Below are positions 1-64,000 of a DNA stretch of 64,000 bases, in pieces. Position 1 is the first letter of the stretch, and every line of letters starts with the position of its first letter. The notes beneath the pieces are model-generated. The model did not search any database. It saw nothing but the letters and a program-made list of their open reading frames with translations, and was not told the origin of the DNA. Source of the stretch: Bacillota bacterium (lineage in GTDB: Bacteria; Bacillota; Dethiobacteria; Dethiobacterales; Dethiobacteraceae); assembly GCA_018725565.1 (NCBI GenBank), contig QLUR01000005.1, positions 1 through 64,000 on the forward strand. The letters run 5' to 3'. The position numbers and the translations under genes are program-made.

Positions 1-280
1 GTTTTTCATCAGCTTCCCGCTGAGGAACAGGTCTGCGCTTCCTGCGGGGAAGACCTCCATCAGATGAGTACGGAAATCTATTCGCCAAGAGATCAAAATT
101 ATCCCCGCTGAAGTCAGTGTGGTCAAACATGTCCGGCATGTCTACTCCTGCCGGCACTGCGAACGGGAAGGAACATCAGTTCCCGTTATCACCGTACCGA
201 TGCCGGCGCCGGTACTGCCGGGAAGCATCGCTTCCCCTTCCTCCATGGCCTACATCATGTCGCAAAAGTATATGGAATAG
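1..280 (+). pseudogene. IS66-family transposase remnant, frameshifted and truncated
   Basis: Translation from base 1 gives a zinc-binding segment typical of IS66 TnpC (LPAEEQVCASCGEDLHQMS). After one apparent extra base near position 79 the frame shifts and continues as IRQEIKIIPAEVSVVKHV, then YSCRHCERE and VPMPAPVLPGSIASPS, up to a stop at 278-280. The catalytic DDE domain is missing and the 5' end lies outside the window. This is a dead fragment. It marks the edge of the accessory region that runs to about 7.6 kb. Confidence 0.85.
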
Positions 281-576
281 AGTTATTTCAGAACTGCCTG
301 CGACTGGGGAAGAACTGCAAACCACAACAGGTCTTTGGTTCAGGGCATCATCCCAAGGGGGAAAATTGTACATCGATAGCGCCATTGAACACACGCCATC
401 TTGCAATCTGTCGATGCAAAGACTTATATCAAATAAGGATTTCTTATTTGTTCATTCGTTTTATGACCGATGGGTAAATGGGGAGAAGGGAGTTAGACAT
501 GAGGCCAGTAGGAAATCAAGAAATACTGCTTATATTTTTGCTCTGATAGGCAAATTTGATAATTGGAGGCGATGAG
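281..576. other. Non-coding stretch between IS66 remnant and HNH-like gene
   Basis: I see no convincing gene here. Short open frames exist on both strands but have no ribosome binding site or recognisable domain. Base composition shifts from GC-rich in the IS66 remnant to AT-rich toward the next gene, which suggests a junction between segments of different origin. Confidence 0.5.
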
Positions 577-1164
577 ATGGCCTATAAAAGATATAAAAGT
601 AAATTATCTTTATCAAAGCCAGAAAAGTTAAGCTTGATGACTGAATATATTGATTACTATGAACGTTTAATTAATGAGCAAGGACTTGATGTTCTTAATG
701 TAAAAATTCCACGTGAAATATTTGAGGATATTTTAGATTATATTGGTAGTATTCTAAATAAAAAAGCAGTAGATATGGCGAATGAGGATGGTCCAGTAAA
801 AGAATTTCTTGAAGCAAACCCACTGCCTCCCCATATGAAAGAGCTATTACCTCATGATTTTAGAGTATTCTCTCTTCTTCTAAACGCCCTAAAACAATGG
901 GTGTCGGCTGAGTCACAAGCAACAGATAGATATCTTCTTGGTGGCACAGCTCGAGCAACTTGCAGAGAGGCTGTCACCAAATGTATTGTTACTGGCGATG
1001 AACTTGGCGAAAAGCCAGAATTGCATCATCCGCTTAGAGACGGAAGACCACCGATTTTGTTGAGTAAAGCAGGTCATAATGTAATCGAGCAAAATAACCA
1101 AAAAAAGCGTTATGGTTATATGAAAAGCGGTGGTCTGAAAATTGATGCCATGCTTATGTCTTGA
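577..1164 (+). CDS. Hypothetical protein with C-terminal HNH-like motif
   Basis: The product is 195 residues. The ATG at 577 is preceded by GGAGG seven bases upstream, so I prefer it to an in-frame ATG at 556. Residues 1-120 are charged, helical-looking and unrecognised. The C-terminal part has Cys129 and Cys136 followed by a KPELHHPLRDGRPP stretch (His150-His151) and a SKAGHNVIE tail. That layout resembles an HNH endonuclease core, although the usual C-terminal Cys pair is not obvious. The gene is clearly AT-richer than its surroundings and lies between an IS66 remnant and a McrBC pair, so it was probably acquired horizontally. A role in defence or mobility is inference from context. Confidence 0.6.
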   Translation: MAYKRYKSKLSLSKPEKLSLMTEYIDYYERLINEQGLDVLNVKIPREIFEDILDYIGSILNKKAVDMANEDGPVKEFLEANPLPPHMKELLPHDFRVFSLLLNALKQWVSAESQATDRYLLGGTARATCREAVTKCIVTGDELGEKPELHHPLRDGRPPILLSKAGHNVIEQNNQKKRYGYMKSGGLKIDAMLMS

Positions 1165-1436
1165 TGAGCAAATTGCTGCCGGCAGAGCACATGAAGTGCC
1201 ATTCTGGTTGATCGAGTCACATTTTATCGTCGCCTGGGGCTCGGTCAACAATTTGGAACCGGAGTTGTTTTTTAGTGGATACGGGGTTGGCTGGAAATAG
1301 TTTCACCGCTTTCGAAACTGTCTTGCGGAAAGCAGGGATTGCCTTCAATTGGAATATTGCACAAGAAGGCCCGGTTGGCTGTGGATCTGCTAAGGTGGTG
1401 GATATTGTCCTGAAACGCGTGACCTTGGGAGCCGCT

Positions 1437-1547
1437 GGAGAGGAAACCGGCTATCGTTATAACACGATTGACCAGCTGATTCGGCTGCATAAGATTATCG
1501 CGCTACGGCAGATGGGGTTTCCCATCTCAGAAATCTTGTCAGGATAA
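1437..1547 (+). pseudogene. MerR-type DNA-binding remnant
   Basis: The 3' part of an open frame ending at 1547 encodes YRYNTIDQLIRLHKIIALRQMGFPISEIL (written here as its key parts YRYN, RLHKIIALRQMGF and EIL). This is the second half of a MerR-family winged-helix domain of the BmrR kind. The first helix-turn-helix and the effector domain are absent, and the sequence upstream in the same frame is unrelated. I read it as a truncated gene fragment. The 1165-1436 stretch before it has no gene I can support. Confidence 0.55.
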
Positions 1548-1667
1548 CTTAAAAATTTCTATTGTGTCCCGCAAAAGCCCCAATTCCGAAAAAGCTGCAG
1601 CAACGATTGCGTATAGTAACGCATACCGAATATAATGAATGCAGAAGGAACTGAGAGGAAATGTGGA

Positions 1668-3137
1668 ATGCATAAACTGCTTGACTTGGTCTGCTCCAAA
1701 AGTCTTTCTAATTGGCAGCAGAGAGCACAAGAGGCATTTGATGAGCTGTTTGGGTCGAATAGCGGCCGTTACGCCAAAGCGGCAGAAAAAGCAGTAACAC
1801 TGCGGGCGCCAGAAATGGCTGGCGGTGGCGTGCCGTTTGCTGCCCTTATCCACCCATCGAATCCATCTTCAGGACCGTATGGCGGAACCAGTTTTGTTCT
1901 CTTCCCGAGCGAAAATACACCCTGTCTCATCACAATGGTAGTAGGTACGCAGGGTCTAAGCCCCGACGAGGAAATTCTTAGCCGTCCCGGGCATGGGCGC
2001 AGAGTTGCCGCTATCTGCAGGTGGCTTAATCAAAGTCACGGCAATGGCAAGATGGTAGCATGGTCAAAACATGACCCCACCCGCATAGACCTCGATATTC
2101 CGCAAAACATAGCTGCCAATTTTGAAGGCTACCGGGAAGCACTGAGACGGTACGGCAAGGTAATATACGGGATTTATGCCCCCGGTGAAGACCGCAGTTT
2201 AACTGCTAAGGCGCTAAAATCCCTGCTTGATCTGGCGATGAAGGAAAGAGGCTGCCAGCCGTTGCAGGCGTACGCGCAAGATGCTAAGGAAATTGAGAAC
2301 TTATACTTTGCTCATATGCTTCCAAGCTATAGCCGTGAACAGGTTGCCTCTATACTAGAAGAGAGGCGCTATGTAATACTTCAGGGACCGCCGGGAACCG
2401 GGAAGACCTACATGGCACTTGAGTTGCTGTCTAATAATTATCAGGGGCGCGGCTTCTCCGTACAACTTCACCCAAACACTACTTACGAGAACTTCGTTGG
2501 CGGGCTTGCGCCTGTAGAGTCCGACAAGGGAATGGGTTTTAGGTTTGCTCCCCTAAAGGGACACCTAATGCAGGCGATTGAAAAAGCACTTGATGAACCT
2601 AACAAAACTTTTCTCTTGCATATAGATGAGATTAATCGTGCAGATTTAGGCAAGGTATTAGGAGAAGCTATCTTTTTACTGGAACCGCAACCAGGAGAAG
2701 AGAGACTTGTGCAGTTGCCTTATGATTTTGACAGCCCTTTTGGATGCAGTCTACGGATTCCGCGGAACCTGCATATCATTGGCACCATGAACACTGCAGA
2801 TCGCAGTATAGCTCTTGTCGACATTGCGGTACGGCGACGATTTAGCTTCTGCAATTTATGGCCAGAACCAAGCGTGGTAAAAGCCCATGGCTGTGAATTT
2901 ATGCAAGAGGCGTTTATTGGGCTTTTAGACCTGTGGGTGGAATATGCCAATGAGGAGTCCTTTGCGTTGATGCCTGGACACTCCTACTTTCTTGAGAAGG
3001 ATGAAAGCCGGGCCCATCGCCGATTGAAACAAACCCTACTACCTCTGTTGGAAGAGTACTTGGCCCAAGGCTATGTAGCTAGTTTTGCGGGAGCAATACG
3101 CGGTTACATTCAGCAAATTGAAAGTTTGTCAAACTAA
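1668..3137 (+). CDS. McrB-like AAA+ GTPase/ATPase of a McrBC restriction system
   Basis: This is the motor subunit of a modification-dependent restriction system, which powers DNA translocation for its McrC nuclease partner. The AAA+ module has Walker A GPPGTGKT at about residues 240-247, a Walker B LLHIDEINRAD, and the McrB-type sensor GTMNTADRSIALVDIAVRRRF (key parts NTADRS and RRRF). The N-terminal ~210 residues are not the classic E. coli McrB DNA-binding domain. They contain a GGTSFVLFPSE stretch and an RPGHGRR stretch and probably read the target. I chose the ATG at 1668 because GAGAGGAA sits eight bases upstream; an in-frame ATG at 1635 lacks a site. The mcrC-like gene follows three bases after the stop. 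Confidence 0.85.
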   Translation: MHKLLDLVCSKSLSNWQQRAQEAFDELFGSNSGRYAKAAEKAVTLRAPEMAGGGVPFAALIHPSNPSSGPYGGTSFVLFPSENTPCLITMVVGTQGLSPDEEILSRPGHGRRVAAICRWLNQSHGNGKMVAWSKHDPTRIDLDIPQNIAANFEGYREALRRYGKVIYGIYAPGEDRSLTAKALKSLLDLAMKERGCQPLQAYAQDAKEIENLYFAHMLPSYSREQVASILEERRYVILQGPPGTGKTYMALELLSNNYQGRGFSVQLHPNTTYENFVGGLAPVESDKGMGFRFAPLKGHLMQAIEKALDEPNKTFLLHIDEINRADLGKVLGEAIFLLEPQPGEERLVQLPYDFDSPFGCSLRIPRNLHIIGTMNTADRSIALVDIAVRRRFSFCNLWPEPSVVKAHGCEFMQEAFIGLLDLWVEYANEESFALMPGHSYFLEKDESRAHRRLKQTLLPLLEEYLAQGYVASFAGAIRGYIQQIESLSN

Positions 3138-3140
3138 CCA

Positions 3141-4604
3141 ATGGCTGCTAAAGTAAGACAAAGGCAGTCACCTTTCAGACAGCAGGCAAGGTTGCAGCAA
3201 CGAGCGATTTTAGAAATTGAAGACTCTGGTCAGTCGCGCATCAAAGCGGCAGAATTTCTCTTGTCCTCAAGCGCTGCCCGGGATCCGGAAGCACAGGCAG
3301 CTGTCTTAGCTACCCAGTTTGTAACACAAAACAGAGGGATACTCAGGAACTTTGGAACTTCTGCAGATGTCGCATACAATGGGCGCTCCGTCGACATTAT
3401 CCTCAAAGCCAGTACTCAGGTAGGTGCGCTGCCTCTTGTTTCTCCTTTATCAGGCAAGCCAGACTATGGCCTGATCATTAAGCCTAGGTTTCAGTGGTCA
3501 GGAATAGGATTGATGTTAGGGAAAATGGGGTGGAAGATTAGTCCTTCCTTAGTTAGGCTTCCATTACTCCCGCAGTCAGACCGTAAAATACCCCCCTGGG
3601 TCTTATCTTCTGCCATTCTTGCGCGAATAGCAGAATTGCTGTCGAGCATGGAACGACGATTCGAGTTCACAGAAGCATCTTGCCGGGCGCCTGTCGGAAC
3701 AGTACTTTGGTCGCAATATGCGATGCATAAGATGCCTGCTGCGCGGTTTTTAGATATTCCTTGTCGATTTCCCGACCTTAAAGATGATAAGGAGTTGCTC
3801 GCAGCCATCAATTATACACTTCGGAAGCAACTCGTAAGTCTAGAAGGCCAGCGACAGACTGGCGGTGTGGTTTTGCAGCTTATAGATCTGTGCCAGCACC
3901 TGATAGCCAAGTGTCAAGGTGTTGTTCCGCGCTGGCCGTCAAAGACGGTCGTAGAGTCTTGGTACAAAGGGCCATTCAGAGCTGAGGTATTCAAAGCTGG
4001 CGTTCAGGCGATGGAGTGGACAGTTGATGAGCGAGGTCTGGCGGGGACAGGGACCTTGCAGGGACTGCCCTGGATTATGTCGATGGAGGCATTTTTTGAG
4101 GCCTGGATCGAAACTGTAGTTGCTCAGCTCTCAAAACGCATTGGCGGGACCATGCGCGCAGCAAGGAAAAGGGAGACTATCGCTCCTCTAAACTGGTATC
4201 CTCCATATAGCGGTTCCCAGCGGTATTTGGCGCCGGATATAGTTCTTGAACGGGAGAATGAGACAATTGTCTTTGATGCCAAGTACAAGAGCCATTGGGA
4301 AGACATCAGCTGGGAGAAGTGGGGCGACATTAATGAAGAAGTGAGAGAGCAGCATCGGATAGATTTATTGCAGGTACTCGCTTATTCTACCCTTTCAGAC
4401 GCCAAGAAGAACACGTGTTGTTTGGTATACCCTTGCCGCAGCAATACCATTGAATCACTCCGCAGGCGAGGGAGGACAATGCATAGAGCATATGTTGGAA
4501 TTGGCTCGAGACAAGTCAAACTGCTACTTTTGGCTGTACCTATGAACAGCAGTTTTGAGGATACACTGGCCACATTGGTAGAGGAACTTCGAAGTGCTAA
4601 ATAG
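3141..4604 (+). CDS. McrC-like PD-(D/E)xK nuclease subunit
   Basis: This is the nuclease partner of the upstream McrB-like protein. The C-terminal third has the PD-(D/E)xK signature: LAPDIVL with Asp366, then IVFDAKYK with Asp379 and Lys381, followed by a helical HRIDLLQVLAYS stretch usual in McrC nuclease domains. The first ~300 residues probably form the arm that contacts the McrB hexamer. At 487 residues it is longer than E. coli McrC (about 350). The ATG is three bases after the mcrB-like stop and has no strong ribosome site, so translation is probably coupled. All visible active-site residues are present, so the system may be functional. Confidence 0.82.
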   Translation: MAAKVRQRQSPFRQQARLQQRAILEIEDSGQSRIKAAEFLLSSSAARDPEAQAAVLATQFVTQNRGILRNFGTSADVAYNGRSVDIILKASTQVGALPLVSPLSGKPDYGLIIKPRFQWSGIGLMLGKMGWKISPSLVRLPLLPQSDRKIPPWVLSSAILARIAELLSSMERRFEFTEASCRAPVGTVLWSQYAMHKMPAARFLDIPCRFPDLKDDKELLAAINYTLRKQLVSLEGQRQTGGVVLQLIDLCQHLIAKCQGVVPRWPSKTVVESWYKGPFRAEVFKAGVQAMEWTVDERGLAGTGTLQGLPWIMSMEAFFEAWIETVVAQLSKRIGGTMRAARKRETIAPLNWYPPYSGSQRYLAPDIVLERENETIVFDAKYKSHWEDISWEKWGDINEEVREQHRIDLLQVLAYSTLSDAKKNTCCLVYPCRSNTIESLRRRGRTMHRAYVGIGSRQVKLLLLAVPMNSSFEDTLATLVEELRSAK

Positions 4605-4657
4605 AGAAGTAATAATGGTTGATTCTGAATATCTTTGACAGTTAATTCCAATGAAAA

Positions 4658-4708
4658 ATAAATGCCGAAGATGCTTGGGGTTTCTGCCCCCAAACCTCCG
4701 GCATTTAT
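4658..4708. repeat. Large inverted repeat / hairpin
   Basis: A 10-bp outer arm (4658-4667, ATAAATGCCG) is perfectly complementary to 4699-4708. A 6-bp inner arm (TTGGGG, 4675-4680) pairs with CCCCAA (4688-4693) around a seven-base loop. No T-run follows, so it is not a standard terminator. It lies between mcrC and the flavodoxin-like gene. It could be an mRNA-processing or attenuation structure, or a relic end of a mobile element. Confidence 0.6.
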
Positions 4709-4745
4709 CTCTCCAAAGGACATTCTGTTAGTGGAGGAAAACCGA

Positions 4746-5183
4746 ATGAAATCCAGAGTAATTTATTGTACGAAGACAGGGCATTCAAGGAAAATCGCCA
4801 GAGCCATTGCACAGGAGCTTCAGGTGCAAGCAGAAGATATAAAAACTGGTCCTGTCTTGAAAGATGTAGATTTGCTGTTCATTGTTGGCGGAATTTACGC
4901 TGGGAAAAGTGATCCTGCGATGCTTGGCTATATCAATAACATTGATGGCAGCATGGTGAGGAAAGCGGCCCTGGTTACTTCCTGTGCCAGTAAAAAACAG
5001 AAGCAGGGTATGCTAAGGGAATTGTTGGAAAGCAAACAAATCGAGGTCGTCGCTGATGAATTCCTCTGCCAGGGCAGCTTTCTGTTCGTCGGACTTGGGC
5101 GTCCCAACAAGGCTGATCTAAGTCATGCAATCGCTTATGCAACGAGAGTTGTTGCGGAAGTGCAGAAGCAAATAGAAAATTAG
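4746..5183 (+). CDS. Flavodoxin-like domain protein
   Basis: The product is 145 residues with an N-terminal YCTKTGHSRKIARAIA segment, which matches the phosphate-binding loop of flavodoxin-fold proteins (T-x-T-G-x-(S/T)). VDLLFIVGGIYAGKSDPA then marks the flavin-contacting loop of the flavodoxin domain family. It probably binds FMN and shuttles electrons in the cytoplasm; the partner is unknown. The start ATG at 4746 has GGAGG ten bases upstream, so the longer frame from 4662 is rejected because it would run through the hairpin. Nothing links it functionally to the McrBC pair except proximity. Confidence 0.7.
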   Translation: MKSRVIYCTKTGHSRKIARAIAQELQVQAEDIKTGPVLKDVDLLFIVGGIYAGKSDPAMLGYINNIDGSMVRKAALVTSCASKKQKQGMLRELLESKQIEVVADEFLCQGSFLFVGLGRPNKADLSHAIAYATRVVAEVQKQIEN

Positions 5184-5210
5184 TTATCTCGACACGTGGG
5201 GGGCCTTCTT

Positions 5211-5385
5211 CTAACAGGTCGGCATCGCACGGGTGGTCGAGGCGCGGTTCCCTGATCTGCAGGCGACGGCGTCAAAGGTATCGTTCAGTTGGACGGAGCG
5301 CATATCTCCCAAGTGGTAGGTTACCTCAGGGTTAAGCTTCCCGGCTGCCTCCAGCAGGCCGGGGCTGATGTCCACACAATCGCAG
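5211..5385 (-). pseudogene. SAM-dependent methyltransferase remnant
   Basis: The reverse strand reads CVDISPGLLEAAGKLNP, then VTYHLGDMRSVQLNDTFDAV, before drifting into unrelated sequence and a stop at 5211-5213. This is motif II-III of a class I methyltransferase, with no start or motif I. It resembles the intact methyltransferase at 8158-8919 (GVDLSLGMLSLAR, then YLEGDMRTLRLGRQFDAVA), so it is a decayed relative. Confidence 0.65.
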
Positions 5386-5500
5386 TTTCTTTGGTCTTTA
5401 AAGGTCAGCTATTTTTGCATCTGCATTATTGCATATATACCTGCGTTTTGTTAAGATAGCAGTAAGAAAACAAACTCTTACCTGGGAGGTATTACTTACT

Positions 5501-5722
5501 ATGAAGCCTACCAAAATGACATCCAAGGGGCAAATAACCTTACCATCTGAACTTAGGAAAAAACTAGCTCTGCAGCCCGGAGACAAGGTTCAGATTGCCG
5601 AAAGTCCTCATGGCTACATTGTTAAAAAATATGCCGCTCCTTCTCCGTTTACGCAGTATGTCGGTTTTTTGCAGAAGAAACAACGGACAGACGATATAAT
5701 AGAAGAGCTTCGCAGCAAATGA
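5501..5722 (+). CDS. AbrB/MazE-type antitoxin
   Basis: The product is a 73-residue swapped-hairpin DNA-binding protein. TSKGQITLPSELRKKLAL followed by GDKVQI is the classic AbrB/SpoVT N-terminal fold used by VapB antitoxins. The C-terminal tail (QYVGFLQKKQRTDDIIEELR) probably wraps the toxin. The ATG at 5501 has GGGAGG about ten bases upstream; a longer frame from 5429 has no site. It overlaps the downstream PIN gene by four bases (ATGA), the usual toxin-antitoxin arrangement. It likely represses its own promoter. Confidence 0.8.
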   Translation: MKPTKMTSKGQITLPSELRKKLALQPGDKVQIAESPHGYIVKKYAAPSPFTQYVGFLQKKQRTDDIIEELRSK

Positions 5723-6201
5723 TCATCGCTATTGACACAAGTATTATCCTGGATATCCTTCTGCCGGACCCGGTTTACGCAGAGGCCTCGAAAATGCTGT
5801 TGGACAAGGCTGTTAATCTTGGCGGGTTCGTATTGTGTGAGGCCGTATATGCCGAGGTGGCAACCCAGTTTCCTTCTTACGGCGCCTTGCGTGATTTTCT
5901 GCTAAAAACACGCCTACGACTCTTCCCTTCCGAAGAAAATTCGCTATGGCTTGCCTCTCAGGCCTGGGGACGTTACACAAAACAGAGGGGCAGACAACTG
6001 CAATGCCCGCAGTGCGGGGCAAAAACAAGCATATACTGTTCCTGTGGCGCCAATTTATCTGCAAGGCAGCATATTCTCAGCGATTTTTTGATTGGGGCCC
6101 ACGCGCAAATTCAGGCAGATACCCTCTTGACACGCGACCGCGGCTTCTATAATACATATTTCCCTGAATTAAACCTAAACTTGCAGCGGAGCAGTTTATA
6201 A
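5719..6201 (+). CDS. VapC-like PIN-domain toxin with zinc-ribbon insert
   Basis: The product is a 160-residue PIN-domain ribonuclease. Acidic residues typical of PIN active sites are visible: Asp6 in IAIDTS, Glu in CEAVYAEVA, Asp in LSDFLIGAHA and Asp in LTRDRGFY. Between the core helices there is an insertion with four cysteines (Cys96, 99, 107, 109; CPQCG then CSC), which looks like a zinc ribbon. Canonical VapC (about 130 residues) lacks it. The gene is translationally coupled to the AbrB-type antitoxin. The cleaved RNA target cannot be told from sequence. Confidence 0.8.
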   Translation: MIIAIDTSIILDILLPDPVYAEASKMLLDKAVNLGGFVLCEAVYAEVATQFPSYGALRDFLLKTRLRLFPSEENSLWLASQAWGRYTKQRGRQLQCPQCGAKTSIYCSCGANLSARQHILSDFLIGAHAQIQADTLLTRDRGFYNTYFPELNLNLQRSSL

Positions 6202-6373
6202 GTTCCGGCATGTCGGCCGCCTGTCTGCCAGTTATTTTAATATCCGCATGCGCTTTCAGAAAAGCGCAGATTTTTTCGACATTTTCAGATCAGGTTGCTG
6301 ATGATTGCTCCATGTTGCTGCAAAATTATGGTATAATGATTTTATCAGCTTCACTTCTTCGGAGGGACTTATT

Positions 6374-6670
6374 ATGCTGCCAGGCAACCTTCATAAATTT
6401 TTCTGGGAACATCCCGTTGACACACTTGATGAAGACAGGCACAAAGGCTTTGTTATCGAGCGCCTGCTGGAACACGGCGACGATGAGGCTGTCAGATGGA
6501 TATTTCGCCGCTATGAGCGCGCGGATATCCTGGAAGTCGTACGGTCCAGCCGCCGTCTCTCCCGCAAGACGGCTAATTTCTGGAAAAATTATTTCCGGCT
6601 CAGGGAGGAGGATGTCTTATGTTTACGGGAGTCGTCTCCGCAGCACAGCTTGCACTCCTGGATCGATTAA
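6374..6670 (+). CDS. Small DUF6922-like protein, putative antitoxin partner of AbiEii
   Basis: The product is 98 residues: LPGNLHKFFWEHPVDTLD, then a helical segment and LSRKTANFWKNYF. It resembles the short proteins (DUF6922-like) found directly before AbiEii nucleotidyltransferases. The ATG at 6374 has GGAGGG eight bases upstream; the longer frame from 6305 has no site. It overlaps the next gene by 52 bases, which implies tight co-translation. By analogy it is the antitoxin or regulator of the pair; this is inference from order and size. Confidence 0.65.
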   Translation: MLPGNLHKFFWEHPVDTLDEDRHKGFVIERLLEHGDDEAVRWIFRRYERADILEVVRSSRRLSRKTANFWKNYFRLREEDVLCLRESSPQHSLHSWID

Positions 6671-7260
6671 AAGAACAAAGGCTGCTTGACGGCTTTTATA
6701 TGGCCGGGGGTACCGCCGCCGCACTGCAATTGGGCCACCGGAAGTCTGAGGACTTTGATTTTTTTTCTCCGGAAGAACATGATTTTGAAAAAAAAGCCAT
6801 GGCACTTGCCGGCTCCGTAAACTTTCTGGTCAGCAACTCCGGTCGGGGCGCACTGCACGGCCTTGCCGACAATATCCGCCTAAGCTTTCTTGTCTATCGC
6901 TACCCGCTCCTGTTTCCGACGGTAATGTTCAGAGGGATCGCGCTGGCGGATATCCGGGAAATAGCGCTCATGAAACTTGTGGCCGTTGCCAACCGCGGCA
7001 GCAGTAAGGATTTTGTGGACCTGTATTTTATCTGCCGACAGGTTGGCGGCTTGAGAGATTTGCTTCTAGACCTGTTTCCCCGCAAGTTTCAGGGCCGTCT
7101 TTATTCTGTCTATCACATCGTCCGCAGCCTGCAGTATTTTGATGACGCGGAGAAAGAACCTCCTCTGGACATGCTGCAGTCCTTGTCCTGGGCTGAATTG
7201 AAGCAGTTCTACCTCGGTCAAACGGAGCTGCTGACAGGGGAAAACCTCACGAGCGGCTAG
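6619..7260 (+). CDS. AbiEii/AbiGii-type nucleotidyltransferase toxin
   Basis: The product is 213 residues. The N-terminus has the nucleotidyltransferase core GGTAAALQLGHRKSEDFDFF (Gly30-Gly31, catalytic Asp45 and Asp47), the hallmark of the AbiEii/AbiGii toxin family. A later KLVAVANRGSSKDFVDLYF segment is also conserved in the family. Characterised members act in abortive infection or as toxin-antitoxin pairs, and some nucleotidylate tRNA. Overlap with the small gene upstream supports a two-gene module. All visible catalytic residues are intact. Confidence 0.82.
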   Translation: MFTGVVSAAQLALLDRLKEQRLLDGFYMAGGTAAALQLGHRKSEDFDFFSPEEHDFEKKAMALAGSVNFLVSNSGRGALHGLADNIRLSFLVYRYPLLFPTVMFRGIALADIREIALMKLVAVANRGSSKDFVDLYFICRQVGGLRDLLLDLFPRKFQGRLYSVYHIVRSLQYFDDAEKEPPLDMLQSLSWAELKQFYLGQTELLTGENLTSG

Positions 7261-7286
7261 TTCAACCCTGTGGCCGTTAAGAGTAA

Positions 7287-7454
7287 TCATATATGCACAC
7301 GGTTCTCCTGTTCAGGCGCTAACTTTAGGACCCCCAGGTTGGTCAGGGTGAAGATAAGGAGTCCGGCCCAGATGAAGCCGAAACTTACCAGATGCGCGGC
7401 GGAAAAGTGTTCTCCGAAGATGAAAATCCCGAGGACCGACTGGAGCAAGATGCG
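7287..7454 (-). pseudogene. RarD/EamA-type transporter C-terminal remnant
   Basis: The reverse strand encodes ILLQSVLGIFIFGEHFSA, then HLVSFGFIWAGLLIFTLTN, and a stop at 7287-7289. These are the last two membrane segments of a RarD-like DMT permease. The rest of the gene is absent and the fragment abuts a rhodanese fragment on the other strand near 7455. Confidence 0.7.
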
Positions 7455-7622
7455 TTGTCATTGATGCCTGACAGGAGAGCAACGATATTTATCTACTGCC
7501 GCAGCGGCAGGCGTAGTGTAACTGGGGCAAATATTTTGTTAAAGTTGGGTTACAGAAGTGTATACAATCTTGGTGGTATCATTGACTGGCCATTCGAGAC
7601 AACGGACGGAACAGTAAAGTAA
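7455..7622 (+). pseudogene. Rhodanese-domain C-terminal remnant
   Basis: The forward frame reads FIYCRSGRRSVTGANILLKLGY, then VYNLGGIIDWPFE (key parts YCRSGRRS and NLGGIIDW). This is the active-site loop (Cys in CRSGRR) and C-terminus of a rhodanese. The N-terminal half is missing; the frame upstream is antisense to the RarD remnant, so no normal start exists. It is probably a scar from deletion between two former genes. Confidence 0.65.
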
Positions 7623-7639
7623 AGGGGGAGGAAATAAGT

Positions 7640-8041
7640 TTGCTGAAAAAGTTCAGTGTGCGCACTGCCGGCCGCTCGCAGCTGATTAATATAACGGGGC
7701 AGGTGCGGGAGGCCATCCGGCAGTCCGGGGTTCGTGACGGCCTTGTCACTGTGTACTGTCCCCATACGACGGCCGGTATAACTGTAAACGAGGGGGCTGA
7801 CCCTGATGTGGCCGGGGATTTTTTGCGGTACCTGGATAACCTATGCCCGTGGGAGCATCCGTTGTATCGTCATAGCGAGGGAAACACGGCGGCTCACCTT
7901 AAAGCAAGCATTGTCGGTACTGCACAGGCGATTCCGGTGGTTGAAGGGGATTTAGCGCTGGGTACCTGGCAGGCGGTATTCTTCTGCGAATTTGACGGCC
8001 CACGGGAGAGAATGATTTTGGTTAAAACGATTGCAGGATGA
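7640..8041 (+). CDS. yjbQ: YjbQ/UPF0047 family protein
   Basis: The product is 133 residues. The family signature is present: VTVYCPHTTAGITVNEGADPDV (key HTTAGITVNE) with metal-binding His, then HLKASIVGT and GTWQAVFFCEFDGPRER. YjbQ proteins are small trimeric cytoplasmic enzymes reported to have weak thiamin-phosphate-synthase-like activity; the true role is unclear. The TTG at 7640 lies seven bases after GGGGGAGGAAA. It marks the return to intact chromosomal genes after the accessory region. Confidence 0.85.
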   Translation: MLKKFSVRTAGRSQLINITGQVREAIRQSGVRDGLVTVYCPHTTAGITVNEGADPDVAGDFLRYLDNLCPWEHPLYRHSEGNTAAHLKASIVGTAQAIPVVEGDLALGTWQAVFFCEFDGPRERMILVKTIAG

Positions 8042-8157
8042 AAATTTATTGGCGGCGTCAGACCAAAAAACTGGCGCAGGAGAGTCTGCACCCCCGTATC
8101 TTTAATTAATGAGGAGAGATAAGAAGGTTTGCCTCAGAAGCCGGAAAGGAGTCAACT

Positions 8158-8919
8158 ATGGCCTCAACATGGATTTCCTACAACGAGCTTGCCTGGACTG
8201 AAGACTGGCTGGCAGATCCGGCAGAATACGAAGAAGAAGTCAAAGTCTACGTTGAGCTGATGCAGAGCGCTGCGGCAAAACAGCCGCGCACGCTGCTGCA
8301 TCTGGGGAGTGGCGCAGGCGGGCACGACACAATTTTCAAGAGATATTTTACTGTAACTGGTGTGGACCTAAGTTTGGGTATGCTGAGCTTAGCGCGTGCC
8401 AGGCATCCTGATATCGAATACCTGGAGGGCGACATGCGGACACTGCGTCTTGGCCGGCAGTTTGATGCCGTGGCCATTCCGGATTGCATTGACTACATGG
8501 CCTCGCTTGAGGAGCTGCGCCAGGCAATTCACACTGCCGCGGCACACCTTAAAACCGGCGGGGTGCTTCTCGTGGTCGGCCATCCGGCGGAAACATTCCA
8601 AAACAATAATTTTGCGTACACGGGAGAAAAAGACGGTGTGCATGTGACAGTGCTGGAGAATAACTATATCAACCCGTTTTGCCCCAATACTTATGAAATA
8701 ACCTTGTTGTACCTGATCCGGCAGCAGGGGAGGCTGACCACATACACGGAACATTCTGTGGCAGGTCTTTTCCCGCAGGCTGCCTGGGACAAGGTGTTCA
8801 GGGAGGCCGGGCTAATTATGCAAAGAAGGATTTTGGGCGGGGTCTATGACAAATATCTGCTTGGTGAAGGCGAATATCCGCTGACAATTTTTGTTGGTCA
8901 AAAAGGAGGCCGGGGATGA
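8158..8919 (+). CDS. Class I SAM-dependent methyltransferase
   Basis: The product is 253 residues. Motif I is LLHLGSGAGGHD, motif II is VTGVDLSLGMLSLAR, motif III is EYLEGDMRTL, and FDAVAIPDCIDYM follows as the post-III region. A C-terminal FREAGLIMQRRILGG strand completes the Rossmann-type fold. The substrate is unknown; it resembles small-molecule methyltransferases. AAAGGAG lies before the ATG. The gene stands alone between yjbQ and glycerate kinase. A decayed relative is at 5211-5385. Confidence 0.8.
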   Translation: MASTWISYNELAWTEDWLADPAEYEEEVKVYVELMQSAAAKQPRTLLHLGSGAGGHDTIFKRYFTVTGVDLSLGMLSLARARHPDIEYLEGDMRTLRLGRQFDAVAIPDCIDYMASLEELRQAIHTAAAHLKTGGVLLVVGHPAETFQNNNFAYTGEKDGVHVTVLENNYINPFCPNTYEITLLYLIRQQGRLTTYTEHSVAGLFPQAAWDKVFREAGLIMQRRILGGVYDKYLLGEGEYPLTIFVGQKGGRG

Positions 8920-8975
8920 GAGGGATAGGAAGTAAGACAGTTGAGAATAAGCTGACGATCAGGAGTTGACCCGTC

Positions 8976-10136
8976 ATGTGCGACAAGCCGATGATGACAC
9001 GGGTGATTGTTGCCCCTGACTCTTTTAAAGAGAGCCTGGCTTCATCGGAAGTGGCGGCCGCCATTGCCAGGGGAGTCCGGCGGGTATTGCCGAAGGCGGA
9101 AATATTCACCTGTCCGATGGCTGACGGCGGGGAAGGTCTGGGCGACTGCCTCCATGCGGCACTGGGGGGAGAAAAGCATATTCTGATGGTTACCGGCCCT
9201 CTGGGGCAACCCGTAACTGCGGAATGGGTCGCTCTTGATACTCAGACGGCCGTGATTGAGATGGCAGCCGCTTCCGGGCTGGCCCTTGTTCCCCGCCTGG
9301 CACGCAATCCGTTGCAGGCTACCAGTTTTGGGACCGGCGAGTTGATGCGGGCAGCTCTCGATGCGGGCTGCCGGCGTATTATCGTAGGCGTGGGAGGGAG
9401 CGCCACTTCCGACGGCGGGACAGGAATGGCTCAGGCTCTGGGAGTCCGTTTCCTGGATGCCGGCGGCAGGCCTTTACCCGCGGGGGTCCCGGCGCTGCTG
9501 AACTTGGCTGGCATTGATATGTCAGGGCTTCACTCTGCTCTTACGGAGACGGAGGTGATTGCTGCCTGTGATGTCAGCAACCCGTTATGCGGACCGTTGG
9601 GTGCCGCCTATGTGTATGCGCCCCAGAAGGGCGCCAGCCCGGAACAGGCAGCCCTGCTGGATGCCGCCCTTGCCCGGTTGGCCCAGGTGGCAGCCGCTGA
9701 CCTGGGGAAAGATTTAGCTTGCTGCCCCGGGGCCGGAGGCGGAGGAGGAATGGGCTACGGTCTGATGACGTTTGCAGGAGCCGGCCTTGTATCCGGTCTT
9801 GATCTGGTGTGCAGACTGACCGGGTTTGACGAACTTTTGGCTGCCGGGGCGGACCTGGTGATTACTGGAGAGGGACAGATCAATGAGCAGACGCTTTACG
9901 GCAAAGTGCCGGCCGGCATTGCCTCCCGTGCCAAGAAACACGGCATCCCGGTTTTGGCTCTGGCAGGCTCTGTTGCCCTCTCTGCGCAGGCCGCCGCCCA
10001 ACATGGAATCGATGCCATGGCCGGCATCGCTCCCGGCCCGATAACACTCGATGAATGCATGGCCCGCACCCCGGAACTGCTTGCCGATGCGGCTGAACGG
10101 GCCCTGCGCTTGATCTGTCTTTTCCCTCGCTTATAA
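8976..10136 (+). CDS. glxK: Glycerate 2-kinase, GarK/GlxK type
   Basis: The product is 386 residues, the normal family size. It starts VIVAPDSFKESLASSEVA, with a PMADGGEG motif, GVGGSATSDGGTGMAQALG as the glycine-rich nucleotide site, and DLVITGEGQINEQTLYGKVP at the C-terminus (key GEGQIN). It phosphorylates glycerate in the cytoplasm to feed glycolysis. The ATG at 8976 has AGGAG ten bases upstream; internal ATGs at 8991 and 8994 are less well placed. It converges on the small gene of the dinB operon. Confidence 0.9.
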   Translation: MCDKPMMTRVIVAPDSFKESLASSEVAAAIARGVRRVLPKAEIFTCPMADGGEGLGDCLHAALGGEKHILMVTGPLGQPVTAEWVALDTQTAVIEMAAASGLALVPRLARNPLQATSFGTGELMRAALDAGCRRIIVGVGGSATSDGGTGMAQALGVRFLDAGGRPLPAGVPALLNLAGIDMSGLHSALTETEVIAACDVSNPLCGPLGAAYVYAPQKGASPEQAALLDAALARLAQVAAADLGKDLACCPGAGGGGGMGYGLMTFAGAGLVSGLDLVCRLTGFDELLAAGADLVITGEGQINEQTLYGKVPAGIASRAKKHGIPVLALAGSVALSAQAAAQHGIDAMAGIAPGPITLDECMARTPELLADAAERALRLICLFPRL

Positions 10137-10160
10137 TGGGCGGCTGTTGATACGGTCCAC

Positions 10161-10421
10161 TTAAGTCACACGTTCCATGAACCAGCGGTCTTCCTCGTAA
10201 AACAGGCAGATTTTCCTGCCATGCACCATGCAGGTGTAACGGATGCCGCTGCCGCCTGCTTTCAGGCTGGCTGCCCGGCAGATGTCCGTGACGCGGTCAA
10301 TGGTATAGCGGCGGCCGTTTTCCCACCATAACGCCACAGGCAGCAGCCTGCCGTCCGGGTGAAAGACCGCTTCAACCCTGATGTATGCCTTATGTTCGTT
10401 TTCATACCGTCTTTCCTTCAT
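10161..10421 (-). CDS. Small conserved protein encoded with dinB
   Basis: The product is 86 residues, basic and rich in aromatic residues (EAVFHPDGRLLPVALWWENG, then RYTCMVHGRKICLFYEEDRWF). I do not recognise a named domain. Its ATG overlaps the dinB stop (ATGA), so the two are co-translated. Small proteins of this kind occur beside Y-family polymerases in other Bacillota, so an accessory role in the SOS response is plausible inference. Function unknown. Confidence 0.75.
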   Translation of the reverse strand: MKERRYENEHKAYIRVEAVFHPDGRLLPVALWWENGRRYTIDRVTDICRAASLKAGGSGIRYTCMVHGRKICLFYEEDRWFMERVT

Positions 10422-11662
10422 TTAAGCATACCGTTCCTGAAAAAGCCTACCGGATGTATGACATGGTCGCCCTTGGGGTCAATGCTGCCAAGCGGCCGGT
10501 CGGCCGATACCGATGCTCGCTGGATACAGAAATGCCCGAAGCGCTTACGCAGGGATGCGACCGTTTCGTCAAGTGCTGCCAGTTTATCTCTGGCATCATC
10601 GTCAAAAACAGTAAGCTGCAGCGGCCCGTTGGCAGGCAGCAGTTCGCTGCAGCGCACGCCGATGCTGCGGATGGGCTTCAGCCAGTTGTGGTGCTGCCGG
10701 AAAAGCTGCATAGCCACGCCGGCAATCTCGCCGGAGATATGCGACGGTGCTTGCAGTTTGCTTTGTCTCTCGAAGCAGAAAAGGGTGTTGTCCCGGATAG
10801 AGACGGCTACGGTCCGGCAGAGGAAGCCGTGCTCGCGCATCCGGGCGCAGACGCTCTCGCAAAGCACGAATAAGATAATTTTCACCTCTTCATCGCAGGT
10901 CAGGTCGCGCGGCGTGGTCGTACTGTTGCCGATGGACTTAATCAGCGCTTCCTCGTTCAGGCGCATCACCGGTGATTGGTCCTGTCCGTTGGCAAAGGCG
11001 TGCAAAACGTCGCCAACTTTGCCGAATATCCCGTGCAAGAATGACAGGGGAGCGGCGGCCAGCTGTCCGATGGTGTGTATGCTGTAGCTGCGCAGCTTTG
11101 CCCTGGTGGCCCGGCCTACATAGAGAAGCTCCTCCACCGGCAGCGGCCAGGCAACGGTCTGGTAATTTTCCCGGCTGACCGGCGTTGTAGCGTCCGGTTT
11201 TTTGATATCCGACCCGAGCTTGGCGAAAATCTTGTTGTAGCTGACGCCCACCGACGCGGTAACACCCAACTCCCGCCGGATACGTTCGCGAATAGTATCG
11301 GCCGTCAGGACGCCGTCACCTCCGCTCACGTCAAGCCAGGCCTCATCCAGACCGAAGGGCTCAATCCGGTCGGTAAAATCAGCGTAGATTTGCCGGGCAA
11401 ACCTGGCGTAGCGCAGGTACAAGGGATAGTTGGGGGGCAGTACAACGAGGCCCGGGCATTTGAGGCGCGCCTGCCAGAGTGTTTCACCGGTGCGGATGCC
11501 GGTGGCCTTGGCGGCGTAATTTTTGGCCAGCACGATGCCGTGGCGCAAGGACTCGTCACCGCCCACCACTACCGGGCGGTTTCTGATTTCAGGGCGGTGC
11601 AGGCACTCGACGCTGGCGTAAAAATTATTGATATCGGCATGCAGGATAACCCGTTCCTTCAT
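10418..11662 (-). CDS. dinB: DNA polymerase IV (Y family)
   Basis: The product is a 414-residue translesion polymerase. The N-terminal metal site is LHADINNFYASVE, the second is GLDEAWLDVSGG (catalytic Asp-Glu), and TASVGVSYNKIFAKLGSDIKKP is the palm motif (key SYNKIFAK and SDIKKP). A helix-hairpin-helix stretch (IHTIGQLAA) and a little-finger domain follow. It copies past DNA lesions with low fidelity. The start ATG at 11662 lies just downstream of a LexA-type palindrome and a strong promoter, so it is probably SOS-induced. It overlaps the small gene downstream. Confidence 0.93.
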   Translation of the reverse strand: MKERVILHADINNFYASVECLHRPEIRNRPVVVGGDESLRHGIVLAKNYAAKATGIRTGETLWQARLKCPGLVVLPPNYPLYLRYARFARQIYADFTDRIEPFGLDEAWLDVSGGDGVLTADTIRERIRRELGVTASVGVSYNKIFAKLGSDIKKPDATTPVSRENYQTVAWPLPVEELLYVGRATRAKLRSYSIHTIGQLAAAPLSFLHGIFGKVGDVLHAFANGQDQSPVMRLNEEALIKSIGNSTTTPRDLTCDEEVKIILFVLCESVCARMREHGFLCRTVAVSIRDNTLFCFERQSKLQAPSHISGEIAGVAMQLFRQHHNWLKPIRSIGVRCSELLPANGPLQLTVFDDDARDKLAALDETVASLRKRFGHFCIQRASVSADRPLGSIDPKGDHVIHPVGFFRNGMLK

Positions 11663-11672
11663 AAGTCACACC

Positions 11673-11686
11673 CAAACATATGTTTG
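11673..11686. promoter_or_regulatory. LexA/DinR-type operator upstream of dinB
   Basis: A perfect 14-bp palindrome CAAACATATGTTTG matches the Gram-positive LexA box CGAAC-N4-GTTCG except for one base in each half. It lies between the -10 hexamer and the dinB start codon, where a bound repressor would block transcription. Confidence 0.75.
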
Positions 11687-11691
11687 CTATC

Positions 11692-11720
11692 AGTATAGTT
11701 GTTCTGTTCTTAAAATGCAA
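11692..11720 (-). promoter_or_regulatory. Sigma-A promoter of dinB operon
   Basis: On the reverse strand TTGCAT (11715-11720) and TATACT (11692-11697) are separated by exactly 17 bp, close to the consensus TTGACA-17-TATAAT. The LexA-type palindrome starts six bases downstream of the -10. Confidence 0.75.
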
Positions 11721-11814
11721 CCGGTAAATAATTGTTTTAACAATAATGATTTGCAGGAAAAGCTAACCTTTTGTCTAAAACATTGCCAAGAAGAATAAGA
11801 CAGGTGGGAGCAAT

Positions 11815-12900
11815 TTGCGGGAAATAGGTGTAGAAGGGCTGAAAACCGGCGATACCCTGGCAAGTTCCATCCACTGCAGTTTTTCGTACAAACTGCTGCT
11901 GCCAAGAGGTACGGTCATCACGGAAGAACACCTGCGACGGTTGGGCAGCCTGAAAGCCCAGGGACACTGCCTGGTCTTGGAACCTTCTGATATGGATGGT
12001 ATACGGCTTGACCTGCTCGACAGGGTGGACCAGAAAGTTAAAAGGGCTTACCTAGACGCGTATGTAGTGGGGAAAAGCATCTTCGAAAATTTGCAGCGCG
12101 GCATCCCTATTAATATCACGCTGGCCAGCGAAGCGGTGGACGTGCTTGTCGGGGAGATCATGCAGCGCGGGGAATTGCTGCTGCAGCTGGCCGTTAACCG
12201 GCTGATTGACGACTACACTTTTTCGCACATGGTTAATGTGGCGGTATATGCGGCGTCCTACGGCAAGAGCCAGAACTACGGCATGGGAGACATCAGTGAC
12301 CTGTGCCTGGCTGGCCTGCTCCATGACGTGGGAAAAGCCAGACTGCCGGCGGAGGTTCTGAACAAACAGGATGAGTTGACGGCGGAAGAGCTGACCCTGG
12401 TCCGCAGTCACCCGGAATACGGCTATCTCGAGCTGCTGAAGGTGAGAGAAATCAATGAACGGGTACGCCAGGGCGTCCTGCAGCACCATGAGCGGGGTAA
12501 CGGCAGCGGTTATCCGAAAGGCCTGCGCCAAAAAGAAATCAGCCGTTTTGCCCGGATCATCGCCATTGCCGACGTCTATGACGCGCTGACCTCAGACCGC
12601 TGCTACCGCAACCGTGTCCTGCCCCACGAAGGCGCTGAAGTGCTGATAGCTGAAAGCGCGCTCGACATGCTTGATCTTGAAATAGTGAGAGTGTTTTTAA
12701 GCAGTATTGCTATCTATCCTGTGGGAACGGAAGTGGTCTTGAGCGACGGCAGGCATGCCCGCGTTATCCGTATTAACGGCTTCCCGCTGCGCCCGGTTCT
12801 GGAACTGCTGGATGGCAACGATTCAGGCGACTGGACGCCGGCGGGAATTTTACATTTGCTTGAACATCCTACGATGTTTATTGCTAAGGTTATCGGCTGA
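11815..12900 (+). CDS. HD-GYP domain protein, putative c-di-GMP phosphodiesterase
   Basis: The product is 361 residues. An N-terminal ~110-residue segment (KTGDTLASSI, LLLPRGTVITEEHLRRL) resembles the region preceding HD-GYP domains in Clostridia. The HD-GYP core has HDVGK with His170-Asp171, and HHERGNGSGYP from residue 224, which is the full GYP signature, so phosphodiesterase activity is likely. FARIIAIADVYDALTSDR is also conserved. The TTG start follows GGTGGGAG. It is divergent from dinB. No GGDEF partner is nearby. Confidence 0.88.
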   Translation: MREIGVEGLKTGDTLASSIHCSFSYKLLLPRGTVITEEHLRRLGSLKAQGHCLVLEPSDMDGIRLDLLDRVDQKVKRAYLDAYVVGKSIFENLQRGIPINITLASEAVDVLVGEIMQRGELLLQLAVNRLIDDYTFSHMVNVAVYAASYGKSQNYGMGDISDLCLAGLLHDVGKARLPAEVLNKQDELTAEELTLVRSHPEYGYLELLKVREINERVRQGVLQHHERGNGSGYPKGLRQKEISRFARIIAIADVYDALTSDRCYRNRVLPHEGAEVLIAESALDMLDLEIVRVFLSSIAIYPVGTEVVLSDGRHARVIRINGFPLRPVLELLDGNDSGDWTPAGILHLLEHPTMFIAKVIG

Positions 12901-12949
12901 AAGCGGGAAACCGCAGGAATCAGCTTTGACAGAAAATCAGCGGTGAAAA

Positions 12950-12979
12950 GTCACACTCCGTTGCCCGCCAGCATATAAT
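12950..12979 (+). promoter_or_regulatory. Possible sigma-E promoter of SPOCS-LysM gene
   Basis: CATATAAT (12972-12979) matches seven of eight positions of the sigma-E -10 element CATACANT. GTCACAC at 12950-12956 is a weaker -35 candidate. The start codon is at 13025. A mother-cell promoter would fit the spore-envelope domains encoded downstream. Confidence 0.4.
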
Positions 12980-13024
12980 TGAGCTGAGAAGCACAAGTAT
13001 TTCAGACGAAAGGAGGGCAATCGG

Positions 13025-14572
13025 ATGGGTAAAGATGAAGTTTTGCCGCTGGAATGCATCACCGAGTTACTGAAAGTTGAGCAGGTTATCGGCGAAAGCG
13101 TTGCTCAAACCTCGGTAATCAGGGAAATCACGCTACCGGGCCGCATCAGAAAAATCACTGAAGTTGACGCCACTCTCCGGGATATCAAGAGCAAGGTCAT
13201 TGAAAACAAGGTAATTATAGAAGGGGTTATCCACAAGCAAATTTTCTTTGTTGACGACGATACGGGACAACTCAAGGAGCATACCGTTCCGGATGAAAAG
13301 TTCGTTCATTTTGTGGATGTCCCCGGAGCCTTTCCCAGCGCTAATGTGCAGGTTCACGCCCGCATCGAGTTTGTCGGTCACGATTTTCTGTTCGAACGCA
13401 GGCACGATAACCAGATAATCTCGCATTTCCGGCAGACAGTCGTTGTGGAGATTTTTGCCAAGGTAACCGAGTCGATTCAACTCGATGTGGTCATTGATGT
13501 CAAGGGGATTGACCCCAAGCTGGTTACCCGGGAGTTGCTGAAAGTGGAAAGCGTTGTAGGGGAAAACGCTTCCCAGGTCAGCATTATCAGAGATGTTGTA
13601 TTTCCGCGGCCAGCCCGGAAAATCAAAAACATCGATGCCACAATTGAGGATATCGTATCTACCGTCATTGAAAACAAGGTCGTGGTGGAAGGTGTTCTGC
13701 ACAAGCAGATTTTCTTTGTGGGCGACAGAGACGTTGTTTATGAAGTTTCCGTAGATGAAAGGTTCAGCCATTTTGTTGATGTGCCTGGTGCTTTTCCCGG
13801 AGCAAACGTTCAGGTCTATCCCCGTGTGGAGTTTGTTGACATCGTCATCGACCCCTACGACCGCACCCGGGGGCGCCAGACCGCCATCGTGGACATTTTT
13901 GTCAAGGTGACGGAAACGGTACAGGTGGATGTTGTTACTGACATCAAGGACGTCAAGGTAAAGAAAGAACTACTTAAAGTCGCTCAAGTAGTCGGCGAGG
14001 GTGTACGCCAGCATTCCATTGCAGCCAATCTGACGGCACCGTTCCCGGCACGCAAAATAGCCGGCCGTCCGCTTACCAAGTTTGAAAATGTCACACCCAG
14101 AGTTATTGAGAACAAGGTCATTGTCGAAGGGGAACTGGTCAAACAGATCTTCTTTGTCCGCGAGGGAGAAGTGCCGGACGTCCGGGAATTTGAGGTCCGC
14201 GAACGGTTCACGGTCTTCATCGACATCCCCGGCGCCAAACCCGGCCATGTGGCTCAGGTTTCCACCCGGGTGGAGTTTGTGGACTTCGAAATCGACCCTT
14301 ACGACCGGAGGCGTATCCGCCAGACCACCATTATTGAAGTCTTTGTCAAGGTCACCGAATTTGTCCAGCTCGAGGTAGTCATTGAATGTCCGGTCAAGCC
14401 GGTACCTGTCCTAAGGGTCTACATCGTCCAACCAAGCGATACGCTCTTTAAAATCTCCAAACGCTTCAGCGTTACCGTTTCCGAAATTCTTAAGGTTAAC
14501 CCGGACATCAAAGACCCGAACCTGATTTTTCCGGGACAGAAAATACTGATTCCGTCTCCTCCCAAGGGATGA
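13025..14572 (+). CDS. Triple SPOCS (DUF3794) domain protein with C-terminal LysM
   Basis: The product is 515 residues. Three tandem SPOCS repeats of about 145 residues begin near residues 12, 165 and 315. Each has ELLKVEQVIGE-like, VIENKVIIEGVIHKQIFFV-like and FVDVPGAFPSANVQV-like segments. A LysM domain (YIVQPSDTLFKISKRFSV to FPGQKILIP) occupies residues 466-512. SPOCS domains are found in spore coat morphogenetic proteins, and LysM binds peptidoglycan or cortex, so it is probably assembled on the forespore surface by the mother cell. No signal peptide is seen, consistent with synthesis in the mother-cell cytoplasm. AGGAGG precedes the ATG. Confidence 0.85.
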   Translation: MGKDEVLPLECITELLKVEQVIGESVAQTSVIREITLPGRIRKITEVDATLRDIKSKVIENKVIIEGVIHKQIFFVDDDTGQLKEHTVPDEKFVHFVDVPGAFPSANVQVHARIEFVGHDFLFERRHDNQIISHFRQTVVVEIFAKVTESIQLDVVIDVKGIDPKLVTRELLKVESVVGENASQVSIIRDVVFPRPARKIKNIDATIEDIVSTVIENKVVVEGVLHKQIFFVGDRDVVYEVSVDERFSHFVDVPGAFPGANVQVYPRVEFVDIVIDPYDRTRGRQTAIVDIFVKVTETVQVDVVTDIKDVKVKKELLKVAQVVGEGVRQHSIAANLTAPFPARKIAGRPLTKFENVTPRVIENKVIVEGELVKQIFFVREGEVPDVREFEVRERFTVFIDIPGAKPGHVAQVSTRVEFVDFEIDPYDRRRIRQTTIIEVFVKVTEFVQLEVVIECPVKPVPVLRVYIVQPSDTLFKISKRFSVTVSEILKVNPDIKDPNLIFPGQKILIPSPPKG

Positions 14573-14611
14573 CAAATAAATGTAGCATCCGTGATGCTAC
14601 ATTTATTTGTC
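14571..14611. terminator. Perfect 19-bp hairpin after SPOCS-LysM gene
   Basis: Bases 14571-14589 are perfectly complementary to 14593-14611 around a three-base loop (CGT). The left arm starts inside the TGA stop codon at 14570-14572. Only the stem is T-rich; no clean T-run follows, so termination is likely but not proven. The perfect palindrome would act equally on both strands. Confidence 0.6.
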
Positions 14612-14638
14612 AATGTTTCCGCTGCCGCTGCATACGAT
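14611..14638 (+). promoter_or_regulatory. Possible sigma-E promoter of second SPOCS-LysM gene
   Basis: CAATGTT (14611-14617), 13 bp, then CATACGAT (14631-14638). The -10 matches seven of eight positions of the sigma-E consensus and the -35 five of seven. The start codon is 20 bases downstream. Confidence 0.4.
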
Positions 14639-14658
14639 AAATGGGAGGCATCTGACCA

Positions 14659-16182
14659 ATGAATCAGCTGGAAAAGGTCAGCCGTATATTACCCCTGATC
14701 TTGGCGGACGGTGAGTTTGGCATGACCGTTCCGTTAAAATGGGCGTTGCCGGCCAGGAGTGAAGATTTTGCCGAGCCGGAACTGGCGGTGCTGGAAACGG
14801 AAGCTGCGGCACTTGAGGGTGAGCTTTGCGTGCAGTTGCACCTGCGCCAAGATACTTACTTTGTCGATGCCGCCAGCAGTTTGGTAAAGAAAGCTACCTC
14901 CAGGCACCGGATAACGCATCTCTTCCCGGTACCGGGCATCGCTCCGGGCAATGACGTGGAAATCAGCGCCCAGGTCTCGCTGCAGGGGGCCTGCCGTTCA
15001 CGGGCAGGAGGCGAGCGCGACGGTGCATTGACTCTGGTGGACGGTGATTGCCGGATTAAACTCAACTACATGGTGCTTGATCGTCAGCAGGTTACTTTTT
15101 TCCATTCAGCAGAGAGCGATGCAGCTGCCCTGCCCGAGATGTTTGCGGTTGAAGCATTTTGCGGCCGCTCCGTCCATGTCCTGGACCTTAACTTGCCGGT
15201 CGAGTTCGGGGAATTCCCTCAAGATATGGGTCAGATTATTGCGTGCTTCACGAACGGTAAAACTTCTGTTCTTCCTGGTTGGGTAAAAGTTGAGGGAGAG
15301 GTAACGGCAGCGGTACCATATTCAGGGGAAAACAAGCGGCAGATAGATGAAACATTTGTTTTTCCTGTCCGCCGTTATCTGGAAGTTCCTGAGGCTGTCT
15401 CAGGTATGACGGCGAACTGCGCAGCCAAAGTTGAAATCTTGGCCTGCCTGTGGGAACACGACCGCAAAACCGGAGTGCTTCGCGGGTTGCTGAAGATTGA
15501 GACAAAGCTTTTTCGTCTGGAAGCACTGAAAATGCCGACCGGTGTTCGCAAGGAGAGACAAAGCTTCCCCGCCGGGACTTTCTTGCTGGAGGAGGTAATT
15601 GGTTTTGGCTCTTCTCAGACCTTAATTGAGCGGGAAATAATCTTCATCCGCCCGGCAAGGAAAGTAAGAGAGCCGGTCGATGCCCAGGTGCGAAATCTAA
15701 CGCATGAAGTTATCCCCGGCAAAGTTATTGTCCGCGGGGTACTGCACAAGCAGCTCTATTTGGTGGAGGCGGCTACCGGGGTAGTGTTTGCCCAGGATGT
15801 TGATGAAAGCTTTGTCCACTTTGTCGATGTTCCGGGAGCTTCTCCCAGTATGCGGGTTAAAGTTTCGGCCCGGGTCGAGTTTGTTAAGGTGGACATTAAC
15901 CCCGGTGGTGAAACCGGTCGCCAGGTTACAATCATCGAGGTTAAGGTGAAAGTAACGCTGCCGGTCAAAAAAGACCTGCTCGTCAAACCTTGCTTCCCGC
16001 CGGCAGTTTCCGTCCTGCCGGCAGTACAGGGCACCGGAACGGCGTATATCGTCCGGGCAGGCGACTCTATCTGGAAAATTGCCCAGATGTTCAATGTTTC
16101 CATGTCGGCCATTATCGCGGCCAACAACCTGACAGACCCCAGCCTGATTTTCCCCGGACAGCAGCTGCTGATCCCGCGCTAG
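14659..16182 (+). CDS. SPOCS (DUF3794) and LysM domain protein
   Basis: The product is 507 residues and a paralogue of the preceding gene. The canonical SPOCS copy lies at about residues 310-435 (VIPGKVIVRGVLHKQLYLV, FVHFVDVPGASPSMRVKV). Two more divergent copies precede it, recognisable by LRQDTYFVDAASS, FPVPGIAPGNDVEISAQV and VEGEVTAAVPYSGEN. The LysM domain (YIVRAGDSIWKIAQMFNV to FPGQQLLIP) is at residues 462-507. GGGAGG precedes the ATG. It has its own candidate sigma-E promoter, separate from the first gene. The divergence of the first two repeats suggests specialisation rather than redundancy. Confidence 0.82.
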   Translation: MNQLEKVSRILPLILADGEFGMTVPLKWALPARSEDFAEPELAVLETEAAALEGELCVQLHLRQDTYFVDAASSLVKKATSRHRITHLFPVPGIAPGNDVEISAQVSLQGACRSRAGGERDGALTLVDGDCRIKLNYMVLDRQQVTFFHSAESDAAALPEMFAVEAFCGRSVHVLDLNLPVEFGEFPQDMGQIIACFTNGKTSVLPGWVKVEGEVTAAVPYSGENKRQIDETFVFPVRRYLEVPEAVSGMTANCAAKVEILACLWEHDRKTGVLRGLLKIETKLFRLEALKMPTGVRKERQSFPAGTFLLEEVIGFGSSQTLIEREIIFIRPARKVREPVDAQVRNLTHEVIPGKVIVRGVLHKQLYLVEAATGVVFAQDVDESFVHFVDVPGASPSMRVKVSARVEFVKVDINPGGETGRQVTIIEVKVKVTLPVKKDLLVKPCFPPAVSVLPAVQGTGTAYIVRAGDSIWKIAQMFNVSMSAIIAANNLTDPSLIFPGQQLLIPR

Positions 16183-16285
16183 CGGCATTTATCTCCAGCA
16201 GGGCGTAACTTAAGGCGGAGCAGCCAATTGGCGGTTCCGCCGTTTATATTTGCGGAAAACAAGAGACAGGGCCGGTAAACGGCTT

Positions 16286-16314
16286 TTGCCAGCAACTAGC
16301 GCGATGGTTATAAT
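16286..16314 (+). promoter_or_regulatory. Sigma-A promoter of LysM-CAP gene
   Basis: TTGCCA (16286-16291), 17-bp spacer, TATAAT (16309-16314), about 45 bases before the start codon. Confidence 0.65.
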
Positions 16315-16358
16315 GAAATTGTGAAGTTATGTTAACAATTTGGGAGGTTTGTTAAGGA

Positions 16359-17171
16359 ATGAAAAGAATCAGTGCCGTCTTGCTAATCTTTGCCCTGTTC
16401 TTTGCGGCCATGGCCGGTCCCCTTAGCGGAACGGCAGCCGCCGCCACCTTGCGGTTTACCCTTCGTTTCACCCCAACGGGCGGCTGGCAGCTTGTTGCGT
16501 CTCCGGCAAGCAGTCAATCGGCTTTCAGGGCTACATATGCCCGTTACCGTGTGCAGGCAGGTGACACGCTCCTGCGAATCAGCAGGCTTTTCAACGCCAC
16601 TGTGGAGGAACTGCAGCAGCTAAACCGCCTCGCCAATGACCGTCTGCTGTCCGGGCAGCTGCTGCTTATTCCGCTGACTGGTTCCTTGCGGCCCGCGCCG
16701 GCTTTGCGGCAGCAGCCGGTCACGCCGCCTGCTGCCCCTGTGACGGTTGTTCCGCCGCCGGCACCGGCACAAGGGACAGGCAGTGTATTGGCAGAAAATG
16801 AGCAGCGGATGCTGGATTTGGTCAACAGGGATAGAACGGTGAACGGGCTGCGGCCCCTGCTGGCCGATCCGGAACTGACCAGGCTGGCCAGGCTGAAAAG
16901 TCAGGATATGATAACCCTGAATTATTTTGCTCACCATTCGCCGACTTACGGCTCTCCGTTTGAAATGATGCGTGCCGCCGGCGTAACTTTCAGGATTGCC
17001 GGGGAAAACCTGGCCGGCGCGGGCACGGTGACGGCGGCTCACACGGCCCTGATGAATTCCCCCGGCCACCGCGCCAACATTCTGAACCCGGCGTATACTC
17101 ATATTGGTATTGGTACAGGTGTCAGCGGGCGCTTCGGCCTGGTGTTCACGCAACTGTTTGTCGGCCGGTAA
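16359..17171 (+). CDS. Secreted LysM and CAP (SCP/PR1, YkwD-like) domain protein
   Basis: The product is 270 residues. A signal peptide (MKRISAVLLIFALFFAAMAG, cleavage near SGTAAA-A) is followed by a LysM domain at about 61-105 (YRVQAGDTLLRISRLF, LLSGQLLLIPL), a Pro-rich linker, and a CAP domain at 146-270. CAP marks include MLDLVNRDRTVNGLRPL, YFAHHSP, AGENLAGAG and NSPGHRANILNPAYTHIGIG (key HRANIL). Proteins of this type (SafA/YkwD-like) sit in the cell wall or spore cortex; the catalytic role of CAP is unproven. GGGAGG precedes the ATG. It is convergent with a YkuD-LysM gene. Confidence 0.88.
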   Translation: MKRISAVLLIFALFFAAMAGPLSGTAAAATLRFTLRFTPTGGWQLVASPASSQSAFRATYARYRVQAGDTLLRISRLFNATVEELQQLNRLANDRLLSGQLLLIPLTGSLRPAPALRQQPVTPPAAPVTVVPPPAPAQGTGSVLAENEQRMLDLVNRDRTVNGLRPLLADPELTRLARLKSQDMITLNYFAHHSPTYGSPFEMMRAAGVTFRIAGENLAGAGTVTAAHTALMNSPGHRANILNPAYTHIGIGTGVSGRFGLVFTQLFVGR

Positions 17172-17194
17172 CCGGCCGGCAGTCCGGGGAAGAG

Positions 17195-17227
17195 GGATGC
17201 CTTGATTAAACAGGGCGTCCTTTTTTT
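17195..17227 (+). terminator. Rho-independent terminator of LysM-CAP gene
   Basis: GGATGCC (17195-17201) pairs with GGCGTCC (17214-17220), with one G-U pair, and is followed by seven T. It overlaps the last codon of the convergent YkuD gene. Confidence 0.75.
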
Positions 17228-17753
17228 ACTCTAAAATGGGTATCAGCAGCATCTTGCCGGGATGCAGGTATTTGGGAAACTTGATTTTGTTAAATTCGAT
17301 AAGTTGCTGCGCCGTGATTTTAAAGCGCCGGGCGATGCTTTCCACAGTGTCGCCAGGGCGTACCAGGTAAACTTCCTGGCCGGCGTGCTGCGGCACTTTG
17401 ACCGTTTCTTCCTTGTCAAAGATATGGACGGGGGTGCCGATTGGTGTCAGGGGATAAATTTCTTCCACATCCTCGTTGTACATGCGTACGCAGCCGGCCG
17501 TGACAGCAGTGCTGATAGTCCAGGGGTTAAAGGTTCCGTGAATGCCGTGGCGCTGGTAGGTAAAGGCCAGCCAGCGGGTGCCAAGGCCTGGATGAGGGCG
17601 GGGGTTCTTTTCGTAAATATTATATTGGCCGAGCGGAGTGGGAGTTTCTGGCTTGCCGATGGCCACGGGGTATGTTTTGTAATATTGTCCTTGCTGGTAA
17701 AAAGTCAGTGTTTTCATCAACCGGTTGACTTCAATTTTACTCAAAGGGTTCAC
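17226..17753 (-). CDS. L,D-transpeptidase (YkuD) with C-terminal LysM
   Basis: The product is 175 residues. The YkuD core has HGIHGTF (His69, His72) and TAGCVRM with the catalytic Cys88, so cross-linking activity is likely. The C-terminal LysM (YLVRPGDTVESIARRF to LHPGKMLLIP) covers about 127-172. No signal peptide is visible, as in B. subtilis YkuD, a spore-associated enzyme. The GTG at 17753 lacks room for a site; a TTG three codons in (17744), six bases after GGGTG, may be the true start. It probably modifies spore or wall peptidoglycan. Confidence 0.85.
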   Translation of the reverse strand: MNPLSKIEVNRLMKTLTFYQQGQYYKTYPVAIGKPETPTPLGQYNIYEKNPRPHPGLGTRWLAFTYQRHGIHGTFNPWTISTAVTAGCVRMYNEDVEEIYPLTPIGTPVHIFDKEETVKVPQHAGQEVYLVRPGDTVESIARRFKITAQQLIEFNKIKFPKYLHPGKMLLIPILE

Positions 17754-17934
17754 CCTGCCTGCTAGTATTTGTCTGATAATTTATGAGGCAAGGCGGTCTT
17801 TGTTGAAGGTTGATGCAAAAAAACGCGGCCGGAGAAAGGAATTTCCGGGTCCTTGTGGAAAGATAATGCAATGTTTCTGTGGAACGGAGATTATTTACTG
17901 ATAACAGGCATTGCTGCAAAACAGGGGGGGTAAG

Positions 17935-18969
17935 ATGCGAGAATTGCGGAGCATGGCCGATCTGCAACAGTTTATTCCTGATGGTACCCGTCTGTTCCAT
18001 TCCGCTTCGCATGAAGAAATTCTGGCCGGTGCCACCACCGATGTTTATTTTGTTCGTACCCTGGAAATCCTGCGTGCGGCGGGGAAGGAAGAAACACTGG
18101 TAACGGCGGAAATCTTTTCAGGAGGTGCGGGGACTTTCTGTGGGCTGCAAGAGGCTGTTCAGCTGTTGCAGCGCAAACAAGTGGAGGTCTGGGCCTTGTC
18201 GGAAGGGGAGGAATTTGCTGTCAGGGAGGTGGTGATGCGCCTCCGGGGCAGCTACAGCGAGTTCGGCCTTTATGAAACTGCTATCCTTGGGATGCTGGCC
18301 AGCGCCAGCGGCTGGGCTACGGCGGCGAGACGCTGTAAAGAGGCGGCCGGAGGAAAAGCAGTCTATTGTTTTGGCGCCAGACACGTTCATCCGTCTGTAG
18401 CACCGGTAATGGAACGAGCAGCTGTTGTTGGCGGGGCTGACGGCTGCAGCTGTGTGCTTGGCGCTGTGCTTGCCGGGAAAAAACCAACAGGGACCGTGCC
18501 GCACGCCGTGATGCTGATCATGGGGGATACGCTGGAAGCGGCCAAGGTGTTTGACCGGATTATGCCGCCGGAGGACCCGCGGGTCATCTTGGTGGATACA
18601 TTTAAAGACGAGGCGGAAGAAGCTTTGCGGGTGGCGGAGTGTTTACGCGCTCGCCTGGCGGGTGTGCGTCTTGATACTCCCCGGGAAAGAGGCGGTGTGA
18701 CGGCGGGGCTGGTGCGGGAGGTGAGGGCCAGGCTTGACCAGGCAGGGTTTACCCATGTCAGGCTGGTTGTTTCAGGAGGCCTTTCAGCCGAACGTATGCC
18801 TGCCCTGGCTGCGGCCGGAGCCGATGCCTTTGGCGTCGGCAGCTATATTTCCAGGTCGCCGGCCATCGATATGACCATGGACCTCAAAGAGGTGGAAGGC
18901 AAACCTGTGGCTAAACGCGGCCGCATTCCCGGTATTACGGAAAGTAAGCGCCTGAGCAAAATTCTGTAA
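17935..18969 (+). CDS. pncB: Nicotinate phosphoribosyltransferase-like protein
   Basis: The product is 344 residues, the short form of the type II phosphoribosyltransferase family. FHSASHEEILAGATTDVYF opens the catalytic barrel. FGARHVHPSVAP carries the family His. LVVSGGLSAERMPALAAAGADAFGVGSYIS is the C-terminal phosphate-binding loop (key SGGLS and GVGSYIS). It would make nicotinate mononucleotide in NAD salvage. The ATG at 17935 has GGGGGGT close upstream; a frame from 17911 has no site. It precedes a histidine kinase by 14 bases, with no obvious functional tie. Confidence 0.8.
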   Translation: MRELRSMADLQQFIPDGTRLFHSASHEEILAGATTDVYFVRTLEILRAAGKEETLVTAEIFSGGAGTFCGLQEAVQLLQRKQVEVWALSEGEEFAVREVVMRLRGSYSEFGLYETAILGMLASASGWATAARRCKEAAGGKAVYCFGARHVHPSVAPVMERAAVVGGADGCSCVLGAVLAGKKPTGTVPHAVMLIMGDTLEAAKVFDRIMPPEDPRVILVDTFKDEAEEALRVAECLRARLAGVRLDTPRERGGVTAGLVREVRARLDQAGFTHVRLVVSGGLSAERMPALAAAGADAFGVGSYISRSPAIDMTMDLKEVEGKPVAKRGRIPGITESKRLSKIL

Positions 18970-18983
18970 TATAGGAGAAATTA

Positions 18984-20642
18984 ATGAGCAATAATGAACG
19001 TGAAAAGTTCTATTTGCAGCTGCTCGTGGACTTTATCCTGTTAAACGAAATAGTGGCCGGACCACTAACTGAACAGTATCTGCAAAAAGTGGGCGTGAAG
19101 CAAGGCCTGCGGCTGGAGGATACTTACCGGGCAGCAAACGGCCTGGATGAAGAACTAACGCAGGAACAGTTTGCTCAGATAGTGATAACTTTTTTGCACA
19201 GCTTGGGAGCTAAGTATGCAATCGATAATTGTGACCAGGAAAAAGTGGTTTTAACTGCTTATAAGTGTCCATTTGAGCCGGTTGTCCTGCGGACAACCGG
19301 GCTTTGCCAGGTGCTGGCCGGTGCTTTTGGCGGGATAGCGGCCCGCAATTTTCCCTACAGTAAAGTCAGTATTGACAACAGCCTCGCCGGAAAGGTTTCT
19401 TTCCCCTGTCAAATTGTATTTTTTCTGGCTGAGACAAGCCAGGCGGCCTCCGCTCCCGGAACGGTTTTCAGCAGCGAACCTGATTCCTACCTGCTGACCA
19501 GCAAAGAAATATATTCTCTGGGGGATGAATTATTCGGGAAGAATTTTATGCCCGGCAAGTACGCTGAAAACATGAAAAGCCTGCAGTCGCTGCACCGGGA
19601 AATGGAGCTGGAATACAACAAGTTGCGCAACGAGATCTTTTCCGATTTAAAAATGGGTGTCATGACTGTTAATGAGCACGGCAAGATAACTTATATGAAT
19701 GAAACAGCACAGGAACTGCTGCGTTTGAAAAATACCCTGGAAACCGAACTGGCCTGGCATTTTCAGCAGTTGCTGCGGGAAACGCTGCTGACCGGCATCA
19801 TATATAACCAGCAAGAATTAGCGATGTCTTTTGCCGAGGAAGTGCGCTATTTCTCGGTAAACACAGCTCCCCTATACGGAGAAAACGGTCGTATCAGCAG
19901 TGCTGTCAGTGTTTTTCAAGATATTACTGAAAAGAAAAGAATAGAAAATGAACTGCAGCAAATGGAAAAATTTTCTCTGGTAGCCGAGCTGGCAGCCGGG
20001 ACCGCCCACGAAATTCGCAACCCGATAACCACGATGCGTGGCTTCCTCCAGTTGTTAAGCAAGGAATTCAGGCCTGACAGCAAAGGGTTTGAATACTGTA
20101 CGCTGATGATCGAAGAGATTGACCGCACAAACTTAATTATTAAAGAGTTTTTATTGCTGACTAAACCGAGTGCGCCAAAGCTCAGGGAGGCTGACTTGCA
20201 TCTGATCCTGGAAGAAATATTTCTGCTTATTGAGAGCAAGTCGTTGCTGGAAAACGTGGAATTACATAAAAAATACGCCTGCGATCTGCCGCTGGCCAAG
20301 GTCGATCAATCACAAATAAAGCAAGTTTTTCTAAACCTTGCTACCAACGCGATCCAAGCTATGCCGTCCGGCGGGGTGTTGACAATATCCACCTCGGCGG
20401 AACAGAACAGAGTTTGTGTAAGTTTCGGCGACACAGGGCACGGTATCAGCGAGGCAAATCTGAACAAGGTGTTTGATCCCTTCTATTCAACAAAGGAAGG
20501 AGGCACCGGCCTTGGCCTGACCATCTCTTACCGGATTGTAGAGAACCACGGCGGCCGGCTCTATGTGCAAAGCATCACTGGAAAAGGTGCCAAATTTATT
20601 GTTGAGCTGCCGCTTGCGCAGGAAGACCGCGAGGTGTCCTGA
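18984..20642 (+). CDS. Sensor histidine kinase, soluble PAS type
   Basis: The product is 552 residues with no membrane segments. The N-terminal ~190 residues (CPFEPVVLRTTGLCQVLAGAF) look like a Cys-containing sensory domain I cannot name. A PAS domain (MGVMTVNEHGKITYMNETAQ to FQDITEKKR) lies at about 225-320. HisKA has HEIRNPITTMRGF with phospho-His342. The ATPase has NLATNAIQAM, DTGHGI and FDPFYSTKEGGTGLGL. The layout is like the orphan sporulation kinases that feed Spo0A in Bacillus. No response regulator gene is adjacent, which supports an orphan role. Ligand unknown. Confidence 0.85.
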   Translation: MSNNEREKFYLQLLVDFILLNEIVAGPLTEQYLQKVGVKQGLRLEDTYRAANGLDEELTQEQFAQIVITFLHSLGAKYAIDNCDQEKVVLTAYKCPFEPVVLRTTGLCQVLAGAFGGIAARNFPYSKVSIDNSLAGKVSFPCQIVFFLAETSQAASAPGTVFSSEPDSYLLTSKEIYSLGDELFGKNFMPGKYAENMKSLQSLHREMELEYNKLRNEIFSDLKMGVMTVNEHGKITYMNETAQELLRLKNTLETELAWHFQQLLRETLLTGIIYNQQELAMSFAEEVRYFSVNTAPLYGENGRISSAVSVFQDITEKKRIENELQQMEKFSLVAELAAGTAHEIRNPITTMRGFLQLLSKEFRPDSKGFEYCTLMIEEIDRTNLIIKEFLLLTKPSAPKLREADLHLILEEIFLLIESKSLLENVELHKKYACDLPLAKVDQSQIKQVFLNLATNAIQAMPSGGVLTISTSAEQNRVCVSFGDTGHGISEANLNKVFDPFYSTKEGGTGLGLTISYRIVENHGGRLYVQSITGKGAKFIVELPLAQEDREVS

Positions 20643-20643
20643 C

Positions 20644-21510
20644 TTGAAAATTATCGAGCGGGCGCACGCCAAAATAAATCTTTTTCTGGCTGTCCTTGCC
20701 AGACGGCCTGATGATTACCACGAGGTGCTGACTGTTTTGCAGTCTCTCAAACTGCACGATACACTTCAGTTTTCAGCGCGAGCGGATGACCGGATCCTGT
20801 TTTCCTGCAGTGACCCGGAATTACCGCTTGGACCGGATAACCTGGTCTGGCGTGCTGCTGAGCTGCTCCGCAGGCATTATAAGATCAGCAGCGGGGCAGA
20901 GGTGCTGCTTGAAAAAAACATCCCGGTGGCGGCAGGCCTTGGCGGCGGCAGCAGTGACGCCGCCGCCACTTTAAGAGGCCTGTCCCGCTTGTGGCAGTTG
21001 CCTGCGGAAAATGAAGTTCTTTATTCGCTGGCGGCTAGTCTGGGGGCAGACGTTCCTTTCTGCCTGCAAGGCGGAACAGCCCTCGGGAGCGGGCGCGGAG
21101 ATGTGCTGGCGGCGCTGCCCGCTTGCCCGCATTATTACGTGCTGCTGATCAACCCTGGTTTTGCGGTATCTACCGCAAAGGCTTACGAACAGTTGAACCT
21201 GGAGGAGGTGAGGCGGTACCCGGAGGCCGACCGCTTGTGCCGAGCGATTGGGGCTGGCGACAGGGAGCTGATCGGGCGCTCGCTCTATAATGCCCTGGAA
21301 ACATCGACCTTTAGGCTTTTCCCGGAAGTGGGGAAGCTAAAACAAAAGCTGGCCTGCAGCGGTCCAGCCCTGATGTCCGGGAGCGGACCCACAGTGTTCC
21401 TCCTGCTGGAGGAGAAAAAGACCGCGCTCGAACTGGCCGGCGCGGCCGGTGGGCAGGGTCTGCGCGCCTGGCTCACTGAAACTTGGTCTGGGGGTGTGGA
21501 GGATGTTTGA
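20644..21510 (+). CDS. ispE: 4-diphosphocytidyl-2-C-methyl-D-erythritol kinase
   Basis: The product is 288 residues, a GHMP kinase of the non-mevalonate isoprenoid pathway. It has AHAKINLFLAVLARRPDDYHE, then PVAAGLGGGSSDAAATL as the ATP-binding loop (key GLGGGSSDAA), and LMSGSGPTVF at the C-terminus. The start is TTG 20644 after GAGGTG, immediately past the kinase gene stop; a longer frame from 20563 would overlap that gene. The order ispE, nucleotidyltransferase, spoVG, glmU, prs is the usual one in Clostridia. Confidence 0.93.
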   Translation: MKIIERAHAKINLFLAVLARRPDDYHEVLTVLQSLKLHDTLQFSARADDRILFSCSDPELPLGPDNLVWRAAELLRRHYKISSGAEVLLEKNIPVAAGLGGGSSDAAATLRGLSRLWQLPAENEVLYSLAASLGADVPFCLQGGTALGSGRGDVLAALPACPHYYVLLINPGFAVSTAKAYEQLNLEEVRRYPEADRLCRAIGAGDRELIGRSLYNALETSTFRLFPEVGKLKQKLACSGPALMSGSGPTVFLLLEEKKTALELAGAAGGQGLRAWLTETWSGGVEDV

Positions 21511-22264
21511 TGCGGTAGTTCTGGCGGGAACCGGTAAATCCTCAGAGCTGACCGGGTGTGAGCAGGCGGGTAACAAGGCGTTTATTCTTATTGAAGGCCG
21601 CCCGCAGCTCGCGTTCGTGCTGGAGGCGCTGCGTGATACGCCGGAGGTGGGCCGCATCGCAGTGGTGGGACCGCAGGAAAAGCTGACCCCCCTTGCCGGG
21701 GAATATGAAGTACAGGTTGTTCAGGAGACAGACACTATTCCTGGGAATATCCTGGCCGGATACCAGGCATTGCAGCCGGCAAAGCACTTTTTGCTCACCA
21801 CCGCCGATATTCCGCTCCTTACGTCGGCGGCTCTGACCGACTTCCTGGAACGGACTAAGCCCTGCCTTTATGACTTTTATTATCCGATTGTTGACAGGGA
21901 AGAGAGCGAACGATGTTTTCCGGGTGTGGTCAGAACATATGTTACCTTGAGGGAAGGCACTTTTACCGGAGGCAACATTTTTCTGCTGAATCCGGATAAA
22001 GTGGAAGTGGCGCTGCCGCGCTTGCACCGTTTTATTGCCTGGAGAAAAAGTCCTCTCAGACTGGCCGGTATTCTGGGACCGGTTTTTATACTTAAATTTT
22101 TGACCAGGCGCTTGTCAATCGGCGAGCTGGAGCGTTGCTTACCAAACCTGTTCGGCTTAAGCGGTAAAGCTATAATCAGCGGCTATGCCGGGATCAGTAC
22201 AGACGTTGATAAACTGAGTGATTTGGAATTGGTCAGAAATTTCTTCCGCCAGCAAAAAAAGTAA
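21503..22264 (+). CDS. MobA-like NTP-transferase domain protein
   Basis: The product is 253 residues. It has the start of the nucleotidyltransferase fold (FDAVVLAGTGKSSEL), a K-containing AFILIEGRPQLAFVLEAL segment, and HFLLTTADIPLLT as the metal-binding strand. The C-terminus (ISGYAGISTDVDKLSDLEL) is conserved in the family. It overlaps ispE by eight bases; GGAGG precedes ATG 21503. Genes of this type regularly sit between ispE and spoVG in Clostridia, but the substrate is not established. A nucleotide-sugar or cofactor role is inference. Confidence 0.75.
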   Translation: MFDAVVLAGTGKSSELTGCEQAGNKAFILIEGRPQLAFVLEALRDTPEVGRIAVVGPQEKLTPLAGEYEVQVVQETDTIPGNILAGYQALQPAKHFLLTTADIPLLTSAALTDFLERTKPCLYDFYYPIVDREESERCFPGVVRTYVTLREGTFTGGNIFLLNPDKVEVALPRLHRFIAWRKSPLRLAGILGPVFILKFLTRRLSIGELERCLPNLFGLSGKAIISGYAGISTDVDKLSDLELVRNFFRQQKK

Positions 22265-22271
22265 AATTGAA

Positions 22272-22300
22272 GAAGGAATTTTTATGCTTGTATAGAAATA
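22272..22300 (+). promoter_or_regulatory. Sigma-H-type promoter of spoVG
   Basis: GAAGGAATT (22272-22280) is a perfect match to the sigma-H -35 RNAGGAWWW. After 11 bp, ATAGAAATA (22292-22300) matches eight of nine positions of the -10 RNNGAATWW. B. subtilis spoVG is a classic sigma-H target. Confidence 0.7.
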
Positions 22301-22345
22301 GCGCAAAGAAAAAAGTCAATTGGTGAAAAGAAGGGCGGTGAAAAC

Positions 22346-22621
22346 ATGAGGGTCACTGACGTCAGAATCAGAAAAATTAATAGCGAAGGGAAAATGAAAG
22401 CCATAGTTTCCATTACGCTGGAGGAGCAGTTTGTAATTCACGATGTACGTGTAATTGAAGGAAATAACGGCTTGTTTGTGGCGATGCCCAGCAAGCGGAC
22501 TCCTGAAGGTGAATTTAAGGATATTGCTCATCCGATCACATCGCAGATGCGTGAGCTTATTCAGTCGGCAGTCCTGATGGCTTACAGTTCCGAACTGGCA
22601 AAAGAGTTGGTAGGCGTCTAG
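22346..22621 (+). CDS. spoVG: Septation/sporulation regulator SpoVG
   Basis: The product is 91 residues, full length. [33 protein letters not shown] and [21 protein letters not shown] (key [10 protein letters not shown]) are the SpoVG signature. It is a small nucleic-acid-binding protein that influences septation and gene expression at sporulation onset. A sigma-H-type promoter precedes it and GGGCGGTG lies before the ATG. It sits in the conserved place upstream of glmU. Confidence 0.95.
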
Positions 22622-22662
22622 CGGCAGGCAGGGCAGTTCTTTTTTTTTCTATTTTGACTGAT

Positions 22663-22690
22663 TTGCTTATTTATCTGATATTGATATAAT
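22663..22690 (+). promoter_or_regulatory. Sigma-A promoter of glmU-prs-pth
   Basis: TTGCTT (22663-22668), 16-bp spacer, TATAAT (22685-22690), about 50 bases before the glmU start. A run of nine T at 22640-22648 just upstream probably ends the spoVG transcript, although I see only a weak stem before it. Confidence 0.55.
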
Positions 22691-22742
22691 AAAAAAATGA
22701 CTGGGTGTAAGCGGCATTCTGACTTCCAGGCAGGTGAGCCAT

Positions 22743-24116
22743 ATGCAAATAGCAGCTGCTGTGATCCTGGCGGCAGGCGAGGGCAAACGAATGAAGTCAT
22801 CCCTTCCCAAAGTGCTGCATACTGTTTGCGGACGCTCGCTGATCCGGCACGTTGTGGCGGCGGCGGAGCAGCTTTGTTCGGAAATAATTGTGGTAATCGG
22901 TCACGGCGCCGATGCTGTCCGGGCGGAGCTTGGGGCGTCGGTTTCATATTGTTTGCAGGAGAAACAGCTTGGTACCGGACATGCCGTTATGCAGGCAGCT
23001 CATCTGCTTCCGCCGGCAGGGCCGGTTTTTGTGCTGTGCGGTGACGCTCCGTTGCTGACGGCTGATGCTTTGCGTTCTTTGCAGGCTGTTTACCTGGAGA
23101 GTGCTGCCGCCGTTGTCGTTCTGACGGCCTGTGTACCCAAGGCTGACGGCTACGGGCGAATTGTGCGCAACTCCAGCGGTTCATTGTCCCGGATTGCCGA
23201 AGACCGCGATGCTACTGTCCAGGAAAAGATGATTAATGAAGTTAACACCGGAGTTTATCTTTTTGAGGCGGCTGCATTGCACCGGGCCTTGCCATTATTG
23301 CGGAACGAGAACTCGCAGGCGGAATACTACCTAACCGATGTGCTGCAAATTTTGCTGCAGCAAAAACTGCCGGTGGCTGCCTGCCTTGTCTCCGACTGGC
23401 GCATGACCATGGGCATCAATGACCGGGCACAGTTGGCTGCTGCGGAAAAATTGCTGCGGGAAAGGATAAACGGGCAGCTGATGCTGGATGGTGTGACGAT
23501 GAAAGACCCGGCCGCTGTTTACATCGATGCTGGTGTACATATCGGAAGGGATACAGTTCTCCTGCCGGGGACAATGCTTCTTGGCCGGACCATCGTGGGA
23601 GAAAATTGCCTGATCGGGCCGCACACCGAAATCAGGGACAGCATAGTGGGCAACAGTGTTACCGTCTGCCACTCGATGGTCAGCGGCAGCGTTCTGGATG
23701 ACGGTGTTGCGGTGGGCCCGTTTGCCCACTTGCGCCCGGAAACTCGCCTGCGCAGCGGGGTGCGGGTCGGGGACTTTGTGGAGATTAAAAAGTCGGACAT
23801 CGGCAGCGGCAGCAAGATTCCGCATCTGAGCTATGTGGGGGATACCAAGGTGGGGAGAGATGTTAATCTGGGTGCGGGGACGATTGTCGTTAACTACGAC
23901 GGCCGCAAAAAACATGAGACATGTATCGGCGACCGCGCTTTTATCGGTTGCAACAGCAATTTGGTGGCGCCACTTTTCATTGGTGAAGGAGCATTCGTAG
24001 CTGCCGGGTCCACAGTTACTCAGGACGTACCGGCCAACGCTTTGGCCGTGGCCCGGGTCCGTCAGGTCAACAAAGAAAAACTGGCGGCCCGTTTTCTGAA
24101 AAGGGGAAAAGATTAA
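22743..24116 (+). CDS. glmU: Bifunctional UDP-GlcNAc pyrophosphorylase / GlcN-1-P acetyltransferase
   Basis: The product is 457 residues. The N-terminal uridylyltransferase has VILAAGEGKRMKSSLPKVLH, VLCGDAPLL and EVNTGVYLF. The C-terminal left-handed beta-helix acetyltransferase has VEIKKSDIGSGSKIPHLSYV and GDTKVGRDVNLGAGTIVVNYDG (key HLSYVGD and NLGAGTI). It makes UDP-GlcNAc for peptidoglycan. I chose ATG 22743, seven bases after AGGTG, over an upstream GTG at 22734. Confidence 0.95.
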   Translation: MQIAAAVILAAGEGKRMKSSLPKVLHTVCGRSLIRHVVAAAEQLCSEIIVVIGHGADAVRAELGASVSYCLQEKQLGTGHAVMQAAHLLPPAGPVFVLCGDAPLLTADALRSLQAVYLESAAAVVVLTACVPKADGYGRIVRNSSGSLSRIAEDRDATVQEKMINEVNTGVYLFEAAALHRALPLLRNENSQAEYYLTDVLQILLQQKLPVAACLVSDWRMTMGINDRAQLAAAEKLLRERINGQLMLDGVTMKDPAAVYIDAGVHIGRDTVLLPGTMLLGRTIVGENCLIGPHTEIRDSIVGNSVTVCHSMVSGSVLDDGVAVGPFAHLRPETRLRSGVRVGDFVEIKKSDIGSGSKIPHLSYVGDTKVGRDVNLGAGTIVVNYDGRKKHETCIGDRAFIGCNSNLVAPLFIGEGAFVAAGSTVTQDVPANALAVARVRQVNKEKLAARFLKRGKD

Positions 24117-24194
24117 AGCCGGGCAGGAAAAAAGCTCTATCAGAAAAAATATCAAGAACTTTACGAGTTTTTAGAGCAGGAGGCTGGCATAAGC

Positions 24195-25139
24195 GTGTTT
24201 CGAGGACGCAAGCTAAAAATTTTCAGCGGTACCGCCAATCCACTTCTGACCGAACAAATTGTGCAGCATGTTGGCGTTCCCATGGGTATAGCTGAAGTAA
24301 AACGCTTCAGTGATGGCGAAATCAACATCTATATCGGGGAGAGCGTCCGTGGTGCCGATGTTTTTATTGTGCAGCCGGTTTGCAACCCCATTAACGATAA
24401 CCTGATGGAACTCTTGATTATGATGGACGCGCTGAAACGAGCCTCGGCCAAAAGCATCAATACCGTCATCCCCTATTACGGCTATGCGCGTCAAGACCGG
24501 AAAACAAGGGCCCGTGATCCAATCACTGCCAAACTGGTGGCCGACCTGCTGACTGCCGCCGGCGCTAACCGTGTTATCGTGATGGACCTTCACGCCGGCC
24601 AAATCCAGGGATTTTTTAATATTCCCGTTGACCACTTGCTGGGCATGCCGATTTTCGCTAAATACCTGGAGCAGAAAAAACTCGGCCCCGCAGTTGTTAT
24701 CTCTCCTGATATGGGAGGGGTGACACGGGCCAGGGAACTGGCGGAAAGGCTGCAGCTTCCCATGGCAATTATCGATAAACGCCGGCCGGAACCGAATGTG
24801 GCCGAGGTAATGAATATTATCGGTAACGTCCGGGATAAAACGGTCGTCATGCTTGACGATATCATCGATACAGCGGGCACCATGACGCAGGGCGCCGATG
24901 CCCTGCTGGAACACGGCGCCAAAGAAGTTTACGCCTGCTGTACCCACCCTGTTCTTTCCGGACCGGCCCTGGAACGGCTGGCTATCGCCCCGATCAAGGA
25001 AATTATTGTAACCGATACCATCCCGGTGCCCCCCGAAAAGTGCCTTCCCAAAATACGGGTCCTTTCTGTGGCCCAGCTGATTGGGGACGCCATCATCCGT
25101 GTTCACGAAGAACTCTCCGTCTCCAAACTTTTCGACTGA
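24195..25139 (+). CDS. prs: Ribose-phosphate pyrophosphokinase (PRPP synthetase)
   Basis: The product is 314 residues, the standard length. It has [47 protein letters not shown] (ATP site), [11 protein letters not shown], and [14 protein letters not shown] as the PRPP-binding loop. It makes PRPP from ribose-5-phosphate for nucleotide, His and Trp synthesis. The GTG start has AGGAGG about 11 bases upstream. Its stop overlaps the pth start (TGATG). Confidence 0.96.
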
Positions 25140-25705
25140 TGACCGTTATCATTCTGGGGTTGGGCAATCCGGGTCCGCGCTACCAGCTGACCAGGCACAA
25201 CATAGGTTTTCGGGTGGTCGATAAACTATCGGCTGTTCTTAACATACCACTTTACCAGGCGCGGTACCATGCTTATTACGGGCAGGGGCAGGTGGACGGG
25301 CGGCAGGTAGTTCTAGCCAAGCCGCTTACCTACATGAACGGCAGCGGATTAGCTGCCGCCGCTCTGTGCCAAGCCTTTGGGGTGTCGCCGGACCGCTTGC
25401 TTACCGTCTTTGACGACCTTGACCTGCCACCGGGAGCTATTCGTTTACGCCCGCGCGGCGGCAGTGGCGGCCATAATGGCCTGAAATCGCTTATTTTTCA
25501 CCTGGCAACGGAGGAATTTCCGCGCCTGCGCCTGGGAATAGGGCGCCCGGACGTGCCCAGCTTGGCAGCCTATGTCTTGGAGGCGTTTTTGCCGGAGGAG
25601 GCGTGTCAGATGGAAGAAGTGCTGGAACTGGCTGCAGAGGCAGCACTTATGTTTGTCCGGGAGGGGATTGAGGCAGCCATGAACCGTTTTAACATGAAAA
25701 AGTAG
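25139..25705 (+). CDS. pth: Peptidyl-tRNA hydrolase (SpoVC)
   Basis: The product is 188 residues. LGLGNPGPRYQLTRHNIGF carries the catalytic His and Asn (key NPGPRY and RHNIGF). KPLTYMNGSG and VFDDLDLPPGAIRLRPRGGSGGHNGLKS (key DDLDLP and GGHNGLKS) follow. It recycles peptidyl-tRNA in the cytoplasm. The start at 25139 overlaps the prs stop. Confidence 0.95.
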   Translation: MTVIILGLGNPGPRYQLTRHNIGFRVVDKLSAVLNIPLYQARYHAYYGQGQVDGRQVVLAKPLTYMNGSGLAAAALCQAFGVSPDRLLTVFDDLDLPPGAIRLRPRGGSGGHNGLKSLIFHLATEEFPRLRLGIGRPDVPSLAAYVLEAFLPEEACQMEEVLELAAEAALMFVREGIEAAMNRFNMKK

Positions 25706-25756
25706 CTTTACTTCCGGCTGTGCAGGTGGTATATTTGTGTTAACAAAAAATAATCG

Positions 25757-26020
25757 GCTATGATGGAGAAAAGTAAGGTAACCCCACTTCACAGGGAGGG
25801 GGCATCGTTGACTGGAAGTGCCCCTGAGAGTGGCTTGTCTGAAGTTCTCTCCGGAGCTGCCGGCTGAATGTATAGTAGGCTGCGCCGGGCTGTCCCGCCC
25901 GTTAAAGAGGGAAGGGTATCGGAAGCTTTATTCCCGTACCTGTGACAAGTGGGTGCGATGAGCACCAAGCAGGGTGGTACCGCGGAAACCCCGTCCCTTG
26001 ACCGGACGGGTTTTTTATTT
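25757..26020 (+). ncRNA. T-box leader, phenylalanine specifier (UUC)
   Basis: The T-box sequence AGGGTGGTACCGCG is at 25971-25984. It is followed by a terminator (CCCGTCC 25990-25996 with GGACGGG 26004-26010, then TTTTTTATTTT). Stem I closes with GGAGA (25765-25769) against TCTCC (25848-25852). Between them are AGTA (25772-25775) and GAA (25841-25843), the two strands of the specifier-loop motif. The codon next to the closing helix is TTC at 25845-25847, which is Phe. Uncharged tRNA-Phe would favour read-through into aroF-pheA, both in the Phe pathway. Val (GTT) is the alternative reading but does not fit the genes. Confidence 0.9.
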
Positions 26021-26039
26021 TAGACAGGAGGTGAAGTCA

Positions 26040-27074
26040 GTGATTGTGGTGATGAATCTGGACGCCGGGGAAAATGAGATCAAAGCCGTAATCGATAAAC
26101 TGGATGAACATGGTTACTGCGGTCATTTGATCCGCGGAGTGGCACGGTTGGTGGTTGCCGCGGTGGGGTCAGAACTGGGTGGGGTGCCTCCCGGTCTGGA
26201 AGTACTGCCTGGAGTGGAAAAAGTAGTGCGCATTATGCAGCCATTTAAACTGGTCAGCCGGGAGGTCAGGCCGGAGGATACGGTAGTGCGGGCGGGGCCG
26301 CTTCGCCTGGGGGACGGCTTTTTTTCAGTGATGGCGGGGCCATGTGCTGTGGAAAGCCGGGAACAGCTGAACGAAGCCGCTTGGGCAGTAAGGCGGGCAG
26401 GCGCCGTGGGGTTGCGGGGAGGGGCATTTAAGCCGCGGACTTCGCCTTACGCATTCCAGGGCCTGGAAAAGCTGGGGCTGGAATACCTGGCGCAGGCCGG
26501 CAAAGAAACGGGGCTGGCCGTGATAACCGAGGTGGTTGACCCGTCAAATGTGGAAATGGTGGCCGCGGTTGCCGACGTGCTTCAGGTGGGGGCGCGAAAT
26601 ATGCAAAATTTCCCCCTTCTCCGGGAAGTGGGGAAACTGCGCCGCCCGGTTTTGCTCAAGCGTGGGCTTTCAGCGACGGTAGAGGAATGGTTGATGGCGG
26701 CGGAATACATTTTATCCGAGGGCAACGAACAGGTGATCCTCTGTGAGCGCGGCATACGGACTTTTGAAACTTACACCAGGAACACGCTGGACATCAGCGC
26801 CGTGGCTCTGGCCAAGCGCCTTTCCCACCTGCCGGTAGTGGTTGACCCGAGTCATGCGGCAGGCCAGTGGCGCCTGGTGAGCCCGTTGTCGCTCGCCGCG
26901 CTGGCCGCCGGCGCGGATGGCCTGTTGATAGAAGTTCATCCCGACCCGGCGCGTGCTCTGTGTGACGGCCCGCAGTCCCTGACGCCGCTTCACTTTACGG
27001 AGTTGATGGAGGAATTGACGGCGTTGGCGGCGGCCCTTGGCAAACAGTTTGTGAGAGGAGAGCGCGTTCAATGA
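26040..27074 (+). CDS. aroF: 3-deoxy-7-phosphoheptulonate (DAHP) synthase
   Basis: The product is 344 residues and catalyses the first step of the shikimate pathway. An N-terminal ACT-like regulatory domain (about 1-75, IVVMNLDAGENEIKAVIDKL) is followed by the KdsA-like barrel: FSVMAGPCAVESREQL, RGGAFKPRTSPYAFQG, QVGARNMQNF, KRGLSATVEEW and VVDPSHAAGQW (key residues in KPRTSP and DPSHA). I chose GTG 26040, behind AGGAGGTG; the open frame extends upstream to 25974 but through the T-box terminator. It overlaps pheA by four bases and is controlled by the Phe-type T-box. Confidence 0.93.
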   Translation: MIVVMNLDAGENEIKAVIDKLDEHGYCGHLIRGVARLVVAAVGSELGGVPPGLEVLPGVEKVVRIMQPFKLVSREVRPEDTVVRAGPLRLGDGFFSVMAGPCAVESREQLNEAAWAVRRAGAVGLRGGAFKPRTSPYAFQGLEKLGLEYLAQAGKETGLAVITEVVDPSNVEMVAAVADVLQVGARNMQNFPLLREVGKLRRPVLLKRGLSATVEEWLMAAEYILSEGNEQVILCERGIRTFETYTRNTLDISAVALAKRLSHLPVVVDPSHAAGQWRLVSPLSLAALAAGADGLLIEVHPDPARALCDGPQSLTPLHFTELMEELTALAAALGKQFVRGERVQ

Positions 27075-27904
27075 AAACAAAGATCGCTTACCTGGGTCCT
27101 CAGGGCACGTTTACCGAAGAGGCAGCGTTGCGCCTTGCCGCCCTGCCGGGGATGGAGGCGGAACTGCTCCCCCGCCCGCTGATTGAGGATTGCGCCGAGT
27201 CGGTGGAGGATGGCGCCGCTGACTACGCCGTGGTACCGCTGGAGAACTCCCTGGAAGGCTCCGTCAACGTAACGCTTGATGTTCTTACCACCAGCGCCGA
27301 ATTGCAGATTGTTGCCGAGCTGGTGCTTGATATCGAACATTGCCTGTTGGCAGCTGGCGGTACCGTCGGGGAGGTCAGGCGAATCTATTCGCACCCGCAG
27401 GCCCTCGCTCAATGCCGTCGATATCTGAGACGGCATTTTCCGGGGGTAGAAACCACCTCTGTTTCCAGCACCGCGGAAGCGGCCTCCGTGGTCAGCAAGA
27501 GCGGTCCCGGCAGTGCCGCCATTGGCAGCCGCCGTGCTGCGCACAGCTATAACCTGCAGGTTCTGGCTGCTGGTATACAGGATAACGGTAACCGCACTCG
27601 CTTTGTTGTTTTCGCCAAACACGGGAAAATTCTTGGCCGCCCGGTTAAAACTTCACTGCTGTTCGTTGTTAAGAATGCGTCCGGCAGCCTGTACCGGGTG
27701 CTGCAGGCTTTCGCCGTTCATAATGTCAACCTGACCCGCATTGAATCACGGCCTGCCAAAAGCCAGCTTGGTGACTATATTTTTTTTGTAGACCTGGACG
27801 GAACTCCTGATGAACCGGCTGTCAAGCTGGCAGTCCGGGAAGCGGCTGATGAGGCGGTGTTGCTGAAGCTGCTTGGTACTTATCCAGTTCTTGTCCAGGA
27901 ATAA
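27071..27904 (+). CDS. pheA: Prephenate dehydratase
   Basis: The product is 277 residues, a monofunctional dehydratase. AYLGPQGTFTEEAAL opens the catalytic domain. YAVVPLENSLEGSVN and IYSHPQALAQCRRYL follow, and TRFVVFAKHG ends it. The ACT domain (SLLFVVKNASGSLYRVLQAF, LTRIESRPAKSQLGDYIFFVD; key ESRP) at about 195-270 should bind Phe for feedback inhibition. It converts prephenate to phenylpyruvate. The ATGA overlap with aroF and the Phe T-box make this a dedicated Phe operon. Confidence 0.94.
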   Translation: MKTKIAYLGPQGTFTEEAALRLAALPGMEAELLPRPLIEDCAESVEDGAADYAVVPLENSLEGSVNVTLDVLTTSAELQIVAELVLDIEHCLLAAGGTVGEVRRIYSHPQALAQCRRYLRRHFPGVETTSVSSTAEAASVVSKSGPGSAAIGSRRAAHSYNLQVLAAGIQDNGNRTRFVVFAKHGKILGRPVKTSLLFVVKNASGSLYRVLQAFAVHNVNLTRIESRPAKSQLGDYIFFVDLDGTPDEPAVKLAVREAADEAVLLKLLGTYPVLVQE

Positions 27905-28039
27905 AGCGCATAATCGATACTGTTTTACCTCATACTATGAGGTAAACGAGTCTGCAGGGCAAAGGGGCTACGGGCGGAGCGAACTGCTTTGACCGTACTC
28001 CGGCGCAGTACCGGCAGTACGGCAGGCTAGAGGTGTTCC

Positions 28040-28270
28040 ATGCTTTTGCTTTGGATTTGCAGGAACTGCGGCGAGCAAGTGGCCAGGCTGGCGGTGCAGA
28101 CCGGCGATGTCAGGCTGGCCACATTGACGGCGCAGGCAGGAGACGGTATAATAGAATATGATTCTGCCGGGAACATGCTGGTTCATCTTCTCTGTGAGGA
28201 GTGTTTGGAGGAACAGCGCTTACCTCTTCATAGCGAATTAATTTTTTTGCGAGGACCGAACCTCCACTAG
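28040..28270 (+). CDS. fin: Anti-sigma-F factor Fin-like zinc-binding protein
   Basis: The product is 76 residues. It has an N-terminal CRNCG and a C-terminal CEECLEE zinc-binding pair, with IIEYDSAGNMLVHLLCEEC between them. This matches Fin/YabK (DUF2757), which inhibits sigma-F in the forespore so that sigma-G can take over. The position before mfd matches B. subtilis, although here aroF-pheA separates it from pth. GAGGTG precedes the ATG. The central region is divergent from the Bacillus protein. Confidence 0.75.
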   Translation: MLLLWICRNCGEQVARLAVQTGDVRLATLTAQAGDGIIEYDSAGNMLVHLLCEECLEEQRLPLHSELIFLRGPNLH

Positions 28271-28293
28271 CTTGTTCCCCGGGAAACGGTTGG

Positions 28294-28327
28294 TTAGGCC
28301 TTGCGCGTGACAAGGCCTAATTTGTGT
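28294..28327 (+). terminator. Terminator after fin
   Basis: A perfect 10-bp stem TTAGGCCTTG (28294-28303) pairs with CAAGGCCTAA (28311-28320), followed by TTTGTGT. Confidence 0.65.
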
Positions 28328-28365
28328 TGCCGCCGGCTGAGCGAAAAATTGCGGGAGAGGTAAGA

Positions 28366-31300
28366 ATGCTGAAAAAAATGGCCCTCGAAATGCTGGCACT
28401 ACCGGGAATGGACGGTTGTTTAAAAGCGCTGGACAGAGATACAAAATCCCAGTTGATTTACGGCCTGAACGGCAGCGCCCGCACGTTGCTGATAGCGGCT
28501 GTCCGCCTGCACACTGACCGTCCGGTGTTGATTGTGGCAGCCGATACGGCGCACGCCGGAAAAATCTATGAGGACTTACTGTCAGTCTTGGGTGAGGAAG
28601 AAGTTTTTCTTTTCCCCGGGAAGGAAATGTTATCCTACTATAACATCTTGTCGGAGAGCGCTGATGTGCCGCAGCAGCGTGTTGCCGTTTTAAGGGCTGC
28701 GGCCCGCCAGAGGAACCCGGTGGTTGTGACTACTGCGACAGGAGTGTTAAGTAAAATGTCGCCTCCGGCACGCTGGCATGATTTTGGCCTGACCTTGCGG
28801 GCGGGGGCTAAACAGGAACGCGACACGCTGCTGAGCCGCCTGCTCACCGCCGGTTACGAACGTGCGGCTATGGTGGAAGCCCCCGGACAAATAGCAGTAC
28901 GCGGCGGTATTGTAGATATCTTTCCGGTAGGGGAGAGCCGGCCCTGCCGGATAGAGTTTTTTGGGGACACGGTGGAATCGCTCCGTGACTTCGACCCGCG
29001 TACCCAGCGCTCCTCCAATAAAGGACCGTTGCTGCAGCTTTCCCCGGCCAGAGAAGTGGTCATCGGGCAGGCAGAGCGAGAGCGGGCGATCAGGCAGCTT
29101 TCCCGTGAATTGCAGCTTGCGGAGGGGCGTACTCGCCAAGGTACAGCGTCTGTACCGGCAGCGCTGGCTAAAAGAGTAGGGGAACACTTGGAACAACTGC
29201 GCGCGGGGAATTATTTTACCGGAATTGACCAATACATGACCTATTTTTACCCTGAAATGTCCTCGTTATTTGCTTACTTCCCGAAGGAAACGCTTATTCT
29301 TGTCGACGACCCGCTGCGCTGTGAACAAGTTGCGCAGCAGCTGAACCGGGAACTGCGCGAAGCCCAGAGCACCCTGCTGGTACAGGGTGAGTTGCTGCCC
29401 GGACAGACAGACCCGACCTGGGATTTTCAGCAACTGCTGGCTGAGGCGGAACAGCCGTTGCTGGCGTTTTCCCAATTCATTCAAAACCTTCACTCCCGTC
29501 CCTACCGTCAGAGTTTCTCCCTTTCGTCACAGCCGGCACCCAGGTTTCTCGGACAATGGGAGATGCTGGCCCACGAACTGTCCCACTGGCGTGAACAAGG
29601 TTACCGGACAGTAATCCTGACGTCGACACGTGAACGGAGTGCCAGCCTGGCTGAAATGCTGGCGGGACATGGCATCGCCGCTGCGCAAGCCGTAAAAGAA
29701 GATGGTTTCCAGCCCCGGACAGTTATAATGCTGACCGGAAACCTGGATGAGGGTTTTGTTATGCCGGCGCTGAAACTTGCCGTGTTGACAGAACAGGATA
29801 TTTTGCCGCAGCGCAAGAAGCAGCGTCGCCTGAAAGGGAAGGAAGGCCTGCAGATTGCGGATTATCAGGAGTTGTCGGTCGGAGAATATGTTGTCCACGA
29901 ACAGCATGGCATTGGTCAGTATCTGGGGATTCGCACTCTGGAGGTAGGAGGTGCGCACCGCGACTACCTGTATGTGCAATATGCCGGTAACGATAAGTTA
30001 TATCTCCCCGTTGAACAGATCGATGTCATCCGCAAATATATCGGTGTCGAAGGAAGAAATCCCAAGCTGCATGCTTTGGGAGGCGGGGAGTGGAGCCGGG
30101 TTAAGGCGCGGGTCCAAGCATCCATCCAGGAGTTGGCAAGAGAATTGCTAGCGTTGTATGCTGCCCGGGAAACGGTCAGAGGCCATGCTTTTTTGCCGGA
30201 CCAGCCCTGGCAAAAAGATTTTGAAGCCGTTTTCCCCTACGAAGAGACCCCTGATCAGTTGCAGACCACCGCGGAAGTCAAGGAAGATATGGAAAGAAGC
30301 CGTCCGATGGACCGCCTGCTCTGCGGCGATGTCGGCTTTGGCAAGACGGAAGTCGCTTTGCGCGCAGCCTTTAAGGCGGTAATGGACGGCAAACAGGTGG
30401 CTTTTTTGGTGCCAACCACTGTGCTTGCCCAGCAGCATTATCACAATTTTATCGAACGCTTTGCCGGTTTTCCTGTTAACATTGCCATGCTTAGCCGCTT
30501 CAGCAGTACGACTGAGCAAAAAGAAACGCTGCGAGGGATAGCAGAGGAAAATATTGACATTCTTGTAGCCACCCACCGCTTACTCTCCCGTGATGTACGG
30601 TTCCACGACCTGGGATTGTTAATCATAGATGAGGAACAGCGCTTCGGTGTGCGGCACAAGGAAAAAATCAAGCTCCTTAAACAAAACGTTGATGTTTTGA
30701 CAATGACGGCTACTCCCATTCCGCGAACTTTGCATATGTCGCTGGTCGGAGTCAGGGATATGAGCATCATCGAAACCCCTCCCGAGGACCGGTACCCGAT
30801 CCAAACATATGTGCTGGAGTATTCCGACCTGCTGGTCCGTGAAGCGTTGCTGCGGGAAATAGCGCGCGGCGGCCAAGCTTATTTTGTTCACAATCGTATC
30901 GGGACAATTGAAAAATGGGCCGCCCATCTGCACCAACTGCTTCCGGAGGCAAAAATAGCTGTGGCCCACGGGCAGATGCCCGAAGGCCAGCTGGAACGGG
31001 TAATGCTGGAGTTTTTAAACGGCCGGCACGATATTTTGCTGAGTACGACGATCGTGGAAGCGGGGCTTGACATCCCGAATGTCAATACGATTATTATCAA
31101 CGAAGCCGACAAGTTTGGCCTGTCACAGCTGTATCAGCTGCGCGGCCGGGTAGGACGCTCCAACCGTATTGCCTATTGCTATCTGACCTATCAAAAAGAG
31201 AAAATCCTGTCAGAAGCTGCGGAAAAAAGATTGCAGGCCATTAAGGAATTTACGGAACTTGGCTCCGGTCTGAAGATTGCCCTCCGCGACCTGGAAATCC

Positions 31301-31896
31301 GTGGCGCCGGCAATATTCTGGGTCCGGAACAACATGGCTTTGTGATGGCCGTTGGTTTTGACTTATACGTTAAACTGCTCGATGAGGCGGTCCGCACTTA
31401 TCAGGGTAAACAAACGGAAGTTAGTGTCCTGCCGCGCGTGGAAATCACTGTCGACGCCTTTTTGCCGGCCAATTACATTGCCGATGCCCGTCAAAAGATA
31501 GTCTTTTACCAGAAAATTTCCACGGTGCAGGAACTGGAGCAGCTGCGGGAAATAAGAGAAGAGCTTAATGACCGTTTCGGTCCGGCACCGCCCGCTGCTG
31601 AAAACCTGCTTCTGGTGGTCGAACTTCGGCTGTTGGCGGCAGAATGCGGTGTGTCGGCTATCAGTGAGGAAAAAACCGAAGTTATTGTTCGCTTTCACCC
31701 TGCCCGGCATCCGGAGATTGCCAAGCTGATGATTGTTGCCAGGAAGCTGCAGGGTAAACTGACGGCACAGGCAGGAAAACAGGTTGTCCTGACGTTGCGT
31801 ATGCAGGGGCTTGGCGGCAGCGAAAAACTTTTGTCAGTGCTGGGAGTTTTTAATGATCTGAAAGAGCTTGTCAAAAGGACGGCTGTTCACTTATAA
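28366..31896 (+). CDS. mfd: Transcription-repair coupling factor
   Basis: The product is 1176 residues. The N-terminal UvrB-like region includes IAVRGGIVDIFPVGESRPCRIEFFGD (key GGIVDIFP). The RNA-polymerase-interacting domain has EYVVHEQHGIGQYLGI near residue 510. The RecG-like motor has GDVGFGKTEVALRAAF around residue 655, a DEEQRFGVRHKE Walker B, TMTATPIPRTLHMS and QLRGRVGRSNR. It removes RNA polymerase stalled at lesions and recruits UvrA. ATG 28366 follows GGGAGAGG; a GTG/TTG-type extension to 28324 would start inside the terminator tail. Confidence 0.96.
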   Translation: MLKKMALEMLALPGMDGCLKALDRDTKSQLIYGLNGSARTLLIAAVRLHTDRPVLIVAADTAHAGKIYEDLLSVLGEEEVFLFPGKEMLSYYNILSESADVPQQRVAVLRAAARQRNPVVVTTATGVLSKMSPPARWHDFGLTLRAGAKQERDTLLSRLLTAGYERAAMVEAPGQIAVRGGIVDIFPVGESRPCRIEFFGDTVESLRDFDPRTQRSSNKGPLLQLSPAREVVIGQAERERAIRQLSRELQLAEGRTRQGTASVPAALAKRVGEHLEQLRAGNYFTGIDQYMTYFYPEMSSLFAYFPKETLILVDDPLRCEQVAQQLNRELREAQSTLLVQGELLPGQTDPTWDFQQLLAEAEQPLLAFSQFIQNLHSRPYRQSFSLSSQPAPRFLGQWEMLAHELSHWREQGYRTVILTSTRERSASLAEMLAGHGIAAAQAVKEDGFQPRTVIMLTGNLDEGFVMPALKLAVLTEQDILPQRKKQRRLKGKEGLQIADYQELSVGEYVVHEQHGIGQYLGIRTLEVGGAHRDYLYVQYAGNDKLYLPVEQIDVIRKYIGVEGRNPKLHALGGGEWSRVKARVQASIQELARELLALYAARETVRGHAFLPDQPWQKDFEAVFPYEETPDQLQTTAEVKEDMERSRPMDRLLCGDVGFGKTEVALRAAFKAVMDGKQVAFLVPTTVLAQQHYHNFIERFAGFPVNIAMLSRFSSTTEQKETLRGIAEENIDILVATHRLLSRDVRFHDLGLLIIDEEQRFGVRHKEKIKLLKQNVDVLTMTATPIPRTLHMSLVGVRDMSIIETPPEDRYPIQTYVLEYSDLLVREALLREIARGGQAYFVHNRIGTIEKWAAHLHQLLPEAKIAVAHGQMPEGQLERVMLEFLNGRHDILLSTTIVEAGLDIPNVNTIIINEADKFGLSQLYQLRGRVGRSNRIAYCYLTYQKEKILSEAAEKRLQAIKEFTELGSGLKIALRDLEIRGAGNILGPEQHGFVMAVGFDLYVKLLDEAVRTYQGKQTEVSVLPRVEITVDAFLPANYIADARQKIVFYQKISTVQELEQLREIREELNDRFGPAPPAAENLLLVVELRLLAAECGVSAISEEKTEVIVRFHPARHPEIAKLMIVARKLQGKLTAQAGKQVVLTLRMQGLGGSEKLLSVLGVFNDLKELVKRTAVHL

Positions 31897-31950
31897 TTAG
31901 CTATGCGTCATGATAAGAGTCAGCCTCGGATATTGAAAGGAAGTGTTTGA

Positions 31951-32892
31951 ATGACAAGTCGGGGGCATCTCATAAAGTGGGGTGTGTTAGTCCTTTTTTT
32001 GGCGATAGTGACCTTGGTGGTGTTAAACGTTGCCGGCAGAGGTCAGGCTGTTGCCGAGGTAAACGGAGTAACAATCACGCGTACGCAACTGGACAAATAC
32101 ATTGACGTCGTACAACTGTTTATGCCTCATCTGGAGCAGATGCTGGCAGAAGAAGAACATCGCGGCCAACTTGAGAAATATATTTTGGACAGTATGATCG
32201 ATACCCTGTTAATCAGGCAGGCTGTCGACGAGCAGGGTCTACAGGTTTCAGCGGAGGAAATAGACGCAGTCTACAGTCAGGCAAAAACCGAACTGACCGC
32301 CATGTACGGTCCGGAAGAAGAAATAACCAAAAGAATGACGGAATTGAAGATCAGCGAAAATGATTTGCGGGAATTTTTAGCTGGCACCGCATATGCTGAC
32401 AAGCTGTTCAATTTCCGCCAGGCACAAATTACTGAGGAGCAAGCACGTGCTTTTTTTCTGGAAAATCCGGACTTAGCAATTACTCCGCCAATGATGGAAG
32501 TAAGCCACATTCTTGCTGAAACCGAAGAAGCGGCGCTGGCCGTCCGTGAACGGCTGTTGGCAGGGGAGGACTTTGCCACGCTTGCCGGACAGCTGTCCGG
32601 GGACCCGAGTGCTAAGGATAATCAGGGCAGCCTTGGTACTATTCCGGAAAATTCTACGAGGTATGACCCTGCCTTCATGGCCGGTGCCAGGGCTTTGTCA
32701 GCCGGCGAAATTTCCGCACCGGTGGAGTCACGGTTCGGCTGGCACATCATTAAGGTACACAGCCGTACGGAAGCTGTGGAAAAAACTTTTGAGGAAATCA
32801 AAGACGAGTTAATACAGAGCGCGGCCGAAGAAGATTTTAACAGCTATTTTGGCAGCCTGCGTGAAAAAGCATCCATAACGTACAAATTATAG
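31951..32892 (+). CDS. Membrane-anchored peptidyl-prolyl isomerase (PrsA/SurA-like)
   Basis: The product is 313 residues. One N-terminal membrane segment (WGVLVLFLAIVTLVVLNVAG) has no lipobox Cys, so it is a membrane anchor rather than a PrsA lipoprotein. A SurA-N-like helical domain (about 40-170) precedes a parvulin domain at about 185-285 with MMEVSHILAETEEAALAVRERL, DPSAKDNQGSLGTIP and RFGWHIIKVHSRTE (key SHIL, GSLG, GWHII). It probably folds exported proteins outside the membrane. It occupies the gap between mfd and spoVT, where B. subtilis has no such gene. Confidence 0.85.
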   Translation: MTSRGHLIKWGVLVLFLAIVTLVVLNVAGRGQAVAEVNGVTITRTQLDKYIDVVQLFMPHLEQMLAEEEHRGQLEKYILDSMIDTLLIRQAVDEQGLQVSAEEIDAVYSQAKTELTAMYGPEEEITKRMTELKISENDLREFLAGTAYADKLFNFRQAQITEEQARAFFLENPDLAITPPMMEVSHILAETEEAALAVRERLLAGEDFATLAGQLSGDPSAKDNQGSLGTIPENSTRYDPAFMAGARALSAGEISAPVESRFGWHIIKVHSRTEAVEKTFEEIKDELIQSAAEEDFNSYFGSLREKASITYKL

Positions 32893-32920
32893 CAAATCTT
32901 GTCCCGCCCCGGTAGCTTAT

Positions 32921-32950
32921 GAATAAAACACTTCCCCCCGATATATACTA
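32921..32950 (+). promoter_or_regulatory. Sigma-G-type promoter of spoVT
   Basis: GAATA (32921-32925), exactly 18 bp, TATACTA (32944-32950). The sigma-G consensus is GMATR-N18-CATNHTA, so only the first base of the -10 differs. B. subtilis spoVT is transcribed by sigma-G in the forespore. Confidence 0.7.
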
Positions 32951-32999
32951 TGACCAGAGGTTATGACTGTAAAGGACAGCAAATAAAGGGGGGGATAGC

Positions 33000-33554
33000 G
33001 TGAAAGCAACAGGTATTGTTCGCAGAATAGATGATCTGGGGCGTGTCGTAATCCCCAAAGAGATTCGCAGGACACTGAGGATCCGGGAAGGCGACCCGTT
33101 GGAGATTTTTGTCGACCGGGATGGTGAGGTGATCCTGAAAAAATATTCACCTATCGGTGAACTGGCTGAATTCGCCCAGGAATATGCAGACTCTCTGCAC
33201 GAGGCCTTGGGGCATGCGGCGCTGATTGCTGACAGAGACACCATCATTGCTGCTGCCGGTACGCCAAAAAAGGAATTTTTGAATCGACCTCTTTCACCCG
33301 CGGTAGAGAAAGTAATGGAAAGCCGTAAAAGTGTCTTGATAGCCAACACGGCGGAGCATAAATTTTACCGGGAGGCGGAAGAGGAAGACAGTCCGAAGTT
33401 TTTGAGCGAAGCAATCGCTCCGATCATTTCTGAAGGTGATCCGATCGGTGCTGTTATTTTGGCCAGCAGGGACAAAGCTGTCAGGATGGGTGATCTGGAG
33501 CTGAAGCTGGTTGAAACAGCGGCCGGTTTTCTGGGCAAACAAATGGAACAGTAA
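33000..33554 (+). CDS. spoVT: Stage V sporulation transcription regulator SpoVT
   Basis: The product is 184 residues. The AbrB-type N-terminus (MKATGIVRRIDDLGRVVIPK, then EIRRTLRIREGDPLEIF) is nearly invariant in SpoVT. A GAF-like domain occupies residues 55-180. It tunes sigma-G gene expression in the forespore and links to germination properties. The GTG start follows GGGGGGGAT. A sigma-G-type promoter precedes it and a strong terminator follows, so it is probably a single-gene transcript. Confidence 0.96.
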   Translation: MKATGIVRRIDDLGRVVIPKEIRRTLRIREGDPLEIFVDRDGEVILKKYSPIGELAEFAQEYADSLHEALGHAALIADRDTIIAAAGTPKKEFLNRPLSPAVEKVMESRKSVLIANTAEHKFYREAEEEDSPKFLSEAIAPIISEGDPIGAVILASRDKAVRMGDLELKLVETAAGFLGKQMEQ

Positions 33555-33565
33555 CGTGCAATCTT

Positions 33566-33593
33566 AAAAACGGTGGGCAGCCACCGTTTTTTT
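33566..33593 (+). terminator. Terminator after spoVT
   Basis: CGGTGG (33571-33576) pairs with CCACCG (33581-33586), extended by five A against the seven T that follow. Confidence 0.85.
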
Positions 33594-33666
33594 ATGGCTA
33601 TTTTTTGCGTTTGTGTTATAATGTTGAAAGATTGGCCAAAAGCCGCGTTTGAACCGAGGTGAAAGC

Positions 33667-35289
33667 TTGAGCAGACAATCGTTTGTCAGTGGCGCGGCCG
33701 TCCTGGCAGCGGCAGGGTTTTCCTCACGGCTGGTCGGTGCTTTTTTCCGGATTATGTTGGCAATGTTGATTGCGGACGAAGGTGTCGGACTGTATCAAAT
33801 GGCATATCCGGTTTACGGTGCGTTGCTGGCCGTTTCCACAGCGGGGATTCCGCTGGCAATCTCTAAGTTAGTATCAGAAAACCTGAGCAAAGGAAATTAC
33901 GTCTCAGCTTACCGCATTTTCCGGGTGGCGCTGCTGATGTCAGCCGTGTCAGGGTTTGTTTTTTCTTTAAGTATGTATCTGGGCGCGCCACTGTTTGCCA
34001 GCCAGGTTGCCCGCGACCCGCGTGCTTCACTGGCGCTGGCCGCCATTTCTCCGGCTATTTTTTTTGTTACGGTGATGTCTGCCTACCGTGGCTTTTTTCA
34101 GGGTCAGCAGCAGATGCTGCCGACTGCTGTATCGCAAATTATGGAGCAGGTGGCGCGCGTTGCGGTTGCGCTGCTGCTGGTGGTGCTGCTCTTGCCCCGC
34201 GGTCTCGAGCAGGCAGCGGCGGGCGCCAGTTTCGGCGCTGTAGCAGGGGCATTTTTTGGCTTGGCTTGCCTGGTGCTGATCTGGCAAAAGCGGCGCGGTG
34301 AATTTTTGAAGCATTACGAACAGTCAAAAGCTAAAAATGATAAAGTTACCACCCTGGAAGTGATGAAAAAGGTAATCACCCTGGCGTTGCCGATCACTGC
34401 AGGTAGTCTTGTTATGCCGCTGATCACCCTGGTCGACCTTGCTGTTGTTCCTCAGCGTCTGCACCTGGCAGGTTTTGACACGGCGCGGGCCACGGCCCTT
34501 TACGGTCAGTTGACGGGAATGGCCACACCGCTTGTCCATATTCCTACCATTATTACTGTAGCACTGGCTGTCTCCCTGGTTCCCGCCATTTCTGAGGCCA
34601 TAGCGCTGCAGAGACGGCGCCTCGTTCAGGAGCGGTCGTACCTGGCGGTCAAAATAACACTCCTGCTCGGTCTGCCGGCTGCTGCCGGCCTGTACCTGCT
34701 GGCCGAGCCGTTAACTGTGCTGCTGTTCGATAATGCCGAGGCGGGAGCGGTTCTGTCAGTGATGGCTGTCAGTGTAATTTTTCTGACCCTTTACCAGACA
34801 ACGGCCGGGATTCTCCAGGGGTTGGGCCGGACAACGGAACCGGTAGTCAACCTGCTTGCCGGAGCACTTGTCAAACTGGCGCTGACTTGGGTTCTGACTG
34901 CTCATCCGGCTTGGCACATCCAAGGCGCCGCGCTGGCAACCGTGCTCGGATTCGCTGTGGCAGCACTGCTCAATCTTTATAAAGTTTGTGTTTTTGCCGG
35001 GCTCCGGTTGCGCCCTGTTGAGACCCTGTTAAAACCGGGATTGGCCACTCTGGGGATGAGTAGCGTTCTGCCGCTTGCCCTCGAATGGCTGGAAACCGCC
35101 CTGGGCGCTGCCGGCATCGCCCGTTCTACTGAGTTAGCCACCCTGTTTGCGGTTATCGTCGGCGTTGCAGTTTACTCCGGTCTTCTGCTTCTGCTCGGTG
35201 TCGTCCGGCGGTCTGACCTGGAACTGGTGCCGCGGATCGGGAAACGTTTGGCAACAGCAGCGGAAAAACTGCGTTTGTTGAGGAGATGA
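33667..35289 (+). CDS. spoVB: SpoVB/MurJ-like polysaccharide flippase
   Basis: The product is 540 residues with about 14 membrane segments, an MVF/MATE-like lipid flippase fold. It opens FVSGAAVLAAAGFSSRLVGAFFRIML and contains YPVYGALLAVSTAGIPLAISKLVSE (key GIPLAISK) and FQGQQQMLPTA, all typical of SpoVB. It would flip peptidoglycan precursors for spore cortex. I chose TTG 33667, five bases after GAGGTG; an upstream TTG at 33649 lacks a site. An extended -10 (TGTTATAAT, 33614-33622) precedes it. Confidence 0.92.
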   Translation: MSRQSFVSGAAVLAAAGFSSRLVGAFFRIMLAMLIADEGVGLYQMAYPVYGALLAVSTAGIPLAISKLVSENLSKGNYVSAYRIFRVALLMSAVSGFVFSLSMYLGAPLFASQVARDPRASLALAAISPAIFFVTVMSAYRGFFQGQQQMLPTAVSQIMEQVARVAVALLLVVLLLPRGLEQAAAGASFGAVAGAFFGLACLVLIWQKRRGEFLKHYEQSKAKNDKVTTLEVMKKVITLALPITAGSLVMPLITLVDLAVVPQRLHLAGFDTARATALYGQLTGMATPLVHIPTIITVALAVSLVPAISEAIALQRRRLVQERSYLAVKITLLLGLPAAAGLYLLAEPLTVLLFDNAEAGAVLSVMAVSVIFLTLYQTTAGILQGLGRTTEPVVNLLAGALVKLALTWVLTAHPAWHIQGAALATVLGFAVAALLNLYKVCVFAGLRLRPVETLLKPGLATLGMSSVLPLALEWLETALGAAGIARSTELATLFAVIVGVAVYSGLLLLLGVVRRSDLELVPRIGKRLATAAEKLRLLRR

Positions 35290-35292
35290 GTC

Positions 35293-36777
35293 ATGAAAAC
35301 TGTTTACCTGGTCGGACTCGGCCCCGGTGACTCACAGGCAATAACCATCGGTACACTGAATCTGCTGCTTGGGTTAGAAAAAATATACGTTCGAACGGCA
35401 AGGCATCCGGCGCTGGAGATGCTTGACCGTTACAGGATTGCTTACCAGGCATTGGACAGTATTTACCGGCAGGCGGCCTCGTTTGAACATGCTTACCGGC
35501 AGATGGCGGGGCTGATTTTAAATGCGGCGCTTCATTACGGCCAGGTAGCTTATCTTGTCCCCGGCAGCCCTTCCTGTGCCGAACGGACAGTGGAAATTAT
35601 CCGCTTGTTAGCCCCTCGGGCCGGTATTTGCTGCCGTACGTTACCGGCAGTTTCCTTCGTGGAGGCGATGGCGGACGAGCTTGCATTGCCCAGCGGGGAA
35701 ACATTGCTTGTTTTGGACGCTATGCAACCTGACAGGCTCCTTGACTATCCTGACAGGCATCTTCTTGTTATGCAGGCCTACAACAGGCAGATGACTTCAG
35801 TGATGAAGCTGGAACTGCTCAAACTGTATCCGCCCGAGCACCCGGTAACAGTAGTCCGCGGCGCTTCGTTGCACAAAGGAAAAATCAAACTGGTCAGGCC
35901 CCTTTGTGAAATTGACCATCTGAAGTTTATCGACCATCTGACCACCTTTTACCTGCCTCCCCTGGTACACTTTGGGATGCAGGACCTGTTGCGCCTGATG
36001 CGCCGTCTGCGTGGCCATGGAGCTGCGCCGGTGCGCAGTGTGCCTTTAAGAAAACGAAAGATGCCCGGCTGTTCATGGGATATGGAACAGAACCACCAGA
36101 CACTTAAACCATATTTGCTGGAAGAAACTTATGAAGTCCTAAGCGCTATTGACAGCGGGGACTTGTCGGCTGTTTGTGAGGAACTGGGAGACTTGTTGCT
36201 GCAGATCGTCTTTCACAGCCAAATTGCTGCGGAAAACCATGACTTTTCTTTTCATGACATAGTAGCCGGTCTCACTGAAAAACTTATCCGTCGCCATCCC
36301 CATCTTTTCGAACGTACAACAACTCGTTCAGCCGGAGAGGTAAGGCAGCGCTGGCAGCAAATCAAGCTCGGCGAAAAGACCGGCCGGGAATCATGTTTTG
36401 TTTTTCCGGGCGGGTTTCCGGCGTTGCTTGGGGCGCAAAAGCTGCAGCGGCAGGCATCTTCTGTCGGGTTTGACTGGCCGGAGGCCAGTGGAGCCTGGGA
36501 CAAGACTGACGAAGAACTGCAAGAATTGCGGGATGCATACCGCGATGCGGATAGGGCAAAAATAGCGGAAGAAATGGGAGACGTCCTCTTTGCTCTGGTT
36601 AATCTTTCCCGTTTTCTCGACGTAGATGCGGAGCAGGCTCTGATCTCTAGCAGCAGAAAGTTTTACCAGAGATTATGTTATGTGGAAAAATTAGCCAAGG
36701 ATGAGGGGAAAGTGATGGCAGATTCACCATTGTCAGTTCTTGATGAATGGTGGAGAAGAGCCAAACGCAATATTTAA
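35293..36777 (+). CDS. yabN: YabN-type tetrapyrrole methylase-domain / MazG fusion
   Basis: The product is 494 residues. The N-terminal domain (1-225) is tetrapyrrole-methylase-like: VYLVGLGPGDSQAITIGTL and AYLVPGSPSCAERTVEII. The C-terminal MazG domain (about 250-490) has the paired-helix metal motifs YLLEETYEVLSAIDSG, VCEELGDLLLQIVFHSQIA and IAEEMGDVLFALVNLSRFL (key EExxE and ExxD). It hydrolyses abnormal nucleoside triphosphates. The start is three bases after spoVB. Full fusion length matches B. subtilis YabN. Confidence 0.93.
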   Translation: MKTVYLVGLGPGDSQAITIGTLNLLLGLEKIYVRTARHPALEMLDRYRIAYQALDSIYRQAASFEHAYRQMAGLILNAALHYGQVAYLVPGSPSCAERTVEIIRLLAPRAGICCRTLPAVSFVEAMADELALPSGETLLVLDAMQPDRLLDYPDRHLLVMQAYNRQMTSVMKLELLKLYPPEHPVTVVRGASLHKGKIKLVRPLCEIDHLKFIDHLTTFYLPPLVHFGMQDLLRLMRRLRGHGAAPVRSVPLRKRKMPGCSWDMEQNHQTLKPYLLEETYEVLSAIDSGDLSAVCEELGDLLLQIVFHSQIAAENHDFSFHDIVAGLTEKLIRRHPHLFERTTTRSAGEVRQRWQQIKLGEKTGRESCFVFPGGFPALLGAQKLQRQASSVGFDWPEASGAWDKTDEELQELRDAYRDADRAKIAEEMGDVLFALVNLSRFLDVDAEQALISSSRKFYQRLCYVEKLAKDEGKVMADSPLSVLDEWWRRAKRNI

Positions 36778-36875
36778 CGCAAAAAACCTTGTATTTTAGG
36801 CAGGAATTATTAAATAGGCAGCGAACTAGGCATAGTATAACTACATACCCAAAAAATGATAACGGAGGGAAGTCT

Positions 36876-37148
36876 GTGAACAAGTCTGAACTAGTCAGTG
36901 TGGTCGCTGAAAAAGCAGGGATGACAAAAAAGGACACCGAAAAAATCGTCAGCGCGGTTTTTGACGGAATTACGGAAACTCTGTCAAAAGGGGACAAGGT
37001 CCAGATTATTGGCTTTGGCACCTTTGATGTCCGGAGTCGTAAGGCACGTGAAGGCAGAAATCCGGCAACCGGGGCTGCGATTAAGATTCCTGCCGTTAAA
37101 GTCCCGGTTTTTAAAGCCGGTAAAGCTTTCAAAGATACCGTAAAATGA
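36876..37148 (+). CDS. hup: DNA-binding protein HU
   Basis: The product is 90 residues, full length. MNKSELVSVVAEKAGMTKKD, VQIIGFGTFDVRSRKAREGRNP (key GFGTF and REGRNPATG) and VPVFKAGKAFKDTVK are the HU signature including the DNA-intercalating arm. It compacts DNA and helps many transactions. The GTG at 36876 has GGAGGG just upstream; the open frame extends to 36747 without a site. In several Clostridia hup sits between mazG and the yabP cluster, as here. Confidence 0.95.
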   Translation: MNKSELVSVVAEKAGMTKKDTEKIVSAVFDGITETLSKGDKVQIIGFGTFDVRSRKAREGRNPATGAAIKIPAVKVPVFKAGKAFKDTVK

Positions 37149-37297
37149 TTTTGCTGCTTTCGCCTAGTCTCCGTTGGGCGTAAAGAATATTTCCCTATAT
37201 ATATCTCCCTATGCCGCCTGCAGCACAATCAGCAGGATCTTGTTAGCGTGAGTAACTCTGGATTTTTGCGGGAGGGGGTAGATGCTTTGCCGATAAT

Positions 37298-37322
37298 CAG
37301 GTCTTGAAGGCCTGTTTTTTTT
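37298..37322 (+). terminator. Terminator upstream of spoIID-like gene
   Basis: CAGGTC (37298-37303) pairs with GGCCTG (37309-37314), with one G-U pair, followed by eight T. The 37149-37297 interval before it has no gene I can support. Confidence 0.65.
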
Positions 37323-37346
37323 GGAATAAATCCACTTTTTGCTTCT

Positions 37347-37354
37347 CATACTAT
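37347..37354 (+). promoter_or_regulatory. Possible sigma-E -10 element of spoIID-like gene
   Basis: CATACTAT matches seven of eight positions of the sigma-E -10 and lies 41 bases before the start codon. GAATAAA at 37324-37330 is a partial -35, but the spacing (16) is longer than usual. Confidence 0.35.
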
Positions 37355-37395
37355 AAATATAAAAATATCTTATCTGCTTATTGAGGAGGAAAGAA

Positions 37396-38379
37396 GTGGT
37401 CAGAAAATATTTGCCCTTGCTGATAATTTTGCTGGTAGTCCTGGCAGTGGGAGGGTATATAGGCCTTCGGGGTTCACCGGGAGAGGATCGTTTGCGGCGC
37501 GCCAGTCCGGCCCCTGAGATTCCGGCCCCCATTAATCAAGGCAGAGGCGTGGAACCAGAATTACAGGTGTTTTTCGCCGGAGAAAACGAAGTTCGCTCGA
37601 TGAAAATTGAAGAATACCTGCAAGGAGTTGTCGCAGCGGAGATGGACCCCGACTGGCCGCTGGAGGCGCTGGCCGCCCAGGCGATTACCGCGCGCACTTT
37701 TACCTTACAGAAAATTGCTGCTGATGGTGGCGTGCCCCGGCGCGGAGCGCATGCCTCCACCGATATTAAGGAGTTTCAGGCTTATGACGCGGACAGAATC
37801 AACGACAACGTACGGCAGGCGGTAGAAGCCACACGCGGGCAAGTAGCAACTTATGGCGGCCGTTTTATCCGCGGCTGGTTTCACGCTTACGCCGGCCCGC
37901 GTACGGCGCTGGCACGGGAGGGACTGGAGTACCGCGGAGCCAACCCGCCTTACATTCGGATTGTAGAAAGCCCTGTGGGAGGAGTAATCCCGCCGGAAGA
38001 ACGCTATTGGCAGGCCAGTTTTCCCCTGTCCCGCGTCCGCGAAGTGGTCCGTCAGATTACCGGCAGAGATCCGGGCAGTATTACCAGGGTGGAAATCGCC
38101 AGCAAAGGTCCTTCTGGCAGGGTTACCCGCTTTAATATAAACCGGACCAAGGTCTCCGGACCGCAACTGCGCCTGGGTCTTGGCAGCACGGTGATGCGCT
38201 CCACATTTGTGGACAGCATCAACCTTGACGGCGACAGTTTGGTGATGAAAGGCAGCGGCTACGGTCACGGTGTGGGCATGTGCCAGTGGGGCGCCCGGGC
38301 GTTGGCTGAACAGGGAAAAGGTGCTGCGGATATTGTCCGGTATTATTACCGCAATATAGAAATCGACAGGCTCTGGTAG
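37396..38379 (+). CDS. spoIID: SpoIID/LytB-domain membrane-anchored protein
   Basis: The product is 327 residues. An N-terminal membrane anchor (YLPLLIILLVVLAVGGYIGL) precedes a SpoIID domain: IEEYLQGVVAAEMDPDWPLEALAAQAITART, whose Glu in VVAAEM corresponds to the catalytic residue, then WFHAYAGPRTALA and GYGHGVGMCQWGARAL. SpoIID is a lytic transglycosylase that drives engulfment. The cysteines usually found before the HAYAG segment are replaced (STDIKEFQAYD), so it may be a paralogue. GAGGAGG precedes GTG 37396. It lies where rqcP/yabO is normally found. Confidence 0.88.
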   Translation: MVRKYLPLLIILLVVLAVGGYIGLRGSPGEDRLRRASPAPEIPAPINQGRGVEPELQVFFAGENEVRSMKIEEYLQGVVAAEMDPDWPLEALAAQAITARTFTLQKIAADGGVPRRGAHASTDIKEFQAYDADRINDNVRQAVEATRGQVATYGGRFIRGWFHAYAGPRTALAREGLEYRGANPPYIRIVESPVGGVIPPEERYWQASFPLSRVREVVRQITGRDPGSITRVEIASKGPSGRVTRFNINRTKVSGPQLRLGLGSTVMRSTFVDSINLDGDSLVMKGSGYGHGVGMCQWGARALAEQGKGAADIVRYYYRNIEIDRLW

Positions 38380-38497
38380 ATACGGTCCCGGTCAGGATTA
38401 AATGTCGCCTGACCGGCATTTTTTTTTTACTGTGGCATAGTATGGGGATAAGAACATATTTAACCAGTTATATTTGGATTTTTAGGAGGGAACAGGC

Positions 38498-38788
38498 ATG
38501 GAAGGCATGTATAACAAACAACAGGGACTGCACCGCCTGGTCATCAACAATCGGGAAACAGCAGAAATCAGCGGCGTGCTTCATGTTGACAGCTTTGACG
38601 ATTGTGAGGTCGTTCTGGAAACAGAACGCGGCTTGTTAGCTATCCGCGGCGATGAATTGCGGATCTCTCAGTTGAACCTGGAAAGGGGAGAACTGTCTTT
38701 GGCGGGTGTGGTAACTGAAATAGCCTACGCGGAGGAAAAACGTCTCCGGGAGCGCGGGGTAAGTTTTTTAGGTCGTTTGTTCAAGTAA
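38498..38788 (+). CDS. yabP: Sporulation protein YabP
   Basis: The product is 96 residues. The YabP/YqfC domain is clear: HRLVINNRETAEISGVLHVDSFDD, VVLETERGLLAIRGDELRISQLNLERGEL (key RGLLAIRGDELRI). It is a small sporulation protein with unknown biochemistry, thought to act with YabQ. AGGAGG precedes the ATG. It is 24 bases from yabQ, so co-transcription is likely. Confidence 0.92.
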   Translation: MEGMYNKQQGLHRLVINNRETAEISGVLHVDSFDDCEVVLETERGLLAIRGDELRISQLNLERGELSLAGVVTEIAYAEEKRLRERGVSFLGRLFK

Positions 38789-38812
38789 TGCTATGCTAAG
38801 GAGAAAGACAAG

Positions 38813-39286
38813 TTGAGCAGCCCTGTTGCAATACAGGCGTGGCTACTCGTTTTGACTGTCTTAGCGGGCATATTAATAGGTCTTTTCTTTGACGTTTACA
38901 GGGTCGCAGGAAAATTTTTACGACCATCGCGCCGCGTTTTGTTTTTTGGAGATTTGTTATTCTGGCTGCTGGCAGCGGTGTTTGTTTTTCTGATTTTGTT
39001 GATCGGCAACAGGGGCGAAGTTCGCGTCTATATCTTTATAGGCCTGTCGACCGGCTGGCTTTTGTACGTTTTGCTTTTTTCCCGAAATTGTTACCGGCTG
39101 ATGGTTGCGTTCGCTTCCGTATTTATTTCTTTGCTGCATTCGGCGGCATCGCCGCTTTGCCGCCTCTCTGATTCTTTTTGCGCTGTCTTGTCAAAATATT
39201 ATAGTCAAAAGATACTGGCGGCCGCGGCGCATGGCAAAATGCGGGCAAAATATTTAAAGGATAAATTTCGCAACAAGCAGGAATAA
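38813..39286 (+). CDS. yabQ: Spore cortex membrane protein YabQ
   Basis: The product is 157 residues. At least three N-terminal membrane segments are visible (AWLLVLTVLAGILIGLFFDV, DLLFWLLAAVFVFLILL, VYIFIGLSTGWLLYVLLF). The FFDVYRVAGKFLRP loop is typical of YabQ. It is required for cortex formation in Bacillus. The TTG start follows AGGAG. The C-terminal tail is basic and probably cytoplasmic. Confidence 0.9.
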   Translation: MSSPVAIQAWLLVLTVLAGILIGLFFDVYRVAGKFLRPSRRVLFFGDLLFWLLAAVFVFLILLIGNRGEVRVYIFIGLSTGWLLYVLLFSRNCYRLMVAFASVFISLLHSAASPLCRLSDSFCAVLSKYYSQKILAAAAHGKMRAKYLKDKFRNKQE

Positions 39287-39314
39287 CCATTCATACTGTC
39301 GAAGGGGAAAAATC

Positions 39315-39728
39315 ATGTCAGGCCTTCGTAATAAAATCTTATCCTTGCGGCAGGGTGTCATGATTAACAGAAGTAAGATTAACAGACAAGCTAAAATTGT
39401 TCGCTTGCCCTTAGGTAAATGGAAGCAGCAAGGTACAGGCAGACGCCTGAAAATTATCCTGGCTGTTTTGGCGTTGCTCTATTTTTGTGTGCTCCTGGCT
39501 TTTCAGGGATGGCGCCTGATCGCTCTTAAGCGGAACCTAGCCGATGTAGAGCAGGAAATCAGTCTTGTCCGCGACCGAAACGAATTGTTGCTACAGGAAA
39601 TTGAACGGTTGCATTCACTAACTTATCTAGAAAGGTTAGCCAGGGAGGAGCTGGGGATGGTTCGGCCGGATGAGATCTTGTTCTTCTTCCGTGAGACCGC
39701 CGAAGGTCAGTCTGCCGGCGAAAGGTAA
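39315..39728 (+). CDS. divIC: Septum formation protein DivIC/FtsB-like
   Basis: The product is 137 residues with a cytoplasmic basic tail, one membrane segment (ILAVLALLYFCVLLAFQGWRLI), then a coiled coil (LADVEQEISLVRDRNELLLQEIERL) and the DivIC end (LTYLERLAREELGMVRPDEILF). It is a divisome scaffold that links FtsL and DivIB. It follows yabQ by 28 bases, in the standard order. Confidence 0.92.
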   Translation: MSGLRNKILSLRQGVMINRSKINRQAKIVRLPLGKWKQQGTGRRLKIILAVLALLYFCVLLAFQGWRLIALKRNLADVEQEISLVRDRNELLLQEIERLHSLTYLERLAREELGMVRPDEILFFFRETAEGQSAGER

Positions 39729-39777
39729 AAGTAGTTACAAAATACGAAAAATTAATTTGGTTTGCTATCTTCTATGC

Positions 39778-39805
39778 TTGACAAGGCAAGCGGACACGTT
39801 ATAAT
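39778..39805 (+). promoter_or_regulatory. Sigma-A promoter of yabR
   Basis: A perfect TTGACA (39778-39783), 16-bp spacer, and a perfect TATAAT (39800-39805), 38 bases before the GTG start. This is the strongest vegetative promoter I can see in the window. Confidence 0.85.
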
Positions 39806-39843
39806 ATTTTCTTGGAGAAGATATTCGAGGAGGAGTTTTTTTC

Positions 39844-40230
39844 GTGCCTTTAGCGGTGGGCGATATTGTTGAAGGAGTGGTCACCGGGATTACGCACTTT
39901 GGGGCATTTGTCCAGTTGGAAAACGGGGAAACCGGCCTGGTGCATATTTCCGAAGTGGCTAACGTTTATGTAAAGGATATCAACGAGCATTTGCAGAAAA
40001 AGGACAAGGTCAGAGTGAAAGTTCTTTCTGTGGATGGCAAGGGGAAGATTGGGTTATCCATCAAACAAACCAGCAGCAACGGTCGTTCGTCCTATCACAG
40101 CAAAGTTGCCCGCCAGTCTTTTGAGGATAAGCTCAGCAAGTTTCTGAAAGAAAGCGATGAGCGGTTGCTGGAAGTGCGCCGCAACACCGAATCAAAGCGG
40201 GGAGGGAGAGGTTCTCCTCTGTTGCGTTAG
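39844..40230 (+). CDS. yabR: S1-domain RNA-binding protein (YabR-like)
   Basis: The product is 128 residues. A single S1 domain covers residues 1-75: VGDIVEGVVTGITHFGAFVQLENGETGLVHIS, VKDINEHLQKKDKVRVKVLSVD and GKIGLSIKQ. The C-terminus is basic and probably disordered. It binds RNA and likely acts at the ribosome; the precise role is not settled. GAGGAGG precedes the GTG. It has its own perfect sigma-A promoter and a terminator. Confidence 0.9.
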   Translation: MPLAVGDIVEGVVTGITHFGAFVQLENGETGLVHISEVANVYVKDINEHLQKKDKVRVKVLSVDGKGKIGLSIKQTSSNGRSSYHSKVARQSFEDKLSKFLKESDERLLEVRRNTESKRGGRGSPLLR

Positions 40231-40298
40231 GCTGTTGCAGTGTTTATGTTTGTTTCACAGACAGGCACACTGAAAACAATGTGGTTCAAATATGCTGT

Positions 40299-40336
40299 AA
40301 AAAGCGCTTCAACATAACAAAAGCGAAGCGTTTTTT
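40299..40336 (+). terminator. Terminator after yabR
   Basis: AAAAAGCGCTTC (about 40299-40310) pairs, with one bulged base, with GAAGCG (40325-40330) and the six T that follow. Confidence 0.7.
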
Positions 40337-40360
40337 AATGTTTGCGGAGGAGGTGAGCAC

Positions 40361-41251
40361 ATGCGATTAGCCGCCCTGGACATCGGCACCAATTCGGTAC
40401 GACTACTGGTGGCCGATAAAACCGAACAGGGACTCTTACCGCAACATCGAGCCCTGCGTACGACCAGGCTAGGCAGCGGACTGATCAACAGCGGCCTTCT
40501 GTCCCCGGCCGGTAAAGAGGCAACGCTGTCGGCCGTCCTGGAACTGAGAGGACTGGCGCTGTCGCTGGGCGCTGCTGTAATTCTTGCCGCGGGGACAAGT
40601 GCTTTGCGCGAGGCAGACGATGGCCGGACCTTCTCCGGTGAACTGGCACTTGCAGCCGGCCTGCAGGTACAACTGCTTTCTCCCGGTGAAGAGGCATTCT
40701 TTAGCTACGAGGGTGCCGCCGGAACGCTGCCTCTGTCTGCGGAAGCGCTTGTTTTTGACCTTGGGGGCGGTTCCTGTGAGCTAGCCTGGCGGGAAGACGG
40801 TATTTTGCAGGCACACAGCCTGAAAATAGGCGCAGTTTACCTGACCGAAGCCTGCTTCCGCCGCGACCCGCCATCAGGGCGGGAGGTGCTGCTGGCCAGA
40901 AGGAAAATCCGTCGCCATTTGGCTGGTTTTAATTTAGCGGGTAAATCGCTGATAGGCCTCGGCGGAACAGTTACCTGCCTGGCATCTATCGTTGCAGAGC
41001 TTGCCTGCTACGATCCTGATAAGGTGCACGGAACGGTTCTGGCCCGCACTGACGTAAGCAGAGTCCTGGCCCGCCTGTTGACTGTTCCTGTCAAGGAGCG
41101 CCTGAAAATTATCGGGCTGCAGGCCACCCGGGCTGATATTCTGCCGGCCGGCGCACTGGCGGTGGAAGAAATACTGCTTTCTTGCGGGGAGGAAAAGCTG
41201 ACAGTTTCGGAAGGTGATATGCTGTTCGGTCTTCTACTTCATCAGCATTAA
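40361..41251 (+). CDS. ppx: Ppx/GppA-family phosphatase
   Basis: The product is 296 residues, the short form without an HD domain. It has the actin-like ATPase fold: AALDIGTNSVRLLVAD as phosphate 1, AAGTSALREADDG, and VFDLGGGSCELAW as phosphate 2. LIGLGGTVTCLASI and DILPAGALAVEEIL follow. It would cleave polyphosphate or pppGpp. The ATG follows GGAGGTG. Its 3' end overlaps the convergent transporter gene by 18 bases. Confidence 0.92.
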   Translation: MRLAALDIGTNSVRLLVADKTEQGLLPQHRALRTTRLGSGLINSGLLSPAGKEATLSAVLELRGLALSLGAAVILAAGTSALREADDGRTFSGELALAAGLQVQLLSPGEEAFFSYEGAAGTLPLSAEALVFDLGGGSCELAWREDGILQAHSLKIGAVYLTEACFRRDPPSGREVLLARRKIRRHLAGFNLAGKSLIGLGGTVTCLASIVAELACYDPDKVHGTVLARTDVSRVLARLLTVPVKERLKIIGLQATRADILPAGALAVEEILLSCGEEKLTVSEGDMLFGLLLHQH

Positions 41252-41683
41252 TTTGGCGCCTAAAGCCAGCAAGGCCATGCCGGCTGCTTTCAGCCAACTG
41301 AAAGAGTGACGCTCCAGGCCGAACAAGCCAAGATGGTCGATCAGCAAAGCCGTTCCAACCTGCCCGACAATGATGGCCGTCGTGGCGCTTGCTACGCCTA
41401 TGCCGGCGATACTGGATAGAACGGCATAGATAATCGCCACGCTGAGCAACCCGCCAAGGTACAGATAGACAGGAACTTTTACCAGGCTGCCGAGGTCGCC
41501 CTGGCCAAGACGGAAAACAAAAATAGTAAGAACCAAGGCACCTGTTCCGACAAGATGGACAACAAAAGTCGCCTCCAGAAGCCCGATCAGTTTGCCAAGG
41601 GCTGCATTAAGCGACCCTTGGACGGCCATGGCTGCACCGGCAATAAAGGCCAGCAACAGGAGCATTCTCCCGGCCCCTTTCAT
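41234..41683 (-). CDS. DMT-superfamily YdcZ-like (DUF606) transporter
   Basis: The product is 149 residues with about five membrane segments. MAVQGSLNAALGKLIG is the family's Q-x-x-x-N segment, and VGQVGTALLIDHLGLFGLERHSFS is also typical of YdcZ (DUF606) proteins. The solute is unknown. I chose ATG 41683 behind GAGAGAG; a frame to 41719 has no site. It is on the opposite strand from all its neighbours, between ppx and spoIIE, so it is probably a later insertion in the yabR-spoIIE interval. Confidence 0.8.
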   Translation of the reverse strand: MKGAGRMLLLLAFIAGAAMAVQGSLNAALGKLIGLLEATFVVHLVGTGALVLTIFVFRLGQGDLGSLVKVPVYLYLGGLLSVAIIYAVLSSIAGIGVASATTAIIVGQVGTALLIDHLGLFGLERHSFSWLKAAGMALLALGAKLMLMK

Positions 41684-41754
41684 GCAAACTCTCTCATAAT
41701 TTGCACGACGAGCAAACAATTATTCTCTCTATTTTTTAATGTCCTGTCACCTGC

Positions 41755-41782
41755 ATACGCAAAGTCTTTTGACTTTGCGTAT
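41755..41782. terminator. 12-bp perfect hairpin between DMT gene and spoIIE
   Basis: ATACGCAAAGTC (41755-41766) pairs perfectly with 41771-41782 around TTTT. It lies directly upstream of the spoIIE promoter and could isolate it from read-through. The T-run after it is imperfect (ATTTTGTC). Confidence 0.5.
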
Positions 41783-41784
41783 AT

Positions 41785-41852
41785 TTTGTCGGAAAAAAGT
41801 TTTGCCGGGGAGCAGTAGTCCGACAAATTCCAGGGGAGGTAAAAATTATAAT
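41785..41852 (+). promoter_or_regulatory. Spo0A-type promoter of spoIIE (21-bp spacer)
   Basis: CCGACA (41820-41825) and TATAAT (41847-41852) are separated by exactly 21 bp, the unusual spacing known for Spo0A-activated sigma-A promoters such as B. subtilis spoIIE. Two 0A-box-like elements TTTGTCGGA (consensus TTTGTCRAA, one mismatch) lie at 41785-41793 on the forward strand and 41819-41827 on the reverse strand. The second overlaps the -35. Confidence 0.65.
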
Positions 41853-41886
41853 AGGGTAGAGCAACGTTTGCAGGGGGTAATCTGAT

Positions 41887-44067
41887 TTGGAGCAGGAAAC
41901 GACTCTCAAACCATATCATCGGGTCGGCCGGCGGACGATACAGTTCCCCTCCCGTCTCAAGAACTGGCGTTACCGGGCGGTCATCAGGGCAATCGCTTTC
42001 TTTGCTGCGGCACACCTGGAGACAGCCGCCCTGCTGCTGGCGCAAGTATTGCTGGCCCGCCTGCATCTGCTGGGGGAACTGGCCCCTTTTGGTTTTGCCT
42101 TTTGGGTTGCCGCCGGCAAAGATGAGCGGGGCAAAATGGTTCTTTTCGGGACAACAGCTACCTTGGCGGCGTTGTCAACCAGGGATAGCGCCTACGCCTT
42201 AAGTCTCCTGCTGTCAATATTGATTTTCTCCTTCCTGAGGCAGAGAAAAGCCGCTTCGCGCCTGCCTCTGCCTGTCCTGGCCGGGTTCTCCCTGCCGGCG
42301 GGAACCGCCCCGCTGGCCTGGTTCCGCAGTTTTCACTCCTATGACCTGTTGCTGCTTGGACTGGAGACGGTGCTGGCTGTGTTTGCCGTCATCGTGTTCA
42401 GGCGTGTTTTCCGCCAACCGCTGCACAGACTCAATATAAATAAACATACGGAGGACGTGACCGCCTGGATTATCTTCCTGGGGCTGGTCCTCCTGTCTCT
42501 TGACCAGGGAGGTGCGTACTTTTCCTGGCTCGCGGGCGGAACGGCCCGGGCTATAGTGTTATGGGCCGCTTTCCTGTTCGGGCCGGGGATGGCGGCAGCT
42601 GCCGGCGCGTTGCTTGGTTTTCTGCTGGGGGTCCAAGGCCAGATAATTTTTTGGCTGGGAATTCTCGCTTTTGCCGGCTTCCTGTCCGGCCTGTTTCGCC
42701 CTTACGGTCGCCTTGCCGTAGCCGGAGCTTTTCTTTTGGCCGCGTCGTCGCTTGCGCTGCACCTTGCCGGATGGGAGGCAGTTCCAGTGGAAGCCGCTTT
42801 AAGCGGCAGCGCCGCGGTCATCTTTTTGCTTGCACCTGTGCTGCCGCTGCGCCTGCGGTTGCAGTCGCTTTTCACGCCGCAGGGGAGCGCTGATGAGGGG
42901 CGGCAGTTGCGCGAGCTGACGTCTGTACGCATCAAAGACTACGCTCAGGTTTTCAGGGAATTGTCGGCGGCTTTCCGGCAGACGACGGCGGCGGAGGCAG
43001 TAAATGAGCAGTTACCCGCCTCGCTTCTGGAAGAATTGGTCCGTCGCGTCTGTAAAGGCTGTCCTGCCAGGCGCGATTGCTGGGAGAAGGAACTGCAGCG
43101 CACGTACAATGCCGTACTCCGTTTGCTGGCCGACCTGGAAGGCGGACAAGCGGTAAAGTACATCGCATATCCCGCTTTTTTTCAAAGCTGCCGCGAAAAG
43201 GAGATATTCCTGCAAACCTTGGCTTTTCTGCAAGAAAAAGAACTCCTGAACAGCCGCTGGCAAAAAAAGCTGGCAGAGGGCCGGGACCTTGTCTCTCTGC
43301 AGTTGTCCGGGCTTTCCCAGATCCTGCATGAGTTAGCCTGCGAAGTCAGGGACGGCCGTCAGGCGGCTGGCCGGAAACCAGGCGCCGGCTTCCATGTGGA
43401 GCTTGGCATAGCCCAAGCGACAAAGAATGACCAGGATGTTTCGGGCGACTATTACAGTTACCTGGAACTGCGCGACGGACGACAGGTATTTATCCTAAGC
43501 GACGGCATGGGCAGCGGGGGCAAGGCATGCCAGGAAAGCCGGGCCACGGTACAGCTGGTAGAGCAGCTGCTGCTGGCAGGCTTCCGCAGTCAGCCGGTAA
43601 TCCGCACCGTCAATACCATCCTGCAGCTGCGTTCCCGCGAGGAAAGCTTTGCCACGCTGGATATACTGCAGATAGACACTTGCCAGGGAAAAGCCGAATT
43701 TTTAAAAATCGGAGCCGCGCCAAGTTTCCTGTGCGCGCACAACCAGGTACGCGAAATCCGGACTCCTTCCGTTCCGCTAGGCATCTTAAACGAAGTGGAA
43801 ATCAAACATGTTCCCGTTGACCTGGAAGACGATACGCTGCTGGTCATGGTATCCGACGGGATTTTTGAGGTCAGGCCCTTCAAGCCGGACTGGCTGAAAA
43901 AATACCTGTCCGGCAAGCTGCCCAAGCACCCGCAGGTATTGGCCGATCAAATCATTCACTATGCCAGGGCTGCTGACACCAGGCAAGAGATAAGGGATGA
44001 CATCACCGTCCTTGTCTGCCGCGCCCGGAGGCTTACTCCCAGAATCCGTGATTATGCCACCGGCTGA
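41887..44067 (+). CDS. spoIIE: Stage II sporulation protein E phosphatase
   Basis: The product is 726 residues. About ten N-terminal membrane segments (residues 35-330) are followed by a regulatory region with a Cys cluster (VCKGCPARRDCW) and a C-terminal PP2C phosphatase (about 490-715: NDQDVSGDYYSYLELRDGR, LSDGMGSGGKACQES near 539, and VSDGIFEV). It dephosphorylates SpoIIAA to activate sigma-F in the forespore and takes part in polar septation. The TTG start follows AGGGGG. The promoter signals are described separately. Confidence 0.95.
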   Translation: MEQETTLKPYHRVGRRTIQFPSRLKNWRYRAVIRAIAFFAAAHLETAALLLAQVLLARLHLLGELAPFGFAFWVAAGKDERGKMVLFGTTATLAALSTRDSAYALSLLLSILIFSFLRQRKAASRLPLPVLAGFSLPAGTAPLAWFRSFHSYDLLLLGLETVLAVFAVIVFRRVFRQPLHRLNINKHTEDVTAWIIFLGLVLLSLDQGGAYFSWLAGGTARAIVLWAAFLFGPGMAAAAGALLGFLLGVQGQIIFWLGILAFAGFLSGLFRPYGRLAVAGAFLLAASSLALHLAGWEAVPVEAALSGSAAVIFLLAPVLPLRLRLQSLFTPQGSADEGRQLRELTSVRIKDYAQVFRELSAAFRQTTAAEAVNEQLPASLLEELVRRVCKGCPARRDCWEKELQRTYNAVLRLLADLEGGQAVKYIAYPAFFQSCREKEIFLQTLAFLQEKELLNSRWQKKLAEGRDLVSLQLSGLSQILHELACEVRDGRQAAGRKPGAGFHVELGIAQATKNDQDVSGDYYSYLELRDGRQVFILSDGMGSGGKACQESRATVQLVEQLLLAGFRSQPVIRTVNTILQLRSREESFATLDILQIDTCQGKAEFLKIGAAPSFLCAHNQVREIRTPSVPLGILNEVEIKHVPVDLEDDTLLVMVSDGIFEVRPFKPDWLKKYLSGKLPKHPQVLADQIIHYARAADTRQEIRDDITVLVCRARRLTPRIRDYATG

Positions 44068-44092
44068 AATTTATGACTCTTGATTTTCTTAG

Positions 44093-44119
44093 AGCTGCCG
44101 CAGCAGCTGTTTTTATTTT
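44093..44119 (+). terminator. Terminator after spoIIE
   Basis: AGCTGC (44093-44098) pairs with GCAGCT (44103-44108) around CGCA, followed by GTTTTTATTTT. Confidence 0.7.
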
Positions 44120-44194
44120 AAGGCAGGAATTCATCTGCCGGCCGAGAAGAACAATAAGCAGGCCGTAGACGAATAAGCGGGAGGCCGGCAAAAA

Positions 44195-45613
44195 ATGGGA
44201 GAGACTCTGGAAAACAAGGTTCTGCAGACGATTTTGCGTTACCGCCTGTTTGCTCCCGGCGACAATGTGCTTGTTGCCGTGTCCGGCGGGCCGGATTCCC
44301 TGTGCCTGCTGCATTTGCTCTCCCGGCTGGCCGGGGAGCTGAATATTACCTTGCTGGCGGTGTACGTGAACCACGGACTGCGGCCGGAAGCGGCCAGAGA
44401 AGCCTTTTATGTTAAAAAAATGGCAGCCGGCCTGGGGCTGCCGGCTGTCATCTGCCGTACCGACGCAGGGAAATTGGCTAGGGAGGGCGGCTATTCCCGG
44501 CAAGACGCTGCCCGGCGCGCGCGTTACCGCTGTCTGCGGCAGGCGGCTGAACGTACCGGTGCCAACTGCATTGTTACGGCCCATCACGAAGACGATAGAG
44601 TGGAAGGCCTGCTGTTGAGACTTCTTGGCGGAAGCGGGCTGGACGGACTGGCAGGCTTGCGCGTAAAACGCCGGCTGGCGGAAAACCTGTTGCTGGTCAG
44701 ACCGTTGTTCCATGCCAGCCGCCGGGAAATCACCGTTTACTGCCGGGCTCATGGTTTGCGGCCTCTGCTTGACCGTTCTAACCGTGAAACGAGGGCCTTG
44801 CGCAACCGCGTGCGCCTGCTGCTGCTCCCTTGGCTGGAGCAGGAGTTCGGCGGTCATGTGCGTAAAACCCTGGCCCGGACCTGTGATTTGCTGGCCGGTG
44901 AAAGCGAGTTGCTGTGCCGGTTGGCCGCCGGACAGCTGCAGCGGGTCACTTTGGAGAAAAGCGCGGAAAAGCTGATCCTGGACGTTGAAGGTTTGCGGCA
45001 GATGCCGCTTCCCCTGCGCCGGCGCGTGGTGAGGCTGGCGCTTTGGCAGGTTGGAGCGGAACGCCCCGCTGCCTCACATACGCAGTCTATCTTGCACCTT
45101 TCTGACAGCCGGCTGCCGTCTGGGAGGACCTCGCTGCCTGCCGGTTTTATAGCTGCAAGGGAATACGGCCGCCTGATAATTGAACGGAAGCGGGCCGGCA
45201 ACGGCCTGGTGGCAACCGGCGAAACCGTATTGCTGGAGGTGCCCGGCTGCACGCGGTTGCCCTGGAGCAGCCAGGCAATCAGCGCAGAAGTCTTGCCGGC
45301 AGCCAATGTACGGTTGCCGCCTTCTGACCGCAGGGAAGCTTATCTTGACTTGGAGCAGCTGGAGTTGCCGCTGCTGGTACGGACACGCCGTCCGGGAGAC
45401 AGGATGCGCCCGCTTGGAGCCGGCGGCAGTCGCAAGCTGAAAAAAATCCTGATAGATAAAAAAGTGCCCCTGGCCCAAAGAGACCTGCTGCCGCTGGTAT
45501 TGAGCGGAGAACGAATCGCCTGGGCCTGCGGAGCGGGGATTGCCGCCTTTTGCAGGGTCAGTGAGGACACGAGGCAGGTGTTGCGACTTGTCCTTGAGGA
45601 TACCAAACTGTAG
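44195..45613 (+). CDS. tilS: tRNA(Ile)-lysidine synthase
   Basis: The product is 472 residues. The PP-loop VLVAVSGGPDSLCLLHLL binds ATP. VYVNHGLRPEAAREA, CIVTAHHEDDRVEGLLLRLLGGSG and PLLDRSNRETRALRNRVRLLL (key DRSN and RNRVR) follow. The C-terminal domain (RPGDRMRPLGAGGSRKLKKIL) is the tRNA-binding TilS-C. It turns the anticodon C34 of tRNA-Ile2 into lysidine, an essential step. It precedes hpt by 12 bases in the usual tilS-hpt-ftsH order. Confidence 0.94.
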   Translation: MGETLENKVLQTILRYRLFAPGDNVLVAVSGGPDSLCLLHLLSRLAGELNITLLAVYVNHGLRPEAAREAFYVKKMAAGLGLPAVICRTDAGKLAREGGYSRQDAARRARYRCLRQAAERTGANCIVTAHHEDDRVEGLLLRLLGGSGLDGLAGLRVKRRLAENLLLVRPLFHASRREITVYCRAHGLRPLLDRSNRETRALRNRVRLLLLPWLEQEFGGHVRKTLARTCDLLAGESELLCRLAAGQLQRVTLEKSAEKLILDVEGLRQMPLPLRRRVVRLALWQVGAERPAASHTQSILHLSDSRLPSGRTSLPAGFIAAREYGRLIIERKRAGNGLVATGETVLLEVPGCTRLPWSSQAISAEVLPAANVRLPPSDRREAYLDLEQLELPLLVRTRRPGDRMRPLGAGGSRKLKKILIDKKVPLAQRDLLPLVLSGERIAWACGAGIAAFCRVSEDTRQVLRLVLEDTKL

Positions 45614-45625
45614 AGGAAGAGGAAG

Positions 45626-46159
45626 ATGACGGAAAAACGCGTGAAAAGTGTGTTGCTGGACAGGGAGGCGATCAGAGAAAAAATCTCGGAACTGGGGGCT
45701 GAGATCAGCCGGGACTATGTCGGAAAAGAAGTGTTGCTGATCTGCGTGCTGAAAGGAGCCGTCATTTTTCTGGCCGACCTGGTCCGTCACCTTGACCTGC
45801 CGGTGCAGCTGGATTTTATGGCTGTTTCTTCCTACGGCACGGCTACGGAAACATCAGGGGTGGTCAGAATTCTCAAGGATTTAGAGGGTAGTATCGAGGG
45901 ACGGCATTGCCTGATCGTAGAAGACATCATTGACAGCGGCCTGACCCTGAACTACCTGCAGGAGAACCTGCGTTCGCGCCGGCCGGCCTCGCTGAAAATC
46001 GTTGCTTTGCTGGACAAGCCGGAGCGTCGGCAGGTAGAAATCGAGCCGGACTACGTTGGCTTCCGGATTCCCGATGAATTCGTGGTCGGTTACGGCCTGG
46101 ACTTTAAAGACCGGTACCGCTGCCTGCCCGATATCTGCATCTTAGGGGAAGACGACTGA
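45626..46159 (+). CDS. hpt: Hypoxanthine phosphoribosyltransferase
   Basis: The product is 177 residues, the standard length. LLICVLKGAVIFLADLVRHL, VSSYGTATETSGVVRILKD and HCLIVEDIIDSGLTLNYLQ (PRPP loop, key VEDIIDSGLTL) are clear, and GYGLDFKDRYRCLPDICIL closes the fold. It salvages hypoxanthine and guanine. In many Bacillota ftsH follows at once; here four molybdenum/tungsten genes intervene. Confidence 0.94.
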   Translation: MTEKRVKSVLLDREAIREKISELGAEISRDYVGKEVLLICVLKGAVIFLADLVRHLDLPVQLDFMAVSSYGTATETSGVVRILKDLEGSIEGRHCLIVEDIIDSGLTLNYLQENLRSRRPASLKIVALLDKPERRQVEIEPDYVGFRIPDEFVVGYGLDFKDRYRCLPDICILGEDD

Positions 46160-46231
46160 AATAAATACAGATTTGTGCATGGGCACTTGCCGTAACGTTG
46201 CCCGACATGCTGCGGGGAGAGTTGTTTTATT

Positions 46232-46858
46232 GTGATAACAAGAGATATGTCTGCAGTGATCCTGGCCGGCGGCAAAAGTTCGCGCATGGCGGGGAATAAG
46301 CTGCTTCTGCCGCTTGGCGGCAGTACGGTAATAGGCATGCTGCTTTCCTCGCTGTCCGGGCTATTTCCCGAATGTATAATAGTGACTGATCATCCCGACG
46401 CTTACCGTGACTGGCCTGTGCGCTTAACAGCCGATATTGTTTGCGGACCGCAAAAAAATTCTCTGACAGGAATTCATGCCGGCCTGAGTGTCTCAACAAA
46501 GCCGTATAATCTTGTGGTTGCCGGCGATATGCCTTTTGTTGCTCCAGACCTGATACGTTTCCTGGCAGCGCAGTGCAACGGGTATGATGTTGTTATCCCG
46601 CAGCAAGGCGATCATTTTCAGCCGCTTTGCGCCGTTTACCACAAAAACTGCCTGCCGCACATCGCAGCAAGATTGGCTGAAAAACAATACAAAATTATTG
46701 ATTTTTTCCCTGATGTGCGCCTGTGCAGTGTTGACGCCGCGGAGCTTATGCCTTATGACCGGGAGTTGTTGTCGTTTTTTAACGTCAATACGCCGGAAGA
46801 TTATCGCCTGGCTCAAGAGTACGTCAGGAGAATATTGCCAGGGAGGGTATCATTATGA
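46232..46858 (+). CDS. mobA: Molybdenum cofactor guanylyltransferase
   Basis: The product is 208 residues. SAVILAGGKSSRMAGNKLLLPLGG is the nucleotide loop (key LAGGKSSRM). VVAGDMPFVAPDLI is the metal-binding strand, and FFNVNTPEDYRLAQ the conserved end. It adds GMP to molybdopterin to give the bis-MGD type, and tungsten enzymes of the AOR family use related pterins. The GTG start has GGGGAGAG about 11 bases upstream. Its end overlaps mobB by four bases. Confidence 0.88.
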   Translation: MITRDMSAVILAGGKSSRMAGNKLLLPLGGSTVIGMLLSSLSGLFPECIIVTDHPDAYRDWPVRLTADIVCGPQKNSLTGIHAGLSVSTKPYNLVVAGDMPFVAPDLIRFLAAQCNGYDVVIPQQGDHFQPLCAVYHKNCLPHIAARLAEKQYKIIDFFPDVRLCSVDAAELMPYDRELLSFFNVNTPEDYRLAQEYVRRILPGRVSL

Positions 46859-47367
46859 GCATCCCGGTGATTTCCGTCGTCGGCCATTCTGACAGCGGTA
46901 AAACAACCCTGATTTGCGGATTGCTTCCCGAGTTAAAACGGCGCGGTTACCGTGTGGCGACCATTAAGCATGACGTGCATGGTGCGGAAATTGACAGGCC
47001 TGGAAAGGACACCTGGAAACATAGTCAGGCTGGTGCGGATATCATAGTCCTGTCCTCGCCGGGAAAAATCTTTTTAGTTGAAAAAGTTGATGAGGAATTG
47101 ACCTTTGAGCAAGTGATTGCCAGGATTGAAAAAGTGGACCTTATTCTTTCCGAGGGTTATAAAAAAAGCAGCAAGCCAAAGATCGAGGTCTTTCGCTCCA
47201 CAGTGCGGGATGCGCCGCTTTGCGGTCGCGAAGATAACCTGCTGGCGCTGGTCAGCGATCTCAACCCGGACCTGGGTGTTCCTGTCTTTGCCCTTGATGA
47301 TTATCCGGCGGTGGCAGACCTGATTGAACAGCGTTTTTTACTGAAGAATCCCTGCGAAACCTCCTGA
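46855..47367 (+). CDS. mobB: Molybdopterin-guanine dinucleotide biosynthesis protein MobB
   Basis: The product is 170 residues. VISVVGHSDSGKTTLICGLLPEL is the P-loop (key GHSDSGKTT). GYRVATIKHDVHGAEIDRPGKDTWKHSQAGAD (key IKHDVHG and DTWKHSQAG) and DLILSEGYKKSSKPKIEVFR are family marks. It is a GTPase that assists MobA. AGGGAGG precedes the ATG, which overlaps the mobA stop. Confidence 0.92.
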   Translation: MSIPVISVVGHSDSGKTTLICGLLPELKRRGYRVATIKHDVHGAEIDRPGKDTWKHSQAGADIIVLSSPGKIFLVEKVDEELTFEQVIARIEKVDLILSEGYKKSSKPKIEVFRSTVRDAPLCGREDNLLALVSDLNPDLGVPVFALDDYPAVADLIEQRFLLKNPCETS

Positions 47368-47448
47368 TACGGCTAAATATTTATTGCCGCAGAACTTGGG
47401 ACATGCTAAAATATAGTCAGAAATTCAGGCGCAGAGGAGGCTGTTTTA

Positions 47449-49245
47449 ATGAGTTCTATTGCGGGAAAAATTTTACGCGTGAACCTGACAGACGGCTCTA
47501 TCAAACACGAAGCGCTGTCGCCAGGTTTAGCCCGGGAGTTTCTCGGCGGACGGGGCCTTGGCGGGAAGATGCTGTCGGACGAAATTCGTGCCGGTATTGA
47601 CCCGCTTGGCAAGGAAAATAAAATATTTTTTGTGACCGGACCACTGACGGGCACCTCAGCTCCTACCGGCGGGCGGTACATGGTAGTGACTAAGTCACCG
47701 CTCAACAACGCTATCGCCTCCTCGAATTCAGGCGGGTTCTGGGGAGCTGAACTTAAGTTTGCGGGCTATGACATGCTGATTGTGGAGGGCCGGGCAAAGG
47801 AACCGGTCTATATTTACATCAGGGACAACCAGGTAGAAATCAGGCCGGCCGGCAAACTATGGGGGATGACTACAAGCCAGGTAACGGACGCTCTGCTTAC
47901 TGAAGCAGGTGATCGCAAGGCCCGTGTGCTGAATATCGGCCCGGCGGGGGAGAACCTTTCCAGGATTGCCTCGGTGATGAACGACCGCTGGCGGGCGGCC
48001 GGCCGCTCCGGGGTTGGCGCTGTTATGGGTGCCAAAAACCTGAAAGCAATCGTGGTGCGCGGCAGCGGCAAAGTAGAGGCGGCAATACAGGAGCGCTTCA
48101 AAGAAGCCGTGAGCAGCAGCTTGAAAAAAATAAAAGAAAATGGTGTTACCGGGCAGGGACTGCCTGCCTACGGTACGGCCATCCTGGTCAATATCATGAA
48201 CGAACACGGTATCTACCCCACCAATAATTTTCAATTGGGCGTCTTTCCTCAAGCTGAGGAAACTTCCGGAGAAACATTGGCCGAGAAATACTTAAAAAAG
48301 AAGGACCCCTGCTTTCGCTGTCCCATTGCCTGCGGCCGTTACTGCAGCGTAGACGGAGAGGAAGGCGGCGGCCCGGAATATGAGACGGTCTGGGCATATG
48401 GCGCCGACTGCGGAATTTCCGACTTAAAAGCCATTATCAGAGCCAATAATGTCTGCAATGAGATGGGGCTGGATACCATCTCCGCCGGGGCAACCATTGC
48501 TGCCGCCATGGAGCTGTACCAACGCGGCCGCATCAGGCCGGAGGAGTTGGACGGCGCTCCGGAGCTGACCTGGGGCAATGGGGAAGCGATAGTAGAGTGG
48601 ACGCGGAAGATGGGCCGCGCGGAGGGACTGGGCGCCAAATTGGCACTGGGTTCCGCCCGGCTGTGTGAAGCGTACGGTATGCCGGAACTGTCCATGACCG
48701 TCAAGAAGCTGGAGCTGCCGGCTTATGACCCGCGCGGCGTCTTTGGGCACGGACTGCAATACGCTACCGCCAACCGCGGCGGCTGTCATGTGCGCGGGTA
48801 CATGATTTCTCCAGAGATTCTTGGCTCCCCGGAAAAATTGGATCGTTTCACCCTCGACGGCAAAGCTGAATGGGTAAAAATCTTCCAGGACCTAACTGCC
48901 GTCATCGACAGCCTGGGAATTTGTTTGTTTACCTCCTTTGCCCTTGGCGCGCAGGATTATACCGACCTGTACAACGCGGCCACAGGCGAAAACTTCAGCG
49001 TGGATGAGTTGCTGGCCTGCGGAGACCGCATCTTTAACAACGAACGTCTCTTTAACCTGGCCGAAGGTTACACGGCCAAGGATGACACGTTGCCCAAACG
49101 TCTTCTGGAAGATCCGATGCCTGACGGGCCGAGCAAAGGATATGTGCATCCATTGGACAAAATGCTGCCCAAGTATTACGAGATTCGCGGCTGGTCCGCT
49201 GATGGCGTCCCGACTGCGCCAAAGAGGCAGGCTTTGCGTTTATAA
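47449..49245 (+). CDS. aor: Aldehyde:ferredoxin oxidoreductase (tungsten/molybdenum)
   Basis: The product is 598 residues. The N-terminus GKILRVNLTDGSIKHE and FLGGRGLGGKML is diagnostic of AOR. SNSGGFWGAELKFAGYD binds the pterin. The [4Fe-4S] ligands are Cys288, Cys291 and Cys295 (CFRCPIAC), with the fourth likely Cys492 in DSLGIC. It oxidises aldehydes to acids with ferredoxin, or runs in reverse in acetogenic metabolism. AGGAGG precedes the ATG. It follows mobA-mobB and precedes a MoaD-like gene. The exact substrate cannot be read from the sequence. Confidence 0.93.
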   Translation: MSSIAGKILRVNLTDGSIKHEALSPGLAREFLGGRGLGGKMLSDEIRAGIDPLGKENKIFFVTGPLTGTSAPTGGRYMVVTKSPLNNAIASSNSGGFWGAELKFAGYDMLIVEGRAKEPVYIYIRDNQVEIRPAGKLWGMTTSQVTDALLTEAGDRKARVLNIGPAGENLSRIASVMNDRWRAAGRSGVGAVMGAKNLKAIVVRGSGKVEAAIQERFKEAVSSSLKKIKENGVTGQGLPAYGTAILVNIMNEHGIYPTNNFQLGVFPQAEETSGETLAEKYLKKKDPCFRCPIACGRYCSVDGEEGGGPEYETVWAYGADCGISDLKAIIRANNVCNEMGLDTISAGATIAAAMELYQRGRIRPEELDGAPELTWGNGEAIVEWTRKMGRAEGLGAKLALGSARLCEAYGMPELSMTVKKLELPAYDPRGVFGHGLQYATANRGGCHVRGYMISPEILGSPEKLDRFTLDGKAEWVKIFQDLTAVIDSLGICLFTSFALGAQDYTDLYNAATGENFSVDELLACGDRIFNNERLFNLAEGYTAKDDTLPKRLLEDPMPDGPSKGYVHPLDKMLPKYYEIRGWSADGVPTAPKRQALRL

Positions 49246-49287
49246 GGCGCTGGTTTGAATTTCCTTTAGGATTAAGGAGTGAATGCC

Positions 49288-49512
49288 TTGGAGGTTACGG
49301 TCAAGCTATTTGCGACACTGCGAAACGGGCGCTTTAAGACCGAGACGCGTTGTTATGCGCCGGGTACGACAGTACAACAGATCGCGGAAGACCTGAAGAT
49401 TCCTCTGGCGGAGCTTTCCCTGACGCTGCTCAATGGTCAGGCTGCTCTGCCTGAACAGGTACTGACCGAAGGCGACACTCTTGCATTGTTTCCTCCGGTC
49501 GGCGGTGGCTAA
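49288..49512 (+). CDS. moaD: MoaD/ThiS-family sulfur carrier protein
   Basis: The product is 74 residues with the ubiquitin-like fold: EVTVKLFATLRNGRF, VQQIAEDLKIPL, VLTEGDTLALFPPVGGG. The C-terminal Gly-Gly is the thiocarboxylate site. It probably supplies sulfur for the pterin dithiolene of the adjacent AOR. I chose TTG 49288, eight bases after AAGGAG; GTG 49279 overlaps that site. No MoaE or activating enzyme gene is adjacent. Many AOR operons carry such a gene. Confidence 0.88.
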   Translation: MEVTVKLFATLRNGRFKTETRCYAPGTTVQQIAEDLKIPLAELSLTLLNGQAALPEQVLTEGDTLALFPPVGGG

Positions 49513-49579
49513 TGATCAACATTGGCGGCTATGCCCCGGCCGCGGGGGAACGCACAAGTTTGCACTGAACCAGTCACGG

Positions 49580-49605
49580 CGGCAGGAGATGCTGCCGATT
49601 TTTTT
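49580..49605 (+). terminator. Terminator of the AOR module
   Basis: CGGCAG (49580-49585) pairs with CTGCCG (49592-49597), followed by ATTTTTTT. Confidence 0.8.
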
Positions 49606-49641
49606 GAAGCGGACGTAACTGCCGCTGAATTTTCTTAGTCA

Positions 49642-49670
49642 TTGCCGTATCAAACATTTTGTGCTACAAT
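49642..49670 (+). promoter_or_regulatory. Sigma-A promoter of ftsH
   Basis: TTGCCG (49642-49647), 17-bp spacer, TACAAT (49665-49670), 48 bases before the start codon. The AOR terminator upstream makes this an independent transcription unit. Confidence 0.6.
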
Positions 49671-49717
49671 GATATAATGGTGGCGGTATGGTTTTCACCT
49701 GAAAGGAGGCAACCGCT

Positions 49718-51685
49718 TTGCATAAATTTGTCCGGCAGGCAACTTTTTACCTGCTGATTCTGCTGGTTGCTGTAGTAGTAATTGAGTATTTCAACAGGAC
49801 ACCTGAACCGATTGCTGAACTGACCTATACCCAATTTCTTGACCAGGTGGAAGCCGGAGCGGTGGCGGAAGTTCTGATCGTGGGGCAAGAAATTACCGGT
49901 AAATTGAATGACGGTTCCACTTTCAGAACTTTTAACTTAGAAGGGGAGCAACTGGTGGAACGACTGCGGGCGCATGATGTGCACTTTGCCGGGCAACCGG
50001 TGCCAGAGCCGCCGTGGTGGTCCAACCTGTTTACGTTTCTTGTTCCCTTTATTATTTTGATGGTTATTTTCTTCTTTTTTATGCAACAGAGTCAGGGCGG
50101 CGGCAGCCGGGTAATGAATTTCGGCAAGTCGCGTGCCCGTCTGCATGATGCTTCGCGCAGGAGAGTAACTTTTAGCGATGTTGCAGGTGCCGATGAGGAA
50201 AAAGCCGAGTTGATCGAAATTGTCGAATTTCTTAAGGAGCCCCGTAAGTTTATAGAGTTAGGGGCAAGGATTCCAAAAGGTGTTTTGCTGGTAGGACCTC
50301 CGGGCACCGGGAAAACTTTGCTCGCCCGCGCGGTGGCCGGCGAGGCTGGAGTGCCGTTTTTCAGTATATCCGGTTCTGATTTTGTGGAAATGTTTGTTGG
50401 TGTAGGCGCTTCCCGCGTCCGCGATTTATTTGACACAGCAAAAAAGAACTCACCCTGTATCGTCTTCATTGACGAGATTGACGCGGTCGGACGTCAGCGC
50501 GGGGCAGGGCTTGGCGGTGGCCATGATGAACGCGAACAGACTTTAAACCAGTTGTTAGTTGAAATGGATGGTTTTGATACTAACGAAGGGATTATTTTAA
50601 TTGCCGCTACGAACCGGCCGGATATTTTGGATCCCGCTCTGTTGCGCCCAGGCCGCTTTGACCGTCAGGTTACTGTCAGCTTTCCGGATGTCAGGGGTCG
50701 GGAGGAAATCCTTAAAGTACATGGCCGCGGTAAACCGTTTGCCCCTGAAGTAGGGCTAAGTGTCATAGCCCGGCGCACTCCCGGTTTTACAGGTGCTGAT
50801 TTGGAGAATGTGGTTAACGAAGCGGCGTTGCTTACCGGGCGCAAAAACAAAAAGCAGATCAGCATGCCTGAACTGGAAGAGGCGATTGACCGCGTTATCG
50901 CAGGCACGGAAAAGAAGAGTCGCGTAATCAGCGAATTTGAGAAAAAAATAGTTGCCTTTCATGAGGCTGGGCACGCTGTTGTCGGCTACCTGCTGCCTCA
51001 TACCGACCCGGTTCACAAGGTGTCCATCATCCCTCGCGGTCGTTCAGGCGGGTATACACTGATGTTGCCGGAGCAGGACCGTTATTATATGACAAAATCA
51101 GAACTCCTGGATCGTGTCACGACACTGCTGGCCGGTCGGGTAGCGGAGAAATTGGTTTTGAATGACGTGTCAACCGGTGCCCAGAATGACTTGGAAAGGG
51201 CTACGGCCATCGTCCGCCAGATGATTATGGAATACGGCATGAGCGAACAGCTTGGACCGATTACACTTGGCAAAAAACAGCACGAACAGGTTTTTCTTGG
51301 TCGTGATCTGGCCCGTGACCGTGATTTTTCCGAGGAAATCGCCAGGGCTATCGACAAAGAGATCCGTGCCACTATCGATGACTGCTACAAAAACGCCGAG
51401 GAGCTAATCAGAAATAACCGCAACAAACTTGACCTGTTGGCAGAAGCACTGCTTGAACATGAAGCTCTCGACGCTGAGGAAATAGCCGCGCTCATGGAGG
51501 GCCGGCCGCTTGAGGAAATCCGCGTCAGGCGGGCAGCTAAAGAGGTGCAGCAACAGGGCGGCGATACGAAAAGTGCAACCGAATCGCGTCCGTCACGGGA
51601 GCATGTGCCCAGAAAAGAACCGGTCAAAGTGCTGATCAATGAAAAAAAACTAGAAGGCGAACCGGTTTCCTCCCCCCGGGAATAA
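49718..51685 (+). CDS. ftsH: ATP-dependent zinc metalloprotease FtsH
   Basis: The product is 655 residues. Two membrane segments (9-23 and 104-122) flank a short extracytoplasmic domain. The AAA+ domain has GPPGTGKT at 193-200, a DEID Walker B near 251 and RPGRFDRQ as arginine finger. The zinc site is HEAGH at about 414-418. It degrades membrane and regulatory proteins and is needed for sporulation in Bacillus. The TTG follows AAGGAGG by eight bases. The C-terminal tail is charged and low in complexity. Confidence 0.96.
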
Positions 51686-51688
51686 AGG

Positions 51689-51720
51689 ACAGCGCATTGC
51701 AGCAGCGCTGTTTCTTTTTT
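51689..51720 (+). terminator. Terminator after ftsH
   Basis: ACAGCGC (51689-51695) pairs with GCGCTGT (51705-51711), followed by TTCTTTTTTTT. Confidence 0.8.
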
Positions 51721-51729
51721 TTGGCTGAA

Positions 51730-51756
51730 TTGATTGCCGCATGTAGATTGTATAAT
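51730..51756 (+). promoter_or_regulatory. Possible sigma-A promoter of fhs
   Basis: TTGATT (51730-51735), 15-bp spacer, perfect TATAAT (51751-51756). The spacer is short and the leader to the start codon is about 110 bases, with no clear fold. Confidence 0.45.
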
Positions 51757-51868
51757 ACAGCGTTGCTATTATTACAATTTTTTTTTAGAGGCAGGAAAAC
51801 TCCCGGGTGCGTAGAATTGAACGTATGCTTGTGTAAATCAATATTTCTATTAAGGAGGGAATACCCAA

Positions 51869-53632
51869 ATGGTGCTAGACCCGACGAAACATGCCGATTG
51901 GGAGATTGCTGAAGAAGCGGAATCGCGGATGAAGACGGTGTACCAGCTTGGAGAGGAACTGGGGCTGGCAAAAGAGGAATTATTGCCCTATGGCCATTAT
52001 GTGGCAAAAGTTGATTTTGCCAAAGTACTGAAGCGCCTCGCTCACCGCCCTGATGGCAAGTACATAGATGTGACAGCCATCACACCGACACCGTTAGGGG
52101 AAGGCAAGTCGACCTCCACCATGGGACTGACACAAGGTCTCGGCAAGCGCGGCAAAAACGTTATAGCCACTATCCGCCAGCCTTCAGGAGGCCCGACCAT
52201 GAACGTGAAAGGCTCTGCTGCCGGTGGTGGTCTGGCACAGTGCATTCCGTTGACCCCGTTTTCCCTGGGTCTTACAGGTGATATTAACGCCATCATGAAC
52301 GCCCATAATCTGGCAATGGTTGCGCTCACGTCGCGCCTGCAACATGAATACAATTCCAGCGACGCATTTTTAGCCCGTGCCGGATTGAAAAGGCTGAACA
52401 TTGACCCTCGAAACGTGGAAATGAAGTGGATAATTGACTTTTGCGCCCAGGCACTGCGTAATATTGTCATCGGAGTGGGCGGCAGAAAAGACGGCTTCAT
52501 GATGCAGTCCTCATTTGCCATCGCCGTTTCGTCTGAAGTGATGGCAATCTTGTCTGTCGCCAAAGATTTGAAAGACATGCGCGAGCGCATGGGTAAAATC
52601 GTGGTGGCTTACGATAGGCAGGGCAACCCGGTGACTACCGCTGACCTGGAAGTAGACGGCGCTATGACGGCTTGGATGGTGGAGGCGCTTAACCCCAACC
52701 TCTTGCAAACCCTGGAAGGTCAGCCGAGCTTCGTTCATGCCGGCCCGTTTGCCAATATCGCTATCGGTCAGTCTTCGATTATTGGAGACCGCGTGGCGCT
52801 GAAACTCGGCGACTATGTAGTCACTGAATCCGGATTTGCCGCGGATATCGGCTTTGAAAAGTTTTGGAATCTGAAGTGCCGTATGTCAGGGTTAAAGCCG
52901 AACTGCGCCGTGGTGGTCGCTACTATTCGCGCGCTCAAAGCTCACGGAGGCGCACCGCTGCCATTGCCCGGCCAGCCGCTTGATCCGGCCTACACTCAGG
53001 AACGCGTCGAGTGGGTGGAAAAAGGCTGCGCCAACCTTATCCATCATATTAAGACAGTCAAGAAAGCCGGTATTAATCCCGTCGTCTGCATCAACGCCTT
53101 TTATACCGATACAGAAAACGAGGTTAAGGCGGTACGCCGTTTGGCTGAGGCGGCCGGTGCCCGTGTGGCTCTTTCCAAGCACTGGCAATATGGCGGAGAC
53201 GGGGCCCTGGAGTTCGCTGATGCCGTAATCGAGGCCTGCAACGAACCTAATGACTTTAAATTCCTGTATGAACTGGAAACCCCGCTGCGGCAGCGCATAG
53301 AATTAATTGCCAAAGAAGTTTACGGTGCCGACGGGGTGGAGTATACACCGGAAGCCTTGGACAAAGCGACCCGGATGGAGAAAGATCCGGAAATACAAAA
53401 ACTAGGCACCTGCATGGTCAAGACACATCTAAGTCTAACCGATAACCCGATGCTCAAAGGTGTTCCTACCGGATGGAAACTCCGCGTCCGCGACATCCTG
53501 ACCTACAAGGGGGCCGGTTTTGTAGTGCCTGTGGCCGGTGCAATCTCCTTGATGCCTGGCACCGCTGCCAATCCCGCATTCCGTCGCATTGATGTTGATG
53601 TGGAAACCGGCAAGGTAAAAGGTGTGTTCTAA
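51869..53632 (+). CDS. fhs: Formate-tetrahydrofolate ligase
   Basis: The product is 587 residues, slightly longer than the usual ~557 because of an N-terminal extension. The P-loop [16 protein letters not shown] is at about 72-87. [44 protein letters not shown] and [16 protein letters not shown] follow, and [12 protein letters not shown] is near the end. It makes 10-formyl-THF from formate and ATP, a core step of the methyl branch of the Wood-Ljungdahl pathway. Other pathway genes are not in the window. AGGAGGG precedes the ATG. Terminators on both sides make it a single-gene unit. Confidence 0.96.
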
Positions 53633-53656
53633 AAAACTTCTTGACTGCAAATAATT

Positions 53657-53684
53657 AAAGCCAGGGCTAGCCCTGGCTTTTTTA
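53657..53684 (+). terminator. Terminator after fhs
   Basis: AAAGCCAGGG (53657-53666) pairs perfectly with CCCTGGCTTT (53671-53680) around CTAG, followed by TTTA. Confidence 0.88.
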
Positions 53685-53769
53685 TACTTGACGTTGACAT
53701 GGTTTGCAGCAGTCTTTACAATGGTGTTGTCGGCAAACGAATCTATTGCCGGCGGAGGTGTAGTCTGGC

Positions 53770-54747
53770 GTGAAGGAAATGTTGCTTGTATCCCTGAAAG
53801 AGCAATTTGGCAGCTTTATTTCCGGCGAGTTTTTGAGCCAGCGGCTGGGCGTGACGCGCACTGCAGTCTGGAAACAGGTACAACTATTGCGGGAGCAGGG
53901 ATATGGGATCGAGGCGCTGCCGCGACTAGGCTACCGATTGCTGGCGCTGCCTGACCTGTTGCTGCCGGCGGAAATTCAGGCAGGCCTGAAAACTGAGATA
54001 TTGGGTCGAAAAGTATACCATTACCACGAAATTGATTCTACCAACCGGCTGGCTCGCGAACTGGGCGGCAGCGGAGCGCCTGAGGGAGCCATAGTCATCG
54101 CTGAGTCTCAACATTCCGGGCGCGGGAGGCTGGAACGAAAATGGTTTTCCCCGCCCGGCGGAATCTGGTTTTCACTGTTACTGCGGCCGCGACTGCTTCC
54201 CCATCAGGCGCAGCTTCTGACGCTGGCGGCGGCCTCGGCGGCTGTGCAGGCAACGGTATTGACATGCGGACTGTCCCCTGGGATTAAATGGCCAAACGAC
54301 CTGCTGCTGGCAGGCAGAAAAATGGCCGGAATTTTAACCGAGGTTTCGGCTGAAATGGACATGTTGCATTACCTGGTGTTAGGTGTCGGCGTTAATGCCA
54401 ATATCCCGGCGGAAGCTTTGCCGGAGGAGCTGAAAGATACGGCAACTTCGCTCCTTGCTCAGAATGGGCGTGCGGCAGACAGAGCGGCTTGGGTAAGAAG
54501 TTTCCTGCAATGTTATGAAAAGCAGTACCTGGCAGCACAAAACCACGAATTCGCTGCTTTGCTGGCAGAATGGCGCCGCTGCTCGCTGACATTAGGCCGC
54601 AAGGTAACGGTCTGCCTGCCAGGACGGGAAGTTGATGGAACTGCTGTTGATATTGACGATTACGGGGCGCTGCAGGTCAGAACGCCGGCTGGATTGGAAA
54701 CCTTTCAAGCCGGCGAACTCAGGCTCCGTGAGAAGGAGGATAGCTAG
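53770..54747 (+). CDS. birA: Biotin-protein ligase and repressor BirA
   Basis: The product is 325 residues. The N-terminal winged helix (FISGEFLSQRLGVTRTAVWKQVQLL) binds DNA. The ligase domain has EIDSTNRLARELGG, AESQHSGRGRLERKWFSPPGG (the biotinyl-AMP loop, key GRGRLER; the usual Gly-Arg-Gly-Arg is intact), KWPNDLLLAGRKMAGIL and GVGVNAN. A C-terminal SH3-like domain follows. It attaches biotin to carboxylases and represses biotin genes. The GTG follows GGAGGTG by about nine bases. It is directly followed by coaX. Confidence 0.93.
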   Translation: MKEMLLVSLKEQFGSFISGEFLSQRLGVTRTAVWKQVQLLREQGYGIEALPRLGYRLLALPDLLLPAEIQAGLKTEILGRKVYHYHEIDSTNRLARELGGSGAPEGAIVIAESQHSGRGRLERKWFSPPGGIWFSLLLRPRLLPHQAQLLTLAAASAAVQATVLTCGLSPGIKWPNDLLLAGRKMAGILTEVSAEMDMLHYLVLGVGVNANIPAEALPEELKDTATSLLAQNGRAADRAAWVRSFLQCYEKQYLAAQNHEFAALLAEWRRCSLTLGRKVTVCLPGREVDGTAVDIDDYGALQVRTPAGLETFQAGELRLREKEDS

Positions 54748-55515
54748 ATGCTGCTGGCGGTGGATGTGGGCAATACAAATGTGGTGCTGGGCATTTACCA
54801 TGGAGCTGACTTGCGGGTGTCCTGGCGGATCTCGACAAACCGTCAACAAACCGGAGACGAGTATGGCGTTATCCTGAAAAATCTTTTTTCGCAGGTCGGC
54901 GTTTGTGCGTCTGACTTGAGCGGGATTATTATTTCTTCAGTAGTACCGCCGCTTATGTTTTCCCTGGAAGAAATGGCTCTGCGATATTTTAACCTGCAAC
55001 CCCTGGTAGTAGGGCCCGGGATCAAGACCGGAATTAACATCCTGATGGAAAACCCGCGTGAAGTCGGAGCGGACCGGATTGTCAACGCGGTAGCCGGTTT
55101 TGAACTTTATGGGGGTCCCCTGATCATCGTTGATTTTGGCACTGCTACTACCTTTGACGCCATTTCGGCACGCGGCGACTATCTGGGAGGCGCCATCGCC
55201 CCCGGGGTCAGTATTTCTACAGAAGCGCTCTTCCAGCGGGCTGCCAAGCTGCCGCGGGTGGAATTGATCAGACCGGCACGCGTTATCGGTCGTGACACAA
55301 TTACCAGCATGCAATCCGGGATTGTTTTTGGGTTTGCCGGGCAGGTAGACGGAATTGTCACCAGGATGAGCAGAGAGTTTCCCGCAAAACCAAAAGTGAT
55401 TGCCACTGGCGGTTTGGCGCAGCTAATAGCCGCCGAGTCAGATACCCTGGAACTGATTAACCCGCTTTTAACGCTGGAGGGACTGCGCCTGATTTATGAG
55501 CGCAACCGCAGATAA
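54748..55515 (+). CDS. coaX: Type III pantothenate kinase
   Basis: The product is 255 residues. [16 protein letters not shown] is phosphate 1, [32 protein letters not shown] holds the second site (key GADRI and DFGTATT), and [11 protein letters not shown] follows. It does the first step of coenzyme A synthesis and needs a monovalent cation. The ATG immediately follows the birA stop, with GGAGG upstream, and birA-coaX is a common pair in Clostridia. Confidence 0.95.
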
Positions 55516-55611
55516 ATAGAACTTTTGCAACAGGAATGGTCAAAAAAGAGGATATTTTATTTTTTTCTTTAATTAGTTCTCTAAAGCACTACTATGCGGG
55601 AGGGCAAAAAG

Positions 55612-55770
55612 TTGCCGTATAAAGTATGTACTTTTTGCGGGAAAGTATCTTACTCGGCGTCAGATACGCCCGAAATCAGGTGGCTGTGTCCTCATTGTGA
55701 CCAGGATATCTCGGACGTGCCAAGTGTCATGGCCAGGCCCCAGGAAAAAAGTAACGGAAAAGTGGGATGA
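55612..55770 (+). CDS. Small zinc-ribbon protein
   Basis: The product is 52 residues: LPYKVCTFCGKVSYSASDTP, then IRWLCPHCDQDIS. Two CxxC pairs (CTFC, CPHC) spaced 18 residues apart form a zinc ribbon. The TTG at 55612 follows GGGAGGG by about seven bases. It ends four bases before the iron-sulfur flavoprotein gene, so they are likely co-translated. No family name is assigned; a small regulatory or structural role is inference. Confidence 0.65.
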   Translation: MPYKVCTFCGKVSYSASDTPEIRWLCPHCDQDISDVPSVMARPQEKSNGKVG

Positions 55771-55774
55771 CACG

Positions 55775-56401
55775 GTGAAAATTTTAGCTCTTTGCGGCAG
55801 TCACCGCAAGGGTAAAAACACTTCCAGGATGCTGCAGACCGTTTTGAGAGAGGCGGCGAGTCTTGGGGCAGAAACAGAGCTTGTTGAACTGACGGACTAT
55901 GAGATAAAGGAATGTATCTCATGTAATAAGTGCCTGAGACGACCTGAGTGCGTCATCACTGATGATGGGATGAATGTGCTGTATGGCAAGTTGTTGCGGG
56001 CGGACGGTATCGTGATCGGCTCCCCGGTTTATTTTGGCAATGTCAGCGGCCGTCTGAAAGATTTTATTGACCGCAGCCGGCCTTTGCACATGGTAACCAA
56101 CGCTCTTGACGGCAAGGCGGGTGCTGCCGTTGTTCATGCGGGCCTGCGTAACGGCGGGCAGGAAATGGCATTGCAGATCCTGCATTACTTTATGCTGAGT
56201 CACGGTCTGCAGCTGGTTTCTGACCGCCGTCCCGGCGAAGCCATTGTTAATGTCGGCACAATGGCAACCATGTTTGATTCATATGATGGGATACAGATGA
56301 AATTTAAACGAGGTGTTGAGGAGGATGCGGTAGCGCTCGCTTCCTGCCGCAGCTTGGGGAGAAATATAGTAGCTTTTTTAAAGAAAAAATGCTGCCGCTA
56401 A
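55775..56401 (+). CDS. Iron-sulfur flavoprotein (NADPH-dependent FMN reductase fold)
   Basis: The product is 208 residues. LALCGSHRKGKNTSRMLQ is the FMN phosphate loop (key GSHRKGKNTS). The compact Cys motif CISCNKCLRRPEC (C-x2-C-x2-C-x5-C) binds a [4Fe-4S] cluster as in iron-sulfur flavoproteins of methanogens and clostridia. GIVIGSPVYFGNVSGRLKDFIDRS binds the isoalloxazine ring. It probably moves electrons between ferredoxin and small acceptors such as oxygen species. The start is a GTG at 55775 with a weak site, consistent with coupling to the zinc ribbon gene. Confidence 0.82.
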   Translation: MKILALCGSHRKGKNTSRMLQTVLREAASLGAETELVELTDYEIKECISCNKCLRRPECVITDDGMNVLYGKLLRADGIVIGSPVYFGNVSGRLKDFIDRSRPLHMVTNALDGKAGAAVVHAGLRNGGQEMALQILHYFMLSHGLQLVSDRRPGEAIVNVGTMATMFDSYDGIQMKFKRGVEEDAVALASCRSLGRNIVAFLKKKCCR

Positions 56402-56605
56402 ATCGTGCCGGATAGGCAAGTCCTTATTCTAAATTATATAAGCATTTTAAAAAATGGATAGGAGTTTGGGCAGGCCGTCAAGAATATAGTACCATAAGTA
56501 TTTCTGGGTAACAGCAGCTTTCTGACTCTCCTCCCCCTGAAACAATTTGTACGGGGATGTTTATTTTTTCAGGCTGCTGCCTGCAAAAGGAGGTGCCGCA
56601 TTACA
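56402..56605 (+). promoter_or_regulatory. Leader of the Mrp operon with nested hairpin
   Basis: Within this 204-base interval CAGCAGC (56512-56518) pairs with GCTGCTG (56573-56579), and TCCCC (56532-56536) pairs with GGGGA (56553-56557) inside it. AAAGGAGG follows directly and is the mnhB ribosome site, so folding could affect translation. I cannot match it to a known riboswitch class. No clear -35/-10 pair stands out. Confidence 0.4.
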
Positions 56606-56941
56606 TTGGAAGATACCATCCTGAAGGCAGTGACGCGCTATGTTGTACCGATTATGCAGATTTTCGGCTTCTATATCATCTTTTACGGCATGGATTCTCC
56701 CGGGGGAGGATTTGCCGGCGGCTCCGTGGTCGGCGTTGGTATGGTAGTGTATTCGCTGGTCTATGGGGTTGATACAGGCCAGCGAAGGCTTCCGCGAGAT
56801 ATGGCCATGACCGGCGGGATAATCTTATGCCTTACTGTCATTGGTGAGTTGACTTTCGGTGGCGTGTTTAAAATCGGTATTGGTCTGATTGTGGCCTTGG
56901 TCATGATAGCTATCTTTTTTACTTTGGTTGAGGAAGTGTAA
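56606..56941 (+). CDS. mnhB: Mrp-type antiporter subunit B (MnhB/MbhF)
   Basis: The product is 111 residues with about four membrane segments. FGFYIIFYGMDSPGGGFAGGSVVG is the family signature (key SPGGGFAGG). It is a structural subunit of a multisubunit cation/proton antiporter in the inner membrane. The TTG follows AAAGGAGG. It starts an operon of at least 11 genes. The order B, C, D, then E, F, G differs from the Bacillus mrpABCDEFG order by lacking a full-length subunit A at the front. Confidence 0.88.
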   Translation: MEDTILKAVTRYVVPIMQIFGFYIIFYGMDSPGGGFAGGSVVGVGMVVYSLVYGVDTGQRRLPRDMAMTGGIILCLTVIGELTFGGVFKIGIGLIVALVMIAIFFTLVEEV

Positions 56942-56947
56942 TATATT

Positions 56948-57325
56948 TTGGATATGGAACGCCTCCTGCACAATTATCCGTATATGGTAGCAGTGGTCCT
57001 ATTTGTACTGGGTGTCTATACGATCCTTTCCCAGGAAAACCTGATGAAAAAAATTATTGGCACAAACATCATGAGTTCTGCCATTTTCCTGCTGTTCATT
57101 TCGGCCGGCAATATAGCTGGCGGCTCACCACCGATTATTTCTAAAGGCTATGTGCCTCCGGAAGGAGTAGTACTGGTCAATCCACTGCCTGCGGCACTAA
57201 TTCTGACCGGGATAGTCGTCAGTTTCAGCCTGACCGCGTTCGCTTTAAGCATCGTTATTAAACTGCACGATTATTATGGTACCATTGAAGCTGATGAAAT
57301 CCTGAAGCTGAGGAGCGAACTGTGA
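56948..57325 (+). CDS. mnhC: Mrp-type antiporter subunit C (MnhC/NuoK-like)
   Basis: The product is 125 residues with three membrane segments. VVLFVLGVYTILSQENLMKKIIG opens it, and NPLPAALILTGIVVSFSLTAFALSIVIKLHD is the conserved NuoK-like end (key DPLPQALILTAIVI-type sequence). It corresponds to NuoK and carries part of the proton path. The TTG at 56948 follows GAGGAAGTG; an in-frame ATG at 56954 is possible. Its 3' tail is duplicated at 61969. Confidence 0.9.
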   Translation: MDMERLLHNYPYMVAVVLFVLGVYTILSQENLMKKIIGTNIMSSAIFLLFISAGNIAGGSPPIISKGYVPPEGVVLVNPLPAALILTGIVVSFSLTAFALSIVIKLHDYYGTIEADEILKLRSEL

Positions 57326-58818
57326 TGTGGGCCTGGCTGGCTTCCCATCCGGCTGCGCTGGTGGTTTTCATGCTGATGGTCGCGGTCAGTATGCCGGTGC
57401 TGGCGCATTTCCGGCCGTTGCTGTGCGTGTATACTGCCTGTTTCGCGGTTGGGCTGGCCCTGGCCGGCAGTCTGCACCTGGCATTGCTTACGCTGCGGGG
57501 GGAAGTCCTTTCTTACGCGGTAGAGGGCTGGTCGCCGCCCTGGGGGATAGAAGTAGTTGTCACTCCGCTGTCAGCCTTCATGCTGGTAGTCATTACTGCC
57601 GTCAGCCTGTGTATTCTGGTTTACAGCATAGCCTCCCTGGAGCAAGAAATACCACCAGGGAGCATCGGCTGGTACTACACGTCTTTTCTATTGCTGTTGG
57701 CAGCTATGATGGGGCTGGCCATGGCCAACGACTTGTTTAATATCTATGTTTTTATAGAAGTCAGCACCATTGCGGCCTGTGCGCTTGTAGTCGCCAAAAA
57801 CAGCAAAGCCGCCGCAGAAGCGGCGCTTAGATATTTATTGCTGGCCATAGTTGGCTCCGGTTTCATCTTGTTTGCCATTTGCCTGCTTTATTTAATTACG
57901 GGCCATTTAAACATTACCTTTACCGCCCGGGCTTTGGCCGGCGTGTATCAGCAATACCCGTTTCTTACCTGGACGGCGCTCAGTTTTTTCCTGGTCGGGT
58001 TTAGTATTAAGGCGGCTCTTTTCCCGCTGCATGTCTGGCTGCCGGACGCTCACTCGTCAGCGCCCGCGCCCTCGTCAGCCGTGTTATCCGCTCTGACAAT
58101 TAAAATCTACGCGGTAGTTCTGATCAAACTGTTCTTCCCCCTTTTTGGCTTGCAGATGCTGAATGAAACTTATCTGCGCCATATCCTGTTGTTGATGGCC
58201 TCTTTGGCCATCGTCGCCGGCTCCCTGTTCGCTTTTGTGCAGCTTGACTTAAAACGACGCCTGGCTTACTCCAGCGTGTCAGGAATCGGCTATATCTTCC
58301 TTGGTATCGGGCTTGGCAGTCAGCTGGGATTGGCTGCGGGAATTCTGCATATTTTTAATCACGCAATTATGAAGGCCTGCCTGTTTTTGTCGGCCGGCGC
58401 GATTTATCGTCAGACGGAACTCAGGCAAGTCAACCGCCTTCAGGGAATAGCTTTTTCTATGCCGGTAACCATGGCGGCATTTAGTATCGCAGCTCTTTCT
58501 ATGGTAGGCATACCGCTTACTAGCGGGTTTATTTCCAAGTGGTACCTGTCACAGGGCAGTATCGCCGCCGGTCAGCCAATCTTTATTGGTTTGATAGTTT
58601 TAAGCGGCATACTGAATGCCAGCTATTTTCTGCCCATTATTTGGCAGGCTTTCTTTGTTGTTGACCGCCAGCAGCCGAAAACCATTACTCTTGACGCAAT
58701 TCCTTTCTCCATGCTGGCCGGGCAGGTAATTCTGGCGGTCGCTGTCCTCTTCTTCGGTTTCTGGCCAGGCTTTCCACTATCATTGGCGCAAAAAGCTGCT
58801 GCTGTTATCCTGCCCTAA
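57322..58818 (+). CDS. mnhD: Mrp-type antiporter subunit D, copy 1
   Basis: The product is 498 residues with about 14 membrane segments, homologous to NuoM/N. NIYVFIEVSTIAACALVV carries the conserved Glu. LFPLHVWLPDAHSSAPAPSS holds His244 and ALTIKIYAV the conserved Lys. RRLAYSSVSGIGYIFLG and GIPLTSGFISKW are also typical. It translocates ions across the membrane. The GTG (57322) or ATG (57325) overlaps the mnhC stop. A second near-identical copy lies exactly 4677 bases downstream. Confidence 0.93.
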   Translation: MMWAWLASHPAALVVFMLMVAVSMPVLAHFRPLLCVYTACFAVGLALAGSLHLALLTLRGEVLSYAVEGWSPPWGIEVVVTPLSAFMLVVITAVSLCILVYSIASLEQEIPPGSIGWYYTSFLLLLAAMMGLAMANDLFNIYVFIEVSTIAACALVVAKNSKAAAEAALRYLLLAIVGSGFILFAICLLYLITGHLNITFTARALAGVYQQYPFLTWTALSFFLVGFSIKAALFPLHVWLPDAHSSAPAPSSAVLSALTIKIYAVVLIKLFFPLFGLQMLNETYLRHILLLMASLAIVAGSLFAFVQLDLKRRLAYSSVSGIGYIFLGIGLGSQLGLAAGILHIFNHAIMKACLFLSAGAIYRQTELRQVNRLQGIAFSMPVTMAAFSIAALSMVGIPLTSGFISKWYLSQGSIAAGQPIFIGLIVLSGILNASYFLPIIWQAFFVVDRQQPKTITLDAIPFSMLAGQVILAVAVLFFGFWPGFPLSLAQKAAAVILP

Positions 58819-58829
58819 GAGGTGATCGT

Positions 58830-59345
58830 GTGTCACGAAAACAAATTCTTGTTCCTGATTGGAAGGCGTTTCTCCTATATGCCGGTTTACTGTCGGCTTT
58901 TTGGCTGCTGATGGCACCGTATTATGACCTAGTCTATACCGTGCTCGGCATATTGCTGGCGGTGCTGATCACCGCTTTTTGGCAAAGGGAGCTTTTCCCG
59001 CCGGAAAGCAAGCTGCGCCTGCGGCCACGCCAGGTTATAGGCCTGATATTTTACTTGTCGCACCTGCTCTGGAACGTTATTCTGGCCAGCCTGATCGTGG
59101 CCAGAATAGTCCTTAGCCGCCGCCCGCCGATTTATCCGGGGTTTATCCTGCTGCAGACAAAATTAAAGGGGAACATGTCCCGCGTCCTATACGCCAATTC
59201 CATTACGCTGACGCCCGGCACGATCAGTATCGACCTGCAGGGTGACCGACTCCTTATACATTCGCTGACCAAACAGGGAGCCAGGGGGGTTTTTAACTGG
59301 TACATGGAGGATATGCTGCGTAAAATTGAGTTGAACGGGCCATGA
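58830..59345 (+). CDS. mnhE: Mrp-type antiporter subunit E
   Basis: The product is 171 residues. Two or three N-terminal membrane segments are followed by a cytoplasmic domain with the MnhE signature ANSITLTPGTISIDLQGDRLLIHSL (key NSITLTPGT). It is an accessory subunit needed for assembly of the Mrp complex. GAGGTG precedes the GTG. It overlaps mnhF by four bases. Confidence 0.92.
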   Translation: MSRKQILVPDWKAFLLYAGLLSAFWLLMAPYYDLVYTVLGILLAVLITAFWQRELFPPESKLRLRPRQVIGLIFYLSHLLWNVILASLIVARIVLSRRPPIYPGFILLQTKLKGNMSRVLYANSITLTPGTISIDLQGDRLLIHSLTKQGARGVFNWYMEDMLRKIELNGP

Positions 59346-59608
59346 TTGATTTTAGTTTAAAGGGTGTTCTTATCGGGTTGGTACTGCTTTCATTTCTGGC
59401 TCTGTACCGGGTAATTTGGGGGCCGCACACTGGCGACCGCTTAGTGGCCAGCAACGTGGTTTTGACTAACGTAGTGCTGATGATTATCATCTTTGCTTAT
59501 CTGTTCGGCAATTATTATTACATTGACGTTGCTTTTGTTTACGTCCTGAGTTCCTTTGCCGGCACAGTCTGCATTCTGAAAAGCCTGGGGAAGGGGAAGC
59601 TGTCGTGA
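59342..59608 (+). CDS. mnhF: Mrp-type antiporter subunit F
   Basis: The product is 88 residues with three membrane segments. YRVIWGPHTGDRLVASNVVLTNVV is the MnhF signature (key GPHTGDRLVA), with YIDVAFVYVLSSFAGTVCI after it. It is an accessory membrane subunit. The ATGA overlap with mnhE and with mnhG shows tight coupling. Confidence 0.92.
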   Translation: MIDFSLKGVLIGLVLLSFLALYRVIWGPHTGDRLVASNVVLTNVVLMIIIFAYLFGNYYYIDVAFVYVLSSFAGTVCILKSLGKGKLS

Positions 59609-59979
59609 AACTGGTCCTTGACCTTGGAGTCTGCCTTTTGCTGTGGGCGGGGTTATTCTTCATCTTTGCCGGAACAGTCGGCTTGCTGCGGCTGCCGGAT
59701 ATCTATACCAGGATGCATGCCACCGGCAAATGTGACACGCTGGGAACAACGCTGGTGCTGGTTGCCCTGGCTACCCAGGCGGTGGCATATACCGAGGTGG
59801 TTAAGCTGTTGGTAATGGGTGTATTGATATATACAATCAACCCGGTAATTACCCACCTGATTGGTAAAACAGCCTACCAGCGTCATGCCGAGCAGGCACC
59901 CGGAACGTTTTTCTTGGATTGTTATGATGCCCCTTTCCCCGATGAGAAGGTAATGGGGAAGGAGGAACAGCATGCCTGA
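59605..59979 (+). CDS. mnhG: Mrp-type antiporter subunit G
   Basis: The product is 124 residues with three membrane segments. FIFAGTVGLLRLPDIYTRMHATGKCDTLG is the family mark (key GLLRLPDIYTRMHA). The C-terminal tail is hydrophilic and longer than usual. It overlaps both neighbours (mnhF by four bases and the mbhD-like gene by eight). Confidence 0.93.
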   Translation: MKLVLDLGVCLLLWAGLFFIFAGTVGLLRLPDIYTRMHATGKCDTLGTTLVLVALATQAVAYTEVVKLLVMGVLIYTINPVITHLIGKTAYQRHAEQAPGTFFLDCYDAPFPDEKVMGKEEQHA

Positions 59980-60211
59980 TTGGCTGGTTTTTGGCTTGCT
60001 TACTTTCCTGATTGTTGCCGCCTTGGGAGTCATTTTTGTGCGCAGTCTGTTATATGCGGTTATTATATTCGGCACTTATTCCCTTGTGATGTCGTTGTTG
60101 TGGCAGCACTTCAACGCTCCGGACATCGCTGTTACCGAGGCGGCGGTTGCTGTCGGCAGCACCGTTCTGATGGTGGCGGTAGTCAGCCGTATAAGGAGGG
60201 AACGCAGGTGA
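59972..60211 (+). CDS. MbhD-like membrane subunit (DUF4040)
   Basis: The product is 79 residues with two or three membrane segments. SLLYAVIIFGTYSLVMSLLWQ and NAPDIAVTEAAVAVG (key DIAVTEAAVG-type sequence) match the DUF4040/MbhD domain, which corresponds to the C-terminal part of MrpA. Here, as in archaeal Mbh hydrogenases, it is a separate gene. It overlaps mnhG and the next gene (GTGA). Confidence 0.85.
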   Translation: MPDWLVFGLLTFLIVAALGVIFVRSLLYAVIIFGTYSLVMSLLWQHFNAPDIAVTEAAVAVGSTVLMVAVVSRIRRERR

Positions 60212-60510
60212 AAGTGATCTTTCAGCTAATTGTTATTTTACTGCTGTTGCCGCTCGGCTATATGTTGCTGCTGACTGTAAGCGAGATCCCTCCCTACGGA
60301 CAACTGGAGAGGCCTACCAATAATTATGTTGTGCAACGTTACCTGGAAAAGGGTTTGGAGGAGGTAGGCGGCAGCAACCTGGTGGCCAATATCGTCATTG
60401 AGTACCGCGGCTACGATACGCTGGTTGAAGTTACAGTGCTGTTTACGGCAGTCATCGCTATTTTTCTGACTCTTAAAACGCCGAAATTGTCCGGTAAAAA
60501 AAGGAGCTGA
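60208..60510 (+). CDS. MbhE-like membrane subunit
   Basis: The product is 100 residues. An N-terminal membrane segment (VIFQLIVILLLLPLGYMLLL) and a second near the C-terminus (LVEVTVLFTAVIAIFLTL) enclose an external loop with ANIVIEYRGYDTLVEVTVLF, the MbhE signature (key YRGYDTLVE). It matches the last part of MrpA or the E subunit of Mbh. The GTG start overlaps the previous stop and follows AGGAGGG; the longer frame from 59980 lies inside the preceding gene and is rejected. Confidence 0.85.
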   Translation: MKVIFQLIVILLLLPLGYMLLLTVSEIPPYGQLERPTNNYVVQRYLEKGLEEVGGSNLVANIVIEYRGYDTLVEVTVLFTAVIAIFLTLKTPKLSGKKRS

Positions 60511-60515
60511 CAGGG

Positions 60516-61958
60516 ATGGGTCATTTGCCCGCCATGGCAGTACTGATCCCTTTTGTTTTTTCAGTGTTGCTGTTCCTTAGCGGCCGCTGCCGGCAGAAAT
60601 ACCGTAAGGCTATTGTTTTACTGGGCGTGCTGCTGCCTTTCGCTCTTTCTCTTGTTATGCTGGTCTTCCTGGAAAAAGCACCTTTTACATCCGGGAAAAG
60701 CTACCTGGCTTATCCGTTGACTTTTTTCTTTCGCGCCGATGAGTTCAGCATTTTTATGGCAGTACTGTTTTCTTTTTGTTACCTGCTGGCAACAATTTAT
60801 TCATTTGCTTACTTGTCAGAAAGCCATGGACAGAGGCGTTATTTTACGCTTTTGCTGTCTACGGAAGGAGCATTACTGGGCGTTGTACTGTCAGCAACGC
60901 TGACCGGGCTCTTTTTGTTTTTTGAGCTTATGGTAGTGCTTTGTTACCTGCTCGTGATACATGATGAAAACAACAAGGCTATGTTGGCCGGCGCCAAATA
61001 TTTATATATGTCTATTGCCGCGGGACTGGCTCTTTTTTATGGACTGAACGTCACCTACTACTTGGCGGGGAGAACGGATTTTGTCTCCGGCGGCTATCTT
61101 TACGCCTCTCCGCTTGCTGCTTCCGCACTGTTTGCTTTTTTGCTTGGCTTTGCCATCAAAGCCGGTCTGTTCCCTGTGCACCTCTGGCTTCCTGAAGCTC
61201 ACCCTGCCGCTCCGGCTCCTTTTAGCGCTATGCTTTCCGGGTGTTTTATCAAAACTGGTGTTTATGGCTTAGTCAGAGTAATTCATGATGTTTACGGTGT
61301 AGCCGTGTTTCGTGCAGTTGCCCTTGACCAGCTGCTGCTGGTGTTAGCTGCGGTCACAATAATTTTCGGCTCGGTGCGCGCTCTGCAACAGGACGAACTT
61401 AAGAGGCGTCTGGCCTATTCCAGCGTCGCGCAAATTGGTTATTGTCTGCTGGGAATTGCCTTACTGAATGAGCGCGCACTTTTTGCCGCGATATTTCATA
61501 TTTTTGCCCACGCGTTAATGAAAGGCGCTTTATTTCTTTGCGCCGGCGCTATCGTTAGCCAAACTGGCAAGAAATATGTCAGTGAATTGTCCGGAATTGG
61601 CCGCCAGATGCCGATAGTGATGGGAGCCTTTACCTTGGCGGCGGCCTCTATGGTTGGAATTCCCCCGTTTAATGCCTTTATCAGCAAGTGGCATTTGGGC
61701 CTGGCCTCGCTGGAGGGCGCACAGCCGCTGCTGGTCGCCGTGCTGGTTATCAGCAGCCTGCTTAACGCGCTTTATTATTTCCCCATCGTGATAAACGCTT
61801 TTTTTGCCGGTCCCGGGCCGTATGATCAGAAACCTGTCAAAGTTGCGGTACCGGCAGGAATGCTGTGGACCACGGCGCTGATGGCGCTCCTTTGTTTAGG
61901 CTTTGCCTACTGGCCGGCTGTTTTGGCCGGTCGCATCGCCGCCGCCGCTTTTTTCTAA
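60516..61958 (+). CDS. NuoM/MnhD-like antiporter subunit (second type)
   Basis: The product is 480 residues with about 14 membrane segments. LFLFFELMVVLCYLLVIHDE carries the conserved Glu, LFPVHLWLPEAHPAAPAPFS keeps the His, and CFIKTGVYGLVRV the Lys. RRLAYSSVAQIGYCLLG and GIPPFNAFISKWHLG are also present. It is clearly diverged from mnhD copy 1, so it is a distinct ion-translocating subunit. It begins five bases after the mbhE-like stop, with AGGAG upstream. A multi-antiporter complex is suggested. Confidence 0.9.
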   Translation: MGHLPAMAVLIPFVFSVLLFLSGRCRQKYRKAIVLLGVLLPFALSLVMLVFLEKAPFTSGKSYLAYPLTFFFRADEFSIFMAVLFSFCYLLATIYSFAYLSESHGQRRYFTLLLSTEGALLGVVLSATLTGLFLFFELMVVLCYLLVIHDENNKAMLAGAKYLYMSIAAGLALFYGLNVTYYLAGRTDFVSGGYLYASPLAASALFAFLLGFAIKAGLFPVHLWLPEAHPAAPAPFSAMLSGCFIKTGVYGLVRVIHDVYGVAVFRAVALDQLLLVLAAVTIIFGSVRALQQDELKRRLAYSSVAQIGYCLLGIALLNERALFAAIFHIFAHALMKGALFLCAGAIVSQTGKKYVSELSGIGRQMPIVMGAFTLAAASMVGIPPFNAFISKWHLGLASLEGAQPLLVAVLVISSLLNALYYFPIVINAFFAGPGPYDQKPVKVAVPAGMLWTTALMALLCLGFAYWPAVLAGRIAAAAFF

Positions 61959-61968
61959 ATAGGTTTTT

Positions 61969-62001
61969 TGATGAAATTCTGAAACTGAGGAGCGAACTGT
62001 G
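61969..62001 (+). repeat. Duplicated 3' tail of mnhC
   Basis: Bases 61969-62001 repeat 57292-57324, the last ten codons of mnhC, with only two substitutions over 33 bases. No mnhC gene precedes this copy. It is the footprint of the duplication that made mnhD copy 2 and supplies that gene's ribosome site (GAGGAGCG). Confidence 0.88.
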
Positions 62002-63495
62002 ATGTGGGTCTGGCTGGCTTCCCATCCGGCTGCGCTGGTGGTTTTCATGCTGATGGTCGCGGTCAGTATGCCGGTGCTGGCGCATTTCCGGCCGTTGCTG
62101 TGCGTGTATATTGCCTGTTTCGCGGTCGGGCTGGCCCTGGCCGGCAGTCTGCACCTGGCTTTGCTTACGCTGCGGGGAGAAGTCCTTTCTTACGCGGTAG
62201 AGGGCTGGTTGCCGCCCTGGGGGATAGAGTTGGTTGTTACTCCGCTGTCTGCCTTGATGCTGGTCATCATTACCTCTGTAGGTCTGTGCGTCCTTGTCTA
62301 CAGTATCGCCTCCCTGGAGCAAGAAATACCGCCGGGGAGCATCGGCTGGTATTACACGGCATTTTTATTGTTGCTGACGGCCATGATGGGACTGGCCATG
62401 GCCGGTGATCTATTCAACATTTATGTTTTTATAGAAGTCAGCACTATTGCGGCTTGTGCCCTGGTAGTAGCCAAAAACAGCAAAGCGGCCACCGAAGCGG
62501 CACTCAGATACCTGCTGCTGGCCACGGTCGGCTCCGGCTTTATCTTGTTTGCTATTTGCCTGCTCTATCTGGTCACAGGCCATTTAAACATTGCTTTTAC
62601 CGCCCGGACTTTTGCAGACGTTTCGCAGCAATACCCGTCTCTTACCTGGACGGCGCTGAGTTTTTTCCTGGTGGGGCTTAGTCTAAAGGCGGCCCTTTTC
62701 CCGCTGCATGTCTGGCTGCCGGACGCTTACTCGTCAGCACCGGCAACCTCGTCTGCCGTGTTATCCGGTCTGGTAACTAAAATCTACGCGGTAGTTCTGA
62801 TTAAGTTGCTTTTTCCCATTTTTGGGCTGAATTTGTTGGATGAAACCTATCTGCGTCATATCCTGCTGCTGATGGCCTCTCTGGCCATTGTCGCCGGCTC
62901 CCTGTTTGCCTTTGTGCAGCTTGACTTAAAACGTCGCCTGGCTTACTCCAGCGTAGCAGGAATCGGTTATATTTTCCTTGGTATCGGACTGGGCAGCCAG
63001 CTTGGATTGGCTGCCGGAATCCTGCATATGTTCAATCATGCAATAATGAAGGCCTGCCTGTTTATGTCCGCCGGAGCGATTTATCGGCAGACGGAGCATA
63101 AGCATGTCAACCGCCTGCAGGGACTAGGCTTTGATATGCCGGTAACCATGGCGGCTTTCAGTATCGCTGCCCTTTCTATGGTAGGCATACCGCTCACTTG
63201 CGGGTTTATTTCCAAGTGGTACCTTTCGCTGGGCAGCATCGCTGCCGGTCAACCGGTGTTTATTGGTTTGATAGTTTTAAGCGGCATACTGAATGCCAGC
63301 TATTTTCTGCCCATTATTTGGCAGGCTTTCTTTGTTGTTGACCGGCAGCAGCCAAAAACTATTACTCTTGACGCAATTCCTTTCTCCATGCTGGCCGGGC
63401 AGGTAATTCTGGCCCTGGCTGTCCTCTTTTTTGGGTTTTGGCCCGGCTTTCCATTGGCGTTGGCACAAAAAGCGGCGGCTGTTATCCTGCCTTAG
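61999..63495 (+). CDS. mnhD: Mrp-type antiporter subunit D, copy 2
   Basis: The product is 498 residues, the same length as copy 1 with no insertions or deletions (constant offset of 4677 bases). Identity is about nine residues in ten by eye. The FNIYVFIEV Glu and the TKIYAV Lys are kept. In the conserved WLPDAH motif His244 is replaced by Tyr, and the nearby APAPSS is APATSS. This suggests altered function or relaxed constraint. The start and ribosome site derive from the duplicated mnhC tail. Confidence 0.92.
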   Translation: MMWVWLASHPAALVVFMLMVAVSMPVLAHFRPLLCVYIACFAVGLALAGSLHLALLTLRGEVLSYAVEGWLPPWGIELVVTPLSALMLVIITSVGLCVLVYSIASLEQEIPPGSIGWYYTAFLLLLTAMMGLAMAGDLFNIYVFIEVSTIAACALVVAKNSKAATEAALRYLLLATVGSGFILFAICLLYLVTGHLNIAFTARTFADVSQQYPSLTWTALSFFLVGLSLKAALFPLHVWLPDAYSSAPATSSAVLSGLVTKIYAVVLIKLLFPIFGLNLLDETYLRHILLLMASLAIVAGSLFAFVQLDLKRRLAYSSVAGIGYIFLGIGLGSQLGLAAGILHMFNHAIMKACLFMSAGAIYRQTEHKHVNRLQGLGFDMPVTMAAFSIAALSMVGIPLTCGFISKWYLSLGSIAAGQPVFIGLIVLSGILNASYFLPIIWQAFFVVDRQQPKTITLDAIPFSMLAGQVILALAVLFFGFWPGFPLALAQKAAAVILP

Positions 63496-63555
63496 GAGGG
63501 ATCGTGTGCCTTTTTTGTTTTTTCATGAAGCATAATACTTTGCCCCAGTAAGGCG

Positions 63556-64000
63556 GTGACTGAAATAGAACTGTATTTATTGTTTATCCTCATTTCTTTT
63601 GTCATATCCCCATTGTTGCTCTTCCTGACGGAAAAAAAGCGGCAAAGTGTGCTCATTCTGCTTATCTTACTGATGGTGCTGCTGTCATTTTATAATCTCT
63701 CCGGGGCCAGGTTGCGGGAAGTTTCTATTTTGCACTCTTTGGGGAACATCGGTCTTGCGCCGCTGTCCTTTGCGGCCCATCCATATGCCGGGATAGCGGT
63801 GTTTGGCTTTTTGCTCGTTGGCGCCCTGGCGCTGCTTTACGGTTTGCAGGTAGCCACTCCGGCCGAGCAGGCTGTTTCCCTGGTTGCGGTGTCCAGCGCC
63901 GTGGGCATCGGTTTTGCCGCCAACTTTATCACCCTGTTTCTGTTCTGGGAAATGCTGACCTTATCAGTAGCCGCGCTGGTTATGCTGAGAATGACACCCG
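63556..64000 (+). CDS. NuoL/M-like antiporter subunit, partial at window end
   Basis: An open frame from GTG 63556 runs off the window end (148 codons, no stop). Several membrane segments are visible (LYLLFILISFVISPLLLFL, VLILLILLMVLLSFY, AGIAVFGFLLVGALALLYGL). IGFAANFITLFLFWEMLTLSVAALVM is the conserved helix with the Glu of antiporter-like subunits (key FWEMLTL). It is the fourth such subunit in the operon. GTAAGGCG is a weak ribosome site. The gene's full length and type cannot be determined here. Confidence 0.8.
   Translation, partial: MTEIELYLLFILISFVISPLLLFLTEKKRQSVLILLILLMVLLSFYNLSGARLREVSILHSLGNIGLAPLSFAAHPYAGIAVFGFLLVGALALLYGLQVATPAEQAVSLVAVSSAVGIGFAANFITLFLFWEMLTLSVAALVMLRMTP

Follow-up and report, generated by a model that had tools for sequence, protein, structure and literature searches.

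Here we report an unannotated family of reader domains that is coupled to McrBC throughout and has members in about 14 bacterial phyla and in one archaeon. One member lies near the start of the window, the whole stretch of 64,000 nucleotides that was analysed, in a two-gene pair that we regard as probably a McrBC-type restriction system, in which a far-diverged DUF3578/ADAM reader would bind a modified base while the GTPase and McrC would cut the DNA. All features of the pair given below are on the forward strand.

The McrB-like and McrC-like genes form a genuine, intact two-gene pair of the known McrBC kind. The first open reading frame (positions 1668-3137) encodes 489 amino acids that comprise an N-terminal reader domain, a linker and an AAA+ GTPase, and the second (3141-4604) encodes a protein of 487 amino acids that matches PF10117 (E=3.4e-9). 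Because full-length orthologues occur at 58-62% identity and relatives are found across many phyla, the pair is far beyond what chance would produce. The ATG at 1668 is the preferred start of the McrB-like protein rather than the in-frame ATG at 1635, since orthologues begin with M-x-KLLDLI at the matching position of the alignment and a Shine-Dalgarno-like GAGAGGA (1653-1659), read from the sequence, lies 8 nt upstream. When searched against Pfam, this protein matched AAA_5 (E=1.1e-13), and against PDB sequences it matched E. coli McrB (E=6.6e-31) from E. coli residue 94 onward. The hallmarks of McrBC membership were found in both proteins. The McrB-type AAA+ GTPase has Walker A and Walker B motifs and the NxxD signature: Walker A (GPPGTGKT, 2385-2408), IDEIN and MNTAD are conserved in the alignment, and the signature (NTAD at 2790-2801, NTAD/NSSD in the family) has the NxxD form as defined previously (PMC11090510). 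The adjoining McrC-like protein has a PD-(D/E)xK nuclease domain (4068-4433; P365-D366 and D379-A-K381) within its PF10117 match, in which neither D366 nor K381 varies among 48 homologues and D379 is nearly invariant. The sequence-only reading had called the motor and nuclease motifs standard, and the presence of Walker A, NxxD (MNTAD) and PD...DAK bears this out.

That same reading had pointed to a longer arm on the McrC-like protein. The extension is real in comparison with E. coli McrC (487 versus 348 amino acids), as some 110 additional N-terminal residues (3141-3476) have no counterpart there and the alignment starts at about residue 113. However, it is no novelty: an AlphaFold2 model of the McrC-like protein (pLDDT 89) retrieved from the PDB T. 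gammatolerans McrC first, over its length (E=4e-15), and E. coli McrC second, and E. coli McrC itself reportedly lacks the N-terminal portion of its scaffold domain (PMC7680126), so that the arm is the ordinary long form of McrC.

Scanning one genome per GTDB species revealed 55 reader loci, distributed over about 14 phyla and one archaeon as assigned by record titles. These include Bacillota, Acidobacteriota, Bacteroidota, Chloroflexota, Pseudomonadota and Campylobacterota as well as Myxococcota, Verrucomicrobiota, Planctomycetota, Synergistota, Spirochaetota, Patescibacteria and others. Within the phylum of the host the reader was matched in 16 of 348 sampled genomes, and within its class in 7 of 98, one of them marginal. 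There was no match in annotated plasmids and phages; the reader is present on one uncultivated viral contig. In every complete homologue the domain is joined to a McrB GTPase. A downstream McrC accompanies it at 51 of the 55 loci, and of the four loci without one, three are located at contig ends. Reader, motor and McrC diverge in step, with correlations of 0.93-0.95 between their pairwise identities (reader versus McrC, r=0.94, Mantel p=0.001). The GTPases of the family group as a single clade (support 100/98) when placed in a tree alongside 14 further McrB-type GTPases; in this tree, for which sampling was limited, one outgroup row sits on a branch of extreme length. These sequence comparisons show that the reader has been inherited together with its motor and nuclease. 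Its strong conservation and its co-inheritance with the nuclease suggest a fixed target. In a Desulfofundulus locus (L036, 2316-4784) the reader, a truncated GTPase and McrC occupy a single frame of 823 amino acids, a fusion that probably arose by in-frame deletion.

The reader domain corresponds to residues ~1-200 (1668-2267). The N-terminal ~230 residues of the McrB-like protein matched nothing in Pfam-A, PADLOC, NCBIfam or PDB sequences, and PF12102 (MrcB_N, DUF3578) was absent, above the Pfam cut-off, from this protein and from all 60 homologues. The proposal that the N-terminal domain is non-classical is therefore upheld at the sequence level, where the domain stands outside every family described in these four collections, and its target could accordingly differ from 5-methylcytosine. 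The further proposal that the domain does not have the E. coli fold was not supported. We consider it probable that the reader belongs, as a far-diverged branch, to the DUF3578/ADAM (MrcB_N) superfamily and does not represent a new fold, a view that draws on structural, profile and alignment results in combination, no single test being decisive. An AlphaFold2 model of the domain (pLDDT 94.4, pTM 0.90) was compared by Foldseek with 350,542 PDB chains, and the top chain was 8ik8_A, the DNA-bound DNA-binding domain of E. coli McrB, although the match was weak (E=0.19, prob 0.23, TM 0.26-0.35) and of the several E. coli McrB-N chains available just one is included in the best 50 matches listed. 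Nothing was retrieved from the PDB at E<=0.001, nor anything from viral proteins. SRA, EVE, YTH and B3 reader folds were all missing from the best 50 Foldseek PDB matches listed.

Profile comparisons pointed in the same direction. With an HMM built from the 60 reader homologues, E. coli McrB-N ranked first (10.5 bits, E=0.068, ~2e-5 per sequence) of ~3,290 sequences, a set that included 2,000 shuffles of E. coli McrB-N and real decoys. When hhalign was forced to full length, the reader was collinear with the whole E. coli domain at 21% identity (P=0.0022). In an hhalign ranking of 1,550 sequences that contained 12 DUF3578 members, rank 3 fell to a PF12102 member and rank 4 to E. coli McrB-N, with decoys at ranks 1, 2 and 5. 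This PF12102 member was collinear with the reader over 109 columns (26% identity), across its conserved block (RPGHGRRVAAICRWL aligned to RPGMGERIRNLRQRL), and several further DUF3578 members, most of them weak individually, share one diagonal with it (VPF to VPW). Overall, hhalign P values for the DUF3578 link were about 0.001-0.002, with most single PF12102 members not significant; the bulk PF12102 profile was weak against the reader family (P=0.18, or P=0.02 with more members), and the decoy set behind these tests was modest, with several profiles tried. The reader likely belongs to the same superfamily as PF12102 proteins, with the same order of elements and a collinear alignment to one member, and differs from them in lacking a Pfam match and in its conserved residues.

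The strongest competing view is that the N-terminal domain is a new reader fold unrelated to DUF3578, the remainder working as a McrBC restriction enzyme with a new specificity. This would accord with the lack of a significant match in Pfam, PDB sequences and Foldseek (E<=0.001), and with the finding that the most conserved block of the reader has no counterpart in E. coli McrB-N. It is nevertheless unlikely in our judgement, given that E. coli McrB-N was the best of all PDB chains and first in the HMM test, and that a PF12102 member aligns across that very block while several members fall on one diagonal.

The block in question, GTQGLSPDEEILSRPGHGR (residues 93-111; 1944-2000), is specific to the family and ranks among the most conserved parts of the reader domain in the alignment of the 60 homologues, which yields the signature GTxGLSPDExIL(x)RPGHxR plus WxKxDP. 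The two motifs would be the best candidate for an altered specificity. In E. coli McrB, Y64 and L68 are the base-contact (pocket) residues. Two registers of alignment to the present reader are possible, placing Y64 at Y71 or T74 and L68 at S75 or L78, so that neither has an assured equivalent; Y71, within SGxYGG, is invariant in the reader family. A bolder interpretation, which we put forward tentatively and hold to be rather doubtful, is that the family makes up a McrBC subclass of its own, with a reader remodelled to recognise a modification that no McrB is known to read, for instance a hypermodified phage base, and with a pocket formed by the GTxGLSPDExILxRPGHxR...WxKxDP block. If confirmed, such a reader of another base would add to the tools for detecting modified DNA and lengthen the list of phage modifications against which hosts have a countermeasure.

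For the pair as a McrBC restriction system, we propose the following mode of action by analogy with the E. coli and T. gammatolerans McrBC systems. The N-terminal domain of the McrB-like protein would bind a modified base of the incoming DNA, which it probably flips out first; the GTPase domains would assemble into hexamers and hydrolyse GTP to drive the complex; the McrC-like protein would stimulate the GTPase through its finger domain; and a dimer of its PD-(D/E)xK nuclease would cut the DNA. Base reading, translocation and cleavage by the pair are in this sense inferred. E. coli K-12 McrBC (EcoKMcrBC) has the same adjacent McrB (reader and GTPase) and McrC genes, the same motifs and probably a reader of the same superfamily; the present reader, however, is about 45-70 residues larger, has its own conserved block and is ~21% identical over the collinear alignment, and the present McrC is ~110 residues longer at its N-terminus. 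Thermococcus gammatolerans McrBC shares the long-form McrC and the motor, whereas its reader has a YTH fold and is directed at 6mA (PMC7680126); that fold was not found among the best 50 Foldseek matches of the present reader.

Since no methyltransferase is a conserved neighbour of the pair, Type IV (modification-dependent) restriction appears the most likely mode. When flanks of up to 6 kb were scanned for motifs, methyltransferases were flagged at 3 of ~50 loci, none recurrent, and no recurrent neighbours emerged beyond an HNH_2 nuclease (4 loci) and unrelated genes. The related proteins near these four McrBC loci (L032, 301-1191; L037, 10018-10752; L077, 10663-11604; L078, 4491-5054), of which the three scanned are HNH_2 endonucleases, are possibly another modification-dependent nuclease.

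McrBC-like pairs can also be modification-blocked when paired with methyltransferases, as in LlaJI (PMC1459862), and the N-terminal domain could by that precedent, in the manner of LlaJI or BsuM, read an unmodified sequence while a methyltransferase encoded elsewhere in the genome guards the host. Two C5 methyltransferases do lie on contig C71 (5.6 kb) of the same assembly, where we observed a LexA-like gene, a C5 methyltransferase, a BpuJI_N/NOV_C endonuclease, a second C5 methyltransferase and Vsr. This is a full m5C restriction-modification cassette, its methyltransferases flanking their own BpuJI-type endonuclease with the Vsr gene following, which argues against a role in protecting DNA from the present pair. 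If the contig truly derives from the same organism, the reader should not attack the methylation pattern of the cassette, an argument that is weak because the draft assembly consists of 112 contigs and its contamination is about 4.7%. No C5 methyltransferase match was found in five other carriers of the class (5 of 6 strong carriers in all), but 81 of 98 genomes have none either, and hence nothing can be inferred from the carriers. Apart from the lack of any methyltransferase that recurs beside the pair, the reader of a LlaJI relative from H. pylori is a B3 fold (PMC7680126), and no B3 fold was among the best 50 Foldseek matches here. A modification-blocked system is therefore improbable. LlaJI resembles the present pair in its McrB-like GTPase and McrC-like nuclease but has accompanying methyltransferases and targets unmodified sites; membership of the LlaJI/BsuM group was rejected, there being no cognate methyltransferases in the present cassette.

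Co-option of the pair for a non-restriction role, whether a cellular function or RNA targeting as proposed for CoCoNuTs, in which the McrBC relatives have RNA as their predicted target (PMC11090510), is more improbable still, given that the motor has the canonical NxxD signature versus the NxD of CoCoNuTs, that neither a coiled coil nor a HEPN nuclease was observed at the pair, that the PD-(D/E)xK residues are retained in the McrC-like protein, and that the patchy distribution (7 of the 98 genomes of the class) fits a defence gene. CoCoNuTs likewise comprise McrB and McrC homologues, but none of their NxD signature, coiled coils and accessory nucleases was seen at the present pair, and membership was rejected on the GTPase signature, NTAD/NSSD being NxxD. 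In the census of nearly 34,000 McrB homologues, treatment of several NxxD branches, namely those associated with Type I R-M, with DISARM-like systems and with methyltransferases, is left to a future paper (PMC11090510); the McrBC pair described here carries the NxxD signature, as do those branches.

The surroundings of the pair in the window offer some further observations. By eye, a fragment at 1-300 looks like the zinc-finger portion of an IS66-type transposase, which may place the pair at the border of a mobile region; the GC content of the upstream 1.66 kb is 0.44, versus 0.53 for the window. An open reading frame of 202 amino acids (556-1164) contains a C..C...HH HNH-like motif (ELHHPLRDGRPP) and has neither a Pfam match nor a homologue in the fetched loci. 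Downstream of the pair, genes for a MazE-type antitoxin and then a PIN-domain protein (5429-6201) likely form a toxin-antitoxin pair, and a DUF6922 protein followed by an AbiEii-type nucleotidyltransferase (6305-7260) likely represents a Type IV toxin-antitoxin pair.
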